Assembly (NCBI GenBank): GCA_013359135.1
Contig: JABWCN010000005.1
Coordinates: 1-64,000 of the forward strand
DNA length: 64,000 nt
From: Pseudobdellovibrionaceae bacterium
GTDB taxonomy: Bacteria; Bdellovibrionota; Bdellovibrionia; Bdellovibrionales; Bdellovibrionaceae
Direction of reading: 5' to 3'
The notes under the pieces were generated by a model. It was not told the DNA's origin and searched no databases. It saw nothing but the letters and a program-made list of their open reading frames with translations. This document shows positions 1 to 64,000 of this stretch, piece after piece. Positions within the stretch are counted from its first letter, which is position 1, and the number at the start of each line of letters is the position of its first letter. The translations under genes were made by a program, and so were the position numbers.

Positions 1-2000
1 CCTTCTTCATACCCTACATAACCGGGAGGTGCGCCAACTAATCTTGAAACAGAATGTTTCTCCATGTACTCGCTCATATCTATACGCACAACAGCCTGTT
101 CACTATCAAACAAAAACTCAGCAAGTGCCTTGACTGTCTCTGTTTTCCCAACTCCCGTAGGTCCAAGAAAAATAAAAGAACCAATAGGCCTATTGGGATC
201 AGAAATCTCAGCACGTGATCGACGAATAGCATCTGCAACAACGGTTAAAGCATGATCCTGACCAACAACGCGCTGTTGGAGTTTACTTTCCATTGCTAAC
301 AGTTTTTGTGTTTCAACCTCTAACATTTTTGAAACAGGAATCCCTGTCCATCGGGCTACAATCTCTGCGATATCCTCTGGACCCACTTCCTCTTTTAACA
401 TGCGTGTTTCTTTTGTGATACTTTTTGAAGCTGCTTTTTCTTCAAACATTTGAATCTTTTTTTCAAGTTCTGGGAGTTTACCATACTTCAACTCAGCAGC
501 TTTACCAAGATCACCAAATCTTTGCGCTTTATCAATATCAATTTTAACAGTTTCCACATCTTGTTTTAATTTTTTAAGCTGCTCGATACCACCTTTTTCA
601 AATTCCCACTGTTCTCTGAGTTTTTGATTTTTCCCAGATAGATCTTTAATCTCATTTTCTATAACCACTAATCTATCTTTAGCACCCTCTTCAGTCTCTT
701 TTTTTAAGGCTTCTTTCTCTATTTTTAATTGCATTAGCTTACGTTCAATTTCATCAATTTCCTCGGGAACTGATTTGATTTCAATACTCATACGGCTTGC
801 CGCCTCATCAATCAAATCAATGGCTTTATCTGGAAGAAATCTTGAGGTGATATACCTATGCGACAATTTAACGGCTGAAACGATAGCTCCATCTGTAATA
901 CGAACGCCATGATGTACCTCATATTTTTCCTTAAGCCCCCTTAAGATGGTTATAGCATCTTCAACAGAGGGTTCATCGACAAGAACTGTTTGAAAACGCC
1001 TTTCCAAAGCTGCATCTTTTTCAATGTACTGACGGTACTCATCCAGAGTGGTTGCCCCTATACATCTTAATTCGCCTCTAGCTAGTGCCGGCTTCAACAG
1101 TTGTCCCGCATCCATAGCACCTTCGGATTTACCAGCCCCTACAAGCGTATGTAGCTCATCTATGAACAAAATAATTTTGCCCTCACTACTTGTGACCTCT
1201 TTAATCACCGCCTTCAACCGATCTTCAAACTCACCACGATATTTAGCTCCTGCGATGAGTGCACCCATATCAAGACTCATTAATTTTTTTCCAATCAGAT
1301 TTTCTGGAATGTCTTTCTTAATGATTCTCAAAGCTAATCCTTCAGCAATCGCAGTTTTTCCAACTCCAGGCTCACCAATAAGAACAGGGTTATTTTTAGT
1401 TCGACGCGACAACACCTGAACAACTCGTCTAATTTCTTCATCACGACCAACCACTGGATCAAGCTTACCCTCACTTGCAAGAGCGGTCAGATCTCTAGCA
1501 TATTTTTTTAAAACTTCCATTTTATTTTCGGGTTGATCATCAAGCACTTTCTGATTACCTCTGACTTCACTTAAAGCTTTCAAAAAGGTATCTAGCTTTA
1601 TTTGATGACGTTTAAAAATCACATTTAAATCTGAATCATTCAGCTTTAGAGCCGAAAGCATGAAATGTTCTGTAGAAATAAAGCTATCTCCCATTGCCCT
1701 AGCCTCTACTTCTGAAGCTTGAAAAAGCCTCTGCAGTCTCTGGCTAGCATAGGGTTTTTGTTGTGCACCTGTAATCTGTGGTAGCTTATCTACTCGTACT
1801 TGCAATTCATAAGTCGCTGACTGAACACTGACACCCATTTTTTCTAATACTCTTGGTACGACACCTTCAGACTGAGTCAAAAGCTCCACAAGTAAATGCT
1901 CAGGCTCTACAGTAGGATTATTTTTTACCTCGGCTTTTTGGGCCGCTGCCTGCATCGCTTCCTGACTTTTCTGAGTCATTTTTTCCATGTCATTTGCCAT
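1..2000 (-). CDS. clpB: ATP-dependent disaggregase ClpB (5' part, cut by window edge)
   Basis: Hsp100/ClpB chaperone, which with DnaK pulls polypeptides out of aggregates in the cytoplasm. The first 666 residues are in the window; the gene continues past base 1. Visible in order: an N-terminal Clp repeat domain (about residues 5-150), the first AAA+ module with Walker A GEPGVGKT (209-216), the long coiled-coil M-domain (about 405-525) that separates ClpB from ClpA/ClpC, and the second AAA+ module with Walker A GPTGVGKT, ending near [12 protein letters not shown]. The ATG at 2000 is preceded by AAGAGGTG. The next gene upstream ends 66 bases before, so cotranscription is possible. I saw no clear heat-shock promoter. 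Confidence 0.97.
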
Positions 2001-2066
2001 AAACACCTCTTACACCAACTTGAGTTCAATTCATTTGATGTCAATGGGATAGAGAAGAATATCTGA

Positions 2067-2774
2067 TTAATTCTTCCACAGAAAGTCTGGACATATTTTA
2101 CTAACTGTTTCTTTTAAAACATTATCTCCCTGCAGCACACTATCGCCTTCTTTATAATCAAAAATATCTTTATTTTGAACAGTGCAACTTTGATCTAAAT
2201 CATTTTTAAATACACCTTTACGCTGAGGATCGTCCGAGGGCGAACGTCCCATTGAAAATCCTAAATCGAGATACACTCCTGGGTATTTTAATATTTCTAC
2301 CCCTCCCTGATTATTTCTATTGATTTTTGGATCTGTTTTAACTTTAAAATTAAATTGATTAACAAGCCTGATTACTTTGGTTTCAAACTGCAATTTGAAA
2401 AGATGATTTATTTTGATAGATACAGTGTCTTGATCCATCTCAACATCATTTCTAAAAGGTTCTCTAGGGAAAAAGTAAAACTCTCGAGCTCCTGTATGAG
2501 TTGAATTTGGTCCCGAACCATAAGAATTAAATACCAGAAATAAACCATCAGAAGTTACTAGATAACTTCGATAAACAAAATTCGTATACCCATTCATATT
2601 ATCTAGTGACAACCAACATGATGAAATATCTGTTTGATAATTCCTCAAAAACTGCAGATTGTTAAGACTTGTTAGCCATCTCTGACAATTTTGAGGCTCA
2701 GAGTATGCCAAGAGTTTAAGTTGAAATAGCAAACAGAAAATGAAAGCATAGGATCTAAATTTTGTGTTTTTCAT
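2067..2774 (-). CDS. Secreted protein of unknown function
   Basis: 235 residues. The N-terminus is a signal peptide (basic start, hydrophobic stretch about residues 10-22, likely cleavage near AYS), so the product is exported. The mature part is polar and aromatic with a pair of Cys residues near each end (C29 and C53 region; C197 and C228 region), which could form disulfides in the periplasm. I recognise no family or catalytic motif. It lies 66 bases upstream of clpB on the same strand and is divergent from the small four-cysteine gene. Real gene by its signal peptide and length; function unknown. Confidence 0.75.
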   Translation of the reverse strand: MKNTKFRSYAFIFCLLFQLKLLAYSEPQNCQRWLTSLNNLQFLRNYQTDISSCWLSLDNMNGYTNFVYRSYLVTSDGLFLVFNSYGSGPNSTHTGAREFYFFPREPFRNDVEMDQDTVSIKINHLFKLQFETKVIRLVNQFNFKVKTDPKINRNNQGGVEILKYPGVYLDLGFSMGRSPSDDPQRKGVFKNDLDQSCTVQNKDIFDYKEGDSVLQGDNVLKETVSKICPDFLWKN

Positions 2775-2943
2775 GATTTAATTACATACCTGATTTCTTA
2801 TTTGGTCGATCAGATCTCTATTTCGTGGCCAAAAACTCTACTTTCTTAGAGGCCAGTTGGACTCCTAAATTACCTAATATTTCCTTTCCAAAATAAAAAA
2901 CAATAATGACAAGTAGTTTTTGCTAGTGTAGAACTCACCACAC

Positions 2944-3174
2944 ATGAGTACACCCAAAAGAGTCACACAATCGATAAAAAAAGATGTAGTTAGTCCCAAA
3001 GACTATCTAAATTATGATCACCGTTGGTCATGTGAAGACTGTACTCACTTCAAAAATGAAAATGAATCTTGTACCCTTGGCTATGTTACTTCTCATCACC
3101 TTAAAAGACAGCAGGAGCATGATTTTGAGCTTGGTGGAAAAGTTGCTTTTTGTCGCTTTCATGAAATCGACTAA
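2944..3174 (+). CDS. Small four-cysteine protein, possible metal binder
   Basis: 76 residues, no signal peptide. Four cysteines are spaced C30-x2-C33-x9-C43-x26-C70, with His at 26, 35, 51, 52, 59 and 73 around them. This looks like a small zinc ribbon or iron-sulfur site. The N-terminal 25 residues are basic and polar. A second frame overlaps most of it (60 codons from 3014), but the Cys/His pattern and the ATG start favour this frame. No strong ribosome binding site is visible. It stands alone upstream of the flagellin promoter. Function not known; metal binding is inference. Confidence 0.65.
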   Translation: MSTPKRVTQSIKKDVVSPKDYLNYDHRWSCEDCTHFKNENESCTLGYVTSHHLKRQQEHDFELGGKVAFCRFHEID

Positions 3175-3292
3175 ACCTAAATACCCCTATTTCTAGATCT
3201 TAGTTAGGAAAACCTACCAACATTGGTTGTATTTTCCACTGACCCAAAGACTAATTTCACAATTCACCGCAATAATCTTTTCTTAAGTCCTG

Positions 3293-3319
3293 TCAAGAAA
3301 CTGTCATCCTTCCCGAACT
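3293..3319 (+). promoter_or_regulatory. Possible sigma-28 promoter for fliC
   Basis: TCAAGAAA at 3293-3300, an 11-base spacer, then CCCGAACT at 3312-3319. The sigma-28 (FliA) consensus is TAAAGTTT-N11-GCCGATAA; the spacer is exact, the -10 keeps the CCGA core and the -35 keeps TnAAG. Transcription would begin near 3326 and give a leader of about 250 bases. The match is partial, so this is a candidate only. Confidence 0.4.
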
Positions 3320-3325
3320 GTTAGT

Positions 3326-3574
3326 TATAGGCAACAGGTTAAATAAGTTATTTTAACTGGGATTCAGGAAGAGCCGAAAAGTGCAGTCACACTTTTCAAA
3401 TGTAAAGAAAGGAGGCCTTCAAGGAAGAATCTAAAGAACAACAGAATGTTCAAAAATTATCTTAAATAGTAAAAGGCCAAAAAAATAATTCGCATGGAAT
3501 GCGGCCTCAGAAATGAGGAAAAAAATTAAACAAGGAGGATCATGAAAAATTTAAACTTAACGGAGGAATAATTT
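3326..3574 (+). promoter_or_regulatory. Long structured 5' leader of the flagellin gene
   Basis: This gene-free stretch (3175-3541) holds several hairpins between the putative promoter and fliC. GAAAAGTG (3376-3383) pairs perfectly with CACTTTTC (3390-3397). AGGCC near 3475 can pair with GGCCT (3503-3507), enclosing CGCAT-GGA-ATGCG (3491-3503). CCTCA-GAAA-TGAGG (3505-3518) is a GAAA tetraloop hairpin that competes with the AGGCC pairing, so two alternative folds exist. AAGGAGG-like sequences occur near 3411, 3533 and 3562. From 3175 to about 3290 I see nothing distinctive. Confidence 0.5.
3542..3571 (+). CDS. Nine-codon upstream ORF (leader peptide MKNLNLTEE) before fliC
   Basis: ATG at 3542 follows a strong AAGGAGG with normal spacing, and the frame reads MKNLNLTEE then TAA at 3569-3571. 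The stop lies three bases before the flagellin ATG, in the same frame, and the flagellin ribosome binding site GGAGG (3562-3566) lies inside the last codons. Ribosomes finishing this ORF would sit on the flagellin start, so translational coupling or a leader-peptide role is plausible. No amino-acid-specific run suggests classical attenuation. That it is translated is inference from the Shine-Dalgarno sequence. Confidence 0.45.
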   Translation: MKNLNLTEE

Positions 3575-4408
3575 ATGGGTATGAGAATTTCAACAAACAT
3601 CGCAGCGGTGAATGCACAAAGAAACTTAAGTGGAGCACAAAGAACTATTGGTAAATCCATGGGACAATTGGCTTCAGGAAGCAGAATTAATATAGCTGCT
3701 GATGATGCAGCGGGATTGGCTATCAGTGAAGGATTAAAGGCCAGTATCAGATCATCAGTGCAAGCACAAAGAAATGCTAACGATGGTATCTCTATGGTTC
3801 AAACTGCAGAAGGTGGATTAAACGAAATCGGTAATATCGTTGTTCGTTTAAGAGAACTAGGAATCCAAGCCGCTTCTGATACCGTTGGACAGGTAGAGCG
3901 TGGTTTCTTAAATAAAGAGGTTGATCAATTAAAGTCTGAGGTTCAACGTATTGCTTCTGTAACTACTTGGGGTAAAACGAAACTTCTTGATGGATCGACA
4001 CCTTCATTTGATTTCCAAGTTGGTATTTTCAACAATTCAGAAGAAGACAGAATCACTTTTGATGCTTCTCAAAATGTAGCTACATTAGATGCTTTAGGTC
4101 TTGCTGAGCTTGACTACACTTCTAAAGAAGGAGCCCAAACAGCTCTACAATCTTTAGACAACGCTCAAGAACTTGTGAATGGTTATAGATCAAATTTGGG
4201 AGCTTTACAAAACAGATTGACTTCAACAGTTGATAACTTAGGTGTTGCTCATGAAAATATGAGTGCAGCAAACAGTCGAATCAGAGACACTGATGTGGCT
4301 CAAGCTTCTTCTGAGATGGTAAGAAATAATATCTTACTACAAGCAAGCACTTCAACATTAGCACAAGCTAATCAATCAAATCAGTTAGCTTTAAAACTAA
4401 TTGGTTAA
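3575..4408 (+). CDS. fliC: Flagellin
   Basis: 277 residues, flagellar filament subunit, exported by the flagellar type III system and so without a signal peptide. The conserved N-terminal D0/D1 region (about 1-140, with the LASGSRIN and AADDAAGLAISE blocks) and the C-terminal D1/D0 region (about 190-277, ending NQSNQLALKLIG) are intact. The variable centre is short (about 140-190), giving the compact form typical of Bdellovibrio flagellins. GGAGG precedes the ATG. It is monocistronic: a long leader with an upstream ORF lies before it and a strong terminator after it. Bdellovibrio carries several fliC paralogues; only this one is in the window. Confidence 0.95.
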   Translation: MGMRISTNIAAVNAQRNLSGAQRTIGKSMGQLASGSRINIAADDAAGLAISEGLKASIRSSVQAQRNANDGISMVQTAEGGLNEIGNIVVRLRELGIQAASDTVGQVERGFLNKEVDQLKSEVQRIASVTTWGKTKLLDGSTPSFDFQVGIFNNSEEDRITFDASQNVATLDALGLAELDYTSKEGAQTALQSLDNAQELVNGYRSNLGALQNRLTSTVDNLGVAHENMSAANSRIRDTDVAQASSEMVRNNILLQASTSTLAQANQSNQLALKLIG

Positions 4409-4434
4409 GAACTGAAACAAATATTTTTATAATT

Positions 4435-4472
4435 AGGGGCTATTCTAAAAAGATTAGCCCCTATCTTTTTTT
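4435..4472 (+). terminator. Rho-independent terminator of fliC
   Basis: AGGGGCTA (4435-4442) pairs perfectly with TAGCCCCT (4455-4462) across a 12-base loop, followed by a T-run at 4466-4472. It lies 27 bases after the fliC stop. Further downstream ATAGTGGTT (4503-4511) and AACCACTAT (4543-4551) form a separate widely spaced inverted repeat of unknown role. Confidence 0.85.
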
Positions 4473-4671
4473 CACGGTCGAATTAAAAAAAAGCACTAAA
4501 AAATAGTGGTTTTATCATTAAGTAAAAAATAATTTTAGCCATAACCACTATAGCTATTACTTACCCACAAAAACAATATAGATAATACAATAAAGTCTTG
4601 GTCCGTTCTTTGCTTACAGATTTAGCTTAATCGTTTACTATTAACTCCAAAATCGAGTGGTATAGCTTAGA

Positions 4672-5502
4672 ATGAAACTTTCAATAATCTTACTTTTATT
4701 ACCTTCTCTATTTATTAATAAAGCGGCAGCACTGAATTTAGAAGATTCTGATAATGTAGACATTAAAAGGATGTTTGCTATTGGCGTTTTGGATTCTGAA
4801 AATATTAAATCTTTGAATTATCGAATTGAAGAGTTTAGAGACTCTCAGAACTTACAATGGACATTCCGAATTATAAATTCAACTGAAGATCCTACACCAG
4901 TTTTTTTTGCTCCTCACAACGATGAAAAAGAAGCCTTCGATACAGGTGTTAAATTTATCACTAAACATCATCGCGGTACTATTGTAAACTTACTTTGCAA
5001 CAATAAAAGATATTGTAATAATCTGGATCCAAATAGATACTTTTGTAATGTTTCGTTTGCAAATAAAGTCTTTAGTTTCCTTCCTACATTTGGTCCAATT
5101 ATCACACTTCACAACAATGAAAAGGGTTCAGTTCAAGGGAAAAATGGTTTAGGAAATATTAGTATTAACTTCCCTTTGCCTCGGACTAAAACCTACGCAA
5201 GAAATACTGAAAATGAGGATGATATGGTTATTCATGTGGGCGAAAACCCTCCTGAGTTAATGTCTTTACAACTACATCAGTTTTTGGCCCAAGCTCAACT
5301 GAATGAACTTTATGAGCTTTACTCTACGAAATATTTCGAGTGCTCAATGTCTTATGAGGCACACAGAAGAAACTTATTCTATGTTAATATCGAAACACAA
5401 AAACGTTCTCCTGAAGATGCTAATTATGGACTCCAACTAGACATATTAGAAAAAGTACTTTCTTGGATGAATAGTGTGTTACAGAACAGTCAGTTGAAAT
5501 AA
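4672..5502 (+). CDS. Secreted M14-like zinc peptidase (inferred)
   Basis: 276 residues with a signal peptide (about 1-20, ending NKAAA). The mature part carries a set of spaced residues resembling the M14 carboxypeptidase/MpaA fold: H82-x-x-E85 in APHNDE (zinc ligands), N121-R122 in DPNRYF (substrate carboxylate binding), H147 in ITLHNNE (third zinc ligand) and E241 in YVNIETQ (possible catalytic Glu). Overall similarity to known M14 enzymes is low, so the call is by motif order only. A periplasmic peptide or murein-peptide hydrolase would fit. It stands alone between fliC and a convergent histidine kinase gene. Confidence 0.5.
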   Translation: MKLSIILLLLPSLFINKAAALNLEDSDNVDIKRMFAIGVLDSENIKSLNYRIEEFRDSQNLQWTFRIINSTEDPTPVFFAPHNDEKEAFDTGVKFITKHHRGTIVNLLCNNKRYCNNLDPNRYFCNVSFANKVFSFLPTFGPIITLHNNEKGSVQGKNGLGNISINFPLPRTKTYARNTENEDDMVIHVGENPPELMSLQLHQFLAQAQLNELYELYSTKYFECSMSYEAHRRNLFYVNIETQKRSPEDANYGLQLDILEKVLSWMNSVLQNSQLK

Positions 5503-5519
5503 GTATAGCTTTAGCTGAT

Positions 5520-6824
5520 TTAGTTCACTTTTTTAAATATCAATTTGAAACTAGTCCCACAATTTTCTGGGTTTTGCTCTTGAGGTACAGAGCTGACTTG
5601 AATATCTCCACCATAAGCTTTCATTGTTGCATGAACCAGTGGCATTCCAAAACCAGTTCCGGCCTCACCTTCAGTCCCTGGTCTTGATGTTTTTTTACTC
5701 ACAGAAAAAAGATTCTGCAAAAGTTCCGATGGAATTCCAATACCTTTATCTTCGACAGTAAGCATGTATTGATCAGAATTAAGTGATTCCCCTTTTATCT
5801 CAATAGTTTTACCTCTAGGAGTGAACTTTATTGCATTGGATAGCAAGTTATTTAAAACAGAATGAGTTAAACTAACAGGTTCTGATAAAATTTTTACTAG
5901 TGGATCTATTGAAATATTTAACTTAATTTCTTTTTGCACAATTTTATCCTGCAACAGAAAAAAAGAAGCATCAATTATTTCCCCTAATTTAACTGGCACC
6001 AACAAAATTTCTTTTTTTCCTGACTCAAGAGCATTCAAATCACGAACATAGTTAATAAGCACTCGCTCTTTTGCTGAAGCTCTCTCAACTCTTTTCCAGC
6101 TTTCTAATTGTTGCTCAGGACTCAGTTGTGAAAACATTTTTAAGGCCCTAGATGTGGTCATTTGAATCACAGCCTGAGCATTGTTTAGATCATGACACAT
6201 GACTCTAACTAATTGTTTATTTTCTTGCGCGACTAGTTCTAATTTTTTATTTTTCTCTTTTAGTTCTTCAGTTCTTTGCTGAACTCTGACCTCTAGTTGC
6301 TGATTTACTTTTTCCAATTGCTCTTTCATTTCTGTAAGTTCTTTATTCGTTTTTTCGAATTGCCTAGCTTTTTCATTTGTTAAAACCAATCGCTGAGCAA
6401 GAATAGCTGCAAAGAGTTTGAATTGAGAATTAGCAAATTCACTTAAAGCTTCTGGGGCCAAGCTACTAACTTCTTGGAGAGCTAGTACAAGCATAACCGC
6501 TTTGGATTCAGCCATTACCGTGGCTGATGCCTGTGAAGAACTAATCAAACTAATTTCTCCAACTACCTCACCAAAATGATCTAGCTCTGAAACTTTTTGT
6601 TCTTGAACATAAACCCCAAGAGTACCTTCTAAAAGAAAAAACAATGATTTGTTATCATCAAATTGCTGGATAATTACTTCTTTGGGGGCAAACTCTTTCA
6701 CTGACATAACTTCAGAAAGTGCTTTAATAGTTTTTTCTGATAGATTTTTAAAAAAAAGTGATGTGGTACAAATTTCCTCAAAATAATCATACTTTTTAGC
6801 TGTCACGCAGATAACTCCAGTCAA
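5520..6824 (-). CDS. Soluble histidine kinase with N-terminal cyclic-nucleotide-binding domain
   Basis: 434 residues, no membrane segment. The order is a CAP_ED/cNMP-binding beta-barrel (about 20-135, with FFLLEGTLGVY and GEVVGEISLI), a coiled coil (about 150-205), a histidine-kinase dimerisation helix with phospho-acceptor H211 (CHDLNN), and an HATPase_c domain with N-box NLLSNAIKFTPRG, G1 DKGIGI (359-364) and G2 GTGFGMPL (389-396). It senses an intracellular ligand or uses the barrel for interaction; whether cAMP or c-di-GMP binds cannot be read. No response regulator is adjacent. The short N-terminal tail before residue 15 is uncertain. Confidence 0.88.
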   Translation of the reverse strand: MTGVICVTAKKYDYFEEICTTSLFFKNLSEKTIKALSEVMSVKEFAPKEVIIQQFDDNKSLFFLLEGTLGVYVQEQKVSELDHFGEVVGEISLISSSQASATVMAESKAVMLVLALQEVSSLAPEALSEFANSQFKLFAAILAQRLVLTNEKARQFEKTNKELTEMKEQLEKVNQQLEVRVQQRTEELKEKNKKLELVAQENKQLVRVMCHDLNNAQAVIQMTTSRALKMFSQLSPEQQLESWKRVERASAKERVLINYVRDLNALESGKKEILLVPVKLGEIIDASFFLLQDKIVQKEIKLNISIDPLVKILSEPVSLTHSVLNNLLSNAIKFTPRGKTIEIKGESLNSDQYMLTVEDKGIGIPSELLQNLFSVSKKTSRPGTEGEAGTGFGMPLVHATMKAYGGDIQVSSVPQEQNPENCGTSFKLIFKKVN

Positions 6825-6921
6825 AAAGATTCGACTATTATATCGGTCCTATTTAAAAGTACTAAAACAACTTTGACTACTTTGAAGAATTCTATTGTAC
6901 CAAATTAGATTTAATACCAGT

Positions 6922-8088
6922 TTATCGATACGTTGGAATACCTGTGATGTGTTCACCTAGGACTAAACGGTGAATATCTTCGGTACCTTCGTAGGTATTC
7001 ACACTTTCTAGATTCATCATATGACGACCACATTGATATTCAAAAGTAATTCCACTTGCTCCTAAAATATCCCTAGTCATTCTCGCATGCTTCAGAGCTT
7101 TACTCACATTATTCATTTTTGCCATGGAAATATGCTGGGCAATGGCCTTGCCTTGATCTTTTAGTCTACCCAAATTCAAACATAGCATTTGGCTCAAGGT
7201 GATATCTGTAAACATTTCAACCAATTTTGCCTGAACAAGCTGAAAACCAGCAATCGGTTTATCAAACTGAATTCGTGTTTTTGCATAATTTAAAGCCTCA
7301 TCATAACAAGCCATAGATGCTCCAACAACTCCCCAGGAAATTCCATAACGAGCATGATTCAAACAAGCAAAAGGACCCTTTAAGCCAGTTACATTTAACT
7401 GCTGAGTCACTGGTACTTTACAATCTTCGAAAATCAACTCACTCGTGATGGATGCCTTCAATGAATATTTTTTTTCAATGTTTCTCACACTAAATCCAGG
7501 TGTATCTCTATCAACAATCAATCCGATAATTTTACCTTCGTCATTTTTGGCCCAGACTATTGCCAAGTCGGCAATTCCGCCGTTAGTGATCCACATTTTT
7601 GAACCATTAACCACATAATGGGACCCCACTTTCTTTGCCGAAGTGATCATTCCCCCAGGATTACTACCGAAATCAGGCTCTGTTAATCCAAAACACCCTA
7701 TCCACTCACCTTTAGCCATCTTTGGAAGATATTTTTGTTTCTGTTCCTCACTTCCAAATTGAGCAATGGGAAACATACATAAAGCCCCCTGCACACTGAC
7801 AAAAGAACGTAAACCACTGTCACCACGCTCTAACTCCTGCATAATCAAACCATAAGAGGTGTAACTAACACCTGCACAACCGTAGCCTTTAATAGTAGCT
7901 CCGAATGTGCCCATTTCAGCCAAAAGTGGAATCAAGCGTTTAGGGAACTCACCTTTTTCAAAATCATCAGCAATCGTTGGCATTACTTCTTTTGTAACAA
8001 ATTGCCTAACGGAGTCTCTGATTAGAATTTCTTCCTCGGTTAATTGTGACTCTAAGTTGAAAAAATCTGGTGCTGAAAATGGTTTCAT
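6922..8088 (-). CDS. gcdH: Glutaryl-CoA dehydrogenase
   Basis: 388-residue FAD acyl-CoA dehydrogenase. It matches the glutaryl-CoA dehydrogenase subfamily along its whole length: GYGCAGVSY, CFGLTEPDFGSNP, GPFACLNHARYGI and the catalytic base E367 in NTYEGTEDIH. The reaction is oxidative decarboxylation of glutaryl-CoA to crotonyl-CoA in lysine/tryptophan breakdown, passing electrons to ETF. The length is normal. GAGG precedes the ATG at 8088. It is divergent from korA across 126 bases and stands alone as a transcription unit. Use of prey-derived amino acids would fit; that part is inference. Confidence 0.93.
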   Translation of the reverse strand: MKPFSAPDFFNLESQLTEEEILIRDSVRQFVTKEVMPTIADDFEKGEFPKRLIPLLAEMGTFGATIKGYGCAGVSYTSYGLIMQELERGDSGLRSFVSVQGALCMFPIAQFGSEEQKQKYLPKMAKGEWIGCFGLTEPDFGSNPGGMITSAKKVGSHYVVNGSKMWITNGGIADLAIVWAKNDEGKIIGLIVDRDTPGFSVRNIEKKYSLKASITSELIFEDCKVPVTQQLNVTGLKGPFACLNHARYGISWGVVGASMACYDEALNYAKTRIQFDKPIAGFQLVQAKLVEMFTDITLSQMLCLNLGRLKDQGKAIAQHISMAKMNNVSKALKHARMTRDILGASGITFEYQCGRHMMNLESVNTYEGTEDIHRLVLGEHITGIPTYR

Positions 8089-8214
8089 ATTTACCTCGTC
8101 GCCTATCTTAACCCCATTAGAGCATTAATCCCACTTATGACAAAACGTGTCTTTAGAAAGGCTTTTATGTTAAAACATGCTGTTCGGCTAAAAATATGCT
8201 AGCTGTATGGCTCT

Positions 8215-10086
8215 ATGAATAAGAATAATTTTGTCATCACCATAGCAACAGTCAATGGTAGCGGTTCTCAATCTGCTAATAGTATATTACTTAAAACCCT
8301 TTTTCGTATGGGCGTCCCAGTTGGTGGAAAAAACGTATTTCCATCAAATATTGCCGGTCTTCCTACATGGTTTTGGATTCGCGCCGAAGAAAATGGCTAT
8401 GTCGCAAGAAGAGATAAAGCTGATATTTTTATAGCTATGAATGCTCAAACTCTTGTTGAGGATATGAAAACTCTCAAACCCGGAGGTTTTTTTATCTACA
8501 ACTCAGATTTAGCAAGCTCTATGCAACCAACGCTTGAAGCTCAAGCTAAAGAAATGTCCTTACATCTGATCCCCATTTCTTTTAAGCCTCTAGTTGATCA
8601 AAGTACCGATTCTGTGAAAATTAAAAAACTAGTAATTAATATGGTGTACGTAGGAGTTTTAGCAAAACTTCTTAAACTAGATCTTGATATTTTAAATAAA
8701 ACCATCGCTGACCAGTTTGATAATAAAGAGTCAGTCATTCTTGTTAATAAAAAAGCTGCTGAATTAGGATATCTGTATGCAGAACAGCAATTATCATCAG
8801 TCTACTTTCCTTTTCAAAGTCAGCTGACCGAAAAAAATAAAGACAAAATTATCATGGATGGCAATACGGCTGGTGCTCTAGGGTGGTTATTTGGTGGTTG
8901 TACTTTTACAGCCTGGTATCCAATAACTCCATCTAGTTCCTTAGTTGAGAAATACATTCAACTAGCACAAAAATACCGTAAAGATGAAACTGGCAAGAAT
9001 CGCTTTGCCGTTGTCCAAGCTGAAGATGAGCTTGCATCCATTTGTATGGTTCTTGGAGCTGGATGGGCCGGGGCTAGAAGTGTCACCGCAACCTCAGGGC
9101 CTGGACTCAGCTTAATGGCTGAATCAGCAGGTTTTGCTTACTTCACAGAAATTCCATGTGTGATTTGGGATGTTCAAAGAGTTGGCCCCTCAACTGGAAT
9201 GCCTACAAGAACCGCCCAAGGTGATTTAACTTCTGCTGTATTTCTTTCTCATGGTGATACTAAACATCCTTGTTTACTTCCTGGAAATATCAAAGAATGC
9301 TTCGAGTTCGGCCAAGAGGCATTTGATCTTGCTGAAAGATTGCAACAACTCGTTATTGTACTAAGTGACCTTGATCTGGGTATGAACTTATGGATGGAGA
9401 AAAAATTTAGTTATCCTGAGAAACCATTTGATCGTGGAAAAATTTTAAGCGCTGCTGATCTGGATAAAATATCTCAGTTCGAACGTTATGGAGATCCTGA
9501 TCAAGACGGCATTCCCTCAAGAACTTTACCTGGAACTTGGCATGAAAAAGCGGCCTACTTTACAAGAGGTAGCGGACACAACTCAAAAGCGAACTACACT
9601 GAAAAAAGCGATGAATACCAATTCATTGTCGATCGCCTTGCAAAAAAATGGGAGACGGCAAAGACCTTAGTACCAAAACCTATTTATATCTCCAGCGCTG
9701 AAGTTGAAAAAAGTCTTGATGAAGATATTAACAACACTCAATTATCTGTTTCTTCTTCACAAAGCATTGGTTTGATTGCTTTCGGCTCTAGTGACCTTGC
9801 AGTTAAAGAAGCAATGAAACTTCTTACTGATAAAGGAATTAAGTCAGATTACTGCCGTATAAGAGCTGTTCCATTCACTAGCGATATTTTAGATTTTTTA
9901 AAGAATCACCCTATTACCTATGTGATTGATCAAAATCGTGATGGTCAGATGTATGAACTGTTGAAATCTGAATTTAACCAGATCTGTCATTTAATCAAGT
10001 CTGTAAAGCATTATGATGGTACACCTATCACTGCAGACAGTATTATGAATTCCATCCTAACTATGGAGAATAAAAGATGTCAGTAG
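8215..10086 (+). CDS. korA: 2-oxoacid:ferredoxin oxidoreductase, fused gamma-alpha subunit
   Basis: 623 residues. The N-terminal gamma domain (about 5-190, from TIATVNGSGSQSANS) is fused to the alpha/pyrimidine-binding domain (about 215-615, with GNTAGALGW, WYPITPSSSLVEK and TSGPGLSLMAES). This is the two-subunit KorAB type, as in actinobacterial 2-oxoglutarate:ferredoxin oxidoreductase. It oxidises 2-oxoglutarate (or another 2-oxoacid) with CoA to the acyl-CoA, CO2 and reduced ferredoxin. The substrate is inferred from the family. The start has no clear Shine-Dalgarno; a tiny frame ATGGCTCTATGA overlaps it. The 3' end overlaps korB by 10 bases. Confidence 0.92.
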   Translation: MNKNNFVITIATVNGSGSQSANSILLKTLFRMGVPVGGKNVFPSNIAGLPTWFWIRAEENGYVARRDKADIFIAMNAQTLVEDMKTLKPGGFFIYNSDLASSMQPTLEAQAKEMSLHLIPISFKPLVDQSTDSVKIKKLVINMVYVGVLAKLLKLDLDILNKTIADQFDNKESVILVNKKAAELGYLYAEQQLSSVYFPFQSQLTEKNKDKIIMDGNTAGALGWLFGGCTFTAWYPITPSSSLVEKYIQLAQKYRKDETGKNRFAVVQAEDELASICMVLGAGWAGARSVTATSGPGLSLMAESAGFAYFTEIPCVIWDVQRVGPSTGMPTRTAQGDLTSAVFLSHGDTKHPCLLPGNIKECFEFGQEAFDLAERLQQLVIVLSDLDLGMNLWMEKKFSYPEKPFDRGKILSAADLDKISQFERYGDPDQDGIPSRTLPGTWHEKAAYFTRGSGHNSKANYTEKSDEYQFIVDRLAKKWETAKTLVPKPIYISSAEVEKSLDEDINNTQLSVSSSQSIGLIAFGSSDLAVKEAMKLLTDKGIKSDYCRIRAVPFTSDILDFLKNHPITYVIDQNRDGQMYELLKSEFNQICHLIKSVKHYDGTPITADSIMNSILTMENKRCQ

Positions 10087-11138
10087 AGCAAAGCTCCTCC
10101 CAAAATCCCCCGTTAACTGCTAATGTTAACAAAGTAAATTTAACCAAAAAAGAATACACGGGATCACCCTCCACTTTATGTACTGGCTGTGGACATGATA
10201 GCATCACTGCTCATATTATAACGGCCACTTACCAAAATGGATTGCATCCTTTTGAAGTCGCTAAAATGTCTGGAATTGGCTGTAGTTCTAAGACTCCAGC
10301 CTACTTTATGTCTAAATCTTTCGGTTTCAATTCTATGCACGGCCGCATGGCTCCAGTCACAACTGGAGCTAAAGTAGCAAATGGAAATCTACATATGATA
10401 GGCATGAGTGGAGATGGAGACACTGCTAGTATCGGTCTTGGTGGCTTTGCTCATCTAATCAGAAGAAATTTACAGATGACCTATATCGTTGCTAATAATG
10501 GGGTTTATGGACTCACTAAAGGCCAATTCAGTGCCACAGCTGATAAGGGAGCCAAACAGAAAAATGGTGCCTATAATCCTTTCGATACTATTGATATCTG
10601 TTCTTTGGCTTTAAATCTTGGTTGTACTTTTGTCGCAAGATCATTTTCTGGAGATGCAAAACAACTAGTACCCTTAATCCAAGCCGCACAAAAACATCGA
10701 GGTACAGCTTTAATTGATGTGATTTCTCCGTGTATCACTTTTAACAATCATGATGGTTCTACTAAAAGTTATACCTATGTTCGTGAACACGATGTAAGCC
10801 TTCAAGAACTTGGTTTAATTCAACCTATGCAAGAAATTAAGGTCGACTACCCTGAAGGTAGCACTCAAAAAGTAGTTCTACCAGATGGTAGTGAATTGTA
10901 CTTGAAAAAATTGGGTAACCATGAACATACGGTTACTGATAAAATGGCAGCGATGAAACTTCTTCATGACTCAGCCAAAGCTGGCGAAATTCTGACTGGT
11001 ATGTTCTATATTGACGAAACAGCCTCAAATCTAAATGAGGAACTCAACCTTGTTGATGCTGGATTAGTTCACTTGAATGAAGCTCAGCTGCGCCCTAGTA
11101 AAGACGATTTTAATAAACTGATGGCAGAATTTAATTAA
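10077..11138 (+). CDS. korB: 2-oxoacid:ferredoxin oxidoreductase, beta subunit
   Basis: 353 residues, thiamine-diphosphate-binding subunit. CTGCG (C35, C38), GIGCSS (67-71), the TPP/Mg motif GDGDTASIGLGG (from 112) and NNGVYGLTKGQ (140-150) match KorB. It pairs with the gamma-alpha subunit just upstream; the genes overlap by 10 bases and GGAG precedes this ATG, so they are translationally coupled. Together they oxidise a 2-oxoacid, most likely 2-oxoglutarate, in place of or beside the dehydrogenase complex. A ferredoxin gene is not in the window. Transcription ends at the hairpin just downstream. Confidence 0.93.
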   Translation: MSVEQSSSQNPPLTANVNKVNLTKKEYTGSPSTLCTGCGHDSITAHIITATYQNGLHPFEVAKMSGIGCSSKTPAYFMSKSFGFNSMHGRMAPVTTGAKVANGNLHMIGMSGDGDTASIGLGGFAHLIRRNLQMTYIVANNGVYGLTKGQFSATADKGAKQKNGAYNPFDTIDICSLALNLGCTFVARSFSGDAKQLVPLIQAAQKHRGTALIDVISPCITFNNHDGSTKSYTYVREHDVSLQELGLIQPMQEIKVDYPEGSTQKVVLPDGSELYLKKLGNHEHTVTDKMAAMKLLHDSAKAGEILTGMFYIDETASNLNEELNLVDAGLVHLNEAQLRPSKDDFNKLMAEFN

Positions 11139-11151
11139 AAATTTAAAACAG

Positions 11152-11182
11152 AAACTCTGTAAAAATATTTTTTACAGAGTTT
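11152..11182. terminator. Bidirectional terminator between korB and the VWA lipoprotein gene
   Basis: A perfect 14-bp inverted repeat: 11152-11165 pairs with 11169-11182 around a 3-base loop. The arms are AT-rich at the apex and begin AAACTCTGT at the base, so each strand ends in A/T tracts. It lies 13 bases past the korB stop and directly abuts the stop of the convergent lipoprotein gene, so it can serve both. Confidence 0.85.
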
Positions 11183-11183
11183 T

Positions 11184-12152
11184 CTAGTTAGCTTCTCTTG
11201 GCTTAAAATCAACTTTAATCCTTGCATTGGCTGCAGGAATGGCGTTTCCATAAAATCGAATTAAATTTCCACCTTCAATGTACTGCCAACCATCGATACT
11301 ATCCTGAGGCACTAGTTGATCATTTACTGAAACATTAATTGAACCGACCACTGGTAACTTCTCAAGCTTGTAATCTGTCAAAACTTGAATAATCCTTGCC
11401 TTGATATTAGTTAAAGATTTACTAATATCATTACTACAAAGAGATCCACTAAAACCCTTGCTGTAATTAACTAGCTCTAGAAATTTAAAGCCAGGACTTT
11501 TATAATAGTTCCAATCACCGCTACTGCAATTGTCTTGAAATGACAGTACACCAAAAAAGTGAAATGCCCAAGATTTGCTTCCATCAGGATAATTAGGTCT
11601 CAACTTATCCAGAAATTCTGCGTAATTAGTCCAACCATTTGTACTTTGATCATCTTCATTACTAAGTGCTATGATATTCAAAAAAGAATCTGCCCTCAAG
11701 AATCCATCACCTTCGGTCTTTTGATAGTCATCAGAAAGAACCAACGTCATAGCATCTAATCCTTGTTCAATAATAGACCCACCTTCACCAACAATAATTT
11801 TACTTTTCAAAAGTTCATTAAAATTTTTATCTTTATTGGTGATATACTTAGGAGTACCAATTAATTTTCCACTCAACGGATCATCCTTAAATACACTCGT
11901 AGTAACCGCACCTATATGATAATCCATATCTAACTCTTGAAGTTGTTTCGTTAAGTAGGGTAATTGATTTAAAATACTTTGTTGAACAACTCCCATTGAA
12001 TAAGTGTTATCAACAATAAAAAGAATATCGACCTTTTTATTATATTTAATATCCTGAGCAAAGTTATCGGAAGCCATTGGAAGCTGAAAACTCACTTTGC
12101 TTGAGCAAGAAATCAAAAATAAAAGCATTCCAAATAAAATCAGTAATTTCAT
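11184..12152 (-). CDS. Lipoprotein with von Willebrand factor A domain
   Basis: 322 residues. Signal peptide with lipobox LISC (lipidated C16). A VWA domain spans about 40-230; its MIDAS motif reads D48-N-T50-Y-S52, a DxTxS variant of DxSxS, followed by a conserved NEDDQS patch near 170. The C-terminal 80 residues look like a beta-rich add-on domain. It should sit in the envelope and bind a protein partner through a metal site. The ATG overlaps the stop of the GYF-PilZ gene by 4 bases (ATGA), so the two are made together. The partner is unknown. Confidence 0.85.
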   Translation of the reverse strand: MKLLILFGMLLFLISCSSKVSFQLPMASDNFAQDIKYNKKVDILFIVDNTYSMGVVQQSILNQLPYLTKQLQELDMDYHIGAVTTSVFKDDPLSGKLIGTPKYITNKDKNFNELLKSKIIVGEGGSIIEQGLDAMTLVLSDDYQKTEGDGFLRADSFLNIIALSNEDDQSTNGWTNYAEFLDKLRPNYPDGSKSWAFHFFGVLSFQDNCSSGDWNYYKSPGFKFLELVNYSKGFSGSLCSNDISKSLTNIKARIIQVLTDYKLEKLPVVGSINVSVNDQLVPQDSIDGWQYIEGGNLIRFYGNAIPAANARIKVDFKPREAN

Positions 12153-13006
12153 GAGGCCTTCTTTTTTTTATTTTTTTCACCTTCAGCAAACTCTTGGATC
12201 TTTTGTTTGACATTTTGACTGATACTAGAAAACTTAACTCCATATCTAATATCATTTGCAATTTCATTAATTTTATCTTGCATAAATTGCTTACTTACAA
12301 TCGTACCTATGGCATTAAAAGGTGGGACTCCATCTCCAGGCTGAAAATGAAAGAATAAATTCTGGCCTGGTTTAAAATGATCAGAGTCAATGACTACCCC
12401 CGCTCCTCCACTACTAATCTCAAGACTTCTACCTTTATAAATTTGTTTATTATCATGTATAACTAAACTACAATTATAGTTTACACGCAGATTTTTTCTT
12501 CTGAAGAAATACTCCATCACTGCTGGATTTCCGCTCTTCATTAAAGTCATTATGCTTTCTTTTGAAAAATCGGGAACCTCTGCAACTCGCTTCCATCCAT
12601 CCATCTTTGACTGCCAAACAAAATCATATTCAAATAGAATCTTAGTCTGCAACATTTGAATAATTTCAAACAAAGAAAATGGACCATAGTTTTTATCATC
12701 TTTTAAAACAAACCAAATTTTATCTTTAATTTGATTTTTAACATCACCGTGATTTTCAGTACTCATAGACTTTTCCTTTCCTGATGTAGGTAAAGGTTCA
12801 GCAACTGCCTTCTTTTTTAGAATGCTTTCTTCAAAGTATTGATGAAACAACTTATGCTCCATAATATGAATCCAATCTTTTTTGATATCATCATAGATAA
12901 AATCCATCCAGCTTACTTTTTTCTGCGCAATTAAATCCAAAATTTCATGCAAAGGAAATGGACCAAGTTGTTTATTCTCTTTATTAACAAAAAAGGTTTT
13001 ACTCAT
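12149..13006 (-). CDS. Tandem GYF_2 domains plus PilZ domain protein
   Basis: 285 residues, cytoplasmic, no signal. Two GYF_2 (DUF4339) domains are seen at about 3-52 (LGPFPLHEIL) and 96-145 (YGPFSLFEII), followed by a PilZ domain at about 168-270. The PilZ c-di-GMP motifs are R170-x3-R174 and E196-I-S198-x2-G201, the latter with Glu where Asp/Asn is usual. GYF_2 domains bind proline-rich or unstructured peptides, so a c-di-GMP-responsive adaptor is the simple reading. It ends in a lysine-rich tail. The gene is coupled by a 4-base overlap to the downstream VWA lipoprotein. Confidence 0.88.
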   Translation of the reverse strand: MSKTFFVNKENKQLGPFPLHEILDLIAQKKVSWMDFIYDDIKKDWIHIMEHKLFHQYFEESILKKKAVAEPLPTSGKEKSMSTENHGDVKNQIKDKIWFVLKDDKNYGPFSLFEIIQMLQTKILFEYDFVWQSKMDGWKRVAEVPDFSKESIMTLMKSGNPAVMEYFFRRKNLRVNYNCSLVIHDNKQIYKGRSLEISSGGAGVVIDSDHFKPGQNLFFHFQPGDGVPPFNAIGTIVSKQFMQDKINEIANDIRYGVKFSSISQNVKQKIQEFAEGEKNKKKKAS

Positions 13007-13103
13007 ACTTTAATCCCCATCATTCATGACATTGATCGGGATATATGAATCATACTTTATAATATTTTTAACCCCAGACTGAGGTCTAGTGAAAATATGA
13101 AAA

Positions 13104-13496
13104 TTAAGTTGTTAAGGCTTCAACCCACTCAGGGGTTGGCAACATCAATTGTCTTGCTCTGAGATCGAACAAACCAAATACTAATCTAAGTTCAGCGGCC
13201 AATTCCTGATTTGGTTTATACATGTATTGTTTCATCTCGCCAATTTTACCCTTAAAATGCATTGGCTCGGTCTTGATAGATATTAAATCTCTGGCCTTAA
13301 CCTCTTTAATAAATTTTAAATGAGCTTCTAAAATGACGGGCCCCTGCCCAAGGGATTTAATTTTCTCGAAACCAAAACCTTTCGCCTCAAGAATATCCCA
13401 TCTGGCAGCTTCAAAAAATTCTAAATAAGTCGCATTATTCACATGACCGAAAATATCTATCTGATTCTCTCTGATAAGCGTTTCATAGAGCTGCAT
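13104..13496 (-). CDS. Acyl-CoA thioesterase, 4-hydroxybenzoyl-CoA thioesterase/YbgC type
   Basis: 130-residue hotdog-fold enzyme. The motif DIFGHVNNATYLEFFE near residue 14 holds the catalytic Asp and the HVNN signature of the YbgC/4HBT family. It would hydrolyse an acyl-CoA thioester in the cytoplasm; the chain length cannot be read. Its length is normal for the family. It is followed on the same strand, after a 97-base gap, by the GYF-PilZ gene, and preceded 21 bases upstream by phnE, so it may be the last gene of the phn unit. Confidence 0.88.
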   Translation of the reverse strand: MQLYETLIRENQIDIFGHVNNATYLEFFEAARWDILEAKGFGFEKIKSLGQGPVILEAHLKFIKEVKARDLISIKTEPMHFKGKIGEMKQYMYKPNQELAAELRLVFGLFDLRARQLMLPTPEWVEALTT

Positions 13497-13517
13497 AACA
13501 AAACGATCCTTACTAGA

Positions 13518-14546
13518 CTACTTTAGAGCCTCACGAATATATGCACTTCCTTGATCCAATAACCAAACTACAATAGCAATAACAAAAAATATACAACCCA
13601 TTTCACGCCACATAGCCTGTCCTTGATAAGCAATAAGTAATTTACCAATTCCACCACCACCAACAAAACCAACAATAGTAGCCATTCTTACATTAATATC
13701 CCAACGATAAACAGTAAAAGAAATATAAGGAAGAACAACTTGAGGAACTATCGCATACCAAATCATCTGCAATTTAGAAGCTCCTGTGGCTTGAATACCT
13801 TCAATGGGACCTTCAGAAACTGTTTCGACAATTTCTGAATATTGTTTTGCAAGTGAAGCAATGGAATGAACCATTAATGCTAACATCCCAGCCCCTGCAC
13901 CAATTCCAACCCAAACAGAGAATATAATTGCCCACATAAAAGCTTCAACAGAACGAATTACATTTAACAAGGTTCTGATTAGCAAATAGACAGTAAAAGC
14001 TAGCGGATGTTTCATGATATTTTTTGCGGCCATAAAGCTAAGTACAAAAGCAATAGGGATTGCAAAGGCTGTTGCCAAAAAGGCCATAAAAATAGTTTCA
14101 AACATTCTTAAAACTGCATGAGGTAAAAGTTGAAAATTAGGATTCAAAAGTTCCGTAAAAATTCTCTTTACACCATTATACCCATCTTCATCTAAAAGTT
14201 TTAACAAAGAAAAATCAGTTACTTTAACTCCCACTACAAACAAAGTAATCAATAAAATAATGAGCTGCCATTTTGAAAAAGTCATATACCAAGGCATTTC
14301 AGGAGCAACGACTTTTTTATAATCAGGCTCGAACAAAGCTTCACCCAAGGTTTTTATAGACTTTCTGTTTAAAATCTCACTTAAAATCATTGAGAATAAA
14401 AATGATGCCAAAACAATTAAAGAATTTTTTGAAAGGTTTAACCATTCCTCATCGGTGGGATTTGCAACAACTATTAATAAAATACAAATTAAAAATCCGA
14501 AAGTAAGTCCATCAAATATTGATCTTCTGAGTGTGAAAGAATTCAT
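13518..14546 (-). CDS. phnE: Phosphonate/phosphate-type ABC transporter permease PhnE
   Basis: Inner-membrane permease. The core (last 260 residues) has the PhnE binding-protein-dependent fold, with the ATPase-contact loop EGIQATGASKLQMIWYAIVP. About 80 extra N-terminal residues add two membrane segments before the conserved part. Two upstream in-frame ATGs exist (14564, 14552); I chose ATG 14546 because AAGGA lies 7 bases before it, giving 342 residues. It is the third gene of phnD-phnC-phnE, 26 bases after phnC. The substrate could be phosphonate, phosphite or phosphate, since no C-P lyase gene is near. Confidence 0.88.
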   Translation of the reverse strand: MNSFTLRRSIFDGLTFGFLICILLIVVANPTDEEWLNLSKNSLIVLASFLFSMILSEILNRKSIKTLGEALFEPDYKKVVAPEMPWYMTFSKWQLIILLITLFVVGVKVTDFSLLKLLDEDGYNGVKRIFTELLNPNFQLLPHAVLRMFETIFMAFLATAFAIPIAFVLSFMAAKNIMKHPLAFTVYLLIRTLLNVIRSVEAFMWAIIFSVWVGIGAGAGMLALMVHSIASLAKQYSEIVETVSEGPIEGIQATGASKLQMIWYAIVPQVVLPYISFTVYRWDINVRMATIVGFVGGGGIGKLLIAYQGQAMWREMGCIFFVIAIVVWLLDQGSAYIREALK

Positions 14547-14572
14547 TTTCATTTCCTTAATCATCTATAATT

Positions 14573-15343
14573 TTAGTTGATATGTACTTCTTTAGCGCCT
14601 TCGCCATATATTTTCTCAAACCAAGCATCATCTATTTCTTTAGGATGACCTTCATAAACTAACTCTCCAGCCTTAAGAGCAATGACTCTAGTAGCATACT
14701 GACGTACCAAACTCAAAAAGTGTAAATTACATATAATTGTAATTCCTAATTCTTGATTCACTTTTTTCAAGTAATCCATCACCACATGACAAGTTGCCGG
14801 ATCTAATGAAGCTACGGGTTCGTCTGCTAACAAAATTTTGGGATTTTGTGTTAATGCTCGTGCAATAGCGACCCTTTGCTGTTGCCCACCAGAAAGTTGA
14901 TCAGCGCGAATTTTTGCTTTTCCATCAATACCAACTAACTTAAGATACTTCATGGCTTGTTCTTTATCCTCTTTAGAAAACAATCCAAAAATAGACCGCC
15001 ATGTTCCCATTTGACCAAGTCGTCCCATAAGAACATTAGATAAAACTGTATGACGAGGAATTAAATTAAAATGTTGAAATATCATGCCAATGTGAGTTCT
15101 TAATTCCTTAATTTCAGAGCCTTGAGATTGTGCAACATTTTTTGAATTAAAAATAATCTCTCCCCCCGTAGGATCATGAAGGCGATTCAAACAACGAAGC
15201 AAAGTTGATTTTCCAGATCCACTAAGACCAATAATAACAAGAAATTCTCCTTGTTTTACATCAAAAGAAACGCCTTTTAAGGCCTTCACTCCATTAGGAT
15301 ATTGTTTTTCCAAATTTTTAATACTTAAAATATTTTCATTCAT
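14573..15343 (-). CDS. phnC: Phosphonate-type ABC transporter ATPase PhnC
   Basis: 256 residues. Walker A GLSGSGKST, Q-loop, signature LSGGQQQRVAIARAL, and Walker B ILLADEPVASLDP match the PhnC subfamily, which also shows the conserved RCLNRL and MIFQHFNL blocks. It powers import of a phosphonate or related oxyanion through PhnE. The start lies a single base after the phnD stop (TAATATG), which implies tight coupling. The length is normal. Confidence 0.94.
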   Translation of the reverse strand: MNENILSIKNLEKQYPNGVKALKGVSFDVKQGEFLVIIGLSGSGKSTLLRCLNRLHDPTGGEIIFNSKNVAQSQGSEIKELRTHIGMIFQHFNLIPRHTVLSNVLMGRLGQMGTWRSIFGLFSKEDKEQAMKYLKLVGIDGKAKIRADQLSGGQQQRVAIARALTQNPKILLADEPVASLDPATCHVVMDYLKKVNQELGITIICNLHFLSLVRQYATRVIALKAGELVYEGHPKEIDDAWFEKIYGEGAKEVHIN

Positions 15344-15344
15344 A

Positions 15345-16250
15345 TTATTTTACCAAAAAATCCTGCGCTGATTTACCAATACTAGTTAGCAGTTTTCTTA
15401 CTGGTTCGTACTCAGCATCTGTTGTTACTTTCAAATCAGTCACCCCATACATTTCTCTAAATGCTCTTTTTCCATCATCAGTACTAATAAACTTCATTAA
15501 AACATCTGTAATTTTTTTCTTCATATCTTCTGGCATATCTTTTCTGAACACGATGGGGTCATTCGGAATAGGATCTGATAAATCTAAAATTTTGACTTTT
15601 GATTCCACGTCTGGGTACTGAGTCAAAACCAATCTTCTAGCATCTTCCATTTTACCATCCGTTGGAGGAGAGTAGAAAGTAGCACCTGCGTCGACCTCTC
15701 CAAGATATACTTTAGTAACTACAGAATCGTGCTTCATAGAGAAAATAGTTTCTTTAGGCTCTATTTTTTTATCTTTCAAAGTCTTCATTGGAAGCAAATA
15801 ACCTGAGGTTGAAGAAGGATCTACAAAAGCAATTTTCTTCCCACCTAAATCTTCCAACTTCTTAATGCTGCTATCATTTTTTACAATAAATTGTGACTGA
15901 TAAGTCGCTGAACCATGTCTTAAAACAACAAGCCTAGCTTCGGCTCCATACTTATCGTGAGCCATAAGGTATCCAAAAGAATTCAAGGCAGCAATATCTG
16001 CCTTTTTAGTTCCGAAGGATTCAACAACAGCCACGTAAGATTGAGGCACCGATAATTCGTATTTATACGGTGTATTTGCTTCCAGGTACTTTAAAAACTC
16101 TTTAGAATTAGCCTCTAAAACTTTAGCATCTACCGAGGGGACAAAATGAAATTTGATTGGGTTTTCTTTACTTCCTAATTGTGCCGTTTGTTTTGTACAT
16201 CCAACTAAACCGAATAAAGCGAGCGTTAAAAGCATTGAAAATAACTTCAT
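15345..16250 (-). CDS. phnD: Phosphonate-type ABC transporter substrate-binding lipoprotein PhnD
   Basis: 301 residues with lipobox LVGC (C18), so the protein is membrane-anchored rather than free as in enteric bacteria. The rest is a periplasmic phosphate/phosphite/phosphonate-binding (PhnD) fold, with DPSSTSGYLLP and SDPIPNDPIV blocks. First gene of the phnDCE unit. The 246-base gap upstream (16251-16496), divergent from the HAD gene, should hold its promoter. I found no convincing Pho box there. No phosphonate-degrading gene is in the window, so the real ligand is open. Confidence 0.92.
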   Translation of the reverse strand: MKLFSMLLTLALFGLVGCTKQTAQLGSKENPIKFHFVPSVDAKVLEANSKEFLKYLEANTPYKYELSVPQSYVAVVESFGTKKADIAALNSFGYLMAHDKYGAEARLVVLRHGSATYQSQFIVKNDSSIKKLEDLGGKKIAFVDPSSTSGYLLPMKTLKDKKIEPKETIFSMKHDSVVTKVYLGEVDAGATFYSPPTDGKMEDARRLVLTQYPDVESKVKILDLSDPIPNDPIVFRKDMPEDMKKKITDVLMKFISTDDGKRAFREMYGVTDLKVTTDAEYEPVRKLLTSIGKSAQDFLVK

Positions 16251-16496
16251 AGTTTTGGAATCTCCTAGAATTTTGCATGGAAGCTACCAAAAAAAAGAGT
16301 AAATTCCAACAAATCTCTTTATTTATGAAATCTGTTTAAAAGCTATCCTTGTTTTGGAGCCCAATTTAAGTTAACCTTGTGATTAGCTTCTTTGCAGGGC
16401 GTTTAGAATGAATCAGGATGTACCTAAAGACGGTTGTAATTCTCTGTAGGTATTAACACCCCTGAAGAAAAAATTATAAACCTTTGAAAATTATAT

Positions 16497-17255
16497 ATGA
16501 CGCAAGTAAAAACAACATTGAAAAAACCTAAAGAAATACTAACTGAGATTAAAAAGCTTTTGAATCCCGAGGGTCCCAAGCCCCTGGTAATATTTGATTT
16601 GGATTCAACCTTATTTGACGTCTCTCCTCGCCTTGAAAAGGTGCTTATAGACATTTCAATGACAAATGATTTTATTCAAAGATTTCCAGAAGTTAACTCT
16701 TACTTTCGTAATATTAAAACCCTTAGAAATGATTGGGGTTTTATCAAAGTTCTGAAGCGTGCCGGCGTTGATCACGACCACTATGAGCTCTTTGATTATC
16801 TTCGTCATGCTTGGGCTATTAGATTTTTCTCAAATGAATATATTCATCATGATGTTCCTTATGATGGGGCCTCTTTGTTTGTGAACCGTATTCATAAATT
16901 AGGAATTCCTATTGTTTATCTCACAGGAAGAGATGTTCAACGTATGGAGCTTGGCTCGAAGGAAGTGCTACAAAAATGGGATTTTCCATTAAATGACAAA
17001 AATGCTACCTTAGTGCTGAAACCACAAAAAGAAATGGATGATGCTCAGTTTAAATGCGATTGGATAAAGTCTTTAAATCTAAAGGAATATTCCAAAATTT
17101 ACTTATTCGAGAATGAACCCGTAAATATCAATCTTATAAAAAAAGAACTCCCAGAAGTTGAAATGGTATTTTTTGATAGTACGCACTCTGGTAAAGAACC
17201 GCCTCCTTCGGAAATCAACACCTTGATTCATTATCTACTTGACGATGAATCATAG
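16497..17255 (+). CDS. HAD-superfamily phosphatase
   Basis: 252 residues, cytoplasmic. HAD motif I is D34-L-D36-S-T38; motif II is in YLTGRD; a Lys and the acidic motif in FENEPVN complete the set, so all catalytic positions are present. An alpha-helical cap lies between motifs I and II. The substrate is not readable. It opens a plus-strand run with the RsmI-like gene (18-base gap), HrpB (19-base gap) and the acyltransferase. No Shine-Dalgarno is visible in the AT-rich sequence before the ATG. Confidence 0.8.
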   Translation: MTQVKTTLKKPKEILTEIKKLLNPEGPKPLVIFDLDSTLFDVSPRLEKVLIDISMTNDFIQRFPEVNSYFRNIKTLRNDWGFIKVLKRAGVDHDHYELFDYLRHAWAIRFFSNEYIHHDVPYDGASLFVNRIHKLGIPIVYLTGRDVQRMELGSKEVLQKWDFPLNDKNATLVLKPQKEMDDAQFKCDWIKSLNLKEYSKIYLFENEPVNINLIKKELPEVEMVFFDSTHSGKEPPPSEINTLIHYLLDDES

Positions 17256-17273
17256 AATTAAGAAAGAAGTTAC

Positions 17274-17948
17274 ATGTTACATCTTATTGCAACTCCTATT
17301 GGAGATTTAGACGAAATCACAGTCAAAGCCCTTGAAGTTCTTAGAAAAGTTGAAATCGTCATTTGCGAGTCTACCAAAGAAACAGGGAAACTTCTGCGTC
17401 ATCATCAAATTTCTGGGAAAAAATATGAACTACTAAATGAGCATTCAACACCAGATGATGTCAAAAGACTTGCAGAATTAGCAAAAGAGTTTGATGTCGC
17501 CTTAGTCTCTGATTGTGGCACTCCTGGGTTTTGTGATCCTGGAAGTGATTTAGTTACTCTTTGTCGTAATAAAAGCATTCCCATAAAAAATCACTTAGGC
17601 CCCTCGAGCTTGATGGGCCTCATTAGTCTTTCCGGACTCAAATTTAGTGAATTTGTATTTAAAGGTTTCTTAAGCCAAGAAAGCGAACTACGTGAGTCTC
17701 AACTTAAAGACTTAGTCAAAGAAATGGCTCAATTTCAAAGACCTTTTGTTTTGATGGACACACCATACCGTTTTCAAAGAACTCTGTCTGATTTAGAAAG
17801 ATTTTTTCCACAAAACATAGTAGTTCTAGCTATAAATTTAGCAACTCCAGAAGAATTAGTTCTAAAAGGTACGGCCTCCCAACTTCTTTATAATCAACTT
17901 CCTAAAAAAGCAGAATTTATTTTATTTCTAACTCCAGATAAGTATTAA
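17274..17948 (+). CDS. RsmI-like SAM-dependent tetrapyrrole-methylase-fold protein, short form
   Basis: 224 residues. The N-terminal block ATPIGDLDEIT, VSDCGTPGFCDPG and the FKGFL segment match RsmI, which 2'-O-methylates C1402 of 16S rRNA. Standard RsmI is about 280 residues; this one stops after the methylase fold and lacks the C-terminal extension. Short paralogues of this kind occur alongside full RsmI, so this may be a paralogue with another substrate. It sits between the HAD gene and hrpB in a probable operon. Confidence 0.82.
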   Translation: MLHLIATPIGDLDEITVKALEVLRKVEIVICESTKETGKLLRHHQISGKKYELLNEHSTPDDVKRLAELAKEFDVALVSDCGTPGFCDPGSDLVTLCRNKSIPIKNHLGPSSLMGLISLSGLKFSEFVFKGFLSQESELRESQLKDLVKEMAQFQRPFVLMDTPYRFQRTLSDLERFFPQNIVVLAINLATPEELVLKGTASQLLYNQLPKKAEFILFLTPDKY

Positions 17949-17967
17949 ATCCTTTGAAGGTCTCCAT

Positions 17968-20556
17968 ATGAAGCAACTCGAACTTTTACCTATTGACCTT
18001 CACATTCAAGAGATTGCCGATTTGATAAATAAACATCAAAATGTTGTTATTAAATCAAGTCCTGGAAGTGGTAAAACAACTCGTATTCCTCCCAAACTTA
18101 ATACTTACTTCAAAAAAATCTTAGTCTTAGAACCACGAAGAATCGCTGCCATCAGTGCTGCAAAAAGAATTGCGACAGAACAAGGTTGGGAACTAGGAGA
18201 AAAAGTAGGATACCAAGTCAGGTTCGATAAAAAATACTCCGACAAAACAGAAATTGTTTTTTTAACCGAGGCTTTACTTGCAAAATTTTTACTACATCAA
18301 AACTATTTAGCAACTATAGACTTAATCATTCTTGATGAGTTTCATGAACGTAGTCAGTGGACAGATCTCTGTCTTGGGTTAATAAAAGAATGGCAAGACT
18401 TAGGATTAAAAACTAAACTCTTATTGCTTTCGGCTACTTTAGACACAGTGAAGATTAAAAATTATCTTACCGACTGTGAACTATTTGAGTTAGAACTACC
18501 ACACTTCCCATTAGAAATAGTCTATAGCAAAGTTCCACTTAGAATTAACTTCGATCAAGATCTCATCGCAAGAATTATACTGTCTTTAGAAACCGCAAAA
18601 CAAAAGGGCAAAGAAAACATTCTTGTATTTCTTCCAGGAACTTATGAAATTGCAAAAGTTTTTGAAAAAATTAAGGCAACTCCAGCTCTTGCAGAATACA
18701 ATACTAATATTCTGCATGGCAACTTACCACTTGAGGAGCAGCAAAGAGTAGTCACAAATAATGAATTTAAAAAAAATATTATACTCTCAACTAACATAGC
18801 GGAATCTTCTTTAACTATTAACGGTGTTGATGCTGTTGTAGATTCTGGGCTAGTAAAAAGTAGCACTTACAACTTCAACGCAGAAATTACAGAGTTAAAT
18901 TTAAAAAAGATATCTCTGTCCTCAGCAGAACAGAGACAAGGACGAGCGCATAGACAAAAACCAGGAATTGTTTTTAAACTATGGACTCCTCTTGACGAAA
19001 AATCTATGGAGCCTTTCAACCAAGTTGAAATATTAAGTTGTGATCTAACCCAGCCTCTTTTGTACTTAAGTCATTTTGGCATCTCTAGTAAAAACTCATT
19101 TTCAAGTTTTTCCTGGTTTGAGTCACCAGTTCTAGAGAACCTAAAACAGTGCAGTAATGACTTAATTGAAAAAAACTTAATTACAGACGATCAAATAAGC
19201 TTCTTAGGAAAAATGTGTTTATCTTTAAATCTAGATTACCATTTTTGTATTTTTTTATTTCTTGCAGATAAACTTAATCTTCTAGTTCAGAGTATAGAAC
19301 TTGTTTCATTGTTGTCAGAAAAAAAAGAACTTTTTACTTTGGATTATAATAAGTCAGAACCTACTTATTCTGACCTTTTTGTGCGCTGGGAAACTTTTAA
19401 AAAAAAACCACAAGAGTTTTCTTTGCTGCAAAAAAATATTGTTTTTTTGCAGCAACAATTTTCAAAGACAAAACAAGAAATTGATACCAATGCTGAAGAA
19501 AAGAAATCTTCAGAAATTTTAATAAAAAATTTAATTTTAGAATTCAACAAACTCTATACGCAAGATTCTCACAAGCAGCTTCAACTGGATACAACAAGCA
19601 AACTTAGATTCCTATTTGATTTTGTTTTCATTGATAAAATCTGCCGCCGACGTCCTTCTGAAAAAAACAAGTCAGACTATTTGAATACAGCAGCTAATAA
19701 ATTCAGTTCTGAAGTAATTATTCTCAATCGCAACCAAACGAGTTTTATCAATAACAAACAAGAGTTTTTTTTAAATCTCAAAAGCTCAATTAACACCCAA
19801 GGTGATATTATCTGCGAATGGTTGCACTTTATTCCTTCTGAACGGGTAAATCAATTGCTTGAAAAAGAGATTCGGAGTTCTTTTCAAATCGTTTTTAATG
19901 AAAATACTGATAGTTTTTCAAAGAAAAAAGTTTTCACATACAAGAGTATGGTCTTTAAAACAATTGAAGGTCTTGCTCTTGAAGACTCTGAAAAGCAATT
20001 AGCCATTGCCAATTACCTTAAAAATATTTTTAAAAAAAATAAACTAGCTTTCAAACCTTTAAATTTATTTTTTAGAAGAATTAGTTTTCTAAAATCCCAA
20101 GGGCTTGTTGTAAATGAAGAAAATATTCCCTGGGAACAGATTATTGATGATATTTGCTACAACGAAACTAGCTTAGAAAAAGTCCAAGAAAAAGACTGGC
20201 AAATTTTTATTAATCTTCATCTTGATAATGACCTGAAGCTACTGATAAAAGATGGTGCACCCCTAATTTGGGAGAATGCTCAATCTGAAAAGAAGTTTAA
20301 AATTGACTATGACCACAATGAAGCTTTTATCGAGGCTAGGTTACAAAACTTTATTGGCATGAAGGAACATCCAAAAATTTCTAGAATTAATTTTCCACTT
20401 AAAATTGTTATTCTAGGACCAAATATGAGACCAATTCAAGTTACCAAAGATATCATTGGATTTTGGAAAAGCTCCTACCCTGAAATTAGAAAAGAAATGA
20501 AGGGCCGATACCCTAAACATTCTTGGCCTGAAGATCCTACAAAAAATGAATTTTAA
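17968..20556 (+). CDS. hrpB: ATP-dependent helicase HrpB
   Basis: 862 residues, DEAH-family. Walker A SPGSGKTT (31-38), LEPRRIAA, motif II LDEFHERS (the DEFH form typical of HrpB), SAT, and helicase-C motifs NIAESSLTI and QRQGRAHR are all present. The C-terminal HrpB domain ends in SYPEIRKEMKGRYPKHSWP, which is diagnostic. It is an RNA-type helicase of poorly known cellular role. The middle (about 440-620) is more charged and less conserved than in proteobacterial HrpB. Confidence 0.92.
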   Translation: MKQLELLPIDLHIQEIADLINKHQNVVIKSSPGSGKTTRIPPKLNTYFKKILVLEPRRIAAISAAKRIATEQGWELGEKVGYQVRFDKKYSDKTEIVFLTEALLAKFLLHQNYLATIDLIILDEFHERSQWTDLCLGLIKEWQDLGLKTKLLLLSATLDTVKIKNYLTDCELFELELPHFPLEIVYSKVPLRINFDQDLIARIILSLETAKQKGKENILVFLPGTYEIAKVFEKIKATPALAEYNTNILHGNLPLEEQQRVVTNNEFKKNIILSTNIAESSLTINGVDAVVDSGLVKSSTYNFNAEITELNLKKISLSSAEQRQGRAHRQKPGIVFKLWTPLDEKSMEPFNQVEILSCDLTQPLLYLSHFGISSKNSFSSFSWFESPVLENLKQCSNDLIEKNLITDDQISFLGKMCLSLNLDYHFCIFLFLADKLNLLVQSIELVSLLSEKKELFTLDYNKSEPTYSDLFVRWETFKKKPQEFSLLQKNIVFLQQQFSKTKQEIDTNAEEKKSSEILIKNLILEFNKLYTQDSHKQLQLDTTSKLRFLFDFVFIDKICRRRPSEKNKSDYLNTAANKFSSEVIILNRNQTSFINNKQEFFLNLKSSINTQGDIICEWLHFIPSERVNQLLEKEIRSSFQIVFNENTDSFSKKKVFTYKSMVFKTIEGLALEDSEKQLAIANYLKNIFKKNKLAFKPLNLFFRRISFLKSQGLVVNEENIPWEQIIDDICYNETSLEKVQEKDWQIFINLHLDNDLKLLIKDGAPLIWENAQSEKKFKIDYDHNEAFIEARLQNFIGMKEHPKISRINFPLKIVILGPNMRPIQVTKDIIGFWKSSYPEIRKEMKGRYPKHSWPEDPTKNEF

Positions 20557-20642
20557 TTCTATTACGCAGACCCTAATTCAATACTAACTAGAGCAACTAG
20601 AAGTTGATTGACTTCAATTCCCCGATCTCATTATAAGAGGTT

Positions 20643-21683
20643 ATGGAAACGATTAAGTCAAAATCCAAAAAAGTTTCAAAAAAGTTCACTCGTTTATTTA
20701 AACGTGTAACTACTGCCCTTACTGGTCGCTTCAAAAAAAAACCAGTTCATCGACCACTTGAGCCATTAATTGAACCCGTTCCAAAAGATATTTTACTTGA
20801 AAATATTGGTAAAATGAAACTTATCTACAGTTCTCAAACAAGTAAAACTCCTATTGGTGTTTACATGGCTCAAGGCTTTCAAATTCCTGATTTAATGCTT
20901 GAAATTGGACGCTTACGAGAAAAAGTCTTCCGCACTGTCAATGAAGGTACAGGTAAATCCTGTGATATTGATGAATTTGATTCATTTTATCACCATATTG
21001 TAGCCATTGATGAAGAAAGTAAACGCGTTTTAGGGGCCTATCGTCTAGGGCTTGTAGATAAAATTTTAAAAACAACTGGATCAGAAGGGCTTTATACTCA
21101 TACGCTTTTTAAATACGATGGTTTACTTAATAGTTTTTTTAACGACTCAATAGAATTAGGAAGATCTTTTGTAGATGATGAGGCAGGTAGAGCAGCTCTC
21201 AGAGCCCTTGACTCTATTTGGAAAGGTATCGGTGCTTTTCTTGCTGAAAACCCTCACTATCGCTATCTAATTGGGCCAGTAAGTATATCTAATAGCTATT
21301 CTACTAATTCAAAACTTTTAATGATTTACTATCTCAATAAAAATTTCAAATCGGAATTAAGTACCCATGTGAAACCCAGAAAACCTGTTAAACTTAAATC
21401 CTCTTTTGATAAAGAACTTAAAAAAGTCGCCGAAGATCTGAAGAGTTTCACAGAACTTGATGAATGGGTCAAAAAATATGATCAAACTGTGATTCCCTCT
21501 TTACTTAAAAGTTATGGAAAATTTAAAGCTCAATATTTAAGTTTTAATTTTGATCCTGATTTTAATACAATTGATGGGTTAATTATGGTTGATTTATTAG
21601 CTGCTCCCAAAGAAGAAGTTATTAAACATATGGGAGTTGACTCCTATGAAAAGTTTCTTGAGCACTACCGTAGATTAAGCTAA
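20643..21683 (+). CDS. GNAT-type N-acyltransferase (hemolysin/ornithine-acyltransferase-like)
   Basis: 346 residues. After a very basic N-terminus (Lys/Arg-rich, first 40 residues), a GNAT fold resembling the OlsB/hemolysin acyltransferase group is seen at about 70-240: IGRLREKVFR, a DEFDSFYHHIVA block, the ELGRSFV strand and IGPVSISN. This group moves acyl chains from ACP onto amino acids or lipids, for example in ornithine-lipid synthesis. The basic tail suggests membrane-surface contact. AAGAGG precedes the ATG. The last 4 bases overlap the stop of the convergent HD-GYP gene. Confidence 0.75.
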   Translation: METIKSKSKKVSKKFTRLFKRVTTALTGRFKKKPVHRPLEPLIEPVPKDILLENIGKMKLIYSSQTSKTPIGVYMAQGFQIPDLMLEIGRLREKVFRTVNEGTGKSCDIDEFDSFYHHIVAIDEESKRVLGAYRLGLVDKILKTTGSEGLYTHTLFKYDGLLNSFFNDSIELGRSFVDDEAGRAALRALDSIWKGIGAFLAENPHYRYLIGPVSISNSYSTNSKLLMIYYLNKNFKSELSTHVKPRKPVKLKSSFDKELKKVAEDLKSFTELDEWVKKYDQTVIPSLLKSYGKFKAQYLSFNFDPDFNTIDGLIMVDLLAAPKEEVIKHMGVDSYEKFLEHYRRLS

Positions 21684-22675
21684 GACACAATTTTAACTGA
21701 TGCTTTTCTAATTCCAAACATTAGTACATTCTTTAATGCATTAAAGCACTCTTTATTAAAGGGTTGGCCTAAGACATTTTCAATATATGTTATGGCCTCG
21801 TCAGGATCTCTAGCTTCTGGATTATGAACATCTACAAAAGATACCTCACAAAATGTATCCGCTAATGCGACCACTTTTGAAAATGGATGCAATCTGACAT
21901 CTCTATAAGCTCTGGGATATCCTTGACCAATGGCATTCTCGTGATGTTCATATACTATAGCTAACACTTCCTGAGGAACATTTTCCACTGTTCTTAGAAT
22001 TTCTAAGCCTCTGAATGGATGCTTTTGATAATATTCTAAATCTTCCGATGTGTACTCAATTCTAGGTTTTTTTAAAAACTCCTTAGGGTATTCTTTCAAT
22101 CCAATATCGTGAAGAATTCCACCCAAAGCCATTTTTTCAAGTATTGATGGATTATTCCAACCTTTGGATTGAGATATCATTACTGAAATCATGCTTGTCG
22201 CCATAGAATGTTTAACAAGCTCTTCAGATACACCGTTTAAAATATTCATCAAGGTATTTAGTTTTGGTGTTTCTTCAATCAAACGAATCACTGAATTAGC
22301 TACAAACTTTGAGTGACCTAAAGCTTCATGACTAAAACCTAAATGACTAACAGTATTAAAGACACTATTAAGAGTTTTAGACAAAACAGTTGCTTTGGCT
22401 TCAGTCGATATTTTATCATTCTTCATTATTTCATTTGATGCCAAAACTCTAAGAGCTGAAAATTTCCTTAAATCCATTTTCTTAATATAAACTTCATTGG
22501 AAATTTTCACTTTATCAAAAAAATGTAATTCCTTGAGCCGTTCTTTTGTACCTTCTCGGCCAATCAAGACAAAATTATTTTCCCCAAGCTTAAGGAAAAT
22601 ATCTCCGGGTAATGTCACATTTGGTAAAATATCATCTAGACTTATGGACACTAGTCCATCAACTTCATTCCTCAT
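21680..22675 (-). CDS. HD-GYP domain protein, probable c-di-GMP phosphodiesterase
   Basis: 331 residues. An N-terminal region of about 110 residues of unknown fold is followed by an HD-GYP domain (about 115-320). The metal-binding HD is in GGILHDIG, and the GYP-side motif reads HHENAIGQGYPR. Both signatures are intact, so hydrolysis of c-di-GMP is plausible; activity is inference. No receiver or membrane segment is present. No Shine-Dalgarno is clear before the ATG at 22675. It is the terminal gene on this strand and converges on the acyltransferase gene. Confidence 0.87.
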   Translation of the reverse strand: MRNEVDGLVSISLDDILPNVTLPGDIFLKLGENNFVLIGREGTKERLKELHFFDKVKISNEVYIKKMDLRKFSALRVLASNEIMKNDKISTEAKATVLSKTLNSVFNTVSHLGFSHEALGHSKFVANSVIRLIEETPKLNTLMNILNGVSEELVKHSMATSMISVMISQSKGWNNPSILEKMALGGILHDIGLKEYPKEFLKKPRIEYTSEDLEYYQKHPFRGLEILRTVENVPQEVLAIVYEHHENAIGQGYPRAYRDVRLHPFSKVVALADTFCEVSFVDVHNPEARDPDEAITYIENVLGQPFNKECFNALKNVLMFGIRKASVKIVS

Positions 22676-22766
22676 GCTAGTCTAATCGGCTGCGTTAAAA
22701 TTTTCTTTAACACAATACTTCAAATTAAAGGTCATTCTTATTTTGAGACAATAGTTCTTATTCTAC

Positions 22767-23261
22767 TCACTTAAGGCGATGGTTTAAACCCACAATTACC
22801 TCATCATCAGCAACGTCTTTTGTAACAACGCTGTTAGCACCAATTTGGACGCGATTTCCAATAGTAATAGGACCTAAAATTTTAGCTCCAGCCCCAACAA
22901 GGACTTTATTTTTTAAAGTTGGATGTCTCTTCACTGGCTCAAACTTAGCTCCACCCAACGTCACTCCGTGAAATAAAATACAGTCATCACCAACCTCAGC
23001 AGTCTCACCAATAACAAGGCCCATTCCATGATCGATAACTAACCGTTTTCCAATTGTGGCCCCAGGATGAATTTCTATTCCTGAAAGAAAACGTCCAATC
23101 TCTGAAAAAAATCTGGCAATAAAAAAACATCTCAAATGATAAAAGAAATGAGCTACTCTATAGAACAACAACACTCTTGGACCTGGATAAAGTAGAGCAA
23201 TTTCAAATAAGCTTTTAGCTGCAGGATCGTAATTCTTATAAGCTTTTAATAATCCAAACAT
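22767..23261 (-). CDS. cysE: Serine O-acetyltransferase, short form
   Basis: 164 residues. A left-handed beta-helix hexapeptide enzyme with [17 protein letters not shown] and [10 protein letters not shown], the CysE/EpsC signature. It makes O-acetylserine from serine and acetyl-CoA, the first step of cysteine synthesis. The length matches the short form lacking the large N-terminal helical domain. It is the last gene of the purH-led minus-strand run; the preceding gene stops 16 bases away and its stop lies in this gene's Shine-Dalgarno (TAAGGAGA). Confidence 0.94.
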
Positions 23262-23277
23262 TAAGCTACAAATCTCC

Positions 23278-24240
23278 TTAATACTTTGCGTTTAAGTCTT
23301 CCAATAAAAAGTATCTTTCAAAAGACTCATTAAAACGCGACCACTTTTCCCCACTGGCCTTTTCGGAATTAATAAATGTATGTATTTGATTAACTTTACT
23401 ATCAAGATCATCAATGTAGGCAACTAAAAAAGCCTCCAAACATTTTGGACGCTTTGGTGAACCATATTCCAGACGCCCGTGATGACTTAATACAATGTGT
23501 TTAAGTAGATCCTTCAACTCTAAAGGGAAACCAAATATTCTCGAACTTTTTTTGTCAATCAACTCACAGGCAATTTCCATGTGACCTATGAGACGCCCCC
23601 TATCCGTATACCCCACTGAGTTTTCAAATTCTAGCTCCCACAATTTACCAATGTCGTGGAAAATAGCTCCAAAATAAAGCAAATCTCGATTTAAAAAAGA
23701 ATAATGCTGTGACAATGGTTTTAGTATTTTTAAAATCGATAAAATATGTTCTAAAAGACCTCCAACCCAAGCATGATGTATTGTTTTGGCGGCTGGTGCT
23801 TTGTACATCAGGGGCTTAATTTCAGGATCTTCTAACACGGAAAAAACTAGCTGCCGTATATGTTCATTCTTTATATCTTTTGCAAATTGGAAAACTTCGG
23901 TAAACATATCTTCTGATGAAAAATGAGACTTCAATACAAAATCATCAAAATTGAAATCTGCGCTTTCGACTTTTAAAATTTTAGATAAAATTAATTGTTT
24001 TCGATTTTGAAATAACTGAACATTGCCTTTGATTTGAACCAAATTTCCAACCTCAAACTCCTTACTTAATTCATCCACATTATCCCAAACTCTAGCATCG
24101 ATATTACCTGTGTTATCTCCAAGTAAAATTGACATAAATGGCTTTCCAGTTTTACCAAGACTCAGGTTTTTTTCTTTAACTAAATAGACGCTGGTCACTT
24201 GTTCTTTATCTTTTAAATCTTTTATAAAAATTCTATCCAT
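23278..24240 (-). CDS. yhaM: 3'-5' exoribonuclease YhaM family (OB fold plus HD domain)
   Basis: 320 residues from the ATG at 24240. An N-terminal OB-fold nucleic-acid-binding domain (about 5-95) precedes an HD domain with [11 protein letters not shown] and IFHDIGK, the YhaM order. This enzyme trims RNA 3' ends in Firmicutes and relatives. The open frame extends to a TTG at 24255, but the ATG gives the family's usual beginning (MDRIFIKDL) and starts two bases after the preceding stop (TAAttATG). It sits in the purH-led run. Confidence 0.88.
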
Positions 24241-24242
24241 AA

Positions 24243-24971
24243 TTATTCCCGACAAAAGTATTCTGGTTTAGTTGAATCATAAATTTTAATTTGAGAAATA
24301 TACAATTTGTTATCTAGTTTTTTAACAAAAATAAAATGCCCTCCTAGGACGCTAACGTGACGGCTTTCAGTAACATTAACTTTAATTCCTTTTTTTGAGT
24401 TTTCACTGGCCCACTTTTTACTAATATCAAAATACACATTACAACCTGAACCAAAGATCTCGCTGTCTATTTTTCGCTTGCGACTTAGGCTAAAAAAATA
24501 AACTTGAAGCTGACCAGAATCTTTTGCTTCACCTGGTGAGAATTTGATAAAAAATGAGCCTTTATCCCCTACAACAAAATCTTTTAAATCTAACTCTCCT
24601 CCACCCATTCCGTAACTGATTTCAACTTCTTTATCTTTTATAATTCCTTCTTGTTGAGCTGATAGTGAGATTTTTAATGGCATCCACACAATAATTGGAG
24701 AATCAACTTTTTTTGTTTCGACTTCTTTATTTTCTTGATTAGAATCTGCCTTTCCATGACCTGCTTCTTCAATGGGTTTACTTTCTAATTTCTCGCCATC
24801 AATGATTAAATCCCAAAGATCCGTTGGAATTTTGAAGTCTTTTGCAGACTTTGTCACTTCCACTAGAGTTGCATGAACAGCTTCATTATGGTCATGCTCT
24901 TTTGGAGACTCATTAGAATGAGCTACGAGATGAAATAGAAAAAAAACTAAACCGAACAAAAAAACTCTCAC
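24243..24971 (-). CDS. Secreted protein of unknown function, His-rich near its N-terminus
   Basis: 242 residues. Starts at GTG 24971, which overlaps the preceding stop by 4 bases (GTGA), and this start gives a clean signal peptide (about 1-18, ending VAHS). The mature N-terminus is His/Glu-rich (KEHDHNEAVH), followed by an acidic linker to about 85 and a beta-rich C-terminal region with a single Cys pair (C176 region and C240). I recognise no family. The close packing with yhaM and the TPR gene argues that it is real. Confidence 0.72.
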   Translation of the reverse strand: MRVFLFGLVFFLFHLVAHSNESPKEHDHNEAVHATLVEVTKSAKDFKIPTDLWDLIIDGEKLESKPIEEAGHGKADSNQENKEVETKKVDSPIIVWMPLKISLSAQQEGIIKDKEVEISYGMGGGELDLKDFVVGDKGSFFIKFSPGEAKDSGQLQVYFFSLSRKRKIDSEIFGSGCNVYFDISKKWASENSKKGIKVNVTESRHVSVLGGHFIFVKKLDNKLYISQIKIYDSTKPEYFCRE

Positions 24972-26731
24972 TCTGCTTTCTCCAAATTAGCCCTTTCAAC
25001 TAACAAAGGTCTAAATAACGGCTCTTTACGAATTCCCTCGTAAACACTAGTTTTCTGACCCTTATCAGCAAGGAACACACCTAGATTTGCTAGATATGCC
25101 CAATCGGGAAACTTGTTTAATAAATTCGCAAAAGCTTCCTTAGCACAAGAACTATTTTTCTCTGATAAACATGTCATTCCTTTATAGTAATAAGACACAG
25201 CAAAATTTGCCAAATCTCCTTTTTTTAATAAATGTCCAACCTTCATTGTCTCACCCTTAGCAAAAGCAAGATGTAATTGCATCAAATCATAGTGATTGCT
25301 TCCCTTGGCCAACAGGACTGAATTATTCATTATTTGTTCTGCTTTTTCAAATTGACCATTTTCTAGAGAACAATAGGTTTTTAATAGCGAAGACATCAGT
25401 TGCTTTTCATTCTGAACTATTTTATTGCAGACTTCATCCAAATACCCCCAGTCTGTTAAACTCCAATCAACAAGAGGATTCTTTGAAAATTTTTGACTGA
25501 CTCGTGGTAACGACTCTATAAGTTCAATATAATCATCATCAGAAATTGATCCATCAGCTTTTTTTAAACCGATACTAAGTAATTGCAATTCATTTCTAAG
25601 AAATGCTGTTGATTTTCTTACTGTATAAATCTCTTTTAAATTAAATGAAATTTCATCTTTGAATAAATCTTTAAACTCCAAATTCGTCAAACTTCTGATA
25701 AAAGTAAAATAACCGATATTTTCAAAGTTATCAGTTTTTGCTTCTGATAACTCTTTATAATTTTTTATAACATCTTTTTTTAATTCACTATTCATGATTA
25801 AGTTTTTGGTTTTTTTAAACTTAATCACTAAAGAATTTAAAAAGGGCCATTCACTCTTTGGATCTTGTATAAAACTATTTCTATAATACTCTTCTGCCTT
25901 ATTTGAATCTGCTTCCATTTGAAATGTTAAGCCAATAATATTAAGTAACTCAGATTTTTTCTTAGAATTACTTACTTTTTCAACATTTCGAATCAGCTCA
26001 GACCTGACTGCATTGGTTTCCTTTCCATACTGAACTCTAGCTGCACTTATACTTTCTGTAATCTCTTTAGGAATTTCTTTAGACTCTTTCAAATCATTAA
26101 ATAGTGTATAAGCTTCTTCATACAGCTTTAAATTGTTTAACCGAACAATTTGATTAAATTTTTCTTTATCTTTTCGGTTTTCTTGCATTGAATGAAAAAT
26201 TTTTAATCCCATCAATGCAATTCCAACAATTCCAACAAAAACAAAAAACCGTATTTGTAGATTTTTATTACTTTTCTTTATTAAATTTTTTACATTCTGA
26301 TCATCCAAAGAACCAAAATTTTTAGGAGCATTAACTACCTGGCTTACCTTCCCTTTAGGCGCATAATTAAATGGTGTCTCACGTAAAGGCTCAATATCTT
26401 TTATCTCATCAAAGTTAACCTCGATAGGCTTCAAAATTTGAGGTTTAGATGCCGTAATTGTAATCTGTGTATTGCTTGTAAGTGGACTTGTCTTAGTTTG
26501 TTCAGCATTCAATAGCTCTTTTTTAGCTCTCACCGTCTCCGTAATAAAAGGATACTCTCTGATATGACTCCATCTTGAAGTTGGTCGTCTCAACTCATCT
26601 ACAAAAGAAATTTGGTTAATGACTAACAGTTGAACAACTTCCTCTAAATTATAAGGCCCTTGTATTTTGGTTGAGGCCCTAACTAACCACATTTTTTCTT
26701 TAGGATTTACATCTTTAACTTCATTAGCCAT
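24968..26731 (-). CDS. Membrane protein with GYF_2 domain and TPR-like repeats
   Basis: 587 residues. A GYF_2-type domain lies at about 13-62 (IQGPYNLEEVVQLL), then a long polar linker, one membrane segment (about 160-180, FFVFVGIVGIALMGLKIF), and a helical repeat region to the C-terminus with TPR-like helices (for example near KAEEYYRNSFIQDP). The likely topology is a cytoplasmic GYF head and a periplasmic repeat domain. GYF domains of the same type occur in the PilZ protein at 12149-13006, so they may share a partner class. It lies 9 bases after purH and overlaps the next gene by 4. Confidence 0.8.
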   Translation of the reverse strand: MANEVKDVNPKEKMWLVRASTKIQGPYNLEEVVQLLVINQISFVDELRRPTSRWSHIREYPFITETVRAKKELLNAEQTKTSPLTSNTQITITASKPQILKPIEVNFDEIKDIEPLRETPFNYAPKGKVSQVVNAPKNFGSLDDQNVKNLIKKSNKNLQIRFFVFVGIVGIALMGLKIFHSMQENRKDKEKFNQIVRLNNLKLYEEAYTLFNDLKESKEIPKEITESISAARVQYGKETNAVRSELIRNVEKVSNSKKKSELLNIIGLTFQMEADSNKAEEYYRNSFIQDPKSEWPFLNSLVIKFKKTKNLIMNSELKKDVIKNYKELSEAKTDNFENIGYFTFIRSLTNLEFKDLFKDEISFNLKEIYTVRKSTAFLRNELQLLSIGLKKADGSISDDDYIELIESLPRVSQKFSKNPLVDWSLTDWGYLDEVCNKIVQNEKQLMSSLLKTYCSLENGQFEKAEQIMNNSVLLAKGSNHYDLMQLHLAFAKGETMKVGHLLKKGDLANFAVSYYYKGMTCLSEKNSSCAKEAFANLLNKFPDWAYLANLGVFLADKGQKTSVYEGIRKEPLFRPLLVERANLEKAE

Positions 26732-26740
26732 GAAGTTATT

Positions 26741-28252
26741 CTAGTGCCTAAAATGCCTTTTGCCACTAAAAATTAATTGCACATCTAGGTTTTTGGCAGC
26801 CTCAACAACCTCTGGATCTTTGATACTTCCACCAGGTTGAAATACCCATTTAATGTTATGTTTTGCAATCATTTCTATTGAGTCTTTGAATGGAAAAAAA
26901 GCATCAGAAATTAAAATCGTAGATTCTGTAATTTTATGAAACTTTAAAGCTCGACCAATTGCTTGTTCAACGGCATCAACTCTGTTTACTTGCCCCATAC
27001 CAAGACCAATAGTTTTCCCATTATCAACTAAGGCAATACTATTAGACTTTAAATAACCACAAACTTTTTCACCAAATAAAATTTCCTTTATCAATTTAGG
27101 TGATGGCTGTTTGCCAAAAACTTTCCACTCAGAAACTGTAGCAGTAAAATCATCATCAGTTTGAATTAAAAAACCACCCAATATTGTTTTAACCTGAATT
27201 GAGGACTTTAAAATATCAAGATTATCGATCTTTAATAGACGTAAATTTTTTTTCTTTTCAAAAATTTTTAAGGCATCCATCGAGTAGCTTGGGGCAACTA
27301 TACACTCTAAAAAAATCTCATTCAGTTGCTCTGCATGTCTTTGTGTAATTTCAAAATTACACGCAAGAATTCCTCCAAAAATACTTACAGGATCAGTTTT
27401 AAGCAGATTAAAAACAATATCATCTGAAGACTCTCCATAAGCTACACCGCAGGGATTGTTGTGCTTAACGGCAACTGCATTTAACTCTCCAATCTCTAAA
27501 CATAACTTTAGAGCAGAATCCAAATCTAATAAATTATTGTAAGATAACTCTTTACCCTGGATAATCTTGAAGTTGTGAAATCCATTTTTAGACTTGATGT
27601 CACGGTACCAATAAGCATTTTGCAATGGATTTTCACCATATCTCAATTTTTTTTCTAGCCTTCCAGCTAAAACAAATTCATTTTTATTTTCAGGGTTTAA
27701 ATAACCAGCAATCAAGGAATCGTACAAGCTTGTATGATAAAATACTTTAGCTGCTAATTCTTTTTTTAGGACTAAATCCTGCTCAGAAGTCTCTAATACC
27801 CTAGTGTAATCATAGGGATCACAGACTACTGTAATTCTTGAAAAACTTTTTGCGGCTGATCGCAACATTGAAGGACCACCAATATCTATTTTTTCAATCA
27901 TTTGCTCAAAAGGAAGATCATTTTTGAGAGACTCTTCAAATGGATACAAATTAACAACTACCAAATCAAACATAGAAACTTGAAATTGCTCTAGTATTTT
28001 TTGATCGTTAACATTTCCAGCCCTGGCTAAAAGTCCCATATGAATATGAGGATGTAATGTTTTAACTCTACCATCCATCACCTCAGGAAAATGAGTAACA
28101 TCAGATACATCAATAACTTTAAAACCATTTTCTTGTAAAAACTTTGAAGTACCACCAGTAGAAACAATCTCTAAACCTTTTTCGACAAGTGGTTGTAAAA
28201 AATTAACTAAACCTGTTTTATCAGAGACACTTACTAAAGCACGCTTGTACAT
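26741..28252 (-). CDS. purH: Bifunctional AICAR formyltransferase/IMP cyclohydrolase
   Basis: 503 residues, the last two steps of purine synthesis. The N-terminal IMP cyclohydrolase domain (about 1-190, STGGTSKFL, MDGRVKTLHP) and the C-terminal formyltransferase domain (200-503, AVKHNNPCG with the catalytic Lys-His, SDAFFPF) are complete. The usual RYGENPHQ reads RYGENPLQ here, a His to Leu change in a conserved loop. AGGAT precedes the ATG. It leads the run purH, GYF/TPR gene, secreted protein, yhaM, cysE. Confidence 0.95.
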   Translation of the reverse strand: MYKRALVSVSDKTGLVNFLQPLVEKGLEIVSTGGTSKFLQENGFKVIDVSDVTHFPEVMDGRVKTLHPHIHMGLLARAGNVNDQKILEQFQVSMFDLVVVNLYPFEESLKNDLPFEQMIEKIDIGGPSMLRSAAKSFSRITVVCDPYDYTRVLETSEQDLVLKKELAAKVFYHTSLYDSLIAGYLNPENKNEFVLAGRLEKKLRYGENPLQNAYWYRDIKSKNGFHNFKIIQGKELSYNNLLDLDSALKLCLEIGELNAVAVKHNNPCGVAYGESSDDIVFNLLKTDPVSIFGGILACNFEITQRHAEQLNEIFLECIVAPSYSMDALKIFEKKKNLRLLKIDNLDILKSSIQVKTILGGFLIQTDDDFTATVSEWKVFGKQPSPKLIKEILFGEKVCGYLKSNSIALVDNGKTIGLGMGQVNRVDAVEQAIGRALKFHKITESTILISDAFFPFKDSIEMIAKHNIKWVFQPGGSIKDPEVVEAAKNLDVQLIFSGKRHFRH

Positions 28253-28347
28253 AAATTTATCCTATGAGGAAATGAAAACTACACCTGGTATAATTGACTT
28301 TAAACATGTTTGTCAAATCTAAGAGCCAAATCACACAATGTTAATTT

Positions 28348-29727
28348 TTAAAACGGTGATTTAGTTAAGAGTAATTTCAAGTCATCATTAGTCAAATAGA
28401 GTCCAGCACCTAGATAACTTGATCTTTGGTTATTTTTATCAAGAATGTCTTGCTGACCCGCCAGTAAATACAAACCATAGAATAAATTATACCGTGCTGA
28501 AACTCGTAAATTTGCTTTATCTAATCCAAAAGCTTCTAAGGAAAATCTTAATTTTTTATTTAAAAAATGGTAATCAAACCCAAATCCTCCAGAGTTTTCA
28601 ATTAATCCTGCTTTTAAAGAGAAATCATAAAAATTCTTAGCAAATAAAGCAGTGAACTTTGTTTTATTTTTAAATCGTTTGACAGTACTTATGTCGGAAA
28701 TAACACTACCTCCACTGGAAACAGTAGTATCTTCGCTTTCCACAACTCCAGCTGGATCATCAATAATTCCTAAATAATAATATCTATCTAATCCTGGTTG
28801 AATCTGAATACCGATATTAGATTTTGTTGCTCCTACACTGGAAAGATAATCACCGTGATAATCAAATCCTGTCTGAATTCTTCCTGCAGAATCAAACAAA
28901 CCACTAACTCCCTGAATCGCTGTATTTAATTCTTCAACAGTTGTTTCATCATTAACTAACTTACCAATAGTTCCTTCACCTTTATTAATTTTGGTAGAAA
29001 TTTCATCAATGTTTTTCATAGCACTATCCAAGCGTGCCAGTGTTTTTTTCCAAGTTTTCTTCAATCCTTGATCAGATTCATCATTAATTAATTCATTTAA
29101 AGTTCTAGTAATATCATTTACTTGATCAACAATTTCATTAATTTGCCCCTTATTCTCTCCCGTAATATCTTTAATATCGACAGTAATTTTCTCGATATTC
29201 TTAACGATGCGACCAAGTACATGTTTTTGAGTTCCATCCTCAGAAATAGATTCTCGAACAACTTCAGCTACTTCCTTTAAGGACCCAGCAATATCTCCTA
29301 CTTGAGAAAGCACATTATCAAGAGATCCCTTATCCTTAACTAGCAAAATTTGTCCACCATCAGGAAGTGGAGTATCGGCAGGAGAGCCTGGATTTACTTC
29401 GACATGTTTATCTCCAAGAATACCAATAGACTTAATTTCTACGAATGCAGAGGTTGTTAATGGAATGTCAGACTTAATACTGATCTCTACTCTGGCCTTA
29501 CCATCTTGCAATTTTATTTCTTTTACAATTCCGATGGGAATACCTGCTGTTTTAACCCCTGAGTTTTTAATCAAGCCCGCAGCATTGTCTAACAAGAACC
29601 AGGCTTTCCTTGAACGCCCCATAAAACTGGGATCATCACTTACTTGCATTGACATCAGACCTATAATTCCACCAACTATAACAACTAAGGCTCCGACTTT
29701 AAATTCTGATGTGCTCCAAAATTTCAT
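28348..29727 (-). CDS. mlaD: Long MlaD/MCE-domain lipid-transport protein with C-terminal beta domain
   Basis: 459 residues, far longer than enteric MlaD (about 180). One N-terminal membrane helix (11-27), an MCE domain (about 40-118), a long helical stretch (about 135-280), then a beta-rich region (286-459). The latter alternates aromatic and polar residues (for example ARYNLFYGLYLLAG, SSYLGAGLYL) and ends in Phe, as outer-membrane barrels do. This looks like the ancestral long MlaD proposed to bridge both membranes. It overlaps mlaF by 4 bases. MlaA, MlaB and MlaC are not nearby. Confidence 0.87.
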   Translation of the reverse strand: MKFWSTSEFKVGALVVIVGGIIGLMSMQVSDDPSFMGRSRKAWFLLDNAAGLIKNSGVKTAGIPIGIVKEIKLQDGKARVEISIKSDIPLTTSAFVEIKSIGILGDKHVEVNPGSPADTPLPDGGQILLVKDKGSLDNVLSQVGDIAGSLKEVAEVVRESISEDGTQKHVLGRIVKNIEKITVDIKDITGENKGQINEIVDQVNDITRTLNELINDESDQGLKKTWKKTLARLDSAMKNIDEISTKINKGEGTIGKLVNDETTVEELNTAIQGVSGLFDSAGRIQTGFDYHGDYLSSVGATKSNIGIQIQPGLDRYYYLGIIDDPAGVVESEDTTVSSGGSVISDISTVKRFKNKTKFTALFAKNFYDFSLKAGLIENSGGFGFDYHFLNKKLRFSLEAFGLDKANLRVSARYNLFYGLYLLAGQQDILDKNNQRSSYLGAGLYLTNDDLKLLLTKSPF

Positions 29728-30479
29728 TGGTGTTTCATCCCTTTTGCGACAAATCTTTTTACTAATTCAATTTCACTTTTATAAAAATCTTCAGGCTTAC
29801 CAAATAACAACACACGACCCGCGTCCAGCATAGCAACATAATCAGCAATTCTAAAAGCTGCGTATAAATCATGGCTCACCATAATTGAAGTAGTCCCCTT
29901 TATATGTTTATGAGTCTCTAAAATTAAATTATCAACCATTTCCGTAAGTATTGGATCTAAACCCGTCGTTGGTTCATCATAGATTAGTATTTCTGGATCT
30001 AGGGCTAATGCCCTTGCAAGTCCAGTTCGCTTTTGCATTCCACCACTGATCTGATTAGGAAGCTTTTGAAAATGTTTTTTATCAAGCCCAACCAGTCTTA
30101 GTTTTTCTTCTGCAATCTCTATAACTTTTTTATATGGAATCTCTCTACGATGTTCTAAAAGTGGAAAGCAAACATTTTCAAGAACTGTCATGTCATCAAA
30201 CAAAGCCGCAGACTGAAATAAAACTCCAAAATGACACCTAAATTTTGTAAGTTCATCTGGTGGTAATGTCGCAATATCAGTTCCAAGAACTTCAATTTTT
30301 CCTGAGGTGGGTTTAAATAAACCTAGAATATGTTTAAGCATGACCGACTTTCCTGTCCCAGAAAAACCAATTATTGCTGTCAAAGCACCTTTGGGTATAT
30401 CTAAATTCATACCTTTCAAAACAAAATCATTACCATCAAATGTTTTTTTAACGTCAATGATTCTTATGGCTGAATCCAT
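29724..30479 (-). CDS. mlaF: Lipid-transport ABC ATPase MlaF
   Basis: 251 residues. Walker A GFSGTGKSV, signature ISGGMQKRTGLARAL and Walker B LIYDEPTTGLDP are the MlaF/Ttg2A pattern, where MQKR replaces the more usual QQQR. It powers phospholipid transport with MlaE and MlaD. The start overlaps the mlaE stop by one base (TAATG) and the end overlaps mlaD by four, so the three are translated as a block. The length is normal. Confidence 0.95.
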   Translation of the reverse strand: MDSAIRIIDVKKTFDGNDFVLKGMNLDIPKGALTAIIGFSGTGKSVMLKHILGLFKPTSGKIEVLGTDIATLPPDELTKFRCHFGVLFQSAALFDDMTVLENVCFPLLEHRREIPYKKVIEIAEEKLRLVGLDKKHFQKLPNQISGGMQKRTGLARALALDPEILIYDEPTTGLDPILTEMVDNLILETHKHIKGTTSIMVSHDLYAAFRIADYVAMLDAGRVLLFGKPEDFYKSEIELVKRFVAKGMKHQ

Positions 30480-31315
30480 TAGCCATTCCCTTGTAAAATA
30501 AAATACATGCGAATCATATTACTTAAAAAATAATCTAATACAATAATCATGACCATACTCATCACAACTCCACGATTGGTAGCTTCACCGACGCCTTTAG
30601 CACCGCCCGTAGTAAAAAATCCTCGATAAGTGCAGATCAACCCAAAAATCAAACCAAATACTGCTGACTTGATAAGTCCTTCAATAATATGTCTCATCTC
30701 TAAAGTTTCTCTGATTTTCTGTAAAAAAATGGCTTCATCTAATTCAACCAAATGAACAACTAAAAAATAACTTCCTATCATTGCAACAAAATCAAAAACT
30801 GCTGTTAACATTGGCATACAAACAATCGCAGCAGCAATCCGAGGAGCTATCAAGTATTGTTTCGTATTTACACCCATGACATCCAAGGCATCAATCTGCT
30901 CGTTCACTCTCATTGTTCCAAGTCTTGCTGCCATTGCACCTCCAGCTCGTGCGGCAACAATCAACCCCGTCAAAACAGGTCCCAATTCTCTGGTGATTCC
31001 AAGAGCCACCGTTGGTCCTACCATATTTACTGCGTTTACTATCTTGAATCCCAGATAAACTTGAAATGACAAAGCGAGACCTGTAAAGAGCGAGGTTAAA
31101 GTAATGATTCCAACAGATTTATTACCAATAAACTCCATGTGTTTAACGATTTCAGAAAAACGACTTGGCTTAACGAAAAGCAGCCTTACTGATGAGCTGA
31201 AAAACAACATCATCATTCCTATTTCATTTATAAAATTTCGTACGGCTCCAACCATTGAATTTATTTTATTAATCTTCTGCATCTTTGACAACTGATTCAA
31301 CGGCAGATAACTCAC
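30479..31315 (-). CDS. mlaE: Lipid-transport ABC permease MlaE
   Basis: 278 residues by the GTG at 31315, or 267 by the ATG at 31282; neither has a clear Shine-Dalgarno. Multiple membrane segments and the conserved block GTMRVNEQIDALDVMG match MlaE (YrbE). It is the first of mlaE-mlaF-mlaD. A terminator-like hairpin separates it from alr upstream, so a promoter should lie in about 31283-31340. The long MlaD downstream suggests a complete transporter that needs no periplasmic MlaC shuttle; that is inference. Confidence 0.93.
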   Translation of the reverse strand: MSYLPLNQLSKMQKINKINSMVGAVRNFINEIGMMMLFFSSSVRLLFVKPSRFSEIVKHMEFIGNKSVGIITLTSLFTGLALSFQVYLGFKIVNAVNMVGPTVALGITRELGPVLTGLIVAARAGGAMAARLGTMRVNEQIDALDVMGVNTKQYLIAPRIAAAIVCMPMLTAVFDFVAMIGSYFLVVHLVELDEAIFLQKIRETLEMRHIIEGLIKSAVFGLIFGLICTYRGFFTTGGAKGVGEATNRGVVMSMVMIIVLDYFLSNMIRMYFILQGNG

Positions 31316-31322
31316 TATTTTG

Positions 31323-31359
31323 AAAAAACAGACTGTCTAAAGGTCATTAGTCTTTAGAC
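31323..31359 (-). terminator. Terminator-like hairpin after alr
   Basis: On the minus strand GTCTAAAG (31359-31352) pairs perfectly with CTTTAGAC (31342-31335) around a 9-base loop. Six bases later comes a run of six T (31328-31323). The arm overlaps the alr stop. It would end alr transcription before mlaE. Confidence 0.6.
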
Positions 31360-32510
31360 TATAAATTACTAATCACTCTAGGGACCCTAACTCCAATACT
31401 TGTTAATACTTCCCAAGTAATTGTCTGAAGTTTATCTGCTACTTCGTCGGCACCCAGTAGTAGACTTTGATCTTTATTAGAACCAAACAAAATAACTTCT
31501 TCATTTTTAGTAATCTCGACCTCTGACATTATCTCGGTAAGATCCACCATTAAATAATCCATACAAATACTACCGACTATAGGTGCTTTTTTATTCCTAA
31601 TGATAACTTCACCCTTATTAGAAAGTTGGCGATGAATACCATCAGCATATCCAATAGGAATAATCGCAATCACGGAATCTCTTTTGGCAATCCATGTGTG
31701 CGAATAGGATACGCCCACGCCTTTAGAAATATGTCGGATATCACTGACTATGGACTTAATACTCATGACTGGTTTTAGTGAAGGTAAAGGATCATTTGTA
31801 TTTAGCATTGGTGATTGATAACCATAAATCAGTAAACCAGGTCTTAGACCATATTGTGTTTGCAAATGTTTTTTTTGCAAGAACGAACCAACAATTCCAG
31901 CTGAGTTTAAAGTGTGGACAATGGGCTTTAAAGACGAAAACTGACTGGCCACTTGATTTATTTTTTGTAGCTGTCGTTGCGAATGCCCTTCCGAGATTAA
32001 AAAATCTTCGCCTTGATAAAGATGAGTTACCAAAGCTTTCACTCTGAGTTTTGGATGCTTCCAAAATCTTTCGAAGAGTTTATCTGCCTCTTTGACATTA
32101 AAACCTAAACGATTCATCCCCGTATCAAACTTCAAATGAATAGGAATTGCAGCCTCTTTTATATTCTTTTCTAAATACTCAATTTGTTCCCACTGACTTA
32201 CAATCGGAATAAAACCATTGCGAATAATTTCTTTAGCCCCTTCATTATCAAAACCTCTGAACACGACTAAGGGGGTTTTAACTCCGGCATTTTTTATCCA
32301 TAGGGCTTCTTCGATCAGACAGACTCCTAAATGGGAAACGTTCATTTCACTTAGCGCTTTTGCTATAATGATGTCACCATGTCCGTAAGCATTTCCTTTA
32401 ACCATAGGACACAAGAAAGGGCTCTGAGGAAAATGAGTCTTAATCCAATCAACGTTATGTTTCAAAGAAGACAAATTGATTTCAGCGAAGGTTTTCCTAA
32501 ATAAATTCAT
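31359..32510 (-). CDS. alr: Alanine racemase
   Basis: 383 residues, PLP enzyme supplying D-alanine for peptidoglycan. The PLP lysine is K38 in MVKGNAYGHG; the second catalytic Tyr lies in GVSYSHTW; PIGYADGIHR and ICMDYLMVD match the family's C-terminal beta-domain. The length is normal. AAGTGAG precedes the ATG. It is separated from mlaE by a hairpin and from the receiver/GGDEF gene by 61 bases. Confidence 0.95.
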   Translation of the reverse strand: MNLFRKTFAEINLSSLKHNVDWIKTHFPQSPFLCPMVKGNAYGHGDIIIAKALSEMNVSHLGVCLIEEALWIKNAGVKTPLVVFRGFDNEGAKEIIRNGFIPIVSQWEQIEYLEKNIKEAAIPIHLKFDTGMNRLGFNVKEADKLFERFWKHPKLRVKALVTHLYQGEDFLISEGHSQRQLQKINQVASQFSSLKPIVHTLNSAGIVGSFLQKKHLQTQYGLRPGLLIYGYQSPMLNTNDPLPSLKPVMSIKSIVSDIRHISKGVGVSYSHTWIAKRDSVIAIIPIGYADGIHRQLSNKGEVIIRNKKAPIVGSICMDYLMVDLTEIMSEVEITKNEEVILFGSNKDQSLLLGADEVADKLQTITWEVLTSIGVRVPRVISNL

Positions 32511-32571
32511 AACTCACTTTCATAAACATCTCTTACAAACTAAAATAATCGGTCTTATTTAGCTCTACTGA

Positions 32572-34101
32572 TCAATTATTAGAATGTTTTCCAGCTTCCA
32601 CATTATTAATAAGTTGATTCATCTCAAGAGGTTGGAACTCGGGTTTAAAATCAGATGGAGCTTTATACAAGCAAATTCTATTTCCACCTTTTGATAGAAT
32701 AAAATTTCTAGCTTTTTCTGCTGTTTCAACTAAATGACTTACACTTCCAGATAAACTAGGAAACTCACTTACACCAAGGCTTGCTGTGATTTTCAATCCA
32801 CTTTCTGCCATGGTCTGAGTCTCTACTAAACGACGCAGTCTTTCAGCCCTTAAGGTTGCTCCTTTTTTATCACAATGAGGCAAGATCACTGAAAACTCGT
32901 TTTCATTAGTCCTACAAGTAAAATCATTAGTTCTACCTGTTTTATTAATTGTAGTCGCAATCGATTTAATAAGTTGATCTCTACTTGTAATACCTAAGGA
33001 TTTTTCAATATCTTCGTAATCATCAATTGAAATTTTAATCAAAGAAAGAGGTTGTTTTAATCTTCTCGATCTTTCAAACTCTTCCACAATTTTTTTGTCA
33101 AAAAATTTACGATTATAAATTTCTGTCATAGCGTCTTGAACTTCCAAGTGATCAATTTTTTTGGCAAGTGAAAAATATGAGTAATAAAGTTTAGTCACTG
33201 AAAGTAAACTTTTAAAATAATTGTGTCTGTGCAAATCAGCAATAGAATTATAAATAAATACACCTTCCAACTCTTCATTTTCTTTAATAACAGTGACTAT
33301 AGGATTTTGGTAATTAAACAATTTAGAAATTAAATTTCCCAAACTTGGAGGAATAAAATTTAGTTCTAAATTTTTAATTAAATCTCTAGTCTCTTCGGAT
33401 GCCAATGAACAGCCAACTCCTTGATTTTTCAATTGAGAAATCGGAGCCACCGAAGTTAGGATAAAAGAATTCATGGAAGGTATGTATTTAAAAAACAAAC
33501 AAGAAAACTCTTGAATCTTCTCAAACAACGAATTTACAATTTCGTCCTTATTTCTGGCCGCATTTAAATCAAAAATAAAATCAGCCACTGATATTTGACT
33601 GCTTGATTCTTGATCTTTTTTTAACCTAACAACTTCGCCTTCCATTAAAGAACTTTTTTCTTGAAATGTTTTTAGTTCTTGAAATAGCTGTTCATTCTTA
33701 TAGTTTAAATACAAATTTTCGCAACACTTATCTACAGACCACAAAACTTTACTATCAATTTGATTTTGAGTAGAGTTGATCACATCATGTAGTCCATATT
33801 GATCATATTCCCTTAATATTTGAAAATGCTCGTCTTTAGATAAAAAAATAATTTTAATTTCAGTACTTAAATTATTTATCTCCTCAACTATATCACTTAA
33901 GGGCTTACTTAAATCAGTAATATCTAAAATAACTATATGTGGCTGTGACTCTTTAATATGCGGAACCAAATTACTTTCATTTTCAATAAAAAAAACTTCA
34001 TAACCAGCTCTTCCCAAGGTAACTTTAAGACTTGGCCCTAGATTAATATTTTTAGAAAAGATCAATAAGCTAAACTGAGAACTAACTTCTCTTATATTCA
34101 T
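32572..34101 (-). CDS. Receiver-like protein with degenerate GGDEF domain
   Basis: 509 residues. A receiver-like domain (about 10-125, candidate phospho-acceptor D60), a coiled region, a GAF-like middle (about 170-310), then a GGDEF fold (about 320-490). The active-site GGDEF reads N399-E-N-E-F403, so cyclase activity is unlikely; it may act as a GTP or protein-binding output. Its ATG overlaps the stop of the upstream kinase by one base (TAATG), so the pair is a likely two-component system. The receiver lacks some typical acidic residues, so phosphorylation is uncertain. Confidence 0.82.
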   Translation of the reverse strand: MNIREVSSQFSLLIFSKNINLGPSLKVTLGRAGYEVFFIENESNLVPHIKESQPHIVILDITDLSKPLSDIVEEINNLSTEIKIIFLSKDEHFQILREYDQYGLHDVINSTQNQIDSKVLWSVDKCCENLYLNYKNEQLFQELKTFQEKSSLMEGEVVRLKKDQESSSQISVADFIFDLNAARNKDEIVNSLFEKIQEFSCLFFKYIPSMNSFILTSVAPISQLKNQGVGCSLASEETRDLIKNLELNFIPPSLGNLISKLFNYQNPIVTVIKENEELEGVFIYNSIADLHRHNYFKSLLSVTKLYYSYFSLAKKIDHLEVQDAMTEIYNRKFFDKKIVEEFERSRRLKQPLSLIKISIDDYEDIEKSLGITSRDQLIKSIATTINKTGRTNDFTCRTNENEFSVILPHCDKKGATLRAERLRRLVETQTMAESGLKITASLGVSEFPSLSGSVSHLVETAEKARNFILSKGGNRICLYKAPSDFKPEFQPLEMNQLINNVEAGKHSNN

Positions 34102-36311
34102 TAACCTCTTCCTTTCGGTTTACGGATGACCACTTGAAAATCATCACTGTCTTTTTTATCTGGAACTTTTGCATTTTTTTTGGGAGGCTGAAGTAATTCA
34201 ACCTTATTTTCATTTACTATTACTGGCTTTAATGGAACCACCACATTTGCAACAACAGGGGTTTCGTTCATTTCAAACAGTTCATCAATATTAACATCAA
34301 GGTCAGGGGCAGTTGGTAATTTTTTTGATGGATCCATAGAATTCACCTCTTCATTAATGTTTGCAGAAGATTTAGCTCCTTGATTGACAACTTCTGTTTT
34401 TTTCAAATCACTTTTATCAGTCGTTGTTGTTGATCTCTGAGCTGCTTCTGCGTCTTTACTATTTTTACCAACTTCTACCGATTTATTTTGGTTATTTTCA
34501 TCTTTTAAAAAATCACTATCTTCATTTTCAAGTTCTTCTGAAAGTTTGAAATCATCTTCTGAAAGTTTGGGAATATTCAATGTTCTTAGGTTCAGATTTG
34601 AGACTTCGGAACTATCTGGTTTATTAGTATCTCCTAAAGTAGATGTTTGACTAACGACTAAAGGCAACTCAATAACGACTTTTGTCCCCTTTCCTTTTTC
34701 AGACTCTACTTTTATTTTTCCATCATGTTCGCTTATAATTCCTTGAGCAATCGAAAGTCCTAAACCGACATTTTTATTAAAGCTTAATGTTGTATAAAAA
34801 GGCTCAAATATCTTATTTAAATTTCCAGTGTCTATGCCATCACCGTTATCAGTAATTTCAATTATAACATTTTTTTCATTTTGATAAGATTTTAGATTAA
34901 TCTGTTTGCCAATTTTTCTTTCCATAGCTTGAATACTATTCTTAATAATGTTTTCAACGACGGTTGCGACTTTATTTACGTCAATTGATAAATTTCTGGT
35001 ATCAGTCATATCTTTGACAACTCTAACTGATTTCAAATGCAACAAAGTTTCTAAATTTTTCAAAGCACGAAGAATTGCAGTATCGACTTTAGCTTCGATT
35101 TTTTCAGTCGGTTTATCACCAGCAAATATAAGTAATTTATCAATCGTGTCTTTTGCTGATCTCATTTCAGATTGAATTTTTTTTACTTCATCGTTTTCAT
35201 TATTTACAGTTGATTCGGCAAGAAATGTTGTAGTGAGATTCAAAGATTTAATAATCGGAGCCCTTAATTCATGACCTAACGCAGAAGCTACTCTCATATA
35301 TCCTTCTAGCTTTGCTTTATCACTTTCTTCTTTTAACTCTTGGGTAGGCCCTGTTCCTTTAAGTTCAGAAGAATCTTTAGAGCTTGAGTTTATCTTGCTT
35401 AATTGCTCACCTTCGCGATAATTTTGCACTTTGAATCCACCAACTGCCAGTTTTTTTCCAAATGGATCTTGGACGATCATCATAACAGCAACTAAAATGA
35501 TCAAGAAACCTATAGAAAACAGCAAAAACTGATTTTTGATAGAATTTCTAAAATTCACCATTTCAGATAAAGAGGCTTGAGAATAAATATACAAATCTAT
35601 ATCTGGAATTTTTTCGAAAAAGGCAAAAAATTCTTCTCCAGAAGAAATAGAAAAAGTACCACTCGAAGTGACCTTTTTGCTATTTTTGAGTTCACCAACT
35701 ATTTTATTTTCAAAAATTTTCTGCCCGATATATTCTGACTTTATGTTTGCTAGGCTCAAAAGATCAGAGTTAATTAAGGTCAACATATACGGAGATGCTT
35801 TCTGTGAATCCATAATGGACTGCAAATTTTCTCCAAGACTAGCAAAAACCCAAACTTTTTCACGTTGTGGAATCAAGGTAAGAAAAATCTTCTTTTTCTC
35901 TGGATCAGTGTAAACTAAATACTTCGTGTCTTTCTCTCCTCCTCTTACCTTGAAAGAGGAAATCAATTGAGTCAGATTTTCTCTGCTCAAATTAGAAACA
36001 GGTGACTTTTCTCTAAATGACCACTCGACAACCTGCAATTGAGAGTTTAACTGGGCTACGGCAAAATAAGGATTCATCGCCGTCCAATTAATACGCTTTG
36101 TCCCCTCTTCATTAAATGTTTGCACCCACTTCTGCAAGAACTTAGCATCGGCTTGATAAGCCAATACAAGGCTTGATACCTGACTTTTTATCTGCATTTC
36201 CATTTGGTCAGTCTTGTCGACAAACAACAAATCCTCTAGACGCAGATAAATTCCACATAAAAATAGTGTTGAAATGACGACCACAACTAAGATCAGTTTG
36301 ACTTTATTCAC
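34101..36311 (-). CDS. Membrane sensor histidine kinase with long disordered C-terminal tail
   Basis: 736 residues. Membrane helices at about 5-23 and 262-281 enclose a periplasmic sensor region of about 235 residues. Then comes a linker, the dimerisation helix with H347 (GHELRAP), and an HATPase domain with N-box ENIIKNSIQAM and EITDNGDGI and a GLGLSIAQG G2 box (about 515-523). Residues 560-736 are acidic, Ser/Asn/Lys-rich and probably unstructured. The partner is the receiver/GGDEF protein, which is coupled by the one-base overlap. The signal sensed is unknown. Confidence 0.88.
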   Translation of the reverse strand: MNKVKLILVVVVISTLFLCGIYLRLEDLLFVDKTDQMEMQIKSQVSSLVLAYQADAKFLQKWVQTFNEEGTKRINWTAMNPYFAVAQLNSQLQVVEWSFREKSPVSNLSRENLTQLISSFKVRGGEKDTKYLVYTDPEKKKIFLTLIPQREKVWVFASLGENLQSIMDSQKASPYMLTLINSDLLSLANIKSEYIGQKIFENKIVGELKNSKKVTSSGTFSISSGEEFFAFFEKIPDIDLYIYSQASLSEMVNFRNSIKNQFLLFSIGFLIILVAVMMIVQDPFGKKLAVGGFKVQNYREGEQLSKINSSSKDSSELKGTGPTQELKEESDKAKLEGYMRVASALGHELRAPIIKSLNLTTTFLAESTVNNENDEVKKIQSEMRSAKDTIDKLLIFAGDKPTEKIEAKVDTAILRALKNLETLLHLKSVRVVKDMTDTRNLSIDVNKVATVVENIIKNSIQAMERKIGKQINLKSYQNEKNVIIEITDNGDGIDTGNLNKIFEPFYTTLSFNKNVGLGLSIAQGIISEHDGKIKVESEKGKGTKVVIELPLVVSQTSTLGDTNKPDSSEVSNLNLRTLNIPKLSEDDFKLSEELENEDSDFLKDENNQNKSVEVGKNSKDAEAAQRSTTTTDKSDLKKTEVVNQGAKSSANINEEVNSMDPSKKLPTAPDLDVNIDELFEMNETPVVANVVVPLKPVIVNENKVELLQPPKKNAKVPDKKDSDDFQVVIRKPKGRG

Positions 36312-36422
36312 ATTTGATCCTTATATAAACCAAAAATCCAATCTAACTTCATAATATCAATTGTACTTTTATTATTTGCAAAGAATCAAGCAAGGGTTTA
36401 TGAAGTGGCTTTAGAGGAACTC

Positions 36423-38051
36423 ATGAATACGAATAAGTCAGATTATCTCATCATTGGCTCTGGCCTTGCGGGATTAGCTTCGGCGCTTAAACTAGCACAA
36501 TTAGGAAAAGTTCACTTAATTACAAAAGACATTCTCTCTTCGGCAAACTCGACTTGGGCCCAGGGAGGAATCGCTGCCGTGATTTCCAAAGAAGATAGCT
36601 TTGAGTCCCACATTCAAGACACCTTGGTTGCAGGTGCCGGACTTTGTAATCACAACACAGTTGAAAATTACGTCGCTCAGGCCCCTGAAAGAATTAAAGA
36701 TTTAATAAACTGGGGTGTTAATTTTGACAAAAGGAAAAATCATCAAACCTCAGACTCTTTTGAAATGGATTTAACAAAAGAGGGTGGGCACTCTTACCGA
36801 CGTATTCTGCACTTTGAAGATCAAACAGGTTTACATATTCACTCACAAGTTTTAAAAAAAGTTTTGGAAAATAAAAATATCACTATTTGGGAAAATACCT
36901 TTGCCATTGATTTAATTTTAAATAAACAAATAGATGCAAGTGATATGTCTTCTACTCGCTGTGTAGGCTGCTATGCTTTGGTAAAAAAGACCAACTTAGT
37001 CGAGGGTTTTCTTGCTAAAGAAGTGATTCTAGCAACTGGTGGAGCAGGTAAGGTTTATCTCTACACAACCAACTGGAGTGGAGCTACCGGTGATGGCATT
37101 GCAATGGCCTACAGAGCAGGAGCTCGCGTCGCTAATCTTGAATTCATGCAATTTCACCCAACTTGTCTTTATCACCCAGACTCTAGAAACTTTTTAATTT
37201 CCGAAGCTCTCAGAGGCGAAGGGGGGGAGCTTAAGAACTCAAGTGGCGTTGCCTTTATGAAAAAATATCATCCATTAGGCTCACTCGCTCCCAGAGATAT
37301 TGTAGCGAGATCCATAGATGCAGAGATGAAAAAATCTGGTGATCCTTGTGTTTACTTAGATATGACTCATCAAAATCCTGACTTTTTAAAATCCAGATTC
37401 CCAGCAATTTATAAAAAATGTTTGGAATACCAAATCGACCTTACTAAACAACCAATTCCAGTAGTGCCAGCGGCTCACTACCTTTGTGGAGGTGTCTTAA
37501 CAGATCTAAATGGCCAAACAGACATCAAAAACCTTTGGTGTCTTGGGGAGTCTGCATGTACTGGTTTACATGGAGCTAATAGATTAGCTTCAAACTCTCT
37601 TCTAGAATGTTTAACAATGGCTCATAACTGTTACGAAAAAATCAAAGACTCAAAAAGCACTCTGTTTCAACAAGAGCCTAGGCCCTGGTCCTATCCTGAA
37701 AAACCTGATGACGATGAAATGATTGTAATTCATCACATGTGGTCCGAGATTAGACAGTTAATGTGGAATTACATGGGGATTGTTCGCTCAAACAAACGAT
37801 TGCTTAGGGCTCAAGCTAGACTCAAGAATATCCTTCAAGAGGTAAAAGAATATTATTCAGAGTATCGTATCCACTCAGATATAATTGAGTTAAGAAATAT
37901 TGCTATTGTTGCTGATCTATCTGTGGAATGTGCCTTGAAGCGAACAGAGTCCAGAGGTATCCATTTTAATATTGATTACCCATTTTATAGTCCAGAAAAT
38001 GATTTAAAAACTAAACCACAAAATACTGTTCTTTTAAGAGGATTAAGATAG
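36423..38051 (+). CDS. nadB: L-aspartate oxidase
   Basis: 542 residues. FAD-binding GSGLAGLASAL, STWAQGGIAAV, the substrate motif EGGHSYRRILHF and GANRLASNSLLECL identify NadB, which oxidises aspartate to iminoaspartate for de novo NAD synthesis. The open frame reaches a GTG at 36405, but the ATG at 36423 has GAGGA 5 bases before it and gives the usual NadB length. nadA and nadC are not in the window. It is 12 bases ahead of the hydrolase gene, so they probably share a transcript. Confidence 0.95.
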   Translation: MNTNKSDYLIIGSGLAGLASALKLAQLGKVHLITKDILSSANSTWAQGGIAAVISKEDSFESHIQDTLVAGAGLCNHNTVENYVAQAPERIKDLINWGVNFDKRKNHQTSDSFEMDLTKEGGHSYRRILHFEDQTGLHIHSQVLKKVLENKNITIWENTFAIDLILNKQIDASDMSSTRCVGCYALVKKTNLVEGFLAKEVILATGGAGKVYLYTTNWSGATGDGIAMAYRAGARVANLEFMQFHPTCLYHPDSRNFLISEALRGEGGELKNSSGVAFMKKYHPLGSLAPRDIVARSIDAEMKKSGDPCVYLDMTHQNPDFLKSRFPAIYKKCLEYQIDLTKQPIPVVPAAHYLCGGVLTDLNGQTDIKNLWCLGESACTGLHGANRLASNSLLECLTMAHNCYEKIKDSKSTLFQQEPRPWSYPEKPDDDEMIVIHHMWSEIRQLMWNYMGIVRSNKRLLRAQARLKNILQEVKEYYSEYRIHSDIIELRNIAIVADLSVECALKRTESRGIHFNIDYPFYSPENDLKTKPQNTVLLRGLR

Positions 38052-38063
38052 ACTTAATCCTAA

Positions 38064-38924
38064 ATGAACACAGAAAAATCTTACTCAAGAAAAGAAGGCT
38101 TTTTTAAAAGCTACAAAGAAACGCAAATTTTTTTTCAAACTTGGGAAACTACTGATCCTAAGCTTCAGGTGGTTATTACCCATGGACACGGAGAGCACTC
38201 TGAGTGCTATCATCGTCTAATTGATTTTTTCGCTGGAAATCACATAAACTTCACAGCTTGGGATCTAAGAGGACATGGAAAAAGCGAGGGTAAGCGCGGT
38301 TATGCTGATACCTTCAACGATTTTGTCTATGACTTCGAAATCTTTACTGAAAGAATTAATACTCTTAACTCTGAAAATCTTCCAGTCGTTTACCTAGCCC
38401 ACTCTATGGGGGCTTTAATTCAAGAGAAATATTTTATTTCTAATACAGATTTCAGACCCGAAGCTCAAGTGTTAAGCGCACCTTTACTAGACTTCAGTTT
38501 ACCTGTTCCAGGTATCAAACAAATAGCCTCAAGAGTTTTAGACTTAATTTATCCAAAACTTACACTTTGGAATGAGATTACCTATGAAATGCTGACCAAA
38601 GACTCTGAGGTCATCAAAGAATTTGAAAAGGATAACCTTCGCCACGATGTTCTTTCAGCAAGTGTATACTTAGGAATGATTGAAAATATACGCTTAGTTC
38701 ATGACCAGGCCAAAAAAATAAAGATTCCTACTCTGATCCAAGTCTCTGAAAATGATCCCATTGTCTCTACCGCTTCATGCAAAGACTTTTACCAACAGAT
38801 ATCTTCTGCCGAAAAACGCATTCTACTTTATGGAGAAAACTCAAAGCATGAAATGTACAATGACACCAATCGTGTAAATGTTTTTAAAGATTTAAAAAAA
38901 TTTCTTGAAGGATTTTTAAAATGA
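38064..38924 (+). CDS. Lysophospholipase/monoglyceride-lipase-like alpha/beta hydrolase
   Basis: 286 residues, no signal peptide. The nucleophile elbow is AHSMGA (S114); the oxyanion region HGHGEHSECY, DLRGHGKSEG, the acid in ENDPIVS and the His in SKHEMYND complete the triad. It belongs to the PldB/monoacylglycerol-lipase group, which cleaves lysophospholipids or monoglycerides. It follows nadB by 12 bases and overlaps the next lipoprotein gene by 4, so it is in the same run. Confidence 0.87.
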   Translation: MNTEKSYSRKEGFFKSYKETQIFFQTWETTDPKLQVVITHGHGEHSECYHRLIDFFAGNHINFTAWDLRGHGKSEGKRGYADTFNDFVYDFEIFTERINTLNSENLPVVYLAHSMGALIQEKYFISNTDFRPEAQVLSAPLLDFSLPVPGIKQIASRVLDLIYPKLTLWNEITYEMLTKDSEVIKEFEKDNLRHDVLSASVYLGMIENIRLVHDQAKKIKIPTLIQVSENDPIVSTASCKDFYQQISSAEKRILLYGENSKHEMYNDTNRVNVFKDLKKFLEGFLK

Positions 38925-39562
38925 TTAAACCAAGTTGTTCTGCCATTTTTATATCAATAACCTATCTTATAGTTAACTTTTTTTTGTTTGTCGGTTGCTC
39001 CACCACAAACTCTAGCTCTGCCAAGCTAAAACTTATTTCTGAAAGTGACTATCAAATGATACTCGAGGCTAATACTCAGAGAAAACAAGTTTATTCAGGA
39101 CTCTATAATATCATGGATTTAACAACAACTTTACTTACCAGCAAGGTTGTTGATGCTCAAAATGATCAATTCGCCAGGCTTTACCTATGGGATGAAAATA
39201 AATATTCTCAAGAAAAAGCTAAAAGTTTAGACAAGATTAGTAAAGAGACTGAAGTATTTGTCAGTTTCTTTACACCTGAGCGAAAACATGATGATCTTCA
39301 TAAAAACCAAACTCTTTGGAAAGTTTTTATGGATCTAAGCAACAATGGTGAAAGTAAACGTATAGAGGGTAAAGTTAAAAAAATAAAACTTCTAACTGAA
39401 GAAATCCAAGGTTTTTACCCCTACCATAACCGCTTTGCCACTCCGTACACCATCACTTTCCCAATATCTATTAAACAAGTTGAAAGTTATACTGAGGTAA
39501 ATTTAACTATAACCGGTCCTATCGGATCAGCGACAGTTAATTTTAAAGAATTGCCTCACTAG
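38921..39562 (+). CDS. Lipoprotein of unknown function
   Basis: 213 residues. A signal peptide with lipobox FVGC near residue 26 (long hydrophobic n-region) makes it an envelope lipoprotein. The rest is charged and helical to about 160, then a beta-rich C-terminal part. No family recognised. It overlaps the hydrolase gene by ATGA (4 bases), so it is co-translated and the two may act together. It ends 38 bases before the convergent metzincin gene; no terminator hairpin is clear between them. Confidence 0.72.
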   Translation: MIKPSCSAIFISITYLIVNFFLFVGCSTTNSSSAKLKLISESDYQMILEANTQRKQVYSGLYNIMDLTTTLLTSKVVDAQNDQFARLYLWDENKYSQEKAKSLDKISKETEVFVSFFTPERKHDDLHKNQTLWKVFMDLSNNGESKRIEGKVKKIKLLTEEIQGFYPYHNRFATPYTITFPISIKQVESYTEVNLTITGPIGSATVNFKELPH

Positions 39563-39600
39563 CCTGTTATTCCCAACTAAGCAGCAGACCGTGATAAGTT

Positions 39601-40389
39601 CTAGAAACTTTTAGCATCATTTAAACATGCCTCATCGAACATAAGCGTACTACCACTTGATATGATTTGATTTACAAAATTAATCGCATCTGATTTGCCC
39701 TCGTTGAGGTAATACATAACACAATTAGTATTAGTGCAATGAGCTCCATGAGAAGAGTCATGATGTGAAGACGTAAGTGTAAGTCCATTGTTAACAAGAC
39801 CTAACGCATGTCCCATTTCATGAACTAAAGTTGACTGCTCCACATACTTTGGAACCAGAAGACTTCCTGTACCTTTAATAACATCCTTAAACATGGCAAT
39901 GAATCTAGTTCCTGTAACACTAAAACCAATAGTATTAACATTCGTCTGCCCATCACTTCCTAAAGCATTTCCTTTAAGAAAAAAAATGGAAAAATGAATT
40001 TCACTAGAATCAGAACTAGTTTTTTGAAATTTGTTACCAAGATCTACAACATCTAAAGCACTCCAAGTTGTTTTATTTTGTGCGCTAATTGAGTTCATCG
40101 AGCTTAACTCCTTGGGCACACTTATAACTACAGTCCGCCCTGAAAACAGAGCTTTTAAATTATCTTCAAAAATATTCCAATAATAATTTCCATTTGTAGT
40201 TGGTTTACCTTCATAAGGTTCAGCTCCTGGCTCATAATAGACATCAACCACGAGGGTCTTCATTTGATGAAAATAAATTTGGGTACTTGAAATTGCGGTT
40301 GTTTCTGAATTGCTAGAATTACTTTTGCAACCAGAGAAAATAACGGAAGTGAATAAAACTACTACAAAAATACTTAAAAAATTTCCCAA
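39601..40389 (-). CDS. Metzincin-like secreted zinc protease lipoprotein
   Basis: 262 residues. Lipobox FSGC (C20), so exported and lipidated. The zinc motif is HEMGHALGLVNNG, the extended metzincin HExxHxxG pattern, followed by a His-rich patch (SSHHDSSHGAHC) and a CVMYY Met-turn-like segment. It should be an envelope or prey-exposed protease. About 100 residues before the motif have no clear homology. It stands alone, divergent from nothing close and converging on the lipoprotein gene. Substrate unknown. Confidence 0.82.
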   Translation of the reverse strand: MGNFLSIFVVVLFTSVIFSGCKSNSSNSETTAISSTQIYFHQMKTLVVDVYYEPGAEPYEGKPTTNGNYYWNIFEDNLKALFSGRTVVISVPKELSSMNSISAQNKTTWSALDVVDLGNKFQKTSSDSSEIHFSIFFLKGNALGSDGQTNVNTIGFSVTGTRFIAMFKDVIKGTGSLLVPKYVEQSTLVHEMGHALGLVNNGLTLTSSHHDSSHGAHCTNTNCVMYYLNEGKSDAINFVNQIISSGSTLMFDEACLNDAKSF

Positions 40390-40493
40390 AATAGATCCTC
40401 GCTTTTAAAAATTATACAATCTCAGCTTGGCCTCTTCCTGAGATCATTTTAATAAATCACTATGTAAGGAATCAAGCTAAATCTAAATAAGGA

Positions 40494-42128
40494 TCAAGTT
40501 GATATAAGTGTTGGTTCTAAATGCGCAGCAACTCGAAGAGCATTAGCTGCAATAGTTAGCGCTGGATTAATACCTGATCCCGAGGGAAAAAATGAAGCAT
40601 CTACAATATATAAATTATCAATCCCATGAGCTTTATTATTCTTATCTACTACACTTATCAAAGGATCGTTGCCCATTCTACAAGTTCCAGAAGCATGAGC
40701 TAATCTTTGGTTGTTTTCAGCTTGCGGATAAATCTTAGCTCGAAAAGGATTAAAACTTTTTAGAGCGAGGTTTCTGAATTTTTTAAGTCTTTGCTTTGCT
40801 TCATCCCTCAATCTATACCTGATCTCAATTTGTTTCTGGTCAGCTGACAAAGAAACATAATTATCAGGATAAGAGACATCATCCATTATCATAGCCATAC
40901 ACAAATTATTTTCAAAAACTGATTTTATTTTCCACTGCCCAAAATTTTTTGCTAATAAATAAAAGGCTTTGTCTAAACAATAATTCGACAAATAATATTG
41001 ATGATACATCTCGAATAAGGTTGTTGCAATACTTGGTGGATTCCCCAAAGATTGTATTGTACCCAACTTATCTCCGTCATAAAAATAAAAATCATTCAAT
41101 GCAAGTTCTTTCAAAAAATTATGTTTTTTAGGTAAATCCATTTCGACCATACACAAATCCATGAAATGACGGCTGAAGTTTTTTCCAACTTGAGTCGATT
41201 TATTAGCTAAACCAAGTGGCCAAAATTCATTTTTTGATCTCAACAAAATAGCCGGTGATTGAATAGCTCCAGTGGCTAAAATAAATATACTACCTTTAAT
41301 AGAAATAGGCGTAGATTTCTTGTACAAGCAGTTAACTTCAGTTACTAAACTAGGAGTTGCAGAAAAATTAATCACTCTAGTTTCTGTAAGAATTTTTACC
41401 TTTGGAAACTTCAGGCTGTCATCAACTCCGCAATTAGCTGAGGTCGATTTTTCTTCAAACTCACAGACAAATGCCTGACAACAGGAACACTTTGCTTCAG
41501 GAAGCAACTTGTGACCAATAGGAAGTCTGTAAGGGTGTAAACCTTTGGACTGCCAGTTATCAAAAATTTTCTTCCCAAATACTGATAAATCTGAGTTTAT
41601 AAAGGAGGAATTTTGATATATGGGGCGAAGAGGATCCGCTTGGCCTACAACACGATACATTCTCTCGGCTTGCTCATAGTAACTTTTCAATTCTTCATAA
41701 CCAAAAGGCCAATCTACCGTTGAAGAGCCAACAAGGTTACCAAAATACCTTGTAGCCCTAAAGTCATCCGGGAAAAACCTCTCTAATGCCGCTCCATAGA
41801 GTAAAGACGATCCCCCTACTCCAGTACCTAATAAAGGTATAAACTGATGAGCTAAGACTTTACTTTTATCAATAATATATTCATGATATCTGCCAGCTTT
41901 TTTTAAAACTTCCTGATCATTACTATCTAATACATCAAATGATCGTAACAGTTCATCTGGAAATTTTCCTTTTGTTGCGTTTAGCATATCAGCCAAGGAG
42001 CATCCTGCTTCCAAATATAAAATCGATTTTCCAGTTTTTGCTAAAGCATGGCCGATTGTACCACCACCCATTCCAGTTCCAAGAATAATATAATCCCAGT
42101 GATAATTCGTAATTTCATGTAAATTCAT
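40494..42128 (-). CDS. GMC-family FAD oxidoreductase
   Basis: 544 residues. Rossmann FAD motif GTGMGGGTIGHAL near the N-terminus, ATGAIQSPAIL, ASGTCRMG (catalytic His-side region) and the C-terminal VDASFFPSGSGINPA match glucose-methanol-choline oxidoreductases. A cysteine-rich insertion (CSCCQAFVC) near residue 215 is typical of one GMC branch (CxGFxC type) and suggests a bound cluster or disulfides. The substrate is an unknown alcohol or sterol. It is divergent from an AraC-type regulator 71 bases away, which probably controls it. Confidence 0.88.
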   Translation of the reverse strand: MNLHEITNYHWDYIILGTGMGGGTIGHALAKTGKSILYLEAGCSLADMLNATKGKFPDELLRSFDVLDSNDQEVLKKAGRYHEYIIDKSKVLAHQFIPLLGTGVGGSSLLYGAALERFFPDDFRATRYFGNLVGSSTVDWPFGYEELKSYYEQAERMYRVVGQADPLRPIYQNSSFINSDLSVFGKKIFDNWQSKGLHPYRLPIGHKLLPEAKCSCCQAFVCEFEEKSTSANCGVDDSLKFPKVKILTETRVINFSATPSLVTEVNCLYKKSTPISIKGSIFILATGAIQSPAILLRSKNEFWPLGLANKSTQVGKNFSRHFMDLCMVEMDLPKKHNFLKELALNDFYFYDGDKLGTIQSLGNPPSIATTLFEMYHQYYLSNYCLDKAFYLLAKNFGQWKIKSVFENNLCMAMIMDDVSYPDNYVSLSADQKQIEIRYRLRDEAKQRLKKFRNLALKSFNPFRAKIYPQAENNQRLAHASGTCRMGNDPLISVVDKNNKAHGIDNLYIVDASFFPSGSGINPALTIAANALRVAAHLEPTLIST

Positions 42129-42199
42129 TACTATATTAGACGCGCAGTTATATATTTAAATCACTACGTTTTGTGATTTTTTTACCGTAATCTTTATTT

Positions 42200-42973
42200 A
42201 TGGATTTTATTTGCACTATAGAATACAAAAATAAAATTAATCGATTTAACTTACTAAATAAGCAAGTGATACATGTACAAAGGACTGAAAATAATTTTCA
42301 ATCAAAAAAAATTATAGAAACCTATGCTAATAATTGGTTTCTTGGTTTTATTAAAGAAAATAACGATCTTATTTCTGTTAGAAATGGCAACGATTTTATC
42401 CCTTTCAAAAAAAACTCTGCTATTTTAATCCCACCACATCATCTTGTAGAATGGCGACAGGGTGTTGGTAAGTTTCAATGGCAAGGATTTTTTTCTAAGT
42501 TACCATTACCTTCACCTAGACCTAATGAAATGATTGTTTTTCCCTATGCAAAAGAGATCCCAAAAAACTTTTTAGAACTGACCAACGAACTTTTAAACAT
42601 AAACCAATTTGAAGTTTATACAGAGAGTAAGTTCCCCTCAAGTGTTTCAGAAAAAACAAAAAAAGCCATAATTGCCAGCTATAAAGATGATTTAAAAATT
42701 ACACAACTAGCAAATCTACTAAAAATTGATCGCAGTGTGATGTGCAGAACTTTTCAAAAAAGTTATGGTTTAAGTCCAGTAAAGTTTAGACACCTCCTTA
42801 GAATTTTTGAAGGGCTAAAACTTATAAATTTTGAAAATAAAAGCATCACTTATTCAGCTTTTGATGCTGGTTTTTCAAGTTTAAATCATTTTGAAAAACA
42901 TTTTAAAGATTTTTTTGGAATTACTCCTCAAAATTTTTCTTTTAAACAACAAAAGAATAAACTAATAATTTAG
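42200..42973 (+). CDS. AraC-family transcriptional regulator
   Basis: 257 residues. The C-terminal 100 residues form the two-helix-turn-helix AraC DNA-binding domain (LKITQLANLLKIDRSVMCR, GLSPVKFRHL, AFDAGFSSLNHFEKHFKDFF). The N-terminal half is a probable ligand-sensing cupin-like domain. It is divergent from the GMC oxidoreductase gene with a 71-base gap that should hold both promoters, so that gene is the best target guess. Its end overlaps the convergent CpaF gene by 4 bases. Confidence 0.88.
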   Translation: MDFICTIEYKNKINRFNLLNKQVIHVQRTENNFQSKKIIETYANNWFLGFIKENNDLISVRNGNDFIPFKKNSAILIPPHHLVEWRQGVGKFQWQGFFSKLPLPSPRPNEMIVFPYAKEIPKNFLELTNELLNINQFEVYTESKFPSSVSEKTKKAIIASYKDDLKITQLANLLKIDRSVMCRTFQKSYGLSPVKFRHLLRIFEGLKLINFENKSITYSAFDAGFSSLNHFEKHFKDFFGITPQNFSFKQQKNKLII

Positions 42974-44064
42974 GGTATGAATAACTGTTTATCAAAAAGT
43001 AAGTTGTTATCAATAATTTCATTGTAAAAATTTGGCTTATTTCCAGTAGGTTCTAAATTTCCCTCTAATTTATCTCCCTTTTTAACTAACCTAGGAATTT
43101 TAAATATAGGAATAACATTATAGCTTCCATCTGGATTGAAACCTCTAATTTCACTAATCTCTGTGATTCTCCTCGAGCCATCTGCAAGTCTGGAAACTTG
43201 GACAATGATCTCAACAGCTGAAGATACCTGAGACCTAAGTGCTTTTTCACTGATCTTAGCGTCGCCACTTTGAGCTAGCGCCTCTAACCTCACAATTGCA
43301 TCATCAGGCGTATTAGCATGGACAGTTCCCATACATCCTTTATGACCTGTGTTCATAGCATTAATTAACTCTATAGCTTCGCTTGATCTAACCTCGCCAA
43401 CAATAATACGATCAGGCCTCAGTCTAAGTGAAGATTTAAGTAAGTCTTTCATAGAAACCTCACCCTTACCCTGAGCATCTGCCTGACGTGTTTCAAAAAA
43501 CACAACGTGTTCATAGTTAATCTTTAATTCATTTGAATCTTCAATAACTATAAGTCTTTGCCCTGAAGGAATATGACTGCAAAGAAGTGTCAATAGGGTG
43601 GTTTTTCCAGAACCGGTTCCTCCACTAACGATAATATTTTTTCCCAAACGCATACATATAACTAAAAACATGGCCCCCTTAGGAGAAAGTGCTAACTTAA
43701 CATAGTCTGCCCAATTTATTTTAGCTTGGGTAAACTTTCGAATGCTAACAATTGTACCTTTTAAAGAGCATGGCCTTATGACAGCAGCAATTCTAGAACC
43801 ATTTTTTAAACGTGCATCCAGCCTAGGGTTTTCTTCATTTATCCTTCTTCCAACACTTTGAGCTATTGAGTTTACAGCCGCTAGTAAAACATCATCATCT
43901 TGAAAGCGAACAGGAGCTCTTTCCAATCTTCCCTTTTTTTCTATAAAAATCTCATCTGGACCGTTAATTAGTATCTCTGAAACCTGAGGATCTTCCATAA
44001 AAGGCCAAATCACAGCCATATTTTGTTTGATGGTTTCATCAAAAACATTACTAATGGTGGTCAT
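42970..44064 (-). CDS. cpaF: CpaF/TadA-type secretion or pilus ATPase
   Basis: 364 residues from ATG 44064, which has AGAGGA and GGAG just upstream; the open frame goes on to a TTG at 44097. Walker A GGTGSGKTT, VIEDSNEL, the Asp box/Walker B RPDRIIVGEVRSSEAIELINAM and GTVHANTP identify a CpaF-type PilT/VirB11-like ATPase. It powers Tad/Flp pili or related secretion. No other tad/cpa gene (inner-membrane TadB/C, secretin, pilin) is nearby. It is the last gene of a three-gene run with two small proteins. Confidence 0.93.
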   Translation of the reverse strand: MTTISNVFDETIKQNMAVIWPFMEDPQVSEILINGPDEIFIEKKGRLERAPVRFQDDDVLLAAVNSIAQSVGRRINEENPRLDARLKNGSRIAAVIRPCSLKGTIVSIRKFTQAKINWADYVKLALSPKGAMFLVICMRLGKNIIVSGGTGSGKTTLLTLLCSHIPSGQRLIVIEDSNELKINYEHVVFFETRQADAQGKGEVSMKDLLKSSLRLRPDRIIVGEVRSSEAIELINAMNTGHKGCMGTVHANTPDDAIVRLEALAQSGDAKISEKALRSQVSSAVEIIVQVSRLADGSRRITEISEIRGFNPDGSYNVIPIFKIPRLVKKGDKLEGNLEPTGNKPNFYNEIIDNNLLFDKQLFIP

Positions 44065-44107
44065 TCTCCAAATCCTCTCGAAATTTTTCGCAAACAAAAC
44101 ATAATCA

Positions 44108-44608
44108 CTATTTATCAGAAGCTAGTTTTCTATCTTCATCAACAACAATAACTTTCCCTTTAATTTCAGTTTCAGGACAATTAAAACTATAAATACCTTC
44201 TAACTTTGGATTTATTTGAAACATCTTTGGCTTTCCAAACAAAGTATTATGATTTTCAGAAAAGGCCTCAAATGAAAAACTAATGTTTTTATTTTTTTCA
44301 TTCACATTAACGACATGAAATTTATAATTATGTCCTTTTCTGAGCTTTATTGTTTCAGGTATAAACCCTGTTTCCGTATTCAATATAACAATTTCTTGTG
44401 TTGGACCACTGACTTCAAATACAGACTCAAAAATACCAGCTGGTTTCTCTGCTGTATCCATAGATTTTGTCTTAGATTCTTCTTTCACACTATCAAAATC
44501 GATTTGCCTTCTGGAAAAGTCAATTTCCCAGGCTTTAACGTGAATAGAACCAAAGAAAAAAATAACACTAATGAAGAATCGAACGATCCTGATACTCGCA
44601 GAACTCAC
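44108..44608 (-). CDS. Secreted cupredoxin-like protein
   Basis: 166 residues from GTG 44608, which has GGAGG 6 bases before it (the frame also extends to TTG 44614). Signal peptide about 1-26. The mature C-terminal 90 residues show a beta-sandwich of the cupredoxin type (GFIPETIKLRKGHNYKFHV, SFNCPE). The usual copper His/Cys set is incomplete: the loop has Cys in FNCPE but no clear second His after it. So copper binding is doubtful. It overlaps the upstream 92-residue gene by 41 bases and precedes CpaF by 43. Confidence 0.7.
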   Translation of the reverse strand: MSSASIRIVRFFISVIFFFGSIHVKAWEIDFSRRQIDFDSVKEESKTKSMDTAEKPAGIFESVFEVSGPTQEIVILNTETGFIPETIKLRKGHNYKFHVVNVNEKNKNISFSFEAFSENHNTLFGKPKMFQINPKLEGIYSFNCPETEIKGKVIVVDEDRKLASDK

Positions 44609-44846
44609 GAGCAACCTCCATAGCTAAATAATGTAAAGACTTTTGATCCATTTTTTTCATTTCATTTACGATTTGATTAAAATCATTAGAACACGAATTT
44701 ATTGTTTTAAAGGTTTTTTGAACTGACTCCATATTATGTGCCATTTCTTTAGTGATTGAATTCCAATCCATGCTAAGAACTGGATCAATAGCTCCAATGG
44801 TATATAAAGCATCAAATACTAACTGAAGATTTCCTTGTAAAAACAT
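44568..44846 (-). CDS. Small helical protein of unknown function
   Basis: 92 residues, no signal peptide, largely alpha-helical (regular heptad-like spacing through about 30-80). GGGGGA precedes the ATG at 44846. First gene of the CpaF run; its last 41 bases overlap the cupredoxin-like gene in another frame, a long overlap for this chromosome. Two Cys (C52, C83) are present. I do not recognise the family. Its position suggests a role linked to the CpaF ATPase or its envelope partner. Confidence 0.7.
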   Translation of the reverse strand: MFLQGNLQLVFDALYTIGAIDPVLSMDWNSITKEMAHNMESVQKTFKTINSCSNDFNQIVNEMKKMDQKSLHYLAMEVAREFCEYQDRSILH

Positions 44847-44998
44847 ATTTCCCCCGAATTCCTTTCAAAGGTTATGAGTGTGAAGCACTAAAGGCTCTCG
44901 AGGTTAATATTCGGAAAGCTATTTTTTTTCTTGAGTCAAAATGAGAAAAACATTTAAAATCAGGACTAACAAACTGTTTTAACTATGGAGTACTACCA

Positions 44999-45919
44999 AT
45001 GGCCGGCACCAGCTTACTGATGTTACTTGATGATATAACCACTGTTCTTGATGATGTTGCAGTTCTTACTAAAGTGGCAGCAAAAAAAACCTCTGGTGTA
45101 CTTGGTGATGATTTGGCATTAAATGCCCAACAAGTGACTGGTGTTTCTGCGGACAGAGAACTTCCTGTTGTCTTAGCTGTTGCAAAAGGCTCCTTGGTTA
45201 ATAAACTAATTCTTACACCTCTAGCTCTAGCAATCAGTTTTTATTCTCCTAAATTAATCACTCCTCTTCTTATGATTGGTGGGTTGTATCTTTGCTTCGA
45301 AGGTGCTGAAAAAGTGTGGCATCATATACTTAAAAAACTTCACCAGAAATCTGAATCTGACAATACTAATAGCCTTGAAAATTTATCAATCCTTCCACTA
45401 ACTCCTGAAGAAATTGTTACCTATGAGAAAAAAAAGATTCAAGGAGCTATCAAGACTGATTTTATTCTATCAGCAGAAATAATTACCATCACACTTGGAA
45501 CTATTGCAGAGCAAGTCATTTCAACTCAAATTTATGTTTTAATTGGCGTTTCTTTAATAATGACTGTTGGAGTTTATGGCTTAGTCGCGGCTATTGTAAA
45601 AATTGATGACCTAGGTCTTCATTGGTTAAAATCAAAAAAAGTAAGTTTAAAAAAAACAGGTCAATTTCTATTGACGTTGGCTCCTTCACTGATGAGAACT
45701 CTCTCAATAGCTGGAACTACAGCCATGTTTTTGGTTGGAGGAAATATATTCATCCATGGATTTCCTTTTCTTCATCATCTTGTAGAATCATTTTCTGCAC
45801 AAGTAGGTTTATGGCCTAACCTAGTTATTGCAGTTTTTGAAGGGCTTATCGGCTTAGTTTGTGGTTCGGTCATTTTACTTAATATAACCGCTTTTAAAAA
45901 AATTAGTTCTCACCTCTAA
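44999..45919 (+). CDS. DUF808 (YedI-like) inner-membrane protein
   Basis: 306 residues, about eight membrane segments. The N-terminal SLLMLLDDITTVLDDVA and AAKKTSGVLGDDLALNAQQ blocks, and GLYLCFEGAEK, match the DUF808/YedI family at normal length. The role is unknown in any organism. It is divergent from the small CpaF-linked gene across 152 bases, and its last 17 bases overlap the convergent lipoprotein gene. No transport or enzyme motif can be read. Confidence 0.93.
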   Translation: MAGTSLLMLLDDITTVLDDVAVLTKVAAKKTSGVLGDDLALNAQQVTGVSADRELPVVLAVAKGSLVNKLILTPLALAISFYSPKLITPLLMIGGLYLCFEGAEKVWHHILKKLHQKSESDNTNSLENLSILPLTPEEIVTYEKKKIQGAIKTDFILSAEIITITLGTIAEQVISTQIYVLIGVSLIMTVGVYGLVAAIVKIDDLGLHWLKSKKVSLKKTGQFLLTLAPSLMRTLSIAGTTAMFLVGGNIFIHGFPFLHHLVESFSAQVGLWPNLVIAVFEGLIGLVCGSVILLNITAFKKISSHL

Positions 45920-47354
45920 TTACATACTGGGGATCAGTGCACGCGAGTGAAAATGAGTTTAAGTTGCAAGTTCTAGCATAATCAATAGGTTCAGTTTTTA
46001 AGTTGAAATTTTTTAAAACACCAGCCGTATCTGCACTCTCTTTTTTAACAAAATCTTGTAAAATACGTTTACTCAAATCGTTCCATGAATTATGAGTCAT
46101 CACAATTTGTACTTGAGTTTTTCCAGTTTCATCTTTTATCATTTCTTTTATATTACCTTTAAGTACTTTAACTTCGTAGCTAGATCTATTTCCTTCTTCA
46201 TCAATCACTAAATTGTGGTTATTGTTCCCGTTAGCTTCCACATCCAACTCATACTTCCATTTGACTTCGGATTTTGATTCCATGTTGAAAAGTCTCTTGA
46301 AAAAACTAAAATCAAAAGTACTTTCACTTGAGGAGCTATCTTGTATTTCAAAATTTATTTTTTTTGAAACTTTGTTACCATTAATATCAGAAAGAGCCAA
46401 ATCATAGTGGTTCAACGTTTGTTTAACATCATAAACTATTTTCGTTGCATCAGACTGATTTTTATTTTTTCTTCCTGTAATTCTTACCTGACTCACTTTC
46501 AATTCAGCTGTGGATTTTATCATCTTTAATACTGATTCGGCATCAACGGGTTGAGGATTCTGGGGTTTGTCCTCAACAACAGTTGTCACTTTATCTATTT
46601 CTTGAGTCTGAGCGGCTATACCTAATATTCCCATTTTAAACTTTTCAACTTCACTAATTAAATCAGAACGAATTTCATTTACTTTAACAATAAACAAATT
46701 CAATATCATAAATTTCTCTTTTGCATTTATTTCAGCAGACGCACCTTGTGTCTTACACTTTACATAAATAGTAGTAAAAATCTTATTCAACTCCAAAGCA
46801 GTAATAACAATCTTAGATTCTTTTTTAAAAACATCTGAGTAATTTTTAAGTGAACTTAAAACACAAAATTCAATCTTTTCATTTTCTATATCTAACTCTG
46901 GAGCCGGTGGAACTTCATCATCACCATTACCTGCATTTTTAGGATTAGTATCGACTGGAACTCCCTTTGTTGACTCGTTTAAAACAGTAGGAGATGCAGC
47001 TGCAATAGGTTTAACAGGTGCCATTTGTTCATTTGGTTTTAAAGTTTCAGGTTTAGGCATTTCCTTAATTGCAGGAGTAATCGGAGGTGCCGGCTTTACA
47101 AACAGTTTTTTATTAGCTAATTCTTTTTCTTTAAGCTCTTTTTCAACACGCTCTTTCTCTTCAGCTTCTTTTTTTTGTTTTAACTGCTTCTCTTCTTCAG
47201 CTTTTTTCTCTTTTTCTTTTTCTGCTTCTGCATTAGTTTTCAAATCAGTTTTTAAGTTATTCTTATTATCAACTTTCTTACCACAGGCAGAGAAAACAAT
47301 AGAAAAACTTACGACCAAAAAAAGATTTGCTAAAATTTTACCGGTTTTCATCAC
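45903..47354 (-). CDS. Large lipoprotein with Lys/Glu-rich and Pro-rich linker
   Basis: 483 residues. Lipobox FSAC (near residue 24). After it comes a K/E-rich helix (about 35-85) and a proline-rich stretch (about 85-150), a stalk-like arrangement suited to reaching across the periplasm or cell wall. The rest, about 160-483, is a mixed domain with two Cys pairs near residue 170-205 and at the C-terminus. No family is recognised. The gene overlaps the DUF808 gene by 17 bases at its 3' end. Confidence 0.78.
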   Translation of the reverse strand: MMKTGKILANLFLVVSFSIVFSACGKKVDNKNNLKTDLKTNAEAEKEKEKKAEEEKQLKQKKEAEEKERVEKELKEKELANKKLFVKPAPPITPAIKEMPKPETLKPNEQMAPVKPIAAASPTVLNESTKGVPVDTNPKNAGNGDDEVPPAPELDIENEKIEFCVLSSLKNYSDVFKKESKIVITALELNKIFTTIYVKCKTQGASAEINAKEKFMILNLFIVKVNEIRSDLISEVEKFKMGILGIAAQTQEIDKVTTVVEDKPQNPQPVDAESVLKMIKSTAELKVSQVRITGRKNKNQSDATKIVYDVKQTLNHYDLALSDINGNKVSKKINFEIQDSSSSESTFDFSFFKRLFNMESKSEVKWKYELDVEANGNNNHNLVIDEEGNRSSYEVKVLKGNIKEMIKDETGKTQVQIVMTHNSWNDLSKRILQDFVKKESADTAGVLKNFNLKTEPIDYARTCNLNSFSLACTDPQYVIRGEN

Positions 47355-47617
47355 TGCCTCCGCAAACTAAAAATACAATTTCTATGCCAAAATTAACATA
47401 TGCAAATCCCTTTACCTCTCTCGGCTTGGAAACCAAAAGGAACTCTAGCATTGATAGATTGAGCTGAATGCGTATTTTAATTTACAACTGTCAAAAGTCT
47501 AAACACTTTAGCTTATGAACTGAAAAAACTTCTTAGAAAAGAAATCCGATTCAATTTCCCATCATTTTCGATTAGGATTACACCAATTTTGAATCCTTTA
47601 GGGGTTAAGGAGTGCTT

Positions 47618-48172
47618 ATGAAGTTTCTTTTTTTAGTGATATTAACTTCAGTTTTTTTTATCTCTTGTCAGAATAAAAGTTCAAACAATCCCACCCCAAC
47701 CCCAGTAGTTACACCACAAGTGGTAACGACTGGTCAATTTGGGTACAATAATGGTGCTTGCTATGACTACACAAGAAACATTCAAGTAGATTACACCCTA
47801 TGCAATGGGACTGTTTCTAACTTTAACAATGGTTACAGTTGGAATGGGTATAATTGCGTACTTACAAGTACACAAAAAGTAGTCGATAGTACTTATTGTA
47901 ATATAACCGCAAATGCCTGGAATAATCAGTTTGGAGCAACTAGCGGTCGATGGGTTAATGGAAACTGTTTAAACACAGCTGGACAAACTATCAATCAACT
48001 GTACTGCCTTGATCAGACCTATGTAGGCCAATGCCAAGGCTTATATTACCAAGTTTTAAATAAGAGCTCTTCTTACTATCAGTTTTATCGTTACTATGAT
48101 TGTGTAGGATCTAATTGCCGAGGTAAGACTTTGATCGACAGCACAACCAACAGAGAAGTAACTTGTCAGTAA
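47618..48172 (+). CDS. Cysteine- and tyrosine-rich lipoprotein with repeated Cys modules
   Basis: 184 residues from ATG 47618, which has AAGGAG 5 bases upstream (the frame also runs to GTG 47612). Lipobox FISC near residue 17. The mature part carries paired Cys modules with 12-13 residues between each pair (GACYDY..LC, YNCVLT..YC, GNCLNT..YC) and two looser ones at the C-terminus, so about five disulfide-type repeats rich in Tyr, Asn and Gln. No known fold recognised. A terminator follows. Surface adhesion is a guess only. Confidence 0.75.
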   Translation: MKFLFLVILTSVFFISCQNKSSNNPTPTPVVTPQVVTTGQFGYNNGACYDYTRNIQVDYTLCNGTVSNFNNGYSWNGYNCVLTSTQKVVDSTYCNITANAWNNQFGATSGRWVNGNCLNTAGQTINQLYCLDQTYVGQCQGLYYQVLNKSSSYYQFYRYYDCVGSNCRGKTLIDSTTNREVTCQ

Positions 48173-48191
48173 TTTCCAATTAAGATGATTT

Positions 48192-48220
48192 CCCAGAGAA
48201 ATTTATCTCTGGGTTTGATT
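48192..48220 (+). terminator. Terminator of the Cys-rich lipoprotein gene
   Basis: CCCAGAGA (48192-48199) pairs perfectly with TCTCTGGG (48206-48213) around the loop AATTTA, followed by TTTGATTTT. It lies 20 bases after the lipoprotein stop. Confidence 0.75.
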
Positions 48221-48262
48221 TTCTCTAATGGAAAGCTTCTTTTAAATATTTTGTGACTCATT

Positions 48263-49762
48263 TTATCGTATTTCATAGCTTGTCAATGCGTCTAATAAAT
48301 CACTAGCCATCAAAGAGCTAATTGTTTTCCCATTTCTTAATCGCTGATCAGCCAAATCACCATGAATAAAAGCACCTAGTACCGCTGCCTTATCCAGACT
48401 CAATCCTTGAGCCATCAACGAAGAAATGATTCCAGCTAAAACATCTCCTGTACCAGCTTTACTCAAAGATTTATTTCCACTAGCTATAATATATCTTTTA
48501 CTAGGTGTAGCCACTATAGTCTTATGGCCTTTTAACAACAAATAGGCATTTTTAAATTTTTCATAAAAAACTTCACAAGCAGAAAGTCGATCCTGCTCAA
48601 TTTGAGTTGATGAAAGATTAATAAGCCTTGAAAGCTCACCTGCATGAGGTGTTAAAAGGATATTTTCATGGAAACTCAAATTCAATTCCTTCACAAAGTT
48701 AATTCCCTCGGCATCAATGAGCATCCTTATTTTTGTTGTCACTAATTTTTTAAATAATTCTTTATTAAGTTCACAAGAGCTCAATCCAGGGCCAATTAAA
48801 ACAGCTGAGTATTTTTTTAAAATTTCACTATCTGCTTTTTTTAAAAGCGTTTTTTTTTCAATTAAAATAAAATCAGGAAATAATTCTTTAAAAAGGTTCG
48901 AGTTCTGATACCACTCTTCCTCTATAACAAGGGTTACATAACCAACCCCCGAACGTGCTGCTGCTAATGAACACAACCTCAAAGCACCAAGCATATTTTT
49001 GGACCCCGCAACGATTAACAAATGACCATACTTTGTTTTATTACCTAAAATTGATTTCTTGGGAAAAAGAGATTTTACATTTTTTCTTTGAACTAATCGT
49101 ATAGAATTAGCTATTTCTTTAGTATAACTAAGTGGAATTCCCAGAGGAACTTTTAAAATTTTCCCAGCATAAAGAGGTCCATGATTTAAAAACAAACCTA
49201 CTTTAGGAAGCTCACACGACAACGTATAGTCAGCATTAATAGCAGTTCCTAGCACGGCACCAGTGTCACTATCTATACCCGAAGGAATATCTATAGAAAT
49301 GACTACGGATAAACTGTTGGTTTCCTTGGTAACTTTATTAAGTTCTTGAATCTGCTTCTTAAGCGCACCCTGAATATTCTTATTGAGTCCAACTCCAAAA
49401 AGAGCATCAATGATTATAGTTTGTTGGTTAATTAATTCATTCCAATTCGCTTTAGAAAAACTATTGCTCGCTGGATCGAAAAAAATATCTGTCACAACAA
49501 AATGAGGATACTTTGCAACAAGCCGATTTTTAATATCAATACCATCCCTGCCATTATTACCTGGTCCCAGTAGAAATAAAAAATTTAGCGAGCTATTCTG
49601 TTGAAAGTTACCAAAATGTCTAGTGGAAAGCCCTAATAACTTTTCAACTTGAAAAAATAAAGCCTTACCTGCCATTTGAATCAAGTCATCCATTGTTATT
49701 CGCATATTTTTAATGGCTAATTTATCTAAAGCATAAGCTTGGACGCGATTTAAAAGTCTCAA
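48263..49762 (-). CDS. nnrD: Bifunctional NAD(P)HX repair enzyme (epimerase plus dehydratase)
   Basis: 499 residues. The N-terminal epimerase half (NnrE, about 1-220, with GPGNNGRDG and DALFGVGL) is fused to the dehydratase half (NnrD, about 230-499, with LLTPHAGELSRL and KAGTGDVLAG). The enzyme repairs hydrated NADH and NADPH. The length and order are normal for the fused form. The intergenic stretch 49763-49995 with strong inverted repeats lies just upstream. Confidence 0.94.
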   Translation of the reverse strand: MRLLNRVQAYALDKLAIKNMRITMDDLIQMAGKALFFQVEKLLGLSTRHFGNFQQNSSLNFLFLLGPGNNGRDGIDIKNRLVAKYPHFVVTDIFFDPASNSFSKANWNELINQQTIIIDALFGVGLNKNIQGALKKQIQELNKVTKETNSLSVVISIDIPSGIDSDTGAVLGTAINADYTLSCELPKVGLFLNHGPLYAGKILKVPLGIPLSYTKEIANSIRLVQRKNVKSLFPKKSILGNKTKYGHLLIVAGSKNMLGALRLCSLAAARSGVGYVTLVIEEEWYQNSNLFKELFPDFILIEKKTLLKKADSEILKKYSAVLIGPGLSSCELNKELFKKLVTTKIRMLIDAEGINFVKELNLSFHENILLTPHAGELSRLINLSSTQIEQDRLSACEVFYEKFKNAYLLLKGHKTIVATPSKRYIIASGNKSLSKAGTGDVLAGIISSLMAQGLSLDKAAVLGAFIHGDLADQRLRNGKTISSLMASDLLDALTSYEIR

Positions 49763-49995
49763 ATAAAACCTACCGTTTCAATTTGAAGCTATGATAGATG
49801 GTAAGCACCTATCTGGTAAAGTATTGAATTATTTTTCGTCTGGATTTTAGAAGAAATAGGGACAGAACCTTAAAAGATTTGCGGCTATTCTTTTAAGGTT
49901 CCCTTCCCGAGAACCTTAGTGAGGCTTAGGCTCCCATGAGCAAAGAATAACCGAGTTTAAGTGTCATCAACATGATGGGAATCATGTTGATCAAT
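49763..49995. other. Structured intergenic region with two strong inverted repeats
   Basis: Between maoC and nnrD, both on the minus strand. One 13-bp perfect inverted repeat: GAACCTTAAAAGA (49865-49877) with TCTTTTAAGGTTC (49889-49901), loop 11. A second, 11-bp: ATCAACATGAT (49966-49976) with ATCATGTTGAT (49981-49991), loop GGGA, ending 4 bases from the maoC stop. AACCTT recurs at about 49912. Neither has a clean T-run on the minus strand, so simple terminators are not certain; a small RNA or protein-binding sites are other options. Confidence 0.5.
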
Positions 49996-50415
49996 TTATT
50001 TTTGAATATTTGTTGCAATCATGACAACGGCTTCGCCTTTAACACAAATATCACCGTTCTGGTTCTTGGCCAAAGTCTCGACCGTTGCAATTCCTTTTTC
50101 TTTTCTCATCGCAGTAACAGTCATTTCAATAGTAACTGTATCATTAATATACACCGGAGAAAGAAACTTCATAGATTGGCTAAGATAAATACCACCTTCA
50201 CCCATATTTTCATTAAGAGCTCTAGAAAATAGAGCTCCCACAATCATACCATGAGCAATTCGACGACCAAAACGAGTTGTCTTAGCGTACTCCTCATCAA
50301 AATGCATTGGATTCATATCTCCACACATTTCACCAAACTGATGAACCATTTTGTCTGTCACTTGGACTGATATTGAACACTTATAACCTGTATCAAAATT
50401 TATATTTGCTGCCAT
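49996..50415 (-). CDS. MaoC-like (R)-enoyl-CoA hydratase
   Basis: 139 residues, hotdog fold. The hydratase motif reads GDMNPMHFDEEYAKTTRFG with AHGMIVGALFS, holding the catalytic Asp and His of the (R)-specific enoyl-CoA hydratase/MaoC group. It would hydrate trans-2-enoyl-CoA or an acyl-ACP in fatty-acid metabolism. The length is normal for a single-domain enzyme. It is a single gene, with the structured intergenic stretch on its 3' side. Confidence 0.9.
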   Translation of the reverse strand: MAANINFDTGYKCSISVQVTDKMVHQFGEMCGDMNPMHFDEEYAKTTRFGRRIAHGMIVGALFSRALNENMGEGGIYLSQSMKFLSPVYINDTVTIEMTVTAMRKEKGIATVETLAKNQNGDICVKGEAVVMIATNIQK

Positions 50416-50532
50416 TTTTATTCCTCACTCACATTTTCATTTTATGTGAGATTCTACTTTCAACTTAAAGTGATTTTTCCTTTTAACTTAATATTAATAA
50501 GATTTCAAAAGTAAAATGATAAATTCATTTAT

Positions 50533-50578
50533 AAAACATGACTCGTCGGTAAAAAGTAAGTTTCTTAACCAACGAGCC
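50533..50578 (-). terminator. Terminator of the PIN-PhoH gene
   Basis: On the minus strand GGCTCGTTGGT (50578-50568) pairs with ACCGACGAGTC (50550-50540), 11 pairs with two G-U wobbles, followed by ATGTTTTAT. It lies 14 bases after the PhoH-type stop. Confidence 0.55.
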
Positions 50579-50592
50579 AAAAAAGTTTCAGA

Positions 50593-51927
50593 TTATAAAA
50601 TATTTGCGGCAAGCTCTGCCAACTCTGATCTTTCACCTTTAGTCAACGTCACATGGGCTGCAATGGGATAACCCTTAAACTTCTCACCAGCATAGGTCAA
50701 ACCACTGTTAGCTGAATCCACATAAGGATTATCAATTTGATAAACATCTCCTGTTAATACCACTTTAGTTCCCCTACCAGCCCTTGTCACAATGGTCTTA
50801 ATCTCATGAGGTGTTAAGTTTTGAGCTTCATCCACGATAAGATACTGCTTAGGAATGCTTCTACCTCTGATGTATGTCAAAGGTTCAATGTTTAACATTC
50901 CTTGATTAATTAACTCTTGAGCCCTTCCTGAAGCTTTTTTATCTGCGCCCATTAAAAACTCAACATTATCAAAAATAGGTTGCATCCATGGATTTAATTT
51001 TTGCTCAATATCCCCTGGTAAATAACCGATATCTCTACCCATTGGAAAAATAGGTCTTGAAACTAAGAGTCTCTGGAATCGCCCCTCATCTAGAGTCTTG
51101 TGCAAACCTGCAGCAATCGCAAGCAACGTCTTTCCAGTCCCTGCTTTACCAACCAGAGAAACAAATAAAATCTCATCATTCAATAAACAATCTAACGCAA
51201 ACGCTTGTTCAACATTCCTTGCATGAATTCCCCAAATACTGTCAGAAGGAGATAGTAAAGGCACAATCGCTTTTTCATGAAATGAATATCTACCTACTGC
51301 AGAATGATTGGGGTTAGATTGATCTTTCATAATCACATACTGATTGGCAATTAATTTCAAATCAGGGCTTGAAAACTTTTTTTCTTTATAAAAAGAGTCA
51401 ATCTGTGTAGAGGTCATTTCAATTTCTTGATAACCTTCATATAAATCATCCTGAGAGGCATCGTTTGGATCATAGTCTTTTGCTGCAATTCCATAAACAT
51501 CAGCCTTAATACGAAGATTAATATCTTTTGTAATCAACTCAACTGTATGTCTTGGATGTTGTTTTTGCAAAGACAGCGCAGTCATCAAAATGCGATTATC
51601 CGCCTTCATCTGATCGAGTTCCGTAGACATTCCTGCAAACATTAAGTCAGTATTAATATAAACAAATGTTTCTGAGTGATTATCGAGTTGAACTCCCTTA
51701 GAAAGCGAGCCTTTCGCGCGTAAAACATCAATAAAACGACTAAATTGACGGGCATTTCTGCCGTTCTCTCCTTGATCTCTTTTAAAACGATCAATTTCTT
51801 CAATGACTGAAATAGGAATATGGATATCACCCTCACCAAACTTCAAAATAGCTTGGGAATCAAAAAGAATCACATTGGTATCAACAACAATTTTCTTTTT
51901 TTTATTGTTCGAATTATTTTTGCTCAA
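50593..51927 (-). CDS. PIN domain plus PhoH-family ATPase
   Basis: 444 residues. An N-terminal PIN nuclease-type domain (about 10-150, IVVDTNVIL, then acidic residues near 40 and 110) precedes a PhoH helicase-like domain (about 225-444) with Walker A GKAGTGKTLLA, GRDIGYLPGD and Walker B LIVDEAQNL. This is the YlaK/PhoH2 layout linked to RNA cleavage and unwinding. The TTG start at 51927 is chosen because AAAGGAG lies 8 bases upstream and the PIN domain begins soon after; no later ATG would keep the domain whole. Confidence 0.92.
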   Translation of the reverse strand: MSKNNSNNKKKKIVVDTNVILFDSQAILKFGEGDIHIPISVIEEIDRFKRDQGENGRNARQFSRFIDVLRAKGSLSKGVQLDNHSETFVYINTDLMFAGMSTELDQMKADNRILMTALSLQKQHPRHTVELITKDINLRIKADVYGIAAKDYDPNDASQDDLYEGYQEIEMTSTQIDSFYKEKKFSSPDLKLIANQYVIMKDQSNPNHSAVGRYSFHEKAIVPLLSPSDSIWGIHARNVEQAFALDCLLNDEILFVSLVGKAGTGKTLLAIAAGLHKTLDEGRFQRLLVSRPIFPMGRDIGYLPGDIEQKLNPWMQPIFDNVEFLMGADKKASGRAQELINQGMLNIEPLTYIRGRSIPKQYLIVDEAQNLTPHEIKTIVTRAGRGTKVVLTGDVYQIDNPYVDSANSGLTYAGEKFKGYPIAAHVTLTKGERSELAELAANIL

Positions 51928-52025
51928 GTACCCTACTCCTTTAGTGTCACTCCATCATTGGATCAACATTTTGAGGCCGACGGTTGTCCAGTCTAGCCTT
52001 CTATAGAATGCCAACTAAAGGGAAT

Positions 52026-52066
52026 AAGGATCAAGAAATATTTGAACTAAAGGATCAAGAAATATT
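52026..52066 (+). repeat. 17-bp tandem direct repeat at the 3' end of the PilZ gene
   Basis: AAGGATCAAGAAATATT occurs at 52026-52042 and again at 52050-52066, a 24-base period. The second copy covers the stop and last codons of the PilZ protein gene; the first lies just past it. It looks like a small recent duplication and does not disturb the coding frame. Confidence 0.85.
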
Positions 52067-52564
52067 AGAGACTTGAATATCTCCATCATCAGTTTTTAAA
52101 TTCGCGCTTACAGTTTCAATGAACTTGACAAAATGATGTAATGCAACGTCATTGATAGTTCCTTTTACAAAACTTGTTCCATGGCGGATCACTTCTTCGC
52201 TAGGGATGTAGCGCGAGTTATTCACTTTTACTACAAAAGGAAAATAAGTTTTGTGATTCAGATACACTCTCATGGCAATTTCTTGTCCTTCGGGAAACAA
52301 ACCTTTTCCCGACTCTAAATCAAAGGAAATACCATTATCAGAGATATCGTAAACAGCCACTCTAAGTAAGCCATGCTCTGGCAACACGGTGAATGCACCT
52401 ATAAATTCGGTAAGGATGGTTCTTTTGACTTCTCTTCGCTCGGAATCAATGATTTCTTGTCGCGCCTCGGTGATATCAAGTACTTTAGCTTCTGGAGCTT
52501 TTAAAATCGCTTTAGTCTCTTTGGTTGAATTGAGCTTTGATGTGATATCAATAACCTTCCCCAT
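52055..52564 (-). CDS. PilZ domain protein
   Basis: 169 residues, cytoplasmic. The c-di-GMP motifs are intact: RREVKR (RxxxR, about 43-48) and DISDNGIS (DxSxxG, about 73-78). A short N-terminal region precedes the domain. It should bind c-di-GMP and alter a partner; the partner is not seen. It is a single gene, divergent from the TonB-like gene across 104 bases. Confidence 0.88.
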   Translation of the reverse strand: MGKVIDITSKLNSTKETKAILKAPEAKVLDITEARQEIIDSERREVKRTILTEFIGAFTVLPEHGLLRVAVYDISDNGISFDLESGKGLFPEGQEIAMRVYLNHKTYFPFVVKVNNSRYIPSEEVIRHGTSFVKGTINDVALHHFVKFIETVSANLKTDDGDIQVSNIS

Positions 52565-52668
52565 TTACCCTCCAATTAGTTAGTTTATTGTATCACTTTT
52601 CGGCAAAAATGTTTTTAACATGAGTCATTTTCCTAGAAAAAAGGGCTAGTTTGATCTAAAATGAGACA

Positions 52669-53595
52669 ATGAACTTAAGAGCTGCCATAATATTGAGCTT
52701 ATTTCTACATCTAATCCTAAGTCTGGGATTAATCCTTTCTCCTGTGGAGTGGCTCTCTTCTTCTGACTCAAAAGCAAGATCGCAATTAGTAGTTTCAAAA
52801 GCCACACCACTTGAAGTTTCAATCCTTGATAAAACAGAAGCTAATGATAACCACCAACAAATTATCCGAGAGGCTAAAGCACCAGAGGATCAGGTGGATA
52901 AAGACTCAAAGGATCTAGCTCGTTTTTTATCTGCAAACAACCAACGTGTACTTCTTGAAACTAGGGCTAAGCTTTCTGGACAAACGAATAACCGCATTCC
53001 TGCCCCAAAATACCAACGACAACTTTTGGAAAAGAAAATGAAGAGCTTGGAGCAAGAACTAAAAAAATTACAAACTAGTAATACTTCTTCTACCGAGGTA
53101 GAAACAGCAACTCATGATGAAACATCTTCGATTGAATACAAGCCTATGAACTTACTTCCTCAACAAAAATATGGAGTATCTACTTTTGGAGAATCAGTTC
53201 CTGATAATGTTTCCATTGGTGATTTTACAGCACTAAATACGGATCAGTTTCAGTTTTATACATTTTATGCACGTGTAGAGAATTTAGTTCGATTTCGTTG
53301 GGAAAATAAAATTAGAGAAACTATAGAGACCCTTGATCGTAGGCAAGCCCTAAAAAATACTTCTCAAAATGAATGGATATCTCAGATTGAATTCACTATC
53401 GACGACAAAGGCTTTTTAAGAAAAGCCCTAATTCTTAGAGAGTCTGGTATTCAAAAATTTGACGAGGCCGCTATTTTTGCCTTTGAAGATGCTAAAATTT
53501 TTCCAAATCCTCCAAAGGAAATGCTAAAAGATGGCGTTATTCATATACGCTATGCTTTTCATGTTAATTACAAGCCCACTTATGTGGCCAGATGA
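52669..53595 (+). CDS. TonB-like energy transducer
   Basis: 308 residues. One N-terminal membrane helix (about 6-24, no cleavage site), a polar/charged periplasmic stretch with a short coiled coil (about 110-140), and a C-terminal TonB-like domain (about 215-308) with EFTIDDKGFLRKALILRESG and FDEAAIFAFEDAKIFPNPP. It would pass proton-motive force to an outer-membrane receptor. No ExbB or ExbD gene is near, and the gene downstream encodes a small barrel, not a clear TonB-dependent receptor. Confidence 0.82.
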   Translation: MNLRAAIILSLFLHLILSLGLILSPVEWLSSSDSKARSQLVVSKATPLEVSILDKTEANDNHQQIIREAKAPEDQVDKDSKDLARFLSANNQRVLLETRAKLSGQTNNRIPAPKYQRQLLEKKMKSLEQELKKLQTSNTSSTEVETATHDETSSIEYKPMNLLPQQKYGVSTFGESVPDNVSIGDFTALNTDQFQFYTFYARVENLVRFRWENKIRETIETLDRRQALKNTSQNEWISQIEFTIDDKGFLRKALILRESGIQKFDEAAIFAFEDAKIFPNPPKEMLKDGVIHIRYAFHVNYKPTYVAR

Positions 53596-53661
53596 TCATC
53601 CAGACCGACCCTAGTCCATAAAATAGGTAACATGAAGACTCCTTCCCAGTAAACTGCTAGA

Positions 53662-54252
53662 ATGACTTTTATGAATAAATTATTCTTTATTTTAAGTTTT
53701 TGTTTAGTCAGTTTAAAATCTCAAGCAATGCTAACTGAGCTCGGAGTTTCCTACGCAGAGAAAAAAACCTATTTTGATATTAATAATTACAATAATATGG
53801 CATCAATTACAGGCTCCATTTCATTTTATTTTATGGAAAAGTTAGCCATAGAACTAAGCTATACTGATGCCTCAATCCTCAGAGAAGAAAGTATTTACAA
53901 TGGAACAGGCCTTCAGCAGCAGACGACTTTACAAAAAGTTTTAGTCTATGGTTCTGATCTTATTGTTATGCTTGCAGATCGAAAAGCTGTTGTTCAACCC
54001 TATGTGAAAGGTGGAATTTCACAAGTCAAAAAAACTCTCACAACAAAAAGTTCTGAAGTTTTAGTTTATGAAACTTCACCTATCAACTCGATTTCACCAA
54101 GCTATGGGGCTGGTATAAAAATCAGTTTGACCGAGTCATTTGGGATCAAGCTCAGTTACGATGCCTGGAGAACTGAATCTAAAGATAGCAATGGTAACAA
54201 ATCAACAATAGAAGATACTTCTATTAGAGCCGGCTTGACATGGATTTTATGA
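53662..54252 (+). CDS. Small outer-membrane beta-barrel protein
   Basis: 196 residues (ATG at 53662 or the in-frame ATG at 53671; neither has a clear Shine-Dalgarno). Signal peptide ends near SQA. The mature part alternates aromatic and polar residues in about eight strands and ends in an odd tail (RAGLTWIL), like OmpW/OmpA-type small barrels. The function is unknown. It is 66 bases after the TonB-like gene and 9 before the aminopeptidase gene. Confidence 0.78.
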   Translation: MTFMNKLFFILSFCLVSLKSQAMLTELGVSYAEKKTYFDINNYNNMASITGSISFYFMEKLAIELSYTDASILREESIYNGTGLQQQTTLQKVLVYGSDLIVMLADRKAVVQPYVKGGISQVKKTLTTKSSEVLVYETSPINSISPSYGAGIKISLTESFGIKLSYDAWRTESKDSNGNKSTIEDTSIRAGLTWIL

Positions 54253-54261
54253 GGACTATCT

Positions 54262-55329
54262 GTGAATTCAAAATTAGCTAAGACGCTTATTTATGCTTTA
54301 TGGATTCCATTTTTAAGTGGTTGTCAAATGGGATATCTGATTAAGAGTGCTTATAATCAGATATCTCTACTAAATCAAAGAGTTGATATCAATACTGCAA
54401 TTGAAGATAAAAATATTGATGAAAATCAAAAGAAAAAACTAGCTCTCACTCTTAAAGTAAGGGACTTTGCAGAAAAAGAATTAGGTCTTAACGTTAAAAA
54501 AAATTATTCTACTTTTGTCAAACTTGATAGACCTTATGTCAGCTACGTAGTAAGTGCTGCCCCCAAATGGAAACTCGAACCTTATCTTTGGAGTTTCCCC
54601 ATTGTTGGAAAACTTCCTTACAAAGGCTATTTTTCCGAGCATGAAGCCTCTGAAGAAGCCACTTTATTAAAAGAAAAAGATTTAGATGTTTATGTACGTG
54701 GAGTCTCTGCCTACTCAACCCTAGGTTGGTTTAATGATCCTCTGCTATCTAGCATGCTTTCCTATAAAGAACACGACCTGGTTAACACAATCATTCATGA
54801 ATCTGTCCACGCAACCTTGTTTATTAAAAGTGAAGCTGATTTCAATGAAAGATTAGCTACTTTTATCGGCAACAAAGGTATGGAGCTTTTTTACCAAGCT
54901 CTTGAGGGAGCGGAGTCACCAACGCTTGCACTTGTAAAACAAGAAAATACAGATGAGGAACTTTTCTCGCGATTTATTACAGAAGAATTAAATTCACTTG
55001 AAAGTTGGTACGAGAAATTAACCGATAAAGACAGAAATGATGAAAATAGAAATAAAAAATTTGATGAGATTAAACTGAAATTCAAAAATCAAATTGCATC
55101 AAAACTACAAACTGACTCGTGGAAAAAGTTTTCAAATTCACAGCTAAACAATGCCAGATTACTAGTCTTTAAAACTTATATGAAAGATCTTGCTGATTTT
55201 GAAGAATTATACTTACTGAAAAAAAATAATATCAAAGATTTTATTGAAGAAAGTAAGAAGTTAGAGAAGGTTAAAGACCCCTCGACTAAATTAAAAATCA
55301 GAATTAAAGAACTACAAAACTCTACATAG
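54262..55329 (+). CDS. Predicted aminopeptidase lipoprotein (Aminopep family)
   Basis: 355 residues. GTG start at 54262 with GAGG 7 bases before it. Lipobox LSGC near residue 21. It matches the predicted-aminopeptidase (PF10023-type) family: FPIVGKLPYKGYF, VRGVSAYSTLGWFNDPLLS and the zinc motif HESVHAT, then an E in NERLATF as the third ligand. It should act in the envelope on peptides. The charged helical C-terminus (about 250-355) is an extension. It lies 9 bases after the barrel gene. Confidence 0.87.
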   Translation: MNSKLAKTLIYALWIPFLSGCQMGYLIKSAYNQISLLNQRVDINTAIEDKNIDENQKKKLALTLKVRDFAEKELGLNVKKNYSTFVKLDRPYVSYVVSAAPKWKLEPYLWSFPIVGKLPYKGYFSEHEASEEATLLKEKDLDVYVRGVSAYSTLGWFNDPLLSSMLSYKEHDLVNTIIHESVHATLFIKSEADFNERLATFIGNKGMELFYQALEGAESPTLALVKQENTDEELFSRFITEELNSLESWYEKLTDKDRNDENRNKKFDEIKLKFKNQIASKLQTDSWKKFSNSQLNNARLLVFKTYMKDLADFEELYLLKKNNIKDFIEESKKLEKVKDPSTKLKIRIKELQNST

Positions 55330-55360
55330 AACTGTTTCTTCTAAAAGATAAAGGATTAAA

Positions 55361-57244
55361 ATGTTAATAACAAAAAAAATCACAGTATTCATGATCATTT
55401 TATTTTTAATTTTTAATTCGCATGGTCGACTGCAAGAACCAAGCGAAGCTAGTCATGAATTTACCTTATCAAACTTCTACTTTAAAATTAGCAAAGATGC
55501 CACATACAAATACATTGAAGAAAGAGAGTTTAAAATACTAAATGAGTCTGGTCGACGTGATTATGGCATGATTAAAATAAATTATTCCCCGAATACAACA
55601 AAAATTAAAGTTCTCGAGGCCTACAGTATAACCGATGAAGTTAAAACAAACGTTCCTGATTCAATGATAGAAGACAAAGCCATTGCCTCAAGTGGATACG
55701 GTTTTGATGAAAATTTTCAACTGACAATTAATTTTCCTAACGTAAAAGTAGGCTCAAAACTTTACTACAAAATATCTGTTGATAAACACACTTTACCTTT
55801 AAAAAATTTTTTTAGCTATTTAGAAGTGTTTGGATTAAAAGAAAACCTTAAAAAACAAAACATATTTTTGGAGTCTGAAATAGAACTTAACCATTTCATT
55901 CACGATCCCAATGGCTATTTAGAACTTGAAAATAAAAAAGAAAAAGGGAAATACTACATTAATATTTTTTTAAAAAGACCAATTTTCTTTAATCCGATCG
56001 AAGAAAAAGAACCCTACATTGCCAAAACTTCCTTACCACATATAGAAATTTCAACAGCTAAAGACTGGAGCTTTGATTTACTTAAACCTATTATAGATCA
56101 AAATGAGGCCGTCATTAATCAAAAAATTCCTAATAAATTCGCCCTTGCTCTTGAACAAGCGAAGAGAGCAACTAGGTTTCATGATCAAGTTAACATCTTG
56201 ATGAATGAAATTCAGAATCAAGTCCGCTATTTTGGTGACTGGAGAACAATTAAAGGTGGTATTATCCCAAGAGATTTAGAAACCATCGTCAGTAGTGGCT
56301 TTGGTGATTGTAAAGATTTTTCAGCTCTTTTAGCTTCTTTACTTAGGGAACTAGGATATAAAGCTAACATTGCATGGGTCTACAGGGCAAATCCATATAT
56401 TGAATTCCCGACTCAGTTCCCTTCACTTTCAACACAAAATCATGCCATAACTCATGTAGAACTAGAAAATAAAGACTACTGGTTTGATGCTACGAATTCT
56501 TTTGTTTTTACTCTGTCTCCTCCACCCGACATAGCTAACCGTGAAGCTATCGTCCTAAGAATGAATAACCCACTTAAACTTCATATTCCAGAAAGTAAGC
56601 CAGAGCAGAATTTGATCCACGTTTTACTTAACTTTGATAAGGTTGAAAAATTTCAGGCTAAAGGTAAAGCGATGATCGAGCTAAAGGGGTTACCAAGTAT
56701 CGAATGGACTGGATCTGAGCTTAATCAATCCAAAAAAGAAATTGAAAATAGACTGCTCGAGTGGATTTCATCCTCAAGTCGAAATGTGAATGAAAGCTTA
56801 TTTCAGCCATTTAATTTGCAGTCGCGCATTGCCGAAGACTACAAGTTTGAATTCACGTTTAACGTTAAAAATGCTTTTTATAAAACTAATCAAGGTATGG
56901 CCTATTTACTTTGGGAAAATTATTCTTTAAAACTCATAGGTGAAGAGCTAGAACAGAGGACCACAGATCTTTTTTTAAGATATCCACGACAGACTATTTA
57001 TCATCTTAAGTTTAATGGTAAAAAAGCTATCAATCCCAAAGCTATTGAATGTCATTTTTCCTCAGAGTGGGTTGATTTTAATCGTTCTATAAAAACAAAC
57101 ACAAAACTTACAGAAGTCATCGATCAAATAATCATAAAAAAAGCTTATATTTCAAACAGTGATTTTCTTGATAAAAAAATTAAAAAACTGAAAGATGATA
57201 TCCAAAACTGCCTTATTAATAAAGCTCTTCTCTTTCAAAAATAA
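55361..57244 (+). CDS. Secreted DUF3857/transglutaminase-like protein
   Basis: 627 residues with a signal peptide (about 1-23). A DUF3857 beta domain (about 35-240) precedes a transglutaminase-like core (about 265-390) with the Cys-His-Asp triad C317 (GFGDCKDF), H361 (NHAITH) and D376 (WFDATN), then a beta-rich C-terminal part. This group acts in the envelope as a peptidase or crosslinking enzyme; the substrate is unknown. It lies 31 bases after the aminopeptidase gene, so the pair may work on the same peptides. Confidence 0.88.
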   Translation: MLITKKITVFMIILFLIFNSHGRLQEPSEASHEFTLSNFYFKISKDATYKYIEEREFKILNESGRRDYGMIKINYSPNTTKIKVLEAYSITDEVKTNVPDSMIEDKAIASSGYGFDENFQLTINFPNVKVGSKLYYKISVDKHTLPLKNFFSYLEVFGLKENLKKQNIFLESEIELNHFIHDPNGYLELENKKEKGKYYINIFLKRPIFFNPIEEKEPYIAKTSLPHIEISTAKDWSFDLLKPIIDQNEAVINQKIPNKFALALEQAKRATRFHDQVNILMNEIQNQVRYFGDWRTIKGGIIPRDLETIVSSGFGDCKDFSALLASLLRELGYKANIAWVYRANPYIEFPTQFPSLSTQNHAITHVELENKDYWFDATNSFVFTLSPPPDIANREAIVLRMNNPLKLHIPESKPEQNLIHVLLNFDKVEKFQAKGKAMIELKGLPSIEWTGSELNQSKKEIENRLLEWISSSSRNVNESLFQPFNLQSRIAEDYKFEFTFNVKNAFYKTNQGMAYLLWENYSLKLIGEELEQRTTDLFLRYPRQTIYHLKFNGKKAINPKAIECHFSSEWVDFNRSIKTNTKLTEVIDQIIIKKAYISNSDFLDKKIKKLKDDIQNCLINKALLFQK

Positions 57245-57248
57245 CTAC

Positions 57249-57286
57249 AAAAAAAAGCGCCTCATCTTAAATTGATGAGCCGCTTT
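57249..57286 (-). terminator. Terminator of the 41-residue membrane protein gene
   Basis: AAAGCG-C-CTCATC (57254-57266) pairs with GATGAG-C-CGCTTT (57274-57286), 12 pairs with one C-C mismatch. On the minus strand it is followed by eight T (57256-57249). No similar T-run is on the plus strand, so it serves the small minus-strand gene, not the transglutaminase gene. Confidence 0.7.
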
Positions 57287-57354
57287 AGATTATAATTTTG
57301 TGCTAAATTACCAGATTGGGTCCACGCGGGATCCCTTGAAATTTAAAAAAGTAT

Positions 57355-57480
57355 TTATTTTTTCTCTGTGAATTTCATCATTTCTGGCTTAAATAAAAGA
57401 ATCATACCAAGAACCAACATCACCACTAAAAAAACCATACCACCAATCCAAACATAATTAAACTCAATTGAATTTCCCAT
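57355..57480 (-). CDS. 41-residue single-pass membrane protein
   Basis: The frame runs from ATG 57480 to TAA 57355 and starts MGNSIEFNYVWIGG. A single hydrophobic helix covers about residues 10-30, followed by a Lys-ended tail (FKPEMMKFTEKK). AAGGAGG lies 4 bases before the ATG, the strongest ribosome site nearby, and a terminator follows the stop. It is below the usual length cut-off for gene callers. No family recognised; small helices like this often attach to a larger membrane complex. An FNR-like site and a -10-like TATAAG lie upstream. Confidence 0.68.
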   Translation of the reverse strand: MGNSIEFNYVWIGGMVFLVVMLVLGMILLFKPEMMKFTEKK

Positions 57481-57574
57481 CTAACCTCCTTGATTCTCGA
57501 TTTTTGACTCTATTTTTTTATCCAAGATAACTCCTGAATAACTTATATTCTAAGCATCTACTTGAAAAAAAAAC

Positions 57575-57588
57575 ATGATATTTATCAT
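57575..57588. promoter_or_regulatory. FNR/CRP-like palindrome upstream of the small membrane protein gene
   Basis: ATGATATTTATCAT, containing TGAT-N4-ATCA, the core of FNR sites (TTGAT-N4-ATCAA). A -10-like TATAAG on the minus strand (57547-57542) lies about 37 bases away from the site centre, which is the spacing of a class II CRP/FNR-dependent promoter. The next plus-strand gene starts 94 bases on the other side, so either gene could be the target. No FNR-type regulator gene is in the window. Confidence 0.4.
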
Positions 57589-57681
57589 AAAGTTTAATAG
57601 ACCAGTTAAGTTTTTTCAATATCTCACTTAAGTATTGCTTTTTTGAGTAATTTCCATCATAGCAAGCACAAAGAGGTGACC

Positions 57682-59040
57682 ATGAAATTTTTAATCTTAA
57701 CTGTACTAGCTTTCCATTTAAGCTTAGCCCAAGTAGGAATAACTCAAAAAAACAGTAATCAAAATATTTTAACAGCAAATAGGCTTAGATTTTATAGCCC
57801 TAATGCTCAAGAAGCTCTTTTGAAGTACCAATTTACAGTTGAAGTAACTAAAGCTATTCAACCCACAGAATCAGAGTTTAAAACAGCTATTGAAAAACAA
57901 ATCACATTTCTTTTTGGGGCCTTTTCAAACCAGTATCGCCAAGCTGTTCCAAAGGCTGATCAACAATTTCAAATTTTGAAAGCTTACAAAGTTTCCAACA
58001 ACACTTGGAGGGCTGACTATCTTTATAATGGCTATATTTTGATCAGCCAAGGTCCTAACACTTATAGCTTCTATCTTCCAGTAAATCCATTTCAAGTTTG
58101 GCAAAAATCTTTAGCTCCAGGAAAAACTAATCCATACCCTTGTACTGACAGCCACTATGCCGTTGAAAAATACTTTTGGTATTTTTTCAACCCAAAATCT
58201 TATGGCTGCGAGCTAGTTGAAAATAAAGATTACGCTCAAGTTCAAGGTCAAGTCCAGTTTATCATTAATACCAAAGCGACTTACCCAGAATACGAAAGAC
58301 TTTTCGTAAATGGCGAACTAAATTTTCACATTTTATTTGGAATGGATAATTCAAGTTTAGATTGGAACCCTCAATCGTCTACAGATTTAAGTGCTCAATC
58401 CTACAGACAACTAAAAAAAGCTCTAGTTCAGTGGGGTTACACAAGTAGAGTTTGGTCAGCACAGGAAGTTAAAAACTTCTTTGGAAACTTAGGTTATTTT
58501 GGACAAAAGCCATACGTTGAAGAGTTATCAAAACAAACTAACAATGGCACAGTTAAGTACAGAATTTTCTTTGGAGCTTCTACTATTTATGAAGGACTTG
58601 CATTTCAAAAGTTTCTTTCTTATTCACTGCAAGACTCATCTATTATGCTGTATGCAGGTCATTCTGGTCTTGGTGAGTACTTAAATTTAGACCTTATGAT
58701 AAATAATAGTAATATTAATAATTCTCCTTTAAAAATGACAGCCAACCAATCAAGATATCAAATATACTTCTTCAATAGTTGCAGTTCATATCCATATTAT
58801 AACAGTCAATATTTCTCATTGAAGAAAACAGCTCAAGACCCTAAAGGTACAAAAAATTTAGATATAATTACAAATGGTTTATCTACTTTGTTTATAGCTA
58901 TTGCACCTTCATCTTATGCACTTATGCAAGCAGTTGAGATCTATGCTACTCAAAACAAGAAAACAAGCTATCAAGAGATCATCTCTAAAGCAAACTCAGA
59001 TAATTTGATCGGCATTAATGGTGATGAAGATAACAACTAG
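57682..59040 (+). CDS. Secreted caspase-like (clan CD) protein, inferred
   Basis: 452 residues from ATG 57682 with AGAGGTG 5 bases before it (the frame extends upstream to a TTG). Signal peptide about 1-16 (ends LSLAQ). The C-terminal third has H327 in LYAGHSGLG and C367 in YFFNSCSS, 40 residues apart after hydrophobic strands, the spacing of the His-Cys dyad in caspase/gingipain-type peptidases. The N-terminal 250 residues are unlike any family I know. A perfect terminator follows. Activity is inference from the dyad. Confidence 0.6.
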   Translation: MKFLILTVLAFHLSLAQVGITQKNSNQNILTANRLRFYSPNAQEALLKYQFTVEVTKAIQPTESEFKTAIEKQITFLFGAFSNQYRQAVPKADQQFQILKAYKVSNNTWRADYLYNGYILISQGPNTYSFYLPVNPFQVWQKSLAPGKTNPYPCTDSHYAVEKYFWYFFNPKSYGCELVENKDYAQVQGQVQFIINTKATYPEYERLFVNGELNFHILFGMDNSSLDWNPQSSTDLSAQSYRQLKKALVQWGYTSRVWSAQEVKNFFGNLGYFGQKPYVEELSKQTNNGTVKYRIFFGASTIYEGLAFQKFLSYSLQDSSIMLYAGHSGLGEYLNLDLMINNSNINNSPLKMTANQSRYQIYFFNSCSSYPYYNSQYFSLKKTAQDPKGTKNLDIITNGLSTLFIAIAPSSYALMQAVEIYATQNKKTSYQEIISKANSDNLIGINGDEDNN

Positions 59041-59050
59041 TTTTTACTTT

Positions 59051-59083
59051 AATAAGATCCATTAAAAATTGGATCTTATTTTT
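59051..59083 (+). terminator. Terminator of the caspase-like gene
   Basis: AATAAGATCC (59051-59060) pairs perfectly with GGATCTTATT (59071-59080), followed by TTT. It lies 10 bases after the stop and overlaps the stop of the convergent Spy-like gene. Confidence 0.8.
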
Positions 59084-59609
59084 CTTCTATAACCTTGGGA
59101 GGGGGAAGTTTCTTTTCCCCTTTTTTATCTCCGGGAACAATTAGATTTTTCATTTTTTCAGATAAATCTTTTTTGATATCTAAGTATTCTGCTAATTTTT
59201 TAATCCCGATAGTTTTTTTAACAGTGTCTAATTCTTCAAGATTTATAACAGAATGCTGTTGGTAGGCTTTTTTTAAATCTAGCAATATTTTTTCTTTTAA
59301 AGAAACATTAGCTTCTTTAATAAACTGCTTGGTTAACTGCTCAATTTTTTCAGAGTTCTCTGATTTTTTTTTATTTAAATTCTTTATCACTACCGTGATT
59401 TTTTGTTCTTGTTCTGGGGTCAACTTAAGCTCATCCAGCATTTTCCAAATTAACAAATCTTCTAATTTTAGTTTTTTTTGCTGATTATTTTTATCTAAAT
59501 CAACATTATTAGTAGACGCCTCTATATTTTCAGAAAAAGTGGCGGCTAGCGCAGATTGCTCTTTAGCTAGAAAAATTAATATAATAAAAAAGACACTTGA
59601 ATTAGGCAT
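59076..59609 (-). CDS. Periplasmic Spy/CpxP-like helical protein
   Basis: 177 residues with a signal peptide (about 1-22, ending SALA). The mature part is a helical bundle with an LTxxQ-type motif (LKLTPEQEQKI) and a second helix of the same type, as in Spy, CpxP and heavy-metal-resistance chaperones. It is the third gene after an ECF sigma and an anti-sigma on the same strand, as would suit an envelope-stress output. The gap of 102 bases leaves room for its own promoter. Confidence 0.72.
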   Translation of the reverse strand: MPNSSVFFIILIFLAKEQSALAATFSENIEASTNNVDLDKNNQQKKLKLEDLLIWKMLDELKLTPEQEQKITVVIKNLNKKKSENSEKIEQLTKQFIKEANVSLKEKILLDLKKAYQQHSVINLEELDTVKKTIGIKKLAEYLDIKKDLSEKMKNLIVPGDKKGEKKLPPPKVIEEK

Positions 59610-59711
59610 TAACCCACCTCATAACAGCAGTCATCCACACAGCCATGACCACAACTACTTAAATTCAAGTGTAAAATCTTATTTTTGGCAAACAAATAAC
59701 TTACTATTAGA

Positions 59712-60179
59712 CTATAAAGAATCAAATACTTCTTTGGTCATACTCACATCCTCAAGTAACTTTGGATCTGAATATATTCCTGTCTCTGTTTTATAGGACA
59801 AAATTGTATGTGGAACAATCTCAGGTGAATTAGTCATCAAAGCTAATATTTGATCTTCATTCTGGACACTCTTAACAACATGATTATTTTGAAAAAGATC
59901 AGAGGAAAACCCATTGGCAAACTTTAACGAAACAAGTATTAACGCAAACATCATCGTAATTACAGACAAAAAACGCCAATGTTTTTTTAGTAAATCCTTT
60001 TCTTTCTTAAAAGCTGGCAATGGCTCAATATTTTTTACTAAAATTGATGCCATTATTTTATCATGAAGGTCATCGTAATACTCCTCTCCTTGTGGCAACG
60101 GTATCTCTTTAGCATAGAACTGTGCCTGTTTCAGAACTCTTTCTGTTTCATACAAATCGGGTTTATTTCTTTTAGACAT
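59712..60179 (-). CDS. Probable anti-sigma factor, single-pass membrane protein
   Basis: 155 residues from ATG 60179, which has GGAGGTGG before it (the frame extends to TTG 60197). One membrane helix lies at about 85-103 of this start (FLSVITMMFALILVSLKF), with a cytoplasmic N-terminal part and a periplasmic C-terminal tail, the usual anti-sigma layout. No zinc-binding ZAS motif is visible, so the type is unclear. It begins one base after the sigma-factor stop (TAAaATG), so the two are co-translated. Confidence 0.78.
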   Translation of the reverse strand: MSKRNKPDLYETERVLKQAQFYAKEIPLPQGEEYYDDLHDKIMASILVKNIEPLPAFKKEKDLLKKHWRFLSVITMMFALILVSLKFANGFSSDLFQNNHVVKSVQNEDQILALMTNSPEIVPHTILSYKTETGIYSDPKLLEDVSMTKEVFDSL

Positions 60180-60180
60180 T

Positions 60181-60798
60181 TTAATCCACCTCCGCAAATT
60201 GAACCAGGTCTGTCATGTAACCGTTAAAACAATCACTCCAATTTTTTAGATCTTCTCGTTGATCTAACGATTCTTTCAATTTTAGTAAAGCATGACGATA
60301 ATTAGCTTTTGCCGTATCATACGGACACTCCATAATATCAGCAATTTCTTTAAAGCTAAGGTCTTCATAAACTCTTAAAACCAAAGCTGTTTTCTGCCTT
60401 ACGGGTAGTTTATCCACTTCATCTTGTAGTTCATTGGCTAACGCTGTTTGCACTAGACTACTTTCTGCAACAGCTCCCACAGCAATATTTACATCATCAA
60501 TATCTGTGGTACCTCGCTTATTTTCTCTCAATTTATTTTTTGCAGTATTTACTGCAATTTGAAACAACCAACTTTTAAAGCTAGATCTGCCTTCAAAATG
60601 ATTGAGTTTTTCATAAGCCTTAATAAAACTCTCCTGAACTACATCCTCTGCAACATCCAAATCTCTCACAAATCTCAATGCCATCCTTAGCAAAGCTTTT
60701 TGGTGTCTCTTAACTAATTCAGAGTAGGCCCTTCTATTTCCAGAACGTACTTCTTGTATTAGCTCGTTGTCAGATGAAATGTTTAATTCCTTTCCCAT
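60181..60798 (-). CDS. ECF (RpoE-type) RNA polymerase sigma factor
   Basis: 205 residues. Region 2 (about 20-90, with RHQKALLRMALRF, AEDVVQESFIKAYEKL and FKSWLFQIAVN) and region 4 (about 130-185, VDKLPVRQKTALVLR, SFKEIADIMECP, TAKANYRHALLKLKE) are complete. The group is close to RpoE-like envelope-stress factors. It is paired with the anti-sigma gene one base downstream. The 427-base stretch before its start (60799-61225) should hold its promoter. Confidence 0.93.
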   Translation of the reverse strand: MGKELNISSDNELIQEVRSGNRRAYSELVKRHQKALLRMALRFVRDLDVAEDVVQESFIKAYEKLNHFEGRSSFKSWLFQIAVNTAKNKLRENKRGTTDIDDVNIAVGAVAESSLVQTALANELQDEVDKLPVRQKTALVLRVYEDLSFKEIADIMECPYDTAKANYRHALLKLKESLDQREDLKNWSDCFNGYMTDLVQFAEVD

Positions 60799-61225
60799 GC
60801 CTATGACCCATTTCCTTTAAATAAAGGTTAATAAAAAATATTTTTTCTGAAGAAACCACCTGACTTCTTCCTGGAGGCCCTTGCCAAAAGGCGTTCATCA
60901 AAAAAGATCCGTCTTATTTGATAGACATGGAAATATCGACTTAAAAACCATATCCCTGCATGGTTATTAAGCAACGCACAGGCCATAGAGTTTATAGCCA
61001 AATTGTCACTGCTGTATAATTATTAGTTATGTAAAAAGAGTCTTAAGAAAGTTCTTATAAATTATACGCTTTTTGAGCTCAATTACATAAGAAGTATTTA
61101 TATATCTAATTGAAATTTTTAAATCTGTAAAATCCTTGTACAGGGTCAAAGAGTCACTGTTAAGAATACTTTCAGTGCTTATTAAAACAGATTTTGAGGC
61201 CATAGGAACACATAAATAAAATACC
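60799..61225. other. Gene-poor stretch between the sigma factor and the FHA-GGDEF gene
   Basis: Upstream of the sigma gene this region includes the inverted repeat AACCAT...ATGGTT near 60945-60966 and a GAAGAA...TTCTTC stem near 60850-60875, both small. A possible 58-codon frame (61027-61203, minus) lies here but has no Shine-Dalgarno and weak character. I found no tRNA, riboswitch or clear sigma-70 promoter. One or both flanking promoters must lie here. Confidence 0.4.
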
Positions 61226-62146
61226 TTAAACCTGAGTAACTTTATTTCTTCCCGTTTGCTTAGAAGTATAAAGTGCCTTATCAACTCTCTCTAAAAGAGC
61301 TGCCCACTCCGTATCAGAACTTAGTTTTGAAGATACCCCTAAAGAAATAGTCACAGGAATACGTTTATTTTCAAAAACAAACTCATGATTTTGAATGGTC
61401 ATTCTGATTCTTTCAGCAATTTCAGCTGAAATTTTTGGTTCGGTACCAGATAATATGAGTACAAATTCTTCACCACCGTATCTGGCAAAAAAATCATTTG
61501 AACGGATTAATTTTGTTGAAATAACTTTAGCTAATTCTTTCAAAACAAAATCACCACAGGGATGACCATAAGAATCGTTAATTTTTTTAAAAAAATCTAT
61601 ATCAAAAATAATCACACTCATTGGCTCATTTAAAATTTCAGAACGCTTGATTGCTTCCGGACCTTTTTCAAGTAACGCTCCTTTTGAATAAGCTCCAGTC
61701 AATGCATCTCTTGTTGCTTTTTCAAATAAAGCTTGAGTAGTTAAACTTTCTATGTTTCCCGTTTCAAGGTATTTAAAAATGACATTTCCCGTTTTGACTT
61801 GATCATTATTTTTTAACTCACATAGAACCATAGGAGGAATAATTTGCCCATTAACCATAGTCTTATTAGTAGATCCCAAGTCGACAACATATATCGAATC
61901 CCCTTTGATATCTACTCTAGCGTGAGATCTTGACAAACTTTTATCATCAATAAATATATTTGACTCTATAGCTCTACCAATTACAAACCCGTCTTGTAAA
62001 TTCCACTGTTTTCCCTGATACCCTGCTGGTCCTATCAACACCACAAGTACAGGCGGAGAACTATCTGTTTTTGAAAGCTCTTTTTTTAAAGTGGTATCTG
62101 AAGCCACTATCGTTTTTTCATTTGTATCATCTTTAACAGGAACCAT
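61226..62146 (-). CDS. FHA-GGDEF diguanylate cyclase, DgcB-like
   Basis: 306 residues. A Thr-rich tail (T8, T12, T18, T19) precedes an FHA domain (about 33-125; GR58, SRSH 72-75, N94) and a GGDEF domain (about 145-306) with intact GGEEF at 224-228. The inhibitory I-site RxxD sits five residues before it (R215-S-N-D218). This is the layout of Bdellovibrio DgcB, where the tail Thr is phosphorylated and bound by the FHA domain to switch on c-di-GMP synthesis. Active cyclase is likely. The ATG lacks a strong Shine-Dalgarno. Confidence 0.93.
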   Translation of the reverse strand: MVPVKDDTNEKTIVASDTTLKKELSKTDSSPPVLVVLIGPAGYQGKQWNLQDGFVIGRAIESNIFIDDKSLSRSHARVDIKGDSIYVVDLGSTNKTMVNGQIIPPMVLCELKNNDQVKTGNVIFKYLETGNIESLTTQALFEKATRDALTGAYSKGALLEKGPEAIKRSEILNEPMSVIIFDIDFFKKINDSYGHPCGDFVLKELAKVISTKLIRSNDFFARYGGEEFVLILSGTEPKISAEIAERIRMTIQNHEFVFENKRIPVTISLGVSSKLSSDTEWAALLERVDKALYTSKQTGRNKVTQV

Positions 62147-62198
62147 GTGAAAATACTACCTTCTAAAAATACTTCATTCAATAATATAAAATAGTCCT

Positions 62199-63314
62199 CT
62201 ATGAAATAGCGACATCTTCTTCAATACGATAATATCCTCTCCACTCTTTAAGCCTAGCCCTAGGTCTTGAGCCATCATCTGGATACTCTATCAGAACAAA
62301 TGTTAGCTTTGTAATTCGCCCAAGAGAAACAATATCAAGCGAAGTTAGCTCCGTCCAAGTTCCAGTATTGAAAAACTCTTTATCATTTAACCACTGACGA
62401 TATTGATATACATGAGAATGGCCAAATACAACGGTATGAATACGATCATTTTTTAAAATTTTTTTTGCAGCTTCAACCAAATCTGGAAAAATAGCACTTT
62501 GAAAAAGAACTCTCAAAATATTTTTTAATGGCCATTGCCTTCGTTTATCTTTGATAAAAATAGTTTTAAATAAAAAATGCACTGATGAGTTGAAAGTTGA
62601 TAATAATAACCTAGTCTCATTAAATAGTACCCACGAAAACAACTTTGAGAACGGTCTAATCTTATCAATGAATGGATACTTTTGCTTAACTTTAATTACT
62701 AACTCTATAAAAAAATGACTCCCAAATGGTAAATTCAGAATAGGCTCAGCCAAATCTTTTTTTAAAAAAAACTTTTTTGGATCTATTTTGTTCGCTGCTT
62801 CGTGCATATGTCCATGCTCTACATGAAAACCATCAAAAAAATAAATAATATTTTTAAACTTAATTGGTGCTCCAATATATTGATTTAAATAACTCCGACA
62901 TGAAGGCCAAAGCATTGCTTGATCATGGTTACCTATAATATAAGTAATACTTTTACTGGGCTTACTAGCAAAGGTTGCCAAAGAATCAAAAACCTTTTTA
63001 TGACCTTTTATGATTTTTTTCAAAATTTCTAAAGAAATTGACTCAGTTAAAACTGTAAGGAAATGCCCCTTATAATCTACTTGCAAAAAATTTAAAAAAT
63101 CTCCGTTGATTATTAGTTCCACATCATAGTCTTTATAAATCCCAGTGCTATAATAAGATATAAACTCAACAAGCTTATCTCCGTAATAAAACTCCTCTAA
63201 AGAATTTAACCCACCATTTTCGAGAAAACGACCTTTACCCAAATGTAAATTACTTAAGACAATTTTAATCTTTTTTAATGGCTGTTGACTCTCTACATTT
63301 TCAGTATCACTCAT
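62199..63314 (-). CDS. LpxH/UDP-diacylglucosamine-pyrophosphatase-like metallophosphoesterase
   Basis: 371 residues from ATG 63314 (a TTG at 63320 would overlap the preceding gene). Calcineurin-type motifs NGDFLN, GNHDQ, VEHGH and GHSHVYQ are present. The first motif reads SNLHLG where SDLHLG is usual, so the metal-ligand Asp is Asn. The middle (about 180-270) has extra hydrophobic helices not found in short LpxH. Either the enzyme is changed or it acts on another phosphoester. It follows the coiled-coil gene by 2 bases and lies 52 bases before the FHA-GGDEF gene. Confidence 0.85.
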   Translation of the reverse strand: MSDTENVESQQPLKKIKIVLSNLHLGKGRFLENGGLNSLEEFYYGDKLVEFISYYSTGIYKDYDVELIINGDFLNFLQVDYKGHFLTVLTESISLEILKKIIKGHKKVFDSLATFASKPSKSITYIIGNHDQAMLWPSCRSYLNQYIGAPIKFKNIIYFFDGFHVEHGHMHEAANKIDPKKFFLKKDLAEPILNLPFGSHFFIELVIKVKQKYPFIDKIRPFSKLFSWVLFNETRLLLSTFNSSVHFLFKTIFIKDKRRQWPLKNILRVLFQSAIFPDLVEAAKKILKNDRIHTVVFGHSHVYQYRQWLNDKEFFNTGTWTELTSLDIVSLGRITKLTFVLIEYPDDGSRPRARLKEWRGYYRIEEDVAIS

Positions 63315-63316
63315 AA

Positions 63317-64000
63317 TCAAGTTGCTTTTTTATATTGAATTGGTTGAGATTCACTCTTTTCATCTACATGCGATAGAGCTAGCCTCAAAGTCCTTACAGT
63401 TAGTTTAATTTGATTTTGATAAGATTCTATAGTTTTATTCAATTCTTGGACTTTGTTTCGGTAAGTTTCAATTTCTGCCTTGGAAATATCATTCTTACGT
63501 TGCAATTCTAAAAGTAACTCGTCTTTTGACTTGATAACAGCTTGCTTTTCAGCCTTTAATAATTCTAGTCTGTTTTCCAGTTCTCTTTCTCTGATTCTTA
63601 TTTTCTTGAAGTCTGTCTTAATTCGTAATTCAAGCTCTTCAATTTTTTCTTTTAATTTAGAGTTTTCACTGTCTTTATACAATAGTGAACCTTTAAGAAT
63701 CATAAGCTCATTCTTAGATTCAGTTTTAATATCTTGATTCTCTCTCTCTAAATTCGAAATCTTAATTGTATACTCTTCAGCTTTATTTCTAATAATCTCA
63801 GCTGCAGTGATGATTTCATCGTTTTCCTGTCTTAATCTTTCAATTTCTTTTTCTAAATCTAATATTCGATTTTGGGCAATTCTTAAATTTTCTGCCTGAT
63901 AAAGACTTGCATCAATAGAAACTTGGCTAGAATTTCCCTTGAAGTTTTTCTGAGTTCCTATGAAAACTTTTTCTTCTTTTTCAACGACTGGCTCTAAGTT
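63317..64000 (-). CDS. Coiled-coil protein, 3' end (gene begins beyond the window)
   Basis: 228 residues are visible; the frame stays open to base 64000 with no start in view, so the 5' end is outside. The sequence is a long alpha-helical coiled coil with Glu/Lys/Ile/Leu heptads (for example EKEIERLRQENDEI) and no Cys or Trp. Its end touches the phosphoesterase gene, so the two are probably co-transcribed. Scaffold-type proteins look like this; the function cannot be read. Confidence 0.75.
   Translation of the reverse strand, partial: NLEPVVEKEEKVFIGTQKNFKGNSSQVSIDASLYQAENLRIAQNRILDLEKEIERLRQENDEIITAAEIIRNKAEEYTIKISNLERENQDIKTESKNELMILKGSLLYKDSENSKLKEKIEELELRIKTDFKKIRIRERELENRLELLKAEKQAVIKSKDELLLELQRKNDISKAEIETYRNKVQELNKTIESYQNQIKLTVRTLRLALSHVDEKSESQPIQYKKAT

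Follow-up and report, generated by a model that had tools for sequence, protein, structure and literature searches.

A DgcB-type tail-FHA-GGDEF cyclase gene in a Bdellovibrionaceae genome, its tail threonine, and a similar motif in the neighbouring Bd0739 protein

The dgcB locus and its product

The window, a stretch of 64,000 nucleotides on contig C15, comes from a 3.84-Mb genome of 94 contigs that is 99.98% complete. At 61226-62146 on the minus strand lies a gene for a protein of 306 residues, in which an N-terminal tail precedes an FHA domain (residues 55-118, 61793-61984; Pfam, E 8.1e-17) and a C-terminal GGDEF domain (residues 144-302, 61241-61717; Pfam, E 1e-38), all encoded on the same strand. 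Read on the plus strand, this interval is full of stops. The active-site motif GGEEF (residues 224-228, 61463-61477) is intact and follows the I-site RxxD (R215-S-N-D218, 61493-61504) after exactly five residues, FFARY, so that both readings of the first-pass annotation on this point stand. In an alignment of 18 DgcB-type proteins the GG[DE]EF and RxxD motifs of the window protein fall in invariant or near-invariant columns.

The assignment of this protein to the DgcB type, which the same annotation had made, is upheld by structural databases. Its best solved relative is DgcB of Bdellovibrio bacteriovorus (6HBZ; E 7.6e-124 over residues 31-304, far above chance), which is also the top fold match (64% identity) when the AlphaFold model (mean pLDDT 86.8) is compared by Foldseek. 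The window protein is 82-84% identical to the DgcB of five genomes of the same genus, and the closest named records belong to three Bdellovibrionaceae MAGs and Bdellovibrio sp. 28-41-41. It has the N-terminal FHA domain, C-terminal GGDEF domain and length (about 306-310 residues) of the group, together with the catalytic motif and I-site, the FHA cleft, the [DE]KT tail motif and the gene neighbourhood. Order of domains, length, GGEEF, RxxD, cleft and EKT tail motif are all shared with HD100 DgcB (Bd0742; PDB 6HBZ, 6HC0, 6HC1), whereas the tail of the window protein is one residue shorter after the threonine and the loop around D56 is changed. Among the features compared for the group, the one that it lacks is the hydrophobic residue at +3 of the docking threonine (V17 in HD100), which is Ala here. 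Judged by sequence comparison, the product is a true DgcB orthologue.

The neighbours of dgcB, all on the minus strand, are those of HD100. Downstream is an ECF sigma factor gene (60181-60798; Pfam and locus comparison) in the position of HD100 bd0743. Upstream is a conserved Bd0740-like gene (62199-63320) for a calcineurin-type phosphoesterase, whose Pfam match is below the cut-off here and above it in a relative from the B. bacteriovorus group; Bd0740 has been suggested as a phosphatase (PMC6733907). Two genes upstream of dgcB is the orthologue of Bd0739, a coiled-coil protein of 466 residues, the C-terminal part of which is encoded at 63317-64000 while the gene runs on to about 64718 of the contig. 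Unlike in HD100, the Bd0740-like gene and dgcB are not separated by a phosphoglucose isomerase gene in the window genome, the interval 62147-62198 being devoid of it.

The order Bd0739-like coiled coil, Bd0740-like phosphoesterase, dgcB recurs in 14 of 16 compared loci, seven of which have phosphoglucose isomerase between the last two genes, and the ECF sigma factor then follows dgcB in 11 loci. The two exceptions are G043, which is without DgcB, and G006, where dgcB is present and was missed by ORF picking. More widely, of the 89 genomes in which both genes could be located, 82 have a Bd0739 relative no more than 7 kb upstream of dgcB and in the same orientation; 90 genomes of the class carry both, one of them (G255) being left out of the count as the place of its dgcB is not listed. 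That DgcB and Bd0739 tend to occur together across the class (p 9e-4) was set aside as evidence, because losing a single contig removes both genes.

Some variants of this neighbourhood were seen. In order-level relatives (L153, L155, L156) an extra GGDEF gene, for 323-452 residues, is placed between the Bd0739-like and Bd0740-like genes, and G043, of the same order and 98% complete, has a Bd0739 relative and one kinase without a full DgcB relative. Within the window, a plus-strand ORF of 465 residues at 57643-59040 gives a Peptidase_C25 match below the Pfam cut-off (21.7 bits against 23).

The tail threonine, its registers and the FHA cleft

In HD100 DgcB, T14 within NLEKpTSIVASDT is reported as the docking residue, V17 (+3) occupies a pocket, T21 forms a bond with the carbonyl of A18, and in crystals the tail peptide sits in the FHA cleft (PMC6733907). 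The window tail contains T8, T12, T18 and T19, the four threonines listed in the first-pass annotation, and its motif, N9-EKT-IVASDT-T19, spans 62090-62122 on the minus strand. In a MAFFT alignment of 18 DgcB-type rows, including L022, the second FHA-GGDEF protein of its genome, T12 (codon 62111-62113) and T19 are invariant, whereas some genus mates have V or S in place of T8, which is for that reason rejected as the docking residue. Across 63 distinct DgcB proteins, drawn from 80 loci kept at identity >43% and length >280 with weaker relatives excluded, the residue at -2 of the docking threonine is D or E in 62 and that at -1 is K in 59; the motif picker requires a threonine, and the unbiased statement on T12 itself is therefore that of the 18-row alignment. 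The invariance of T12, with its acidic -2 and K at -1, makes it by homology the equivalent of HD100 T14 and very likely the switch threonine of the window DgcB, and by the same homology it would be phosphorylated in the host organism. A threonine conserved among relatives, the feature by which the earlier proposal of a tail switch could be checked, is thus present in T12 and not in T8. The counterpart of HD100 T21 is T18 or T19, depending on gap placement.

Since the window tail is one residue shorter after T12, its +3 position is Ala, not Val as in HD100. Two registers account for nearly all of the 63 distinct tails: a long, HD100-like one (T-x-h-h, with V, I or L at +3) in 40, and a short one (T-h-h-[ASG]) in 22, the window's among them, with one odd tail (L119, QFA). 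The hydrophobic +3 residue, missing in 22 of the 63, is consequently a trait of the HD100 peptide rather than of the whole group. Mapped onto a phylogeny of the FHA-GGDEF core, the short register requires at least five changes, each of the five forced by well-supported branches, so that the register shift is recurrent. Self-docking may be weaker in the short register.

The cleft itself is kept: R58, S72, R73, H75, S92, T93 and N94 of the window protein correspond to R61, S75, R76, H78, S95, T96 and N97 of HD100. When FHA columns were set against tail register in five contrasts, 14 columns differed in at least three, none of them a clear +3 pocket. The D56 loop of HD100 is described as partly occluding the partner's cleft in the crystal (PMC6733907); in the window's clade it is one residue shorter and its Asp is replaced, a difference that depends on the alignment. 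In the AlphaFold model, from which phosphate is absent, the tail is undocked and residues 1-18 have pLDDT <50. The +3 Ala and the changed loop were counted against the tail-docking explanation; the undocked tail of the model was listed with them, though at such low confidence and without phosphate it neither supports nor refutes a contact between tail and FHA domain.

In the tails and linkers of the other FHA proteins (nine in the window genome, seven in G035) only scattered [DE]KT was found, as in L258 (EKTIVG) and L264 (EKTMIG). An order-level relative has tandem FHA-GGDEF genes (L153, 8299-10174 of G052:C1), the second with the tail DEKTVIKTETT. A phosphorylated tail that binds its own FHA domain is also known from mycobacterial and corynebacterial GarA and OdhI, to which the HD100 protein has been likened (PMC6733907); these are without a GGDEF domain, and the likeness is one of mechanism.

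A motif in Bd0739 and a conserved kinase

Bd0739 is a top proximity partner of RomR, rated as direct by the POLAR assay, and gathers in polar foci as progeny exit the prey, while DgcB is in the same proximity set below the significance threshold (PMC11025332). A transposon mutant of Bd0739 is listed as negative for attachment, killing and rounding (PMC6561027). At E <= 1e-20, 91 of the 290 phylum genomes contain a relative of this protein, and every one of them belongs to the window's class, which numbers 98 genomes. The N-terminal half of these proteins is divergent, and in the window genome a motif search finds within it DKTIAV, encoded just beyond the window end (C15, 64044-64060, minus strand); genomes of the HD100 group have DKTVAV at this motif, and four genus mates have either DRTVAV or DRTIAV.

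In the N-terminal halves of 58 distinct Bd0739 proteins, a set from which loci L086-L140 (short flanks), one truncated protein and five duplicates were excluded, 44 copies of [DE]KT were counted where shuffles give 7.9 +/- 2.7, and 27 of [DE]KTxx[VIL] where they give 1.4, while [DE]KS, [DE]TK and TK[DE] are not enriched. Some variants are raised less strongly ([DE]RT, 18 against 3.8; [DE]AT, 23 against 9.0; [DE]ST, 20 against 11.8; KT[DE], 14 against 8.1). [DE]KT is carried by 33 of the 58 proteins, and in 15 this half is free of both [DE]KT and [DE]RT. A tighter pattern, [DE][KRA]T[VI][ASV][VIAL], sought within 110 residues of the coiled coil and slightly looser than [DE][KR]T[VI]AV, is found in 26 of the 58 (shuffled mean 0.08, maximum 2). 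In 22 aligned proteins chosen from the 58, with five more matching proteins outside the set, 17 have D at -4 and 17 have F at +6, against a regional mean of 4.5; as 21 of the 22 match the motif, it is these positions outside it that provide the independent evidence.

In the DNA of the window genome, [DE]KT[VIM]A[VIM] matches twice, in the Bd0739-like gene and, antisense to a frame of 513 codons, in an open stretch of 29 codons, and is thus coded once; the reversed control pattern has six matches. ORFs around dgcB at 16 loci contain fewer [DE]KT than shuffles (11 against 19.4; 132 ORFs). No statement of the Bd0739 motif or of its likeness to the DgcB tail was found in the open-licence literature searched, and the sections consulted of PMC11025332 and PMC6561027 do not describe phosphorylation or a DgcB-like motif of Bd0739.

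A candidate for the enzyme that would modify these threonines lies on the same contig. A conserved Hanks-type Ser/Thr kinase is encoded on the plus strand at 73715-75883 of C15, 11.7 kb from dgcB, and kinase and dgcB are within 15 kb on one contig in four of the five genus mates. Among 59 genomes, 20 (counted by eye) combine DgcB with exactly one Hanks kinase above the Pfam cut-off, and in the 19 whose kinase was assigned (all but G009) this is the same orthologue; the orthologues are 60-79% identical to that of the window genome over the catalytic domain. Inside the window's own genus the elimination argument fails: another kinase match, partial and of 40.8 bits, is present in the window genome, and three or four matches exceed the cut-off in its genus mates. 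One genome (G053, 93% complete) has DgcB with the tail motif and is without a kinase above the cut-off.

The HD100 kinase orthologue (G120) is at 3,060,157-3,062,181, and 21 ORFs lie between it and a GVNEF protein at 3,028,647-3,030,137. As CdgA is Bd3125 (PMC3271064), this spacing indicates that the conserved kinase is probably Bd3148. Bd3148 was proposed as the DgcB kinase by Meek et al., from similarity to a fused Sorangium protein (PMC6733907), the only place in the open-licence literature searched where it is named. The linker of the HD100 kinase ahead of its membrane segment itself reads EDKTIVTQTD. In 50 distinct linkers (59 loci, three without an ORF; 51 of 56 passed identity and linker length) [DE]KT occurs 23 times against 5.1 +/- 2.3 in shuffles and is carried by 21; that of the window kinase is DSKTVTK, not [DE]KT. 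The CdgA-like gene, dgcB and the kinase gene lie within 44 kb on contig C15; in G035 the CdgA-like gene is about 30 kb from the kinase gene and dgcB is far away.

A probable tail switch, competing readings and the question of predation

For HD100 it is reported that the phosphorylated tail docks onto FHA, that the GGDEF domain becomes active when the tail is kept in this place, and that binding of c-di-GMP to the RxxD I-site is inhibitory (PMC6733907). The window DgcB has the parts of this switch, namely the catalytic motif, I-site, FHA cleft and conserved T12. We consider it likely that this orthologue works by the HD100-type tail switch and that the conserved kinase acts on both T12 and Bd0739. 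In this scheme the kinase, probably Bd3148, would phosphorylate T12, the modified tail would dock on the FHA domain and activate the cyclase as in HD100, and c-di-GMP at the I-site would inhibit it. In species whose kinase carries the motif in its linker, that linker would be phosphorylated by the same kinase, which would also modify the neighbouring Bd0739 protein through the similar motif. The FHA domain of DgcB may read any of these phospho-motifs; with ten FHA matches in the window genome, a protein other than DgcB could be what reads the Bd0739 motif.

The main FHA ligand might instead act in trans, phosphorylated Bd0739 or the kinase linker recruiting the cyclase to the RomR pole in competition with the tail, above all in short-register proteins. 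The Bd0739 motif does offer the V at +3 that the window tail has replaced by A, the enrichment of [DE]KTxx[VIL] in the 58 Bd0739 proteins fits a ligand of this type, the genes are linked, and both proteins are in the RomR proximity set, albeit DgcB below significance. Such a ligand seems doubtful, given that the tighter motif is absent from 32 of the 58 Bd0739 proteins and any [DE]KT or [DE]RT from the N-terminal half of 15, that any of the ten FHA proteins could be the reader, and that it is the tail peptide itself that was seen in the HD100 cleft. An extended form, in which one kinase tags itself, the DgcB tail and Bd0739 at [DE][KR]T-hydrophobic sites, the tag on Bd0739 is read in trans by the FHA domain of DgcB, which thereby places and switches the cyclase at the RomR pole, and short-register tails give up part of their self-docking for a trans ligand, is a speculative and rather improbable proposal. 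The similarity between the motifs could also be coincidental, the one in Bd0739 serving, without phosphorylation, to dock RomR or a different protein of the pole. Conservation that extends past the kinase-type core, as with F at +6 in 17 of 22, and the direct partnership with RomR in the POLAR assay lend this reading some plausibility, but the enrichment of [DE]KT and not of [DE]KS or [DE]TK, and of a related motif in the kinase linker, keep it short of probable. The tail switch with a shared kinase is the reading preferred here.

The first-pass annotation had further taken DgcB as a hint that the organism may be a predator. This is not supported, as 271 of the 290 phylum genomes have a DgcB relative (E <= 1e-45), whose presence says little about predation; DgcB was therefore dropped as a predator marker. 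Single queries with a few other genes linked to predation gave a divided answer. A CdgA-like degenerate GGDEF protein with an RTND I-site and NENEF is encoded at 32572-34101 on the minus strand (protein comparison), and the Bd0739-like gene is present, a pair that is not specific since Bd0739 relatives occur in 91 of the 98 class genomes. For the Bd3459-type endopeptidase there is a weak partial match (3.1e-5, 33% over 78 residues). The HD100 Bd3459 query gives no full-length match in three genomes of the genus (weak partial in the window genome, G000, and in G001; none in G003) and none in G007, taken as P. exovorus JSS, whereas strong matches were obtained in eight of 12 genomes tested, B. 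qaytius (G034) among them. Periplasmic predators, unlike epibiotic ones, are reported to have Bd3459 and Bd3460 in synteny (PMC4686830), and B. qaytius is listed as epibiotic, one of two such (PMC11656739), which makes Bd3459 an imperfect marker. The host family does include genomes taken as B. bacteriovorus and B. qaytius; even so, with the near-ubiquity of DgcB and the endopeptidase result, it is improbable that dgcB here marks a predator that enters prey. The host may be an epibiotic predator, an invader with other enzymes or a non-predator.

Prey entry by Bdellovibrio requires DgcB. The present comparison shows that dgcB alone cannot serve as a predator marker, and it narrows the kinase by elimination in 19 genomes, with the [DE]KT-type tail motif as the likely consensus site of that kinase. 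Beyond what is known of DgcB, it adds the recurrent short tail register and the similar motif in the Bd0739 orthologue, and points to Bd0739, the neighbouring attachment protein, as a possible second target of the kinase.
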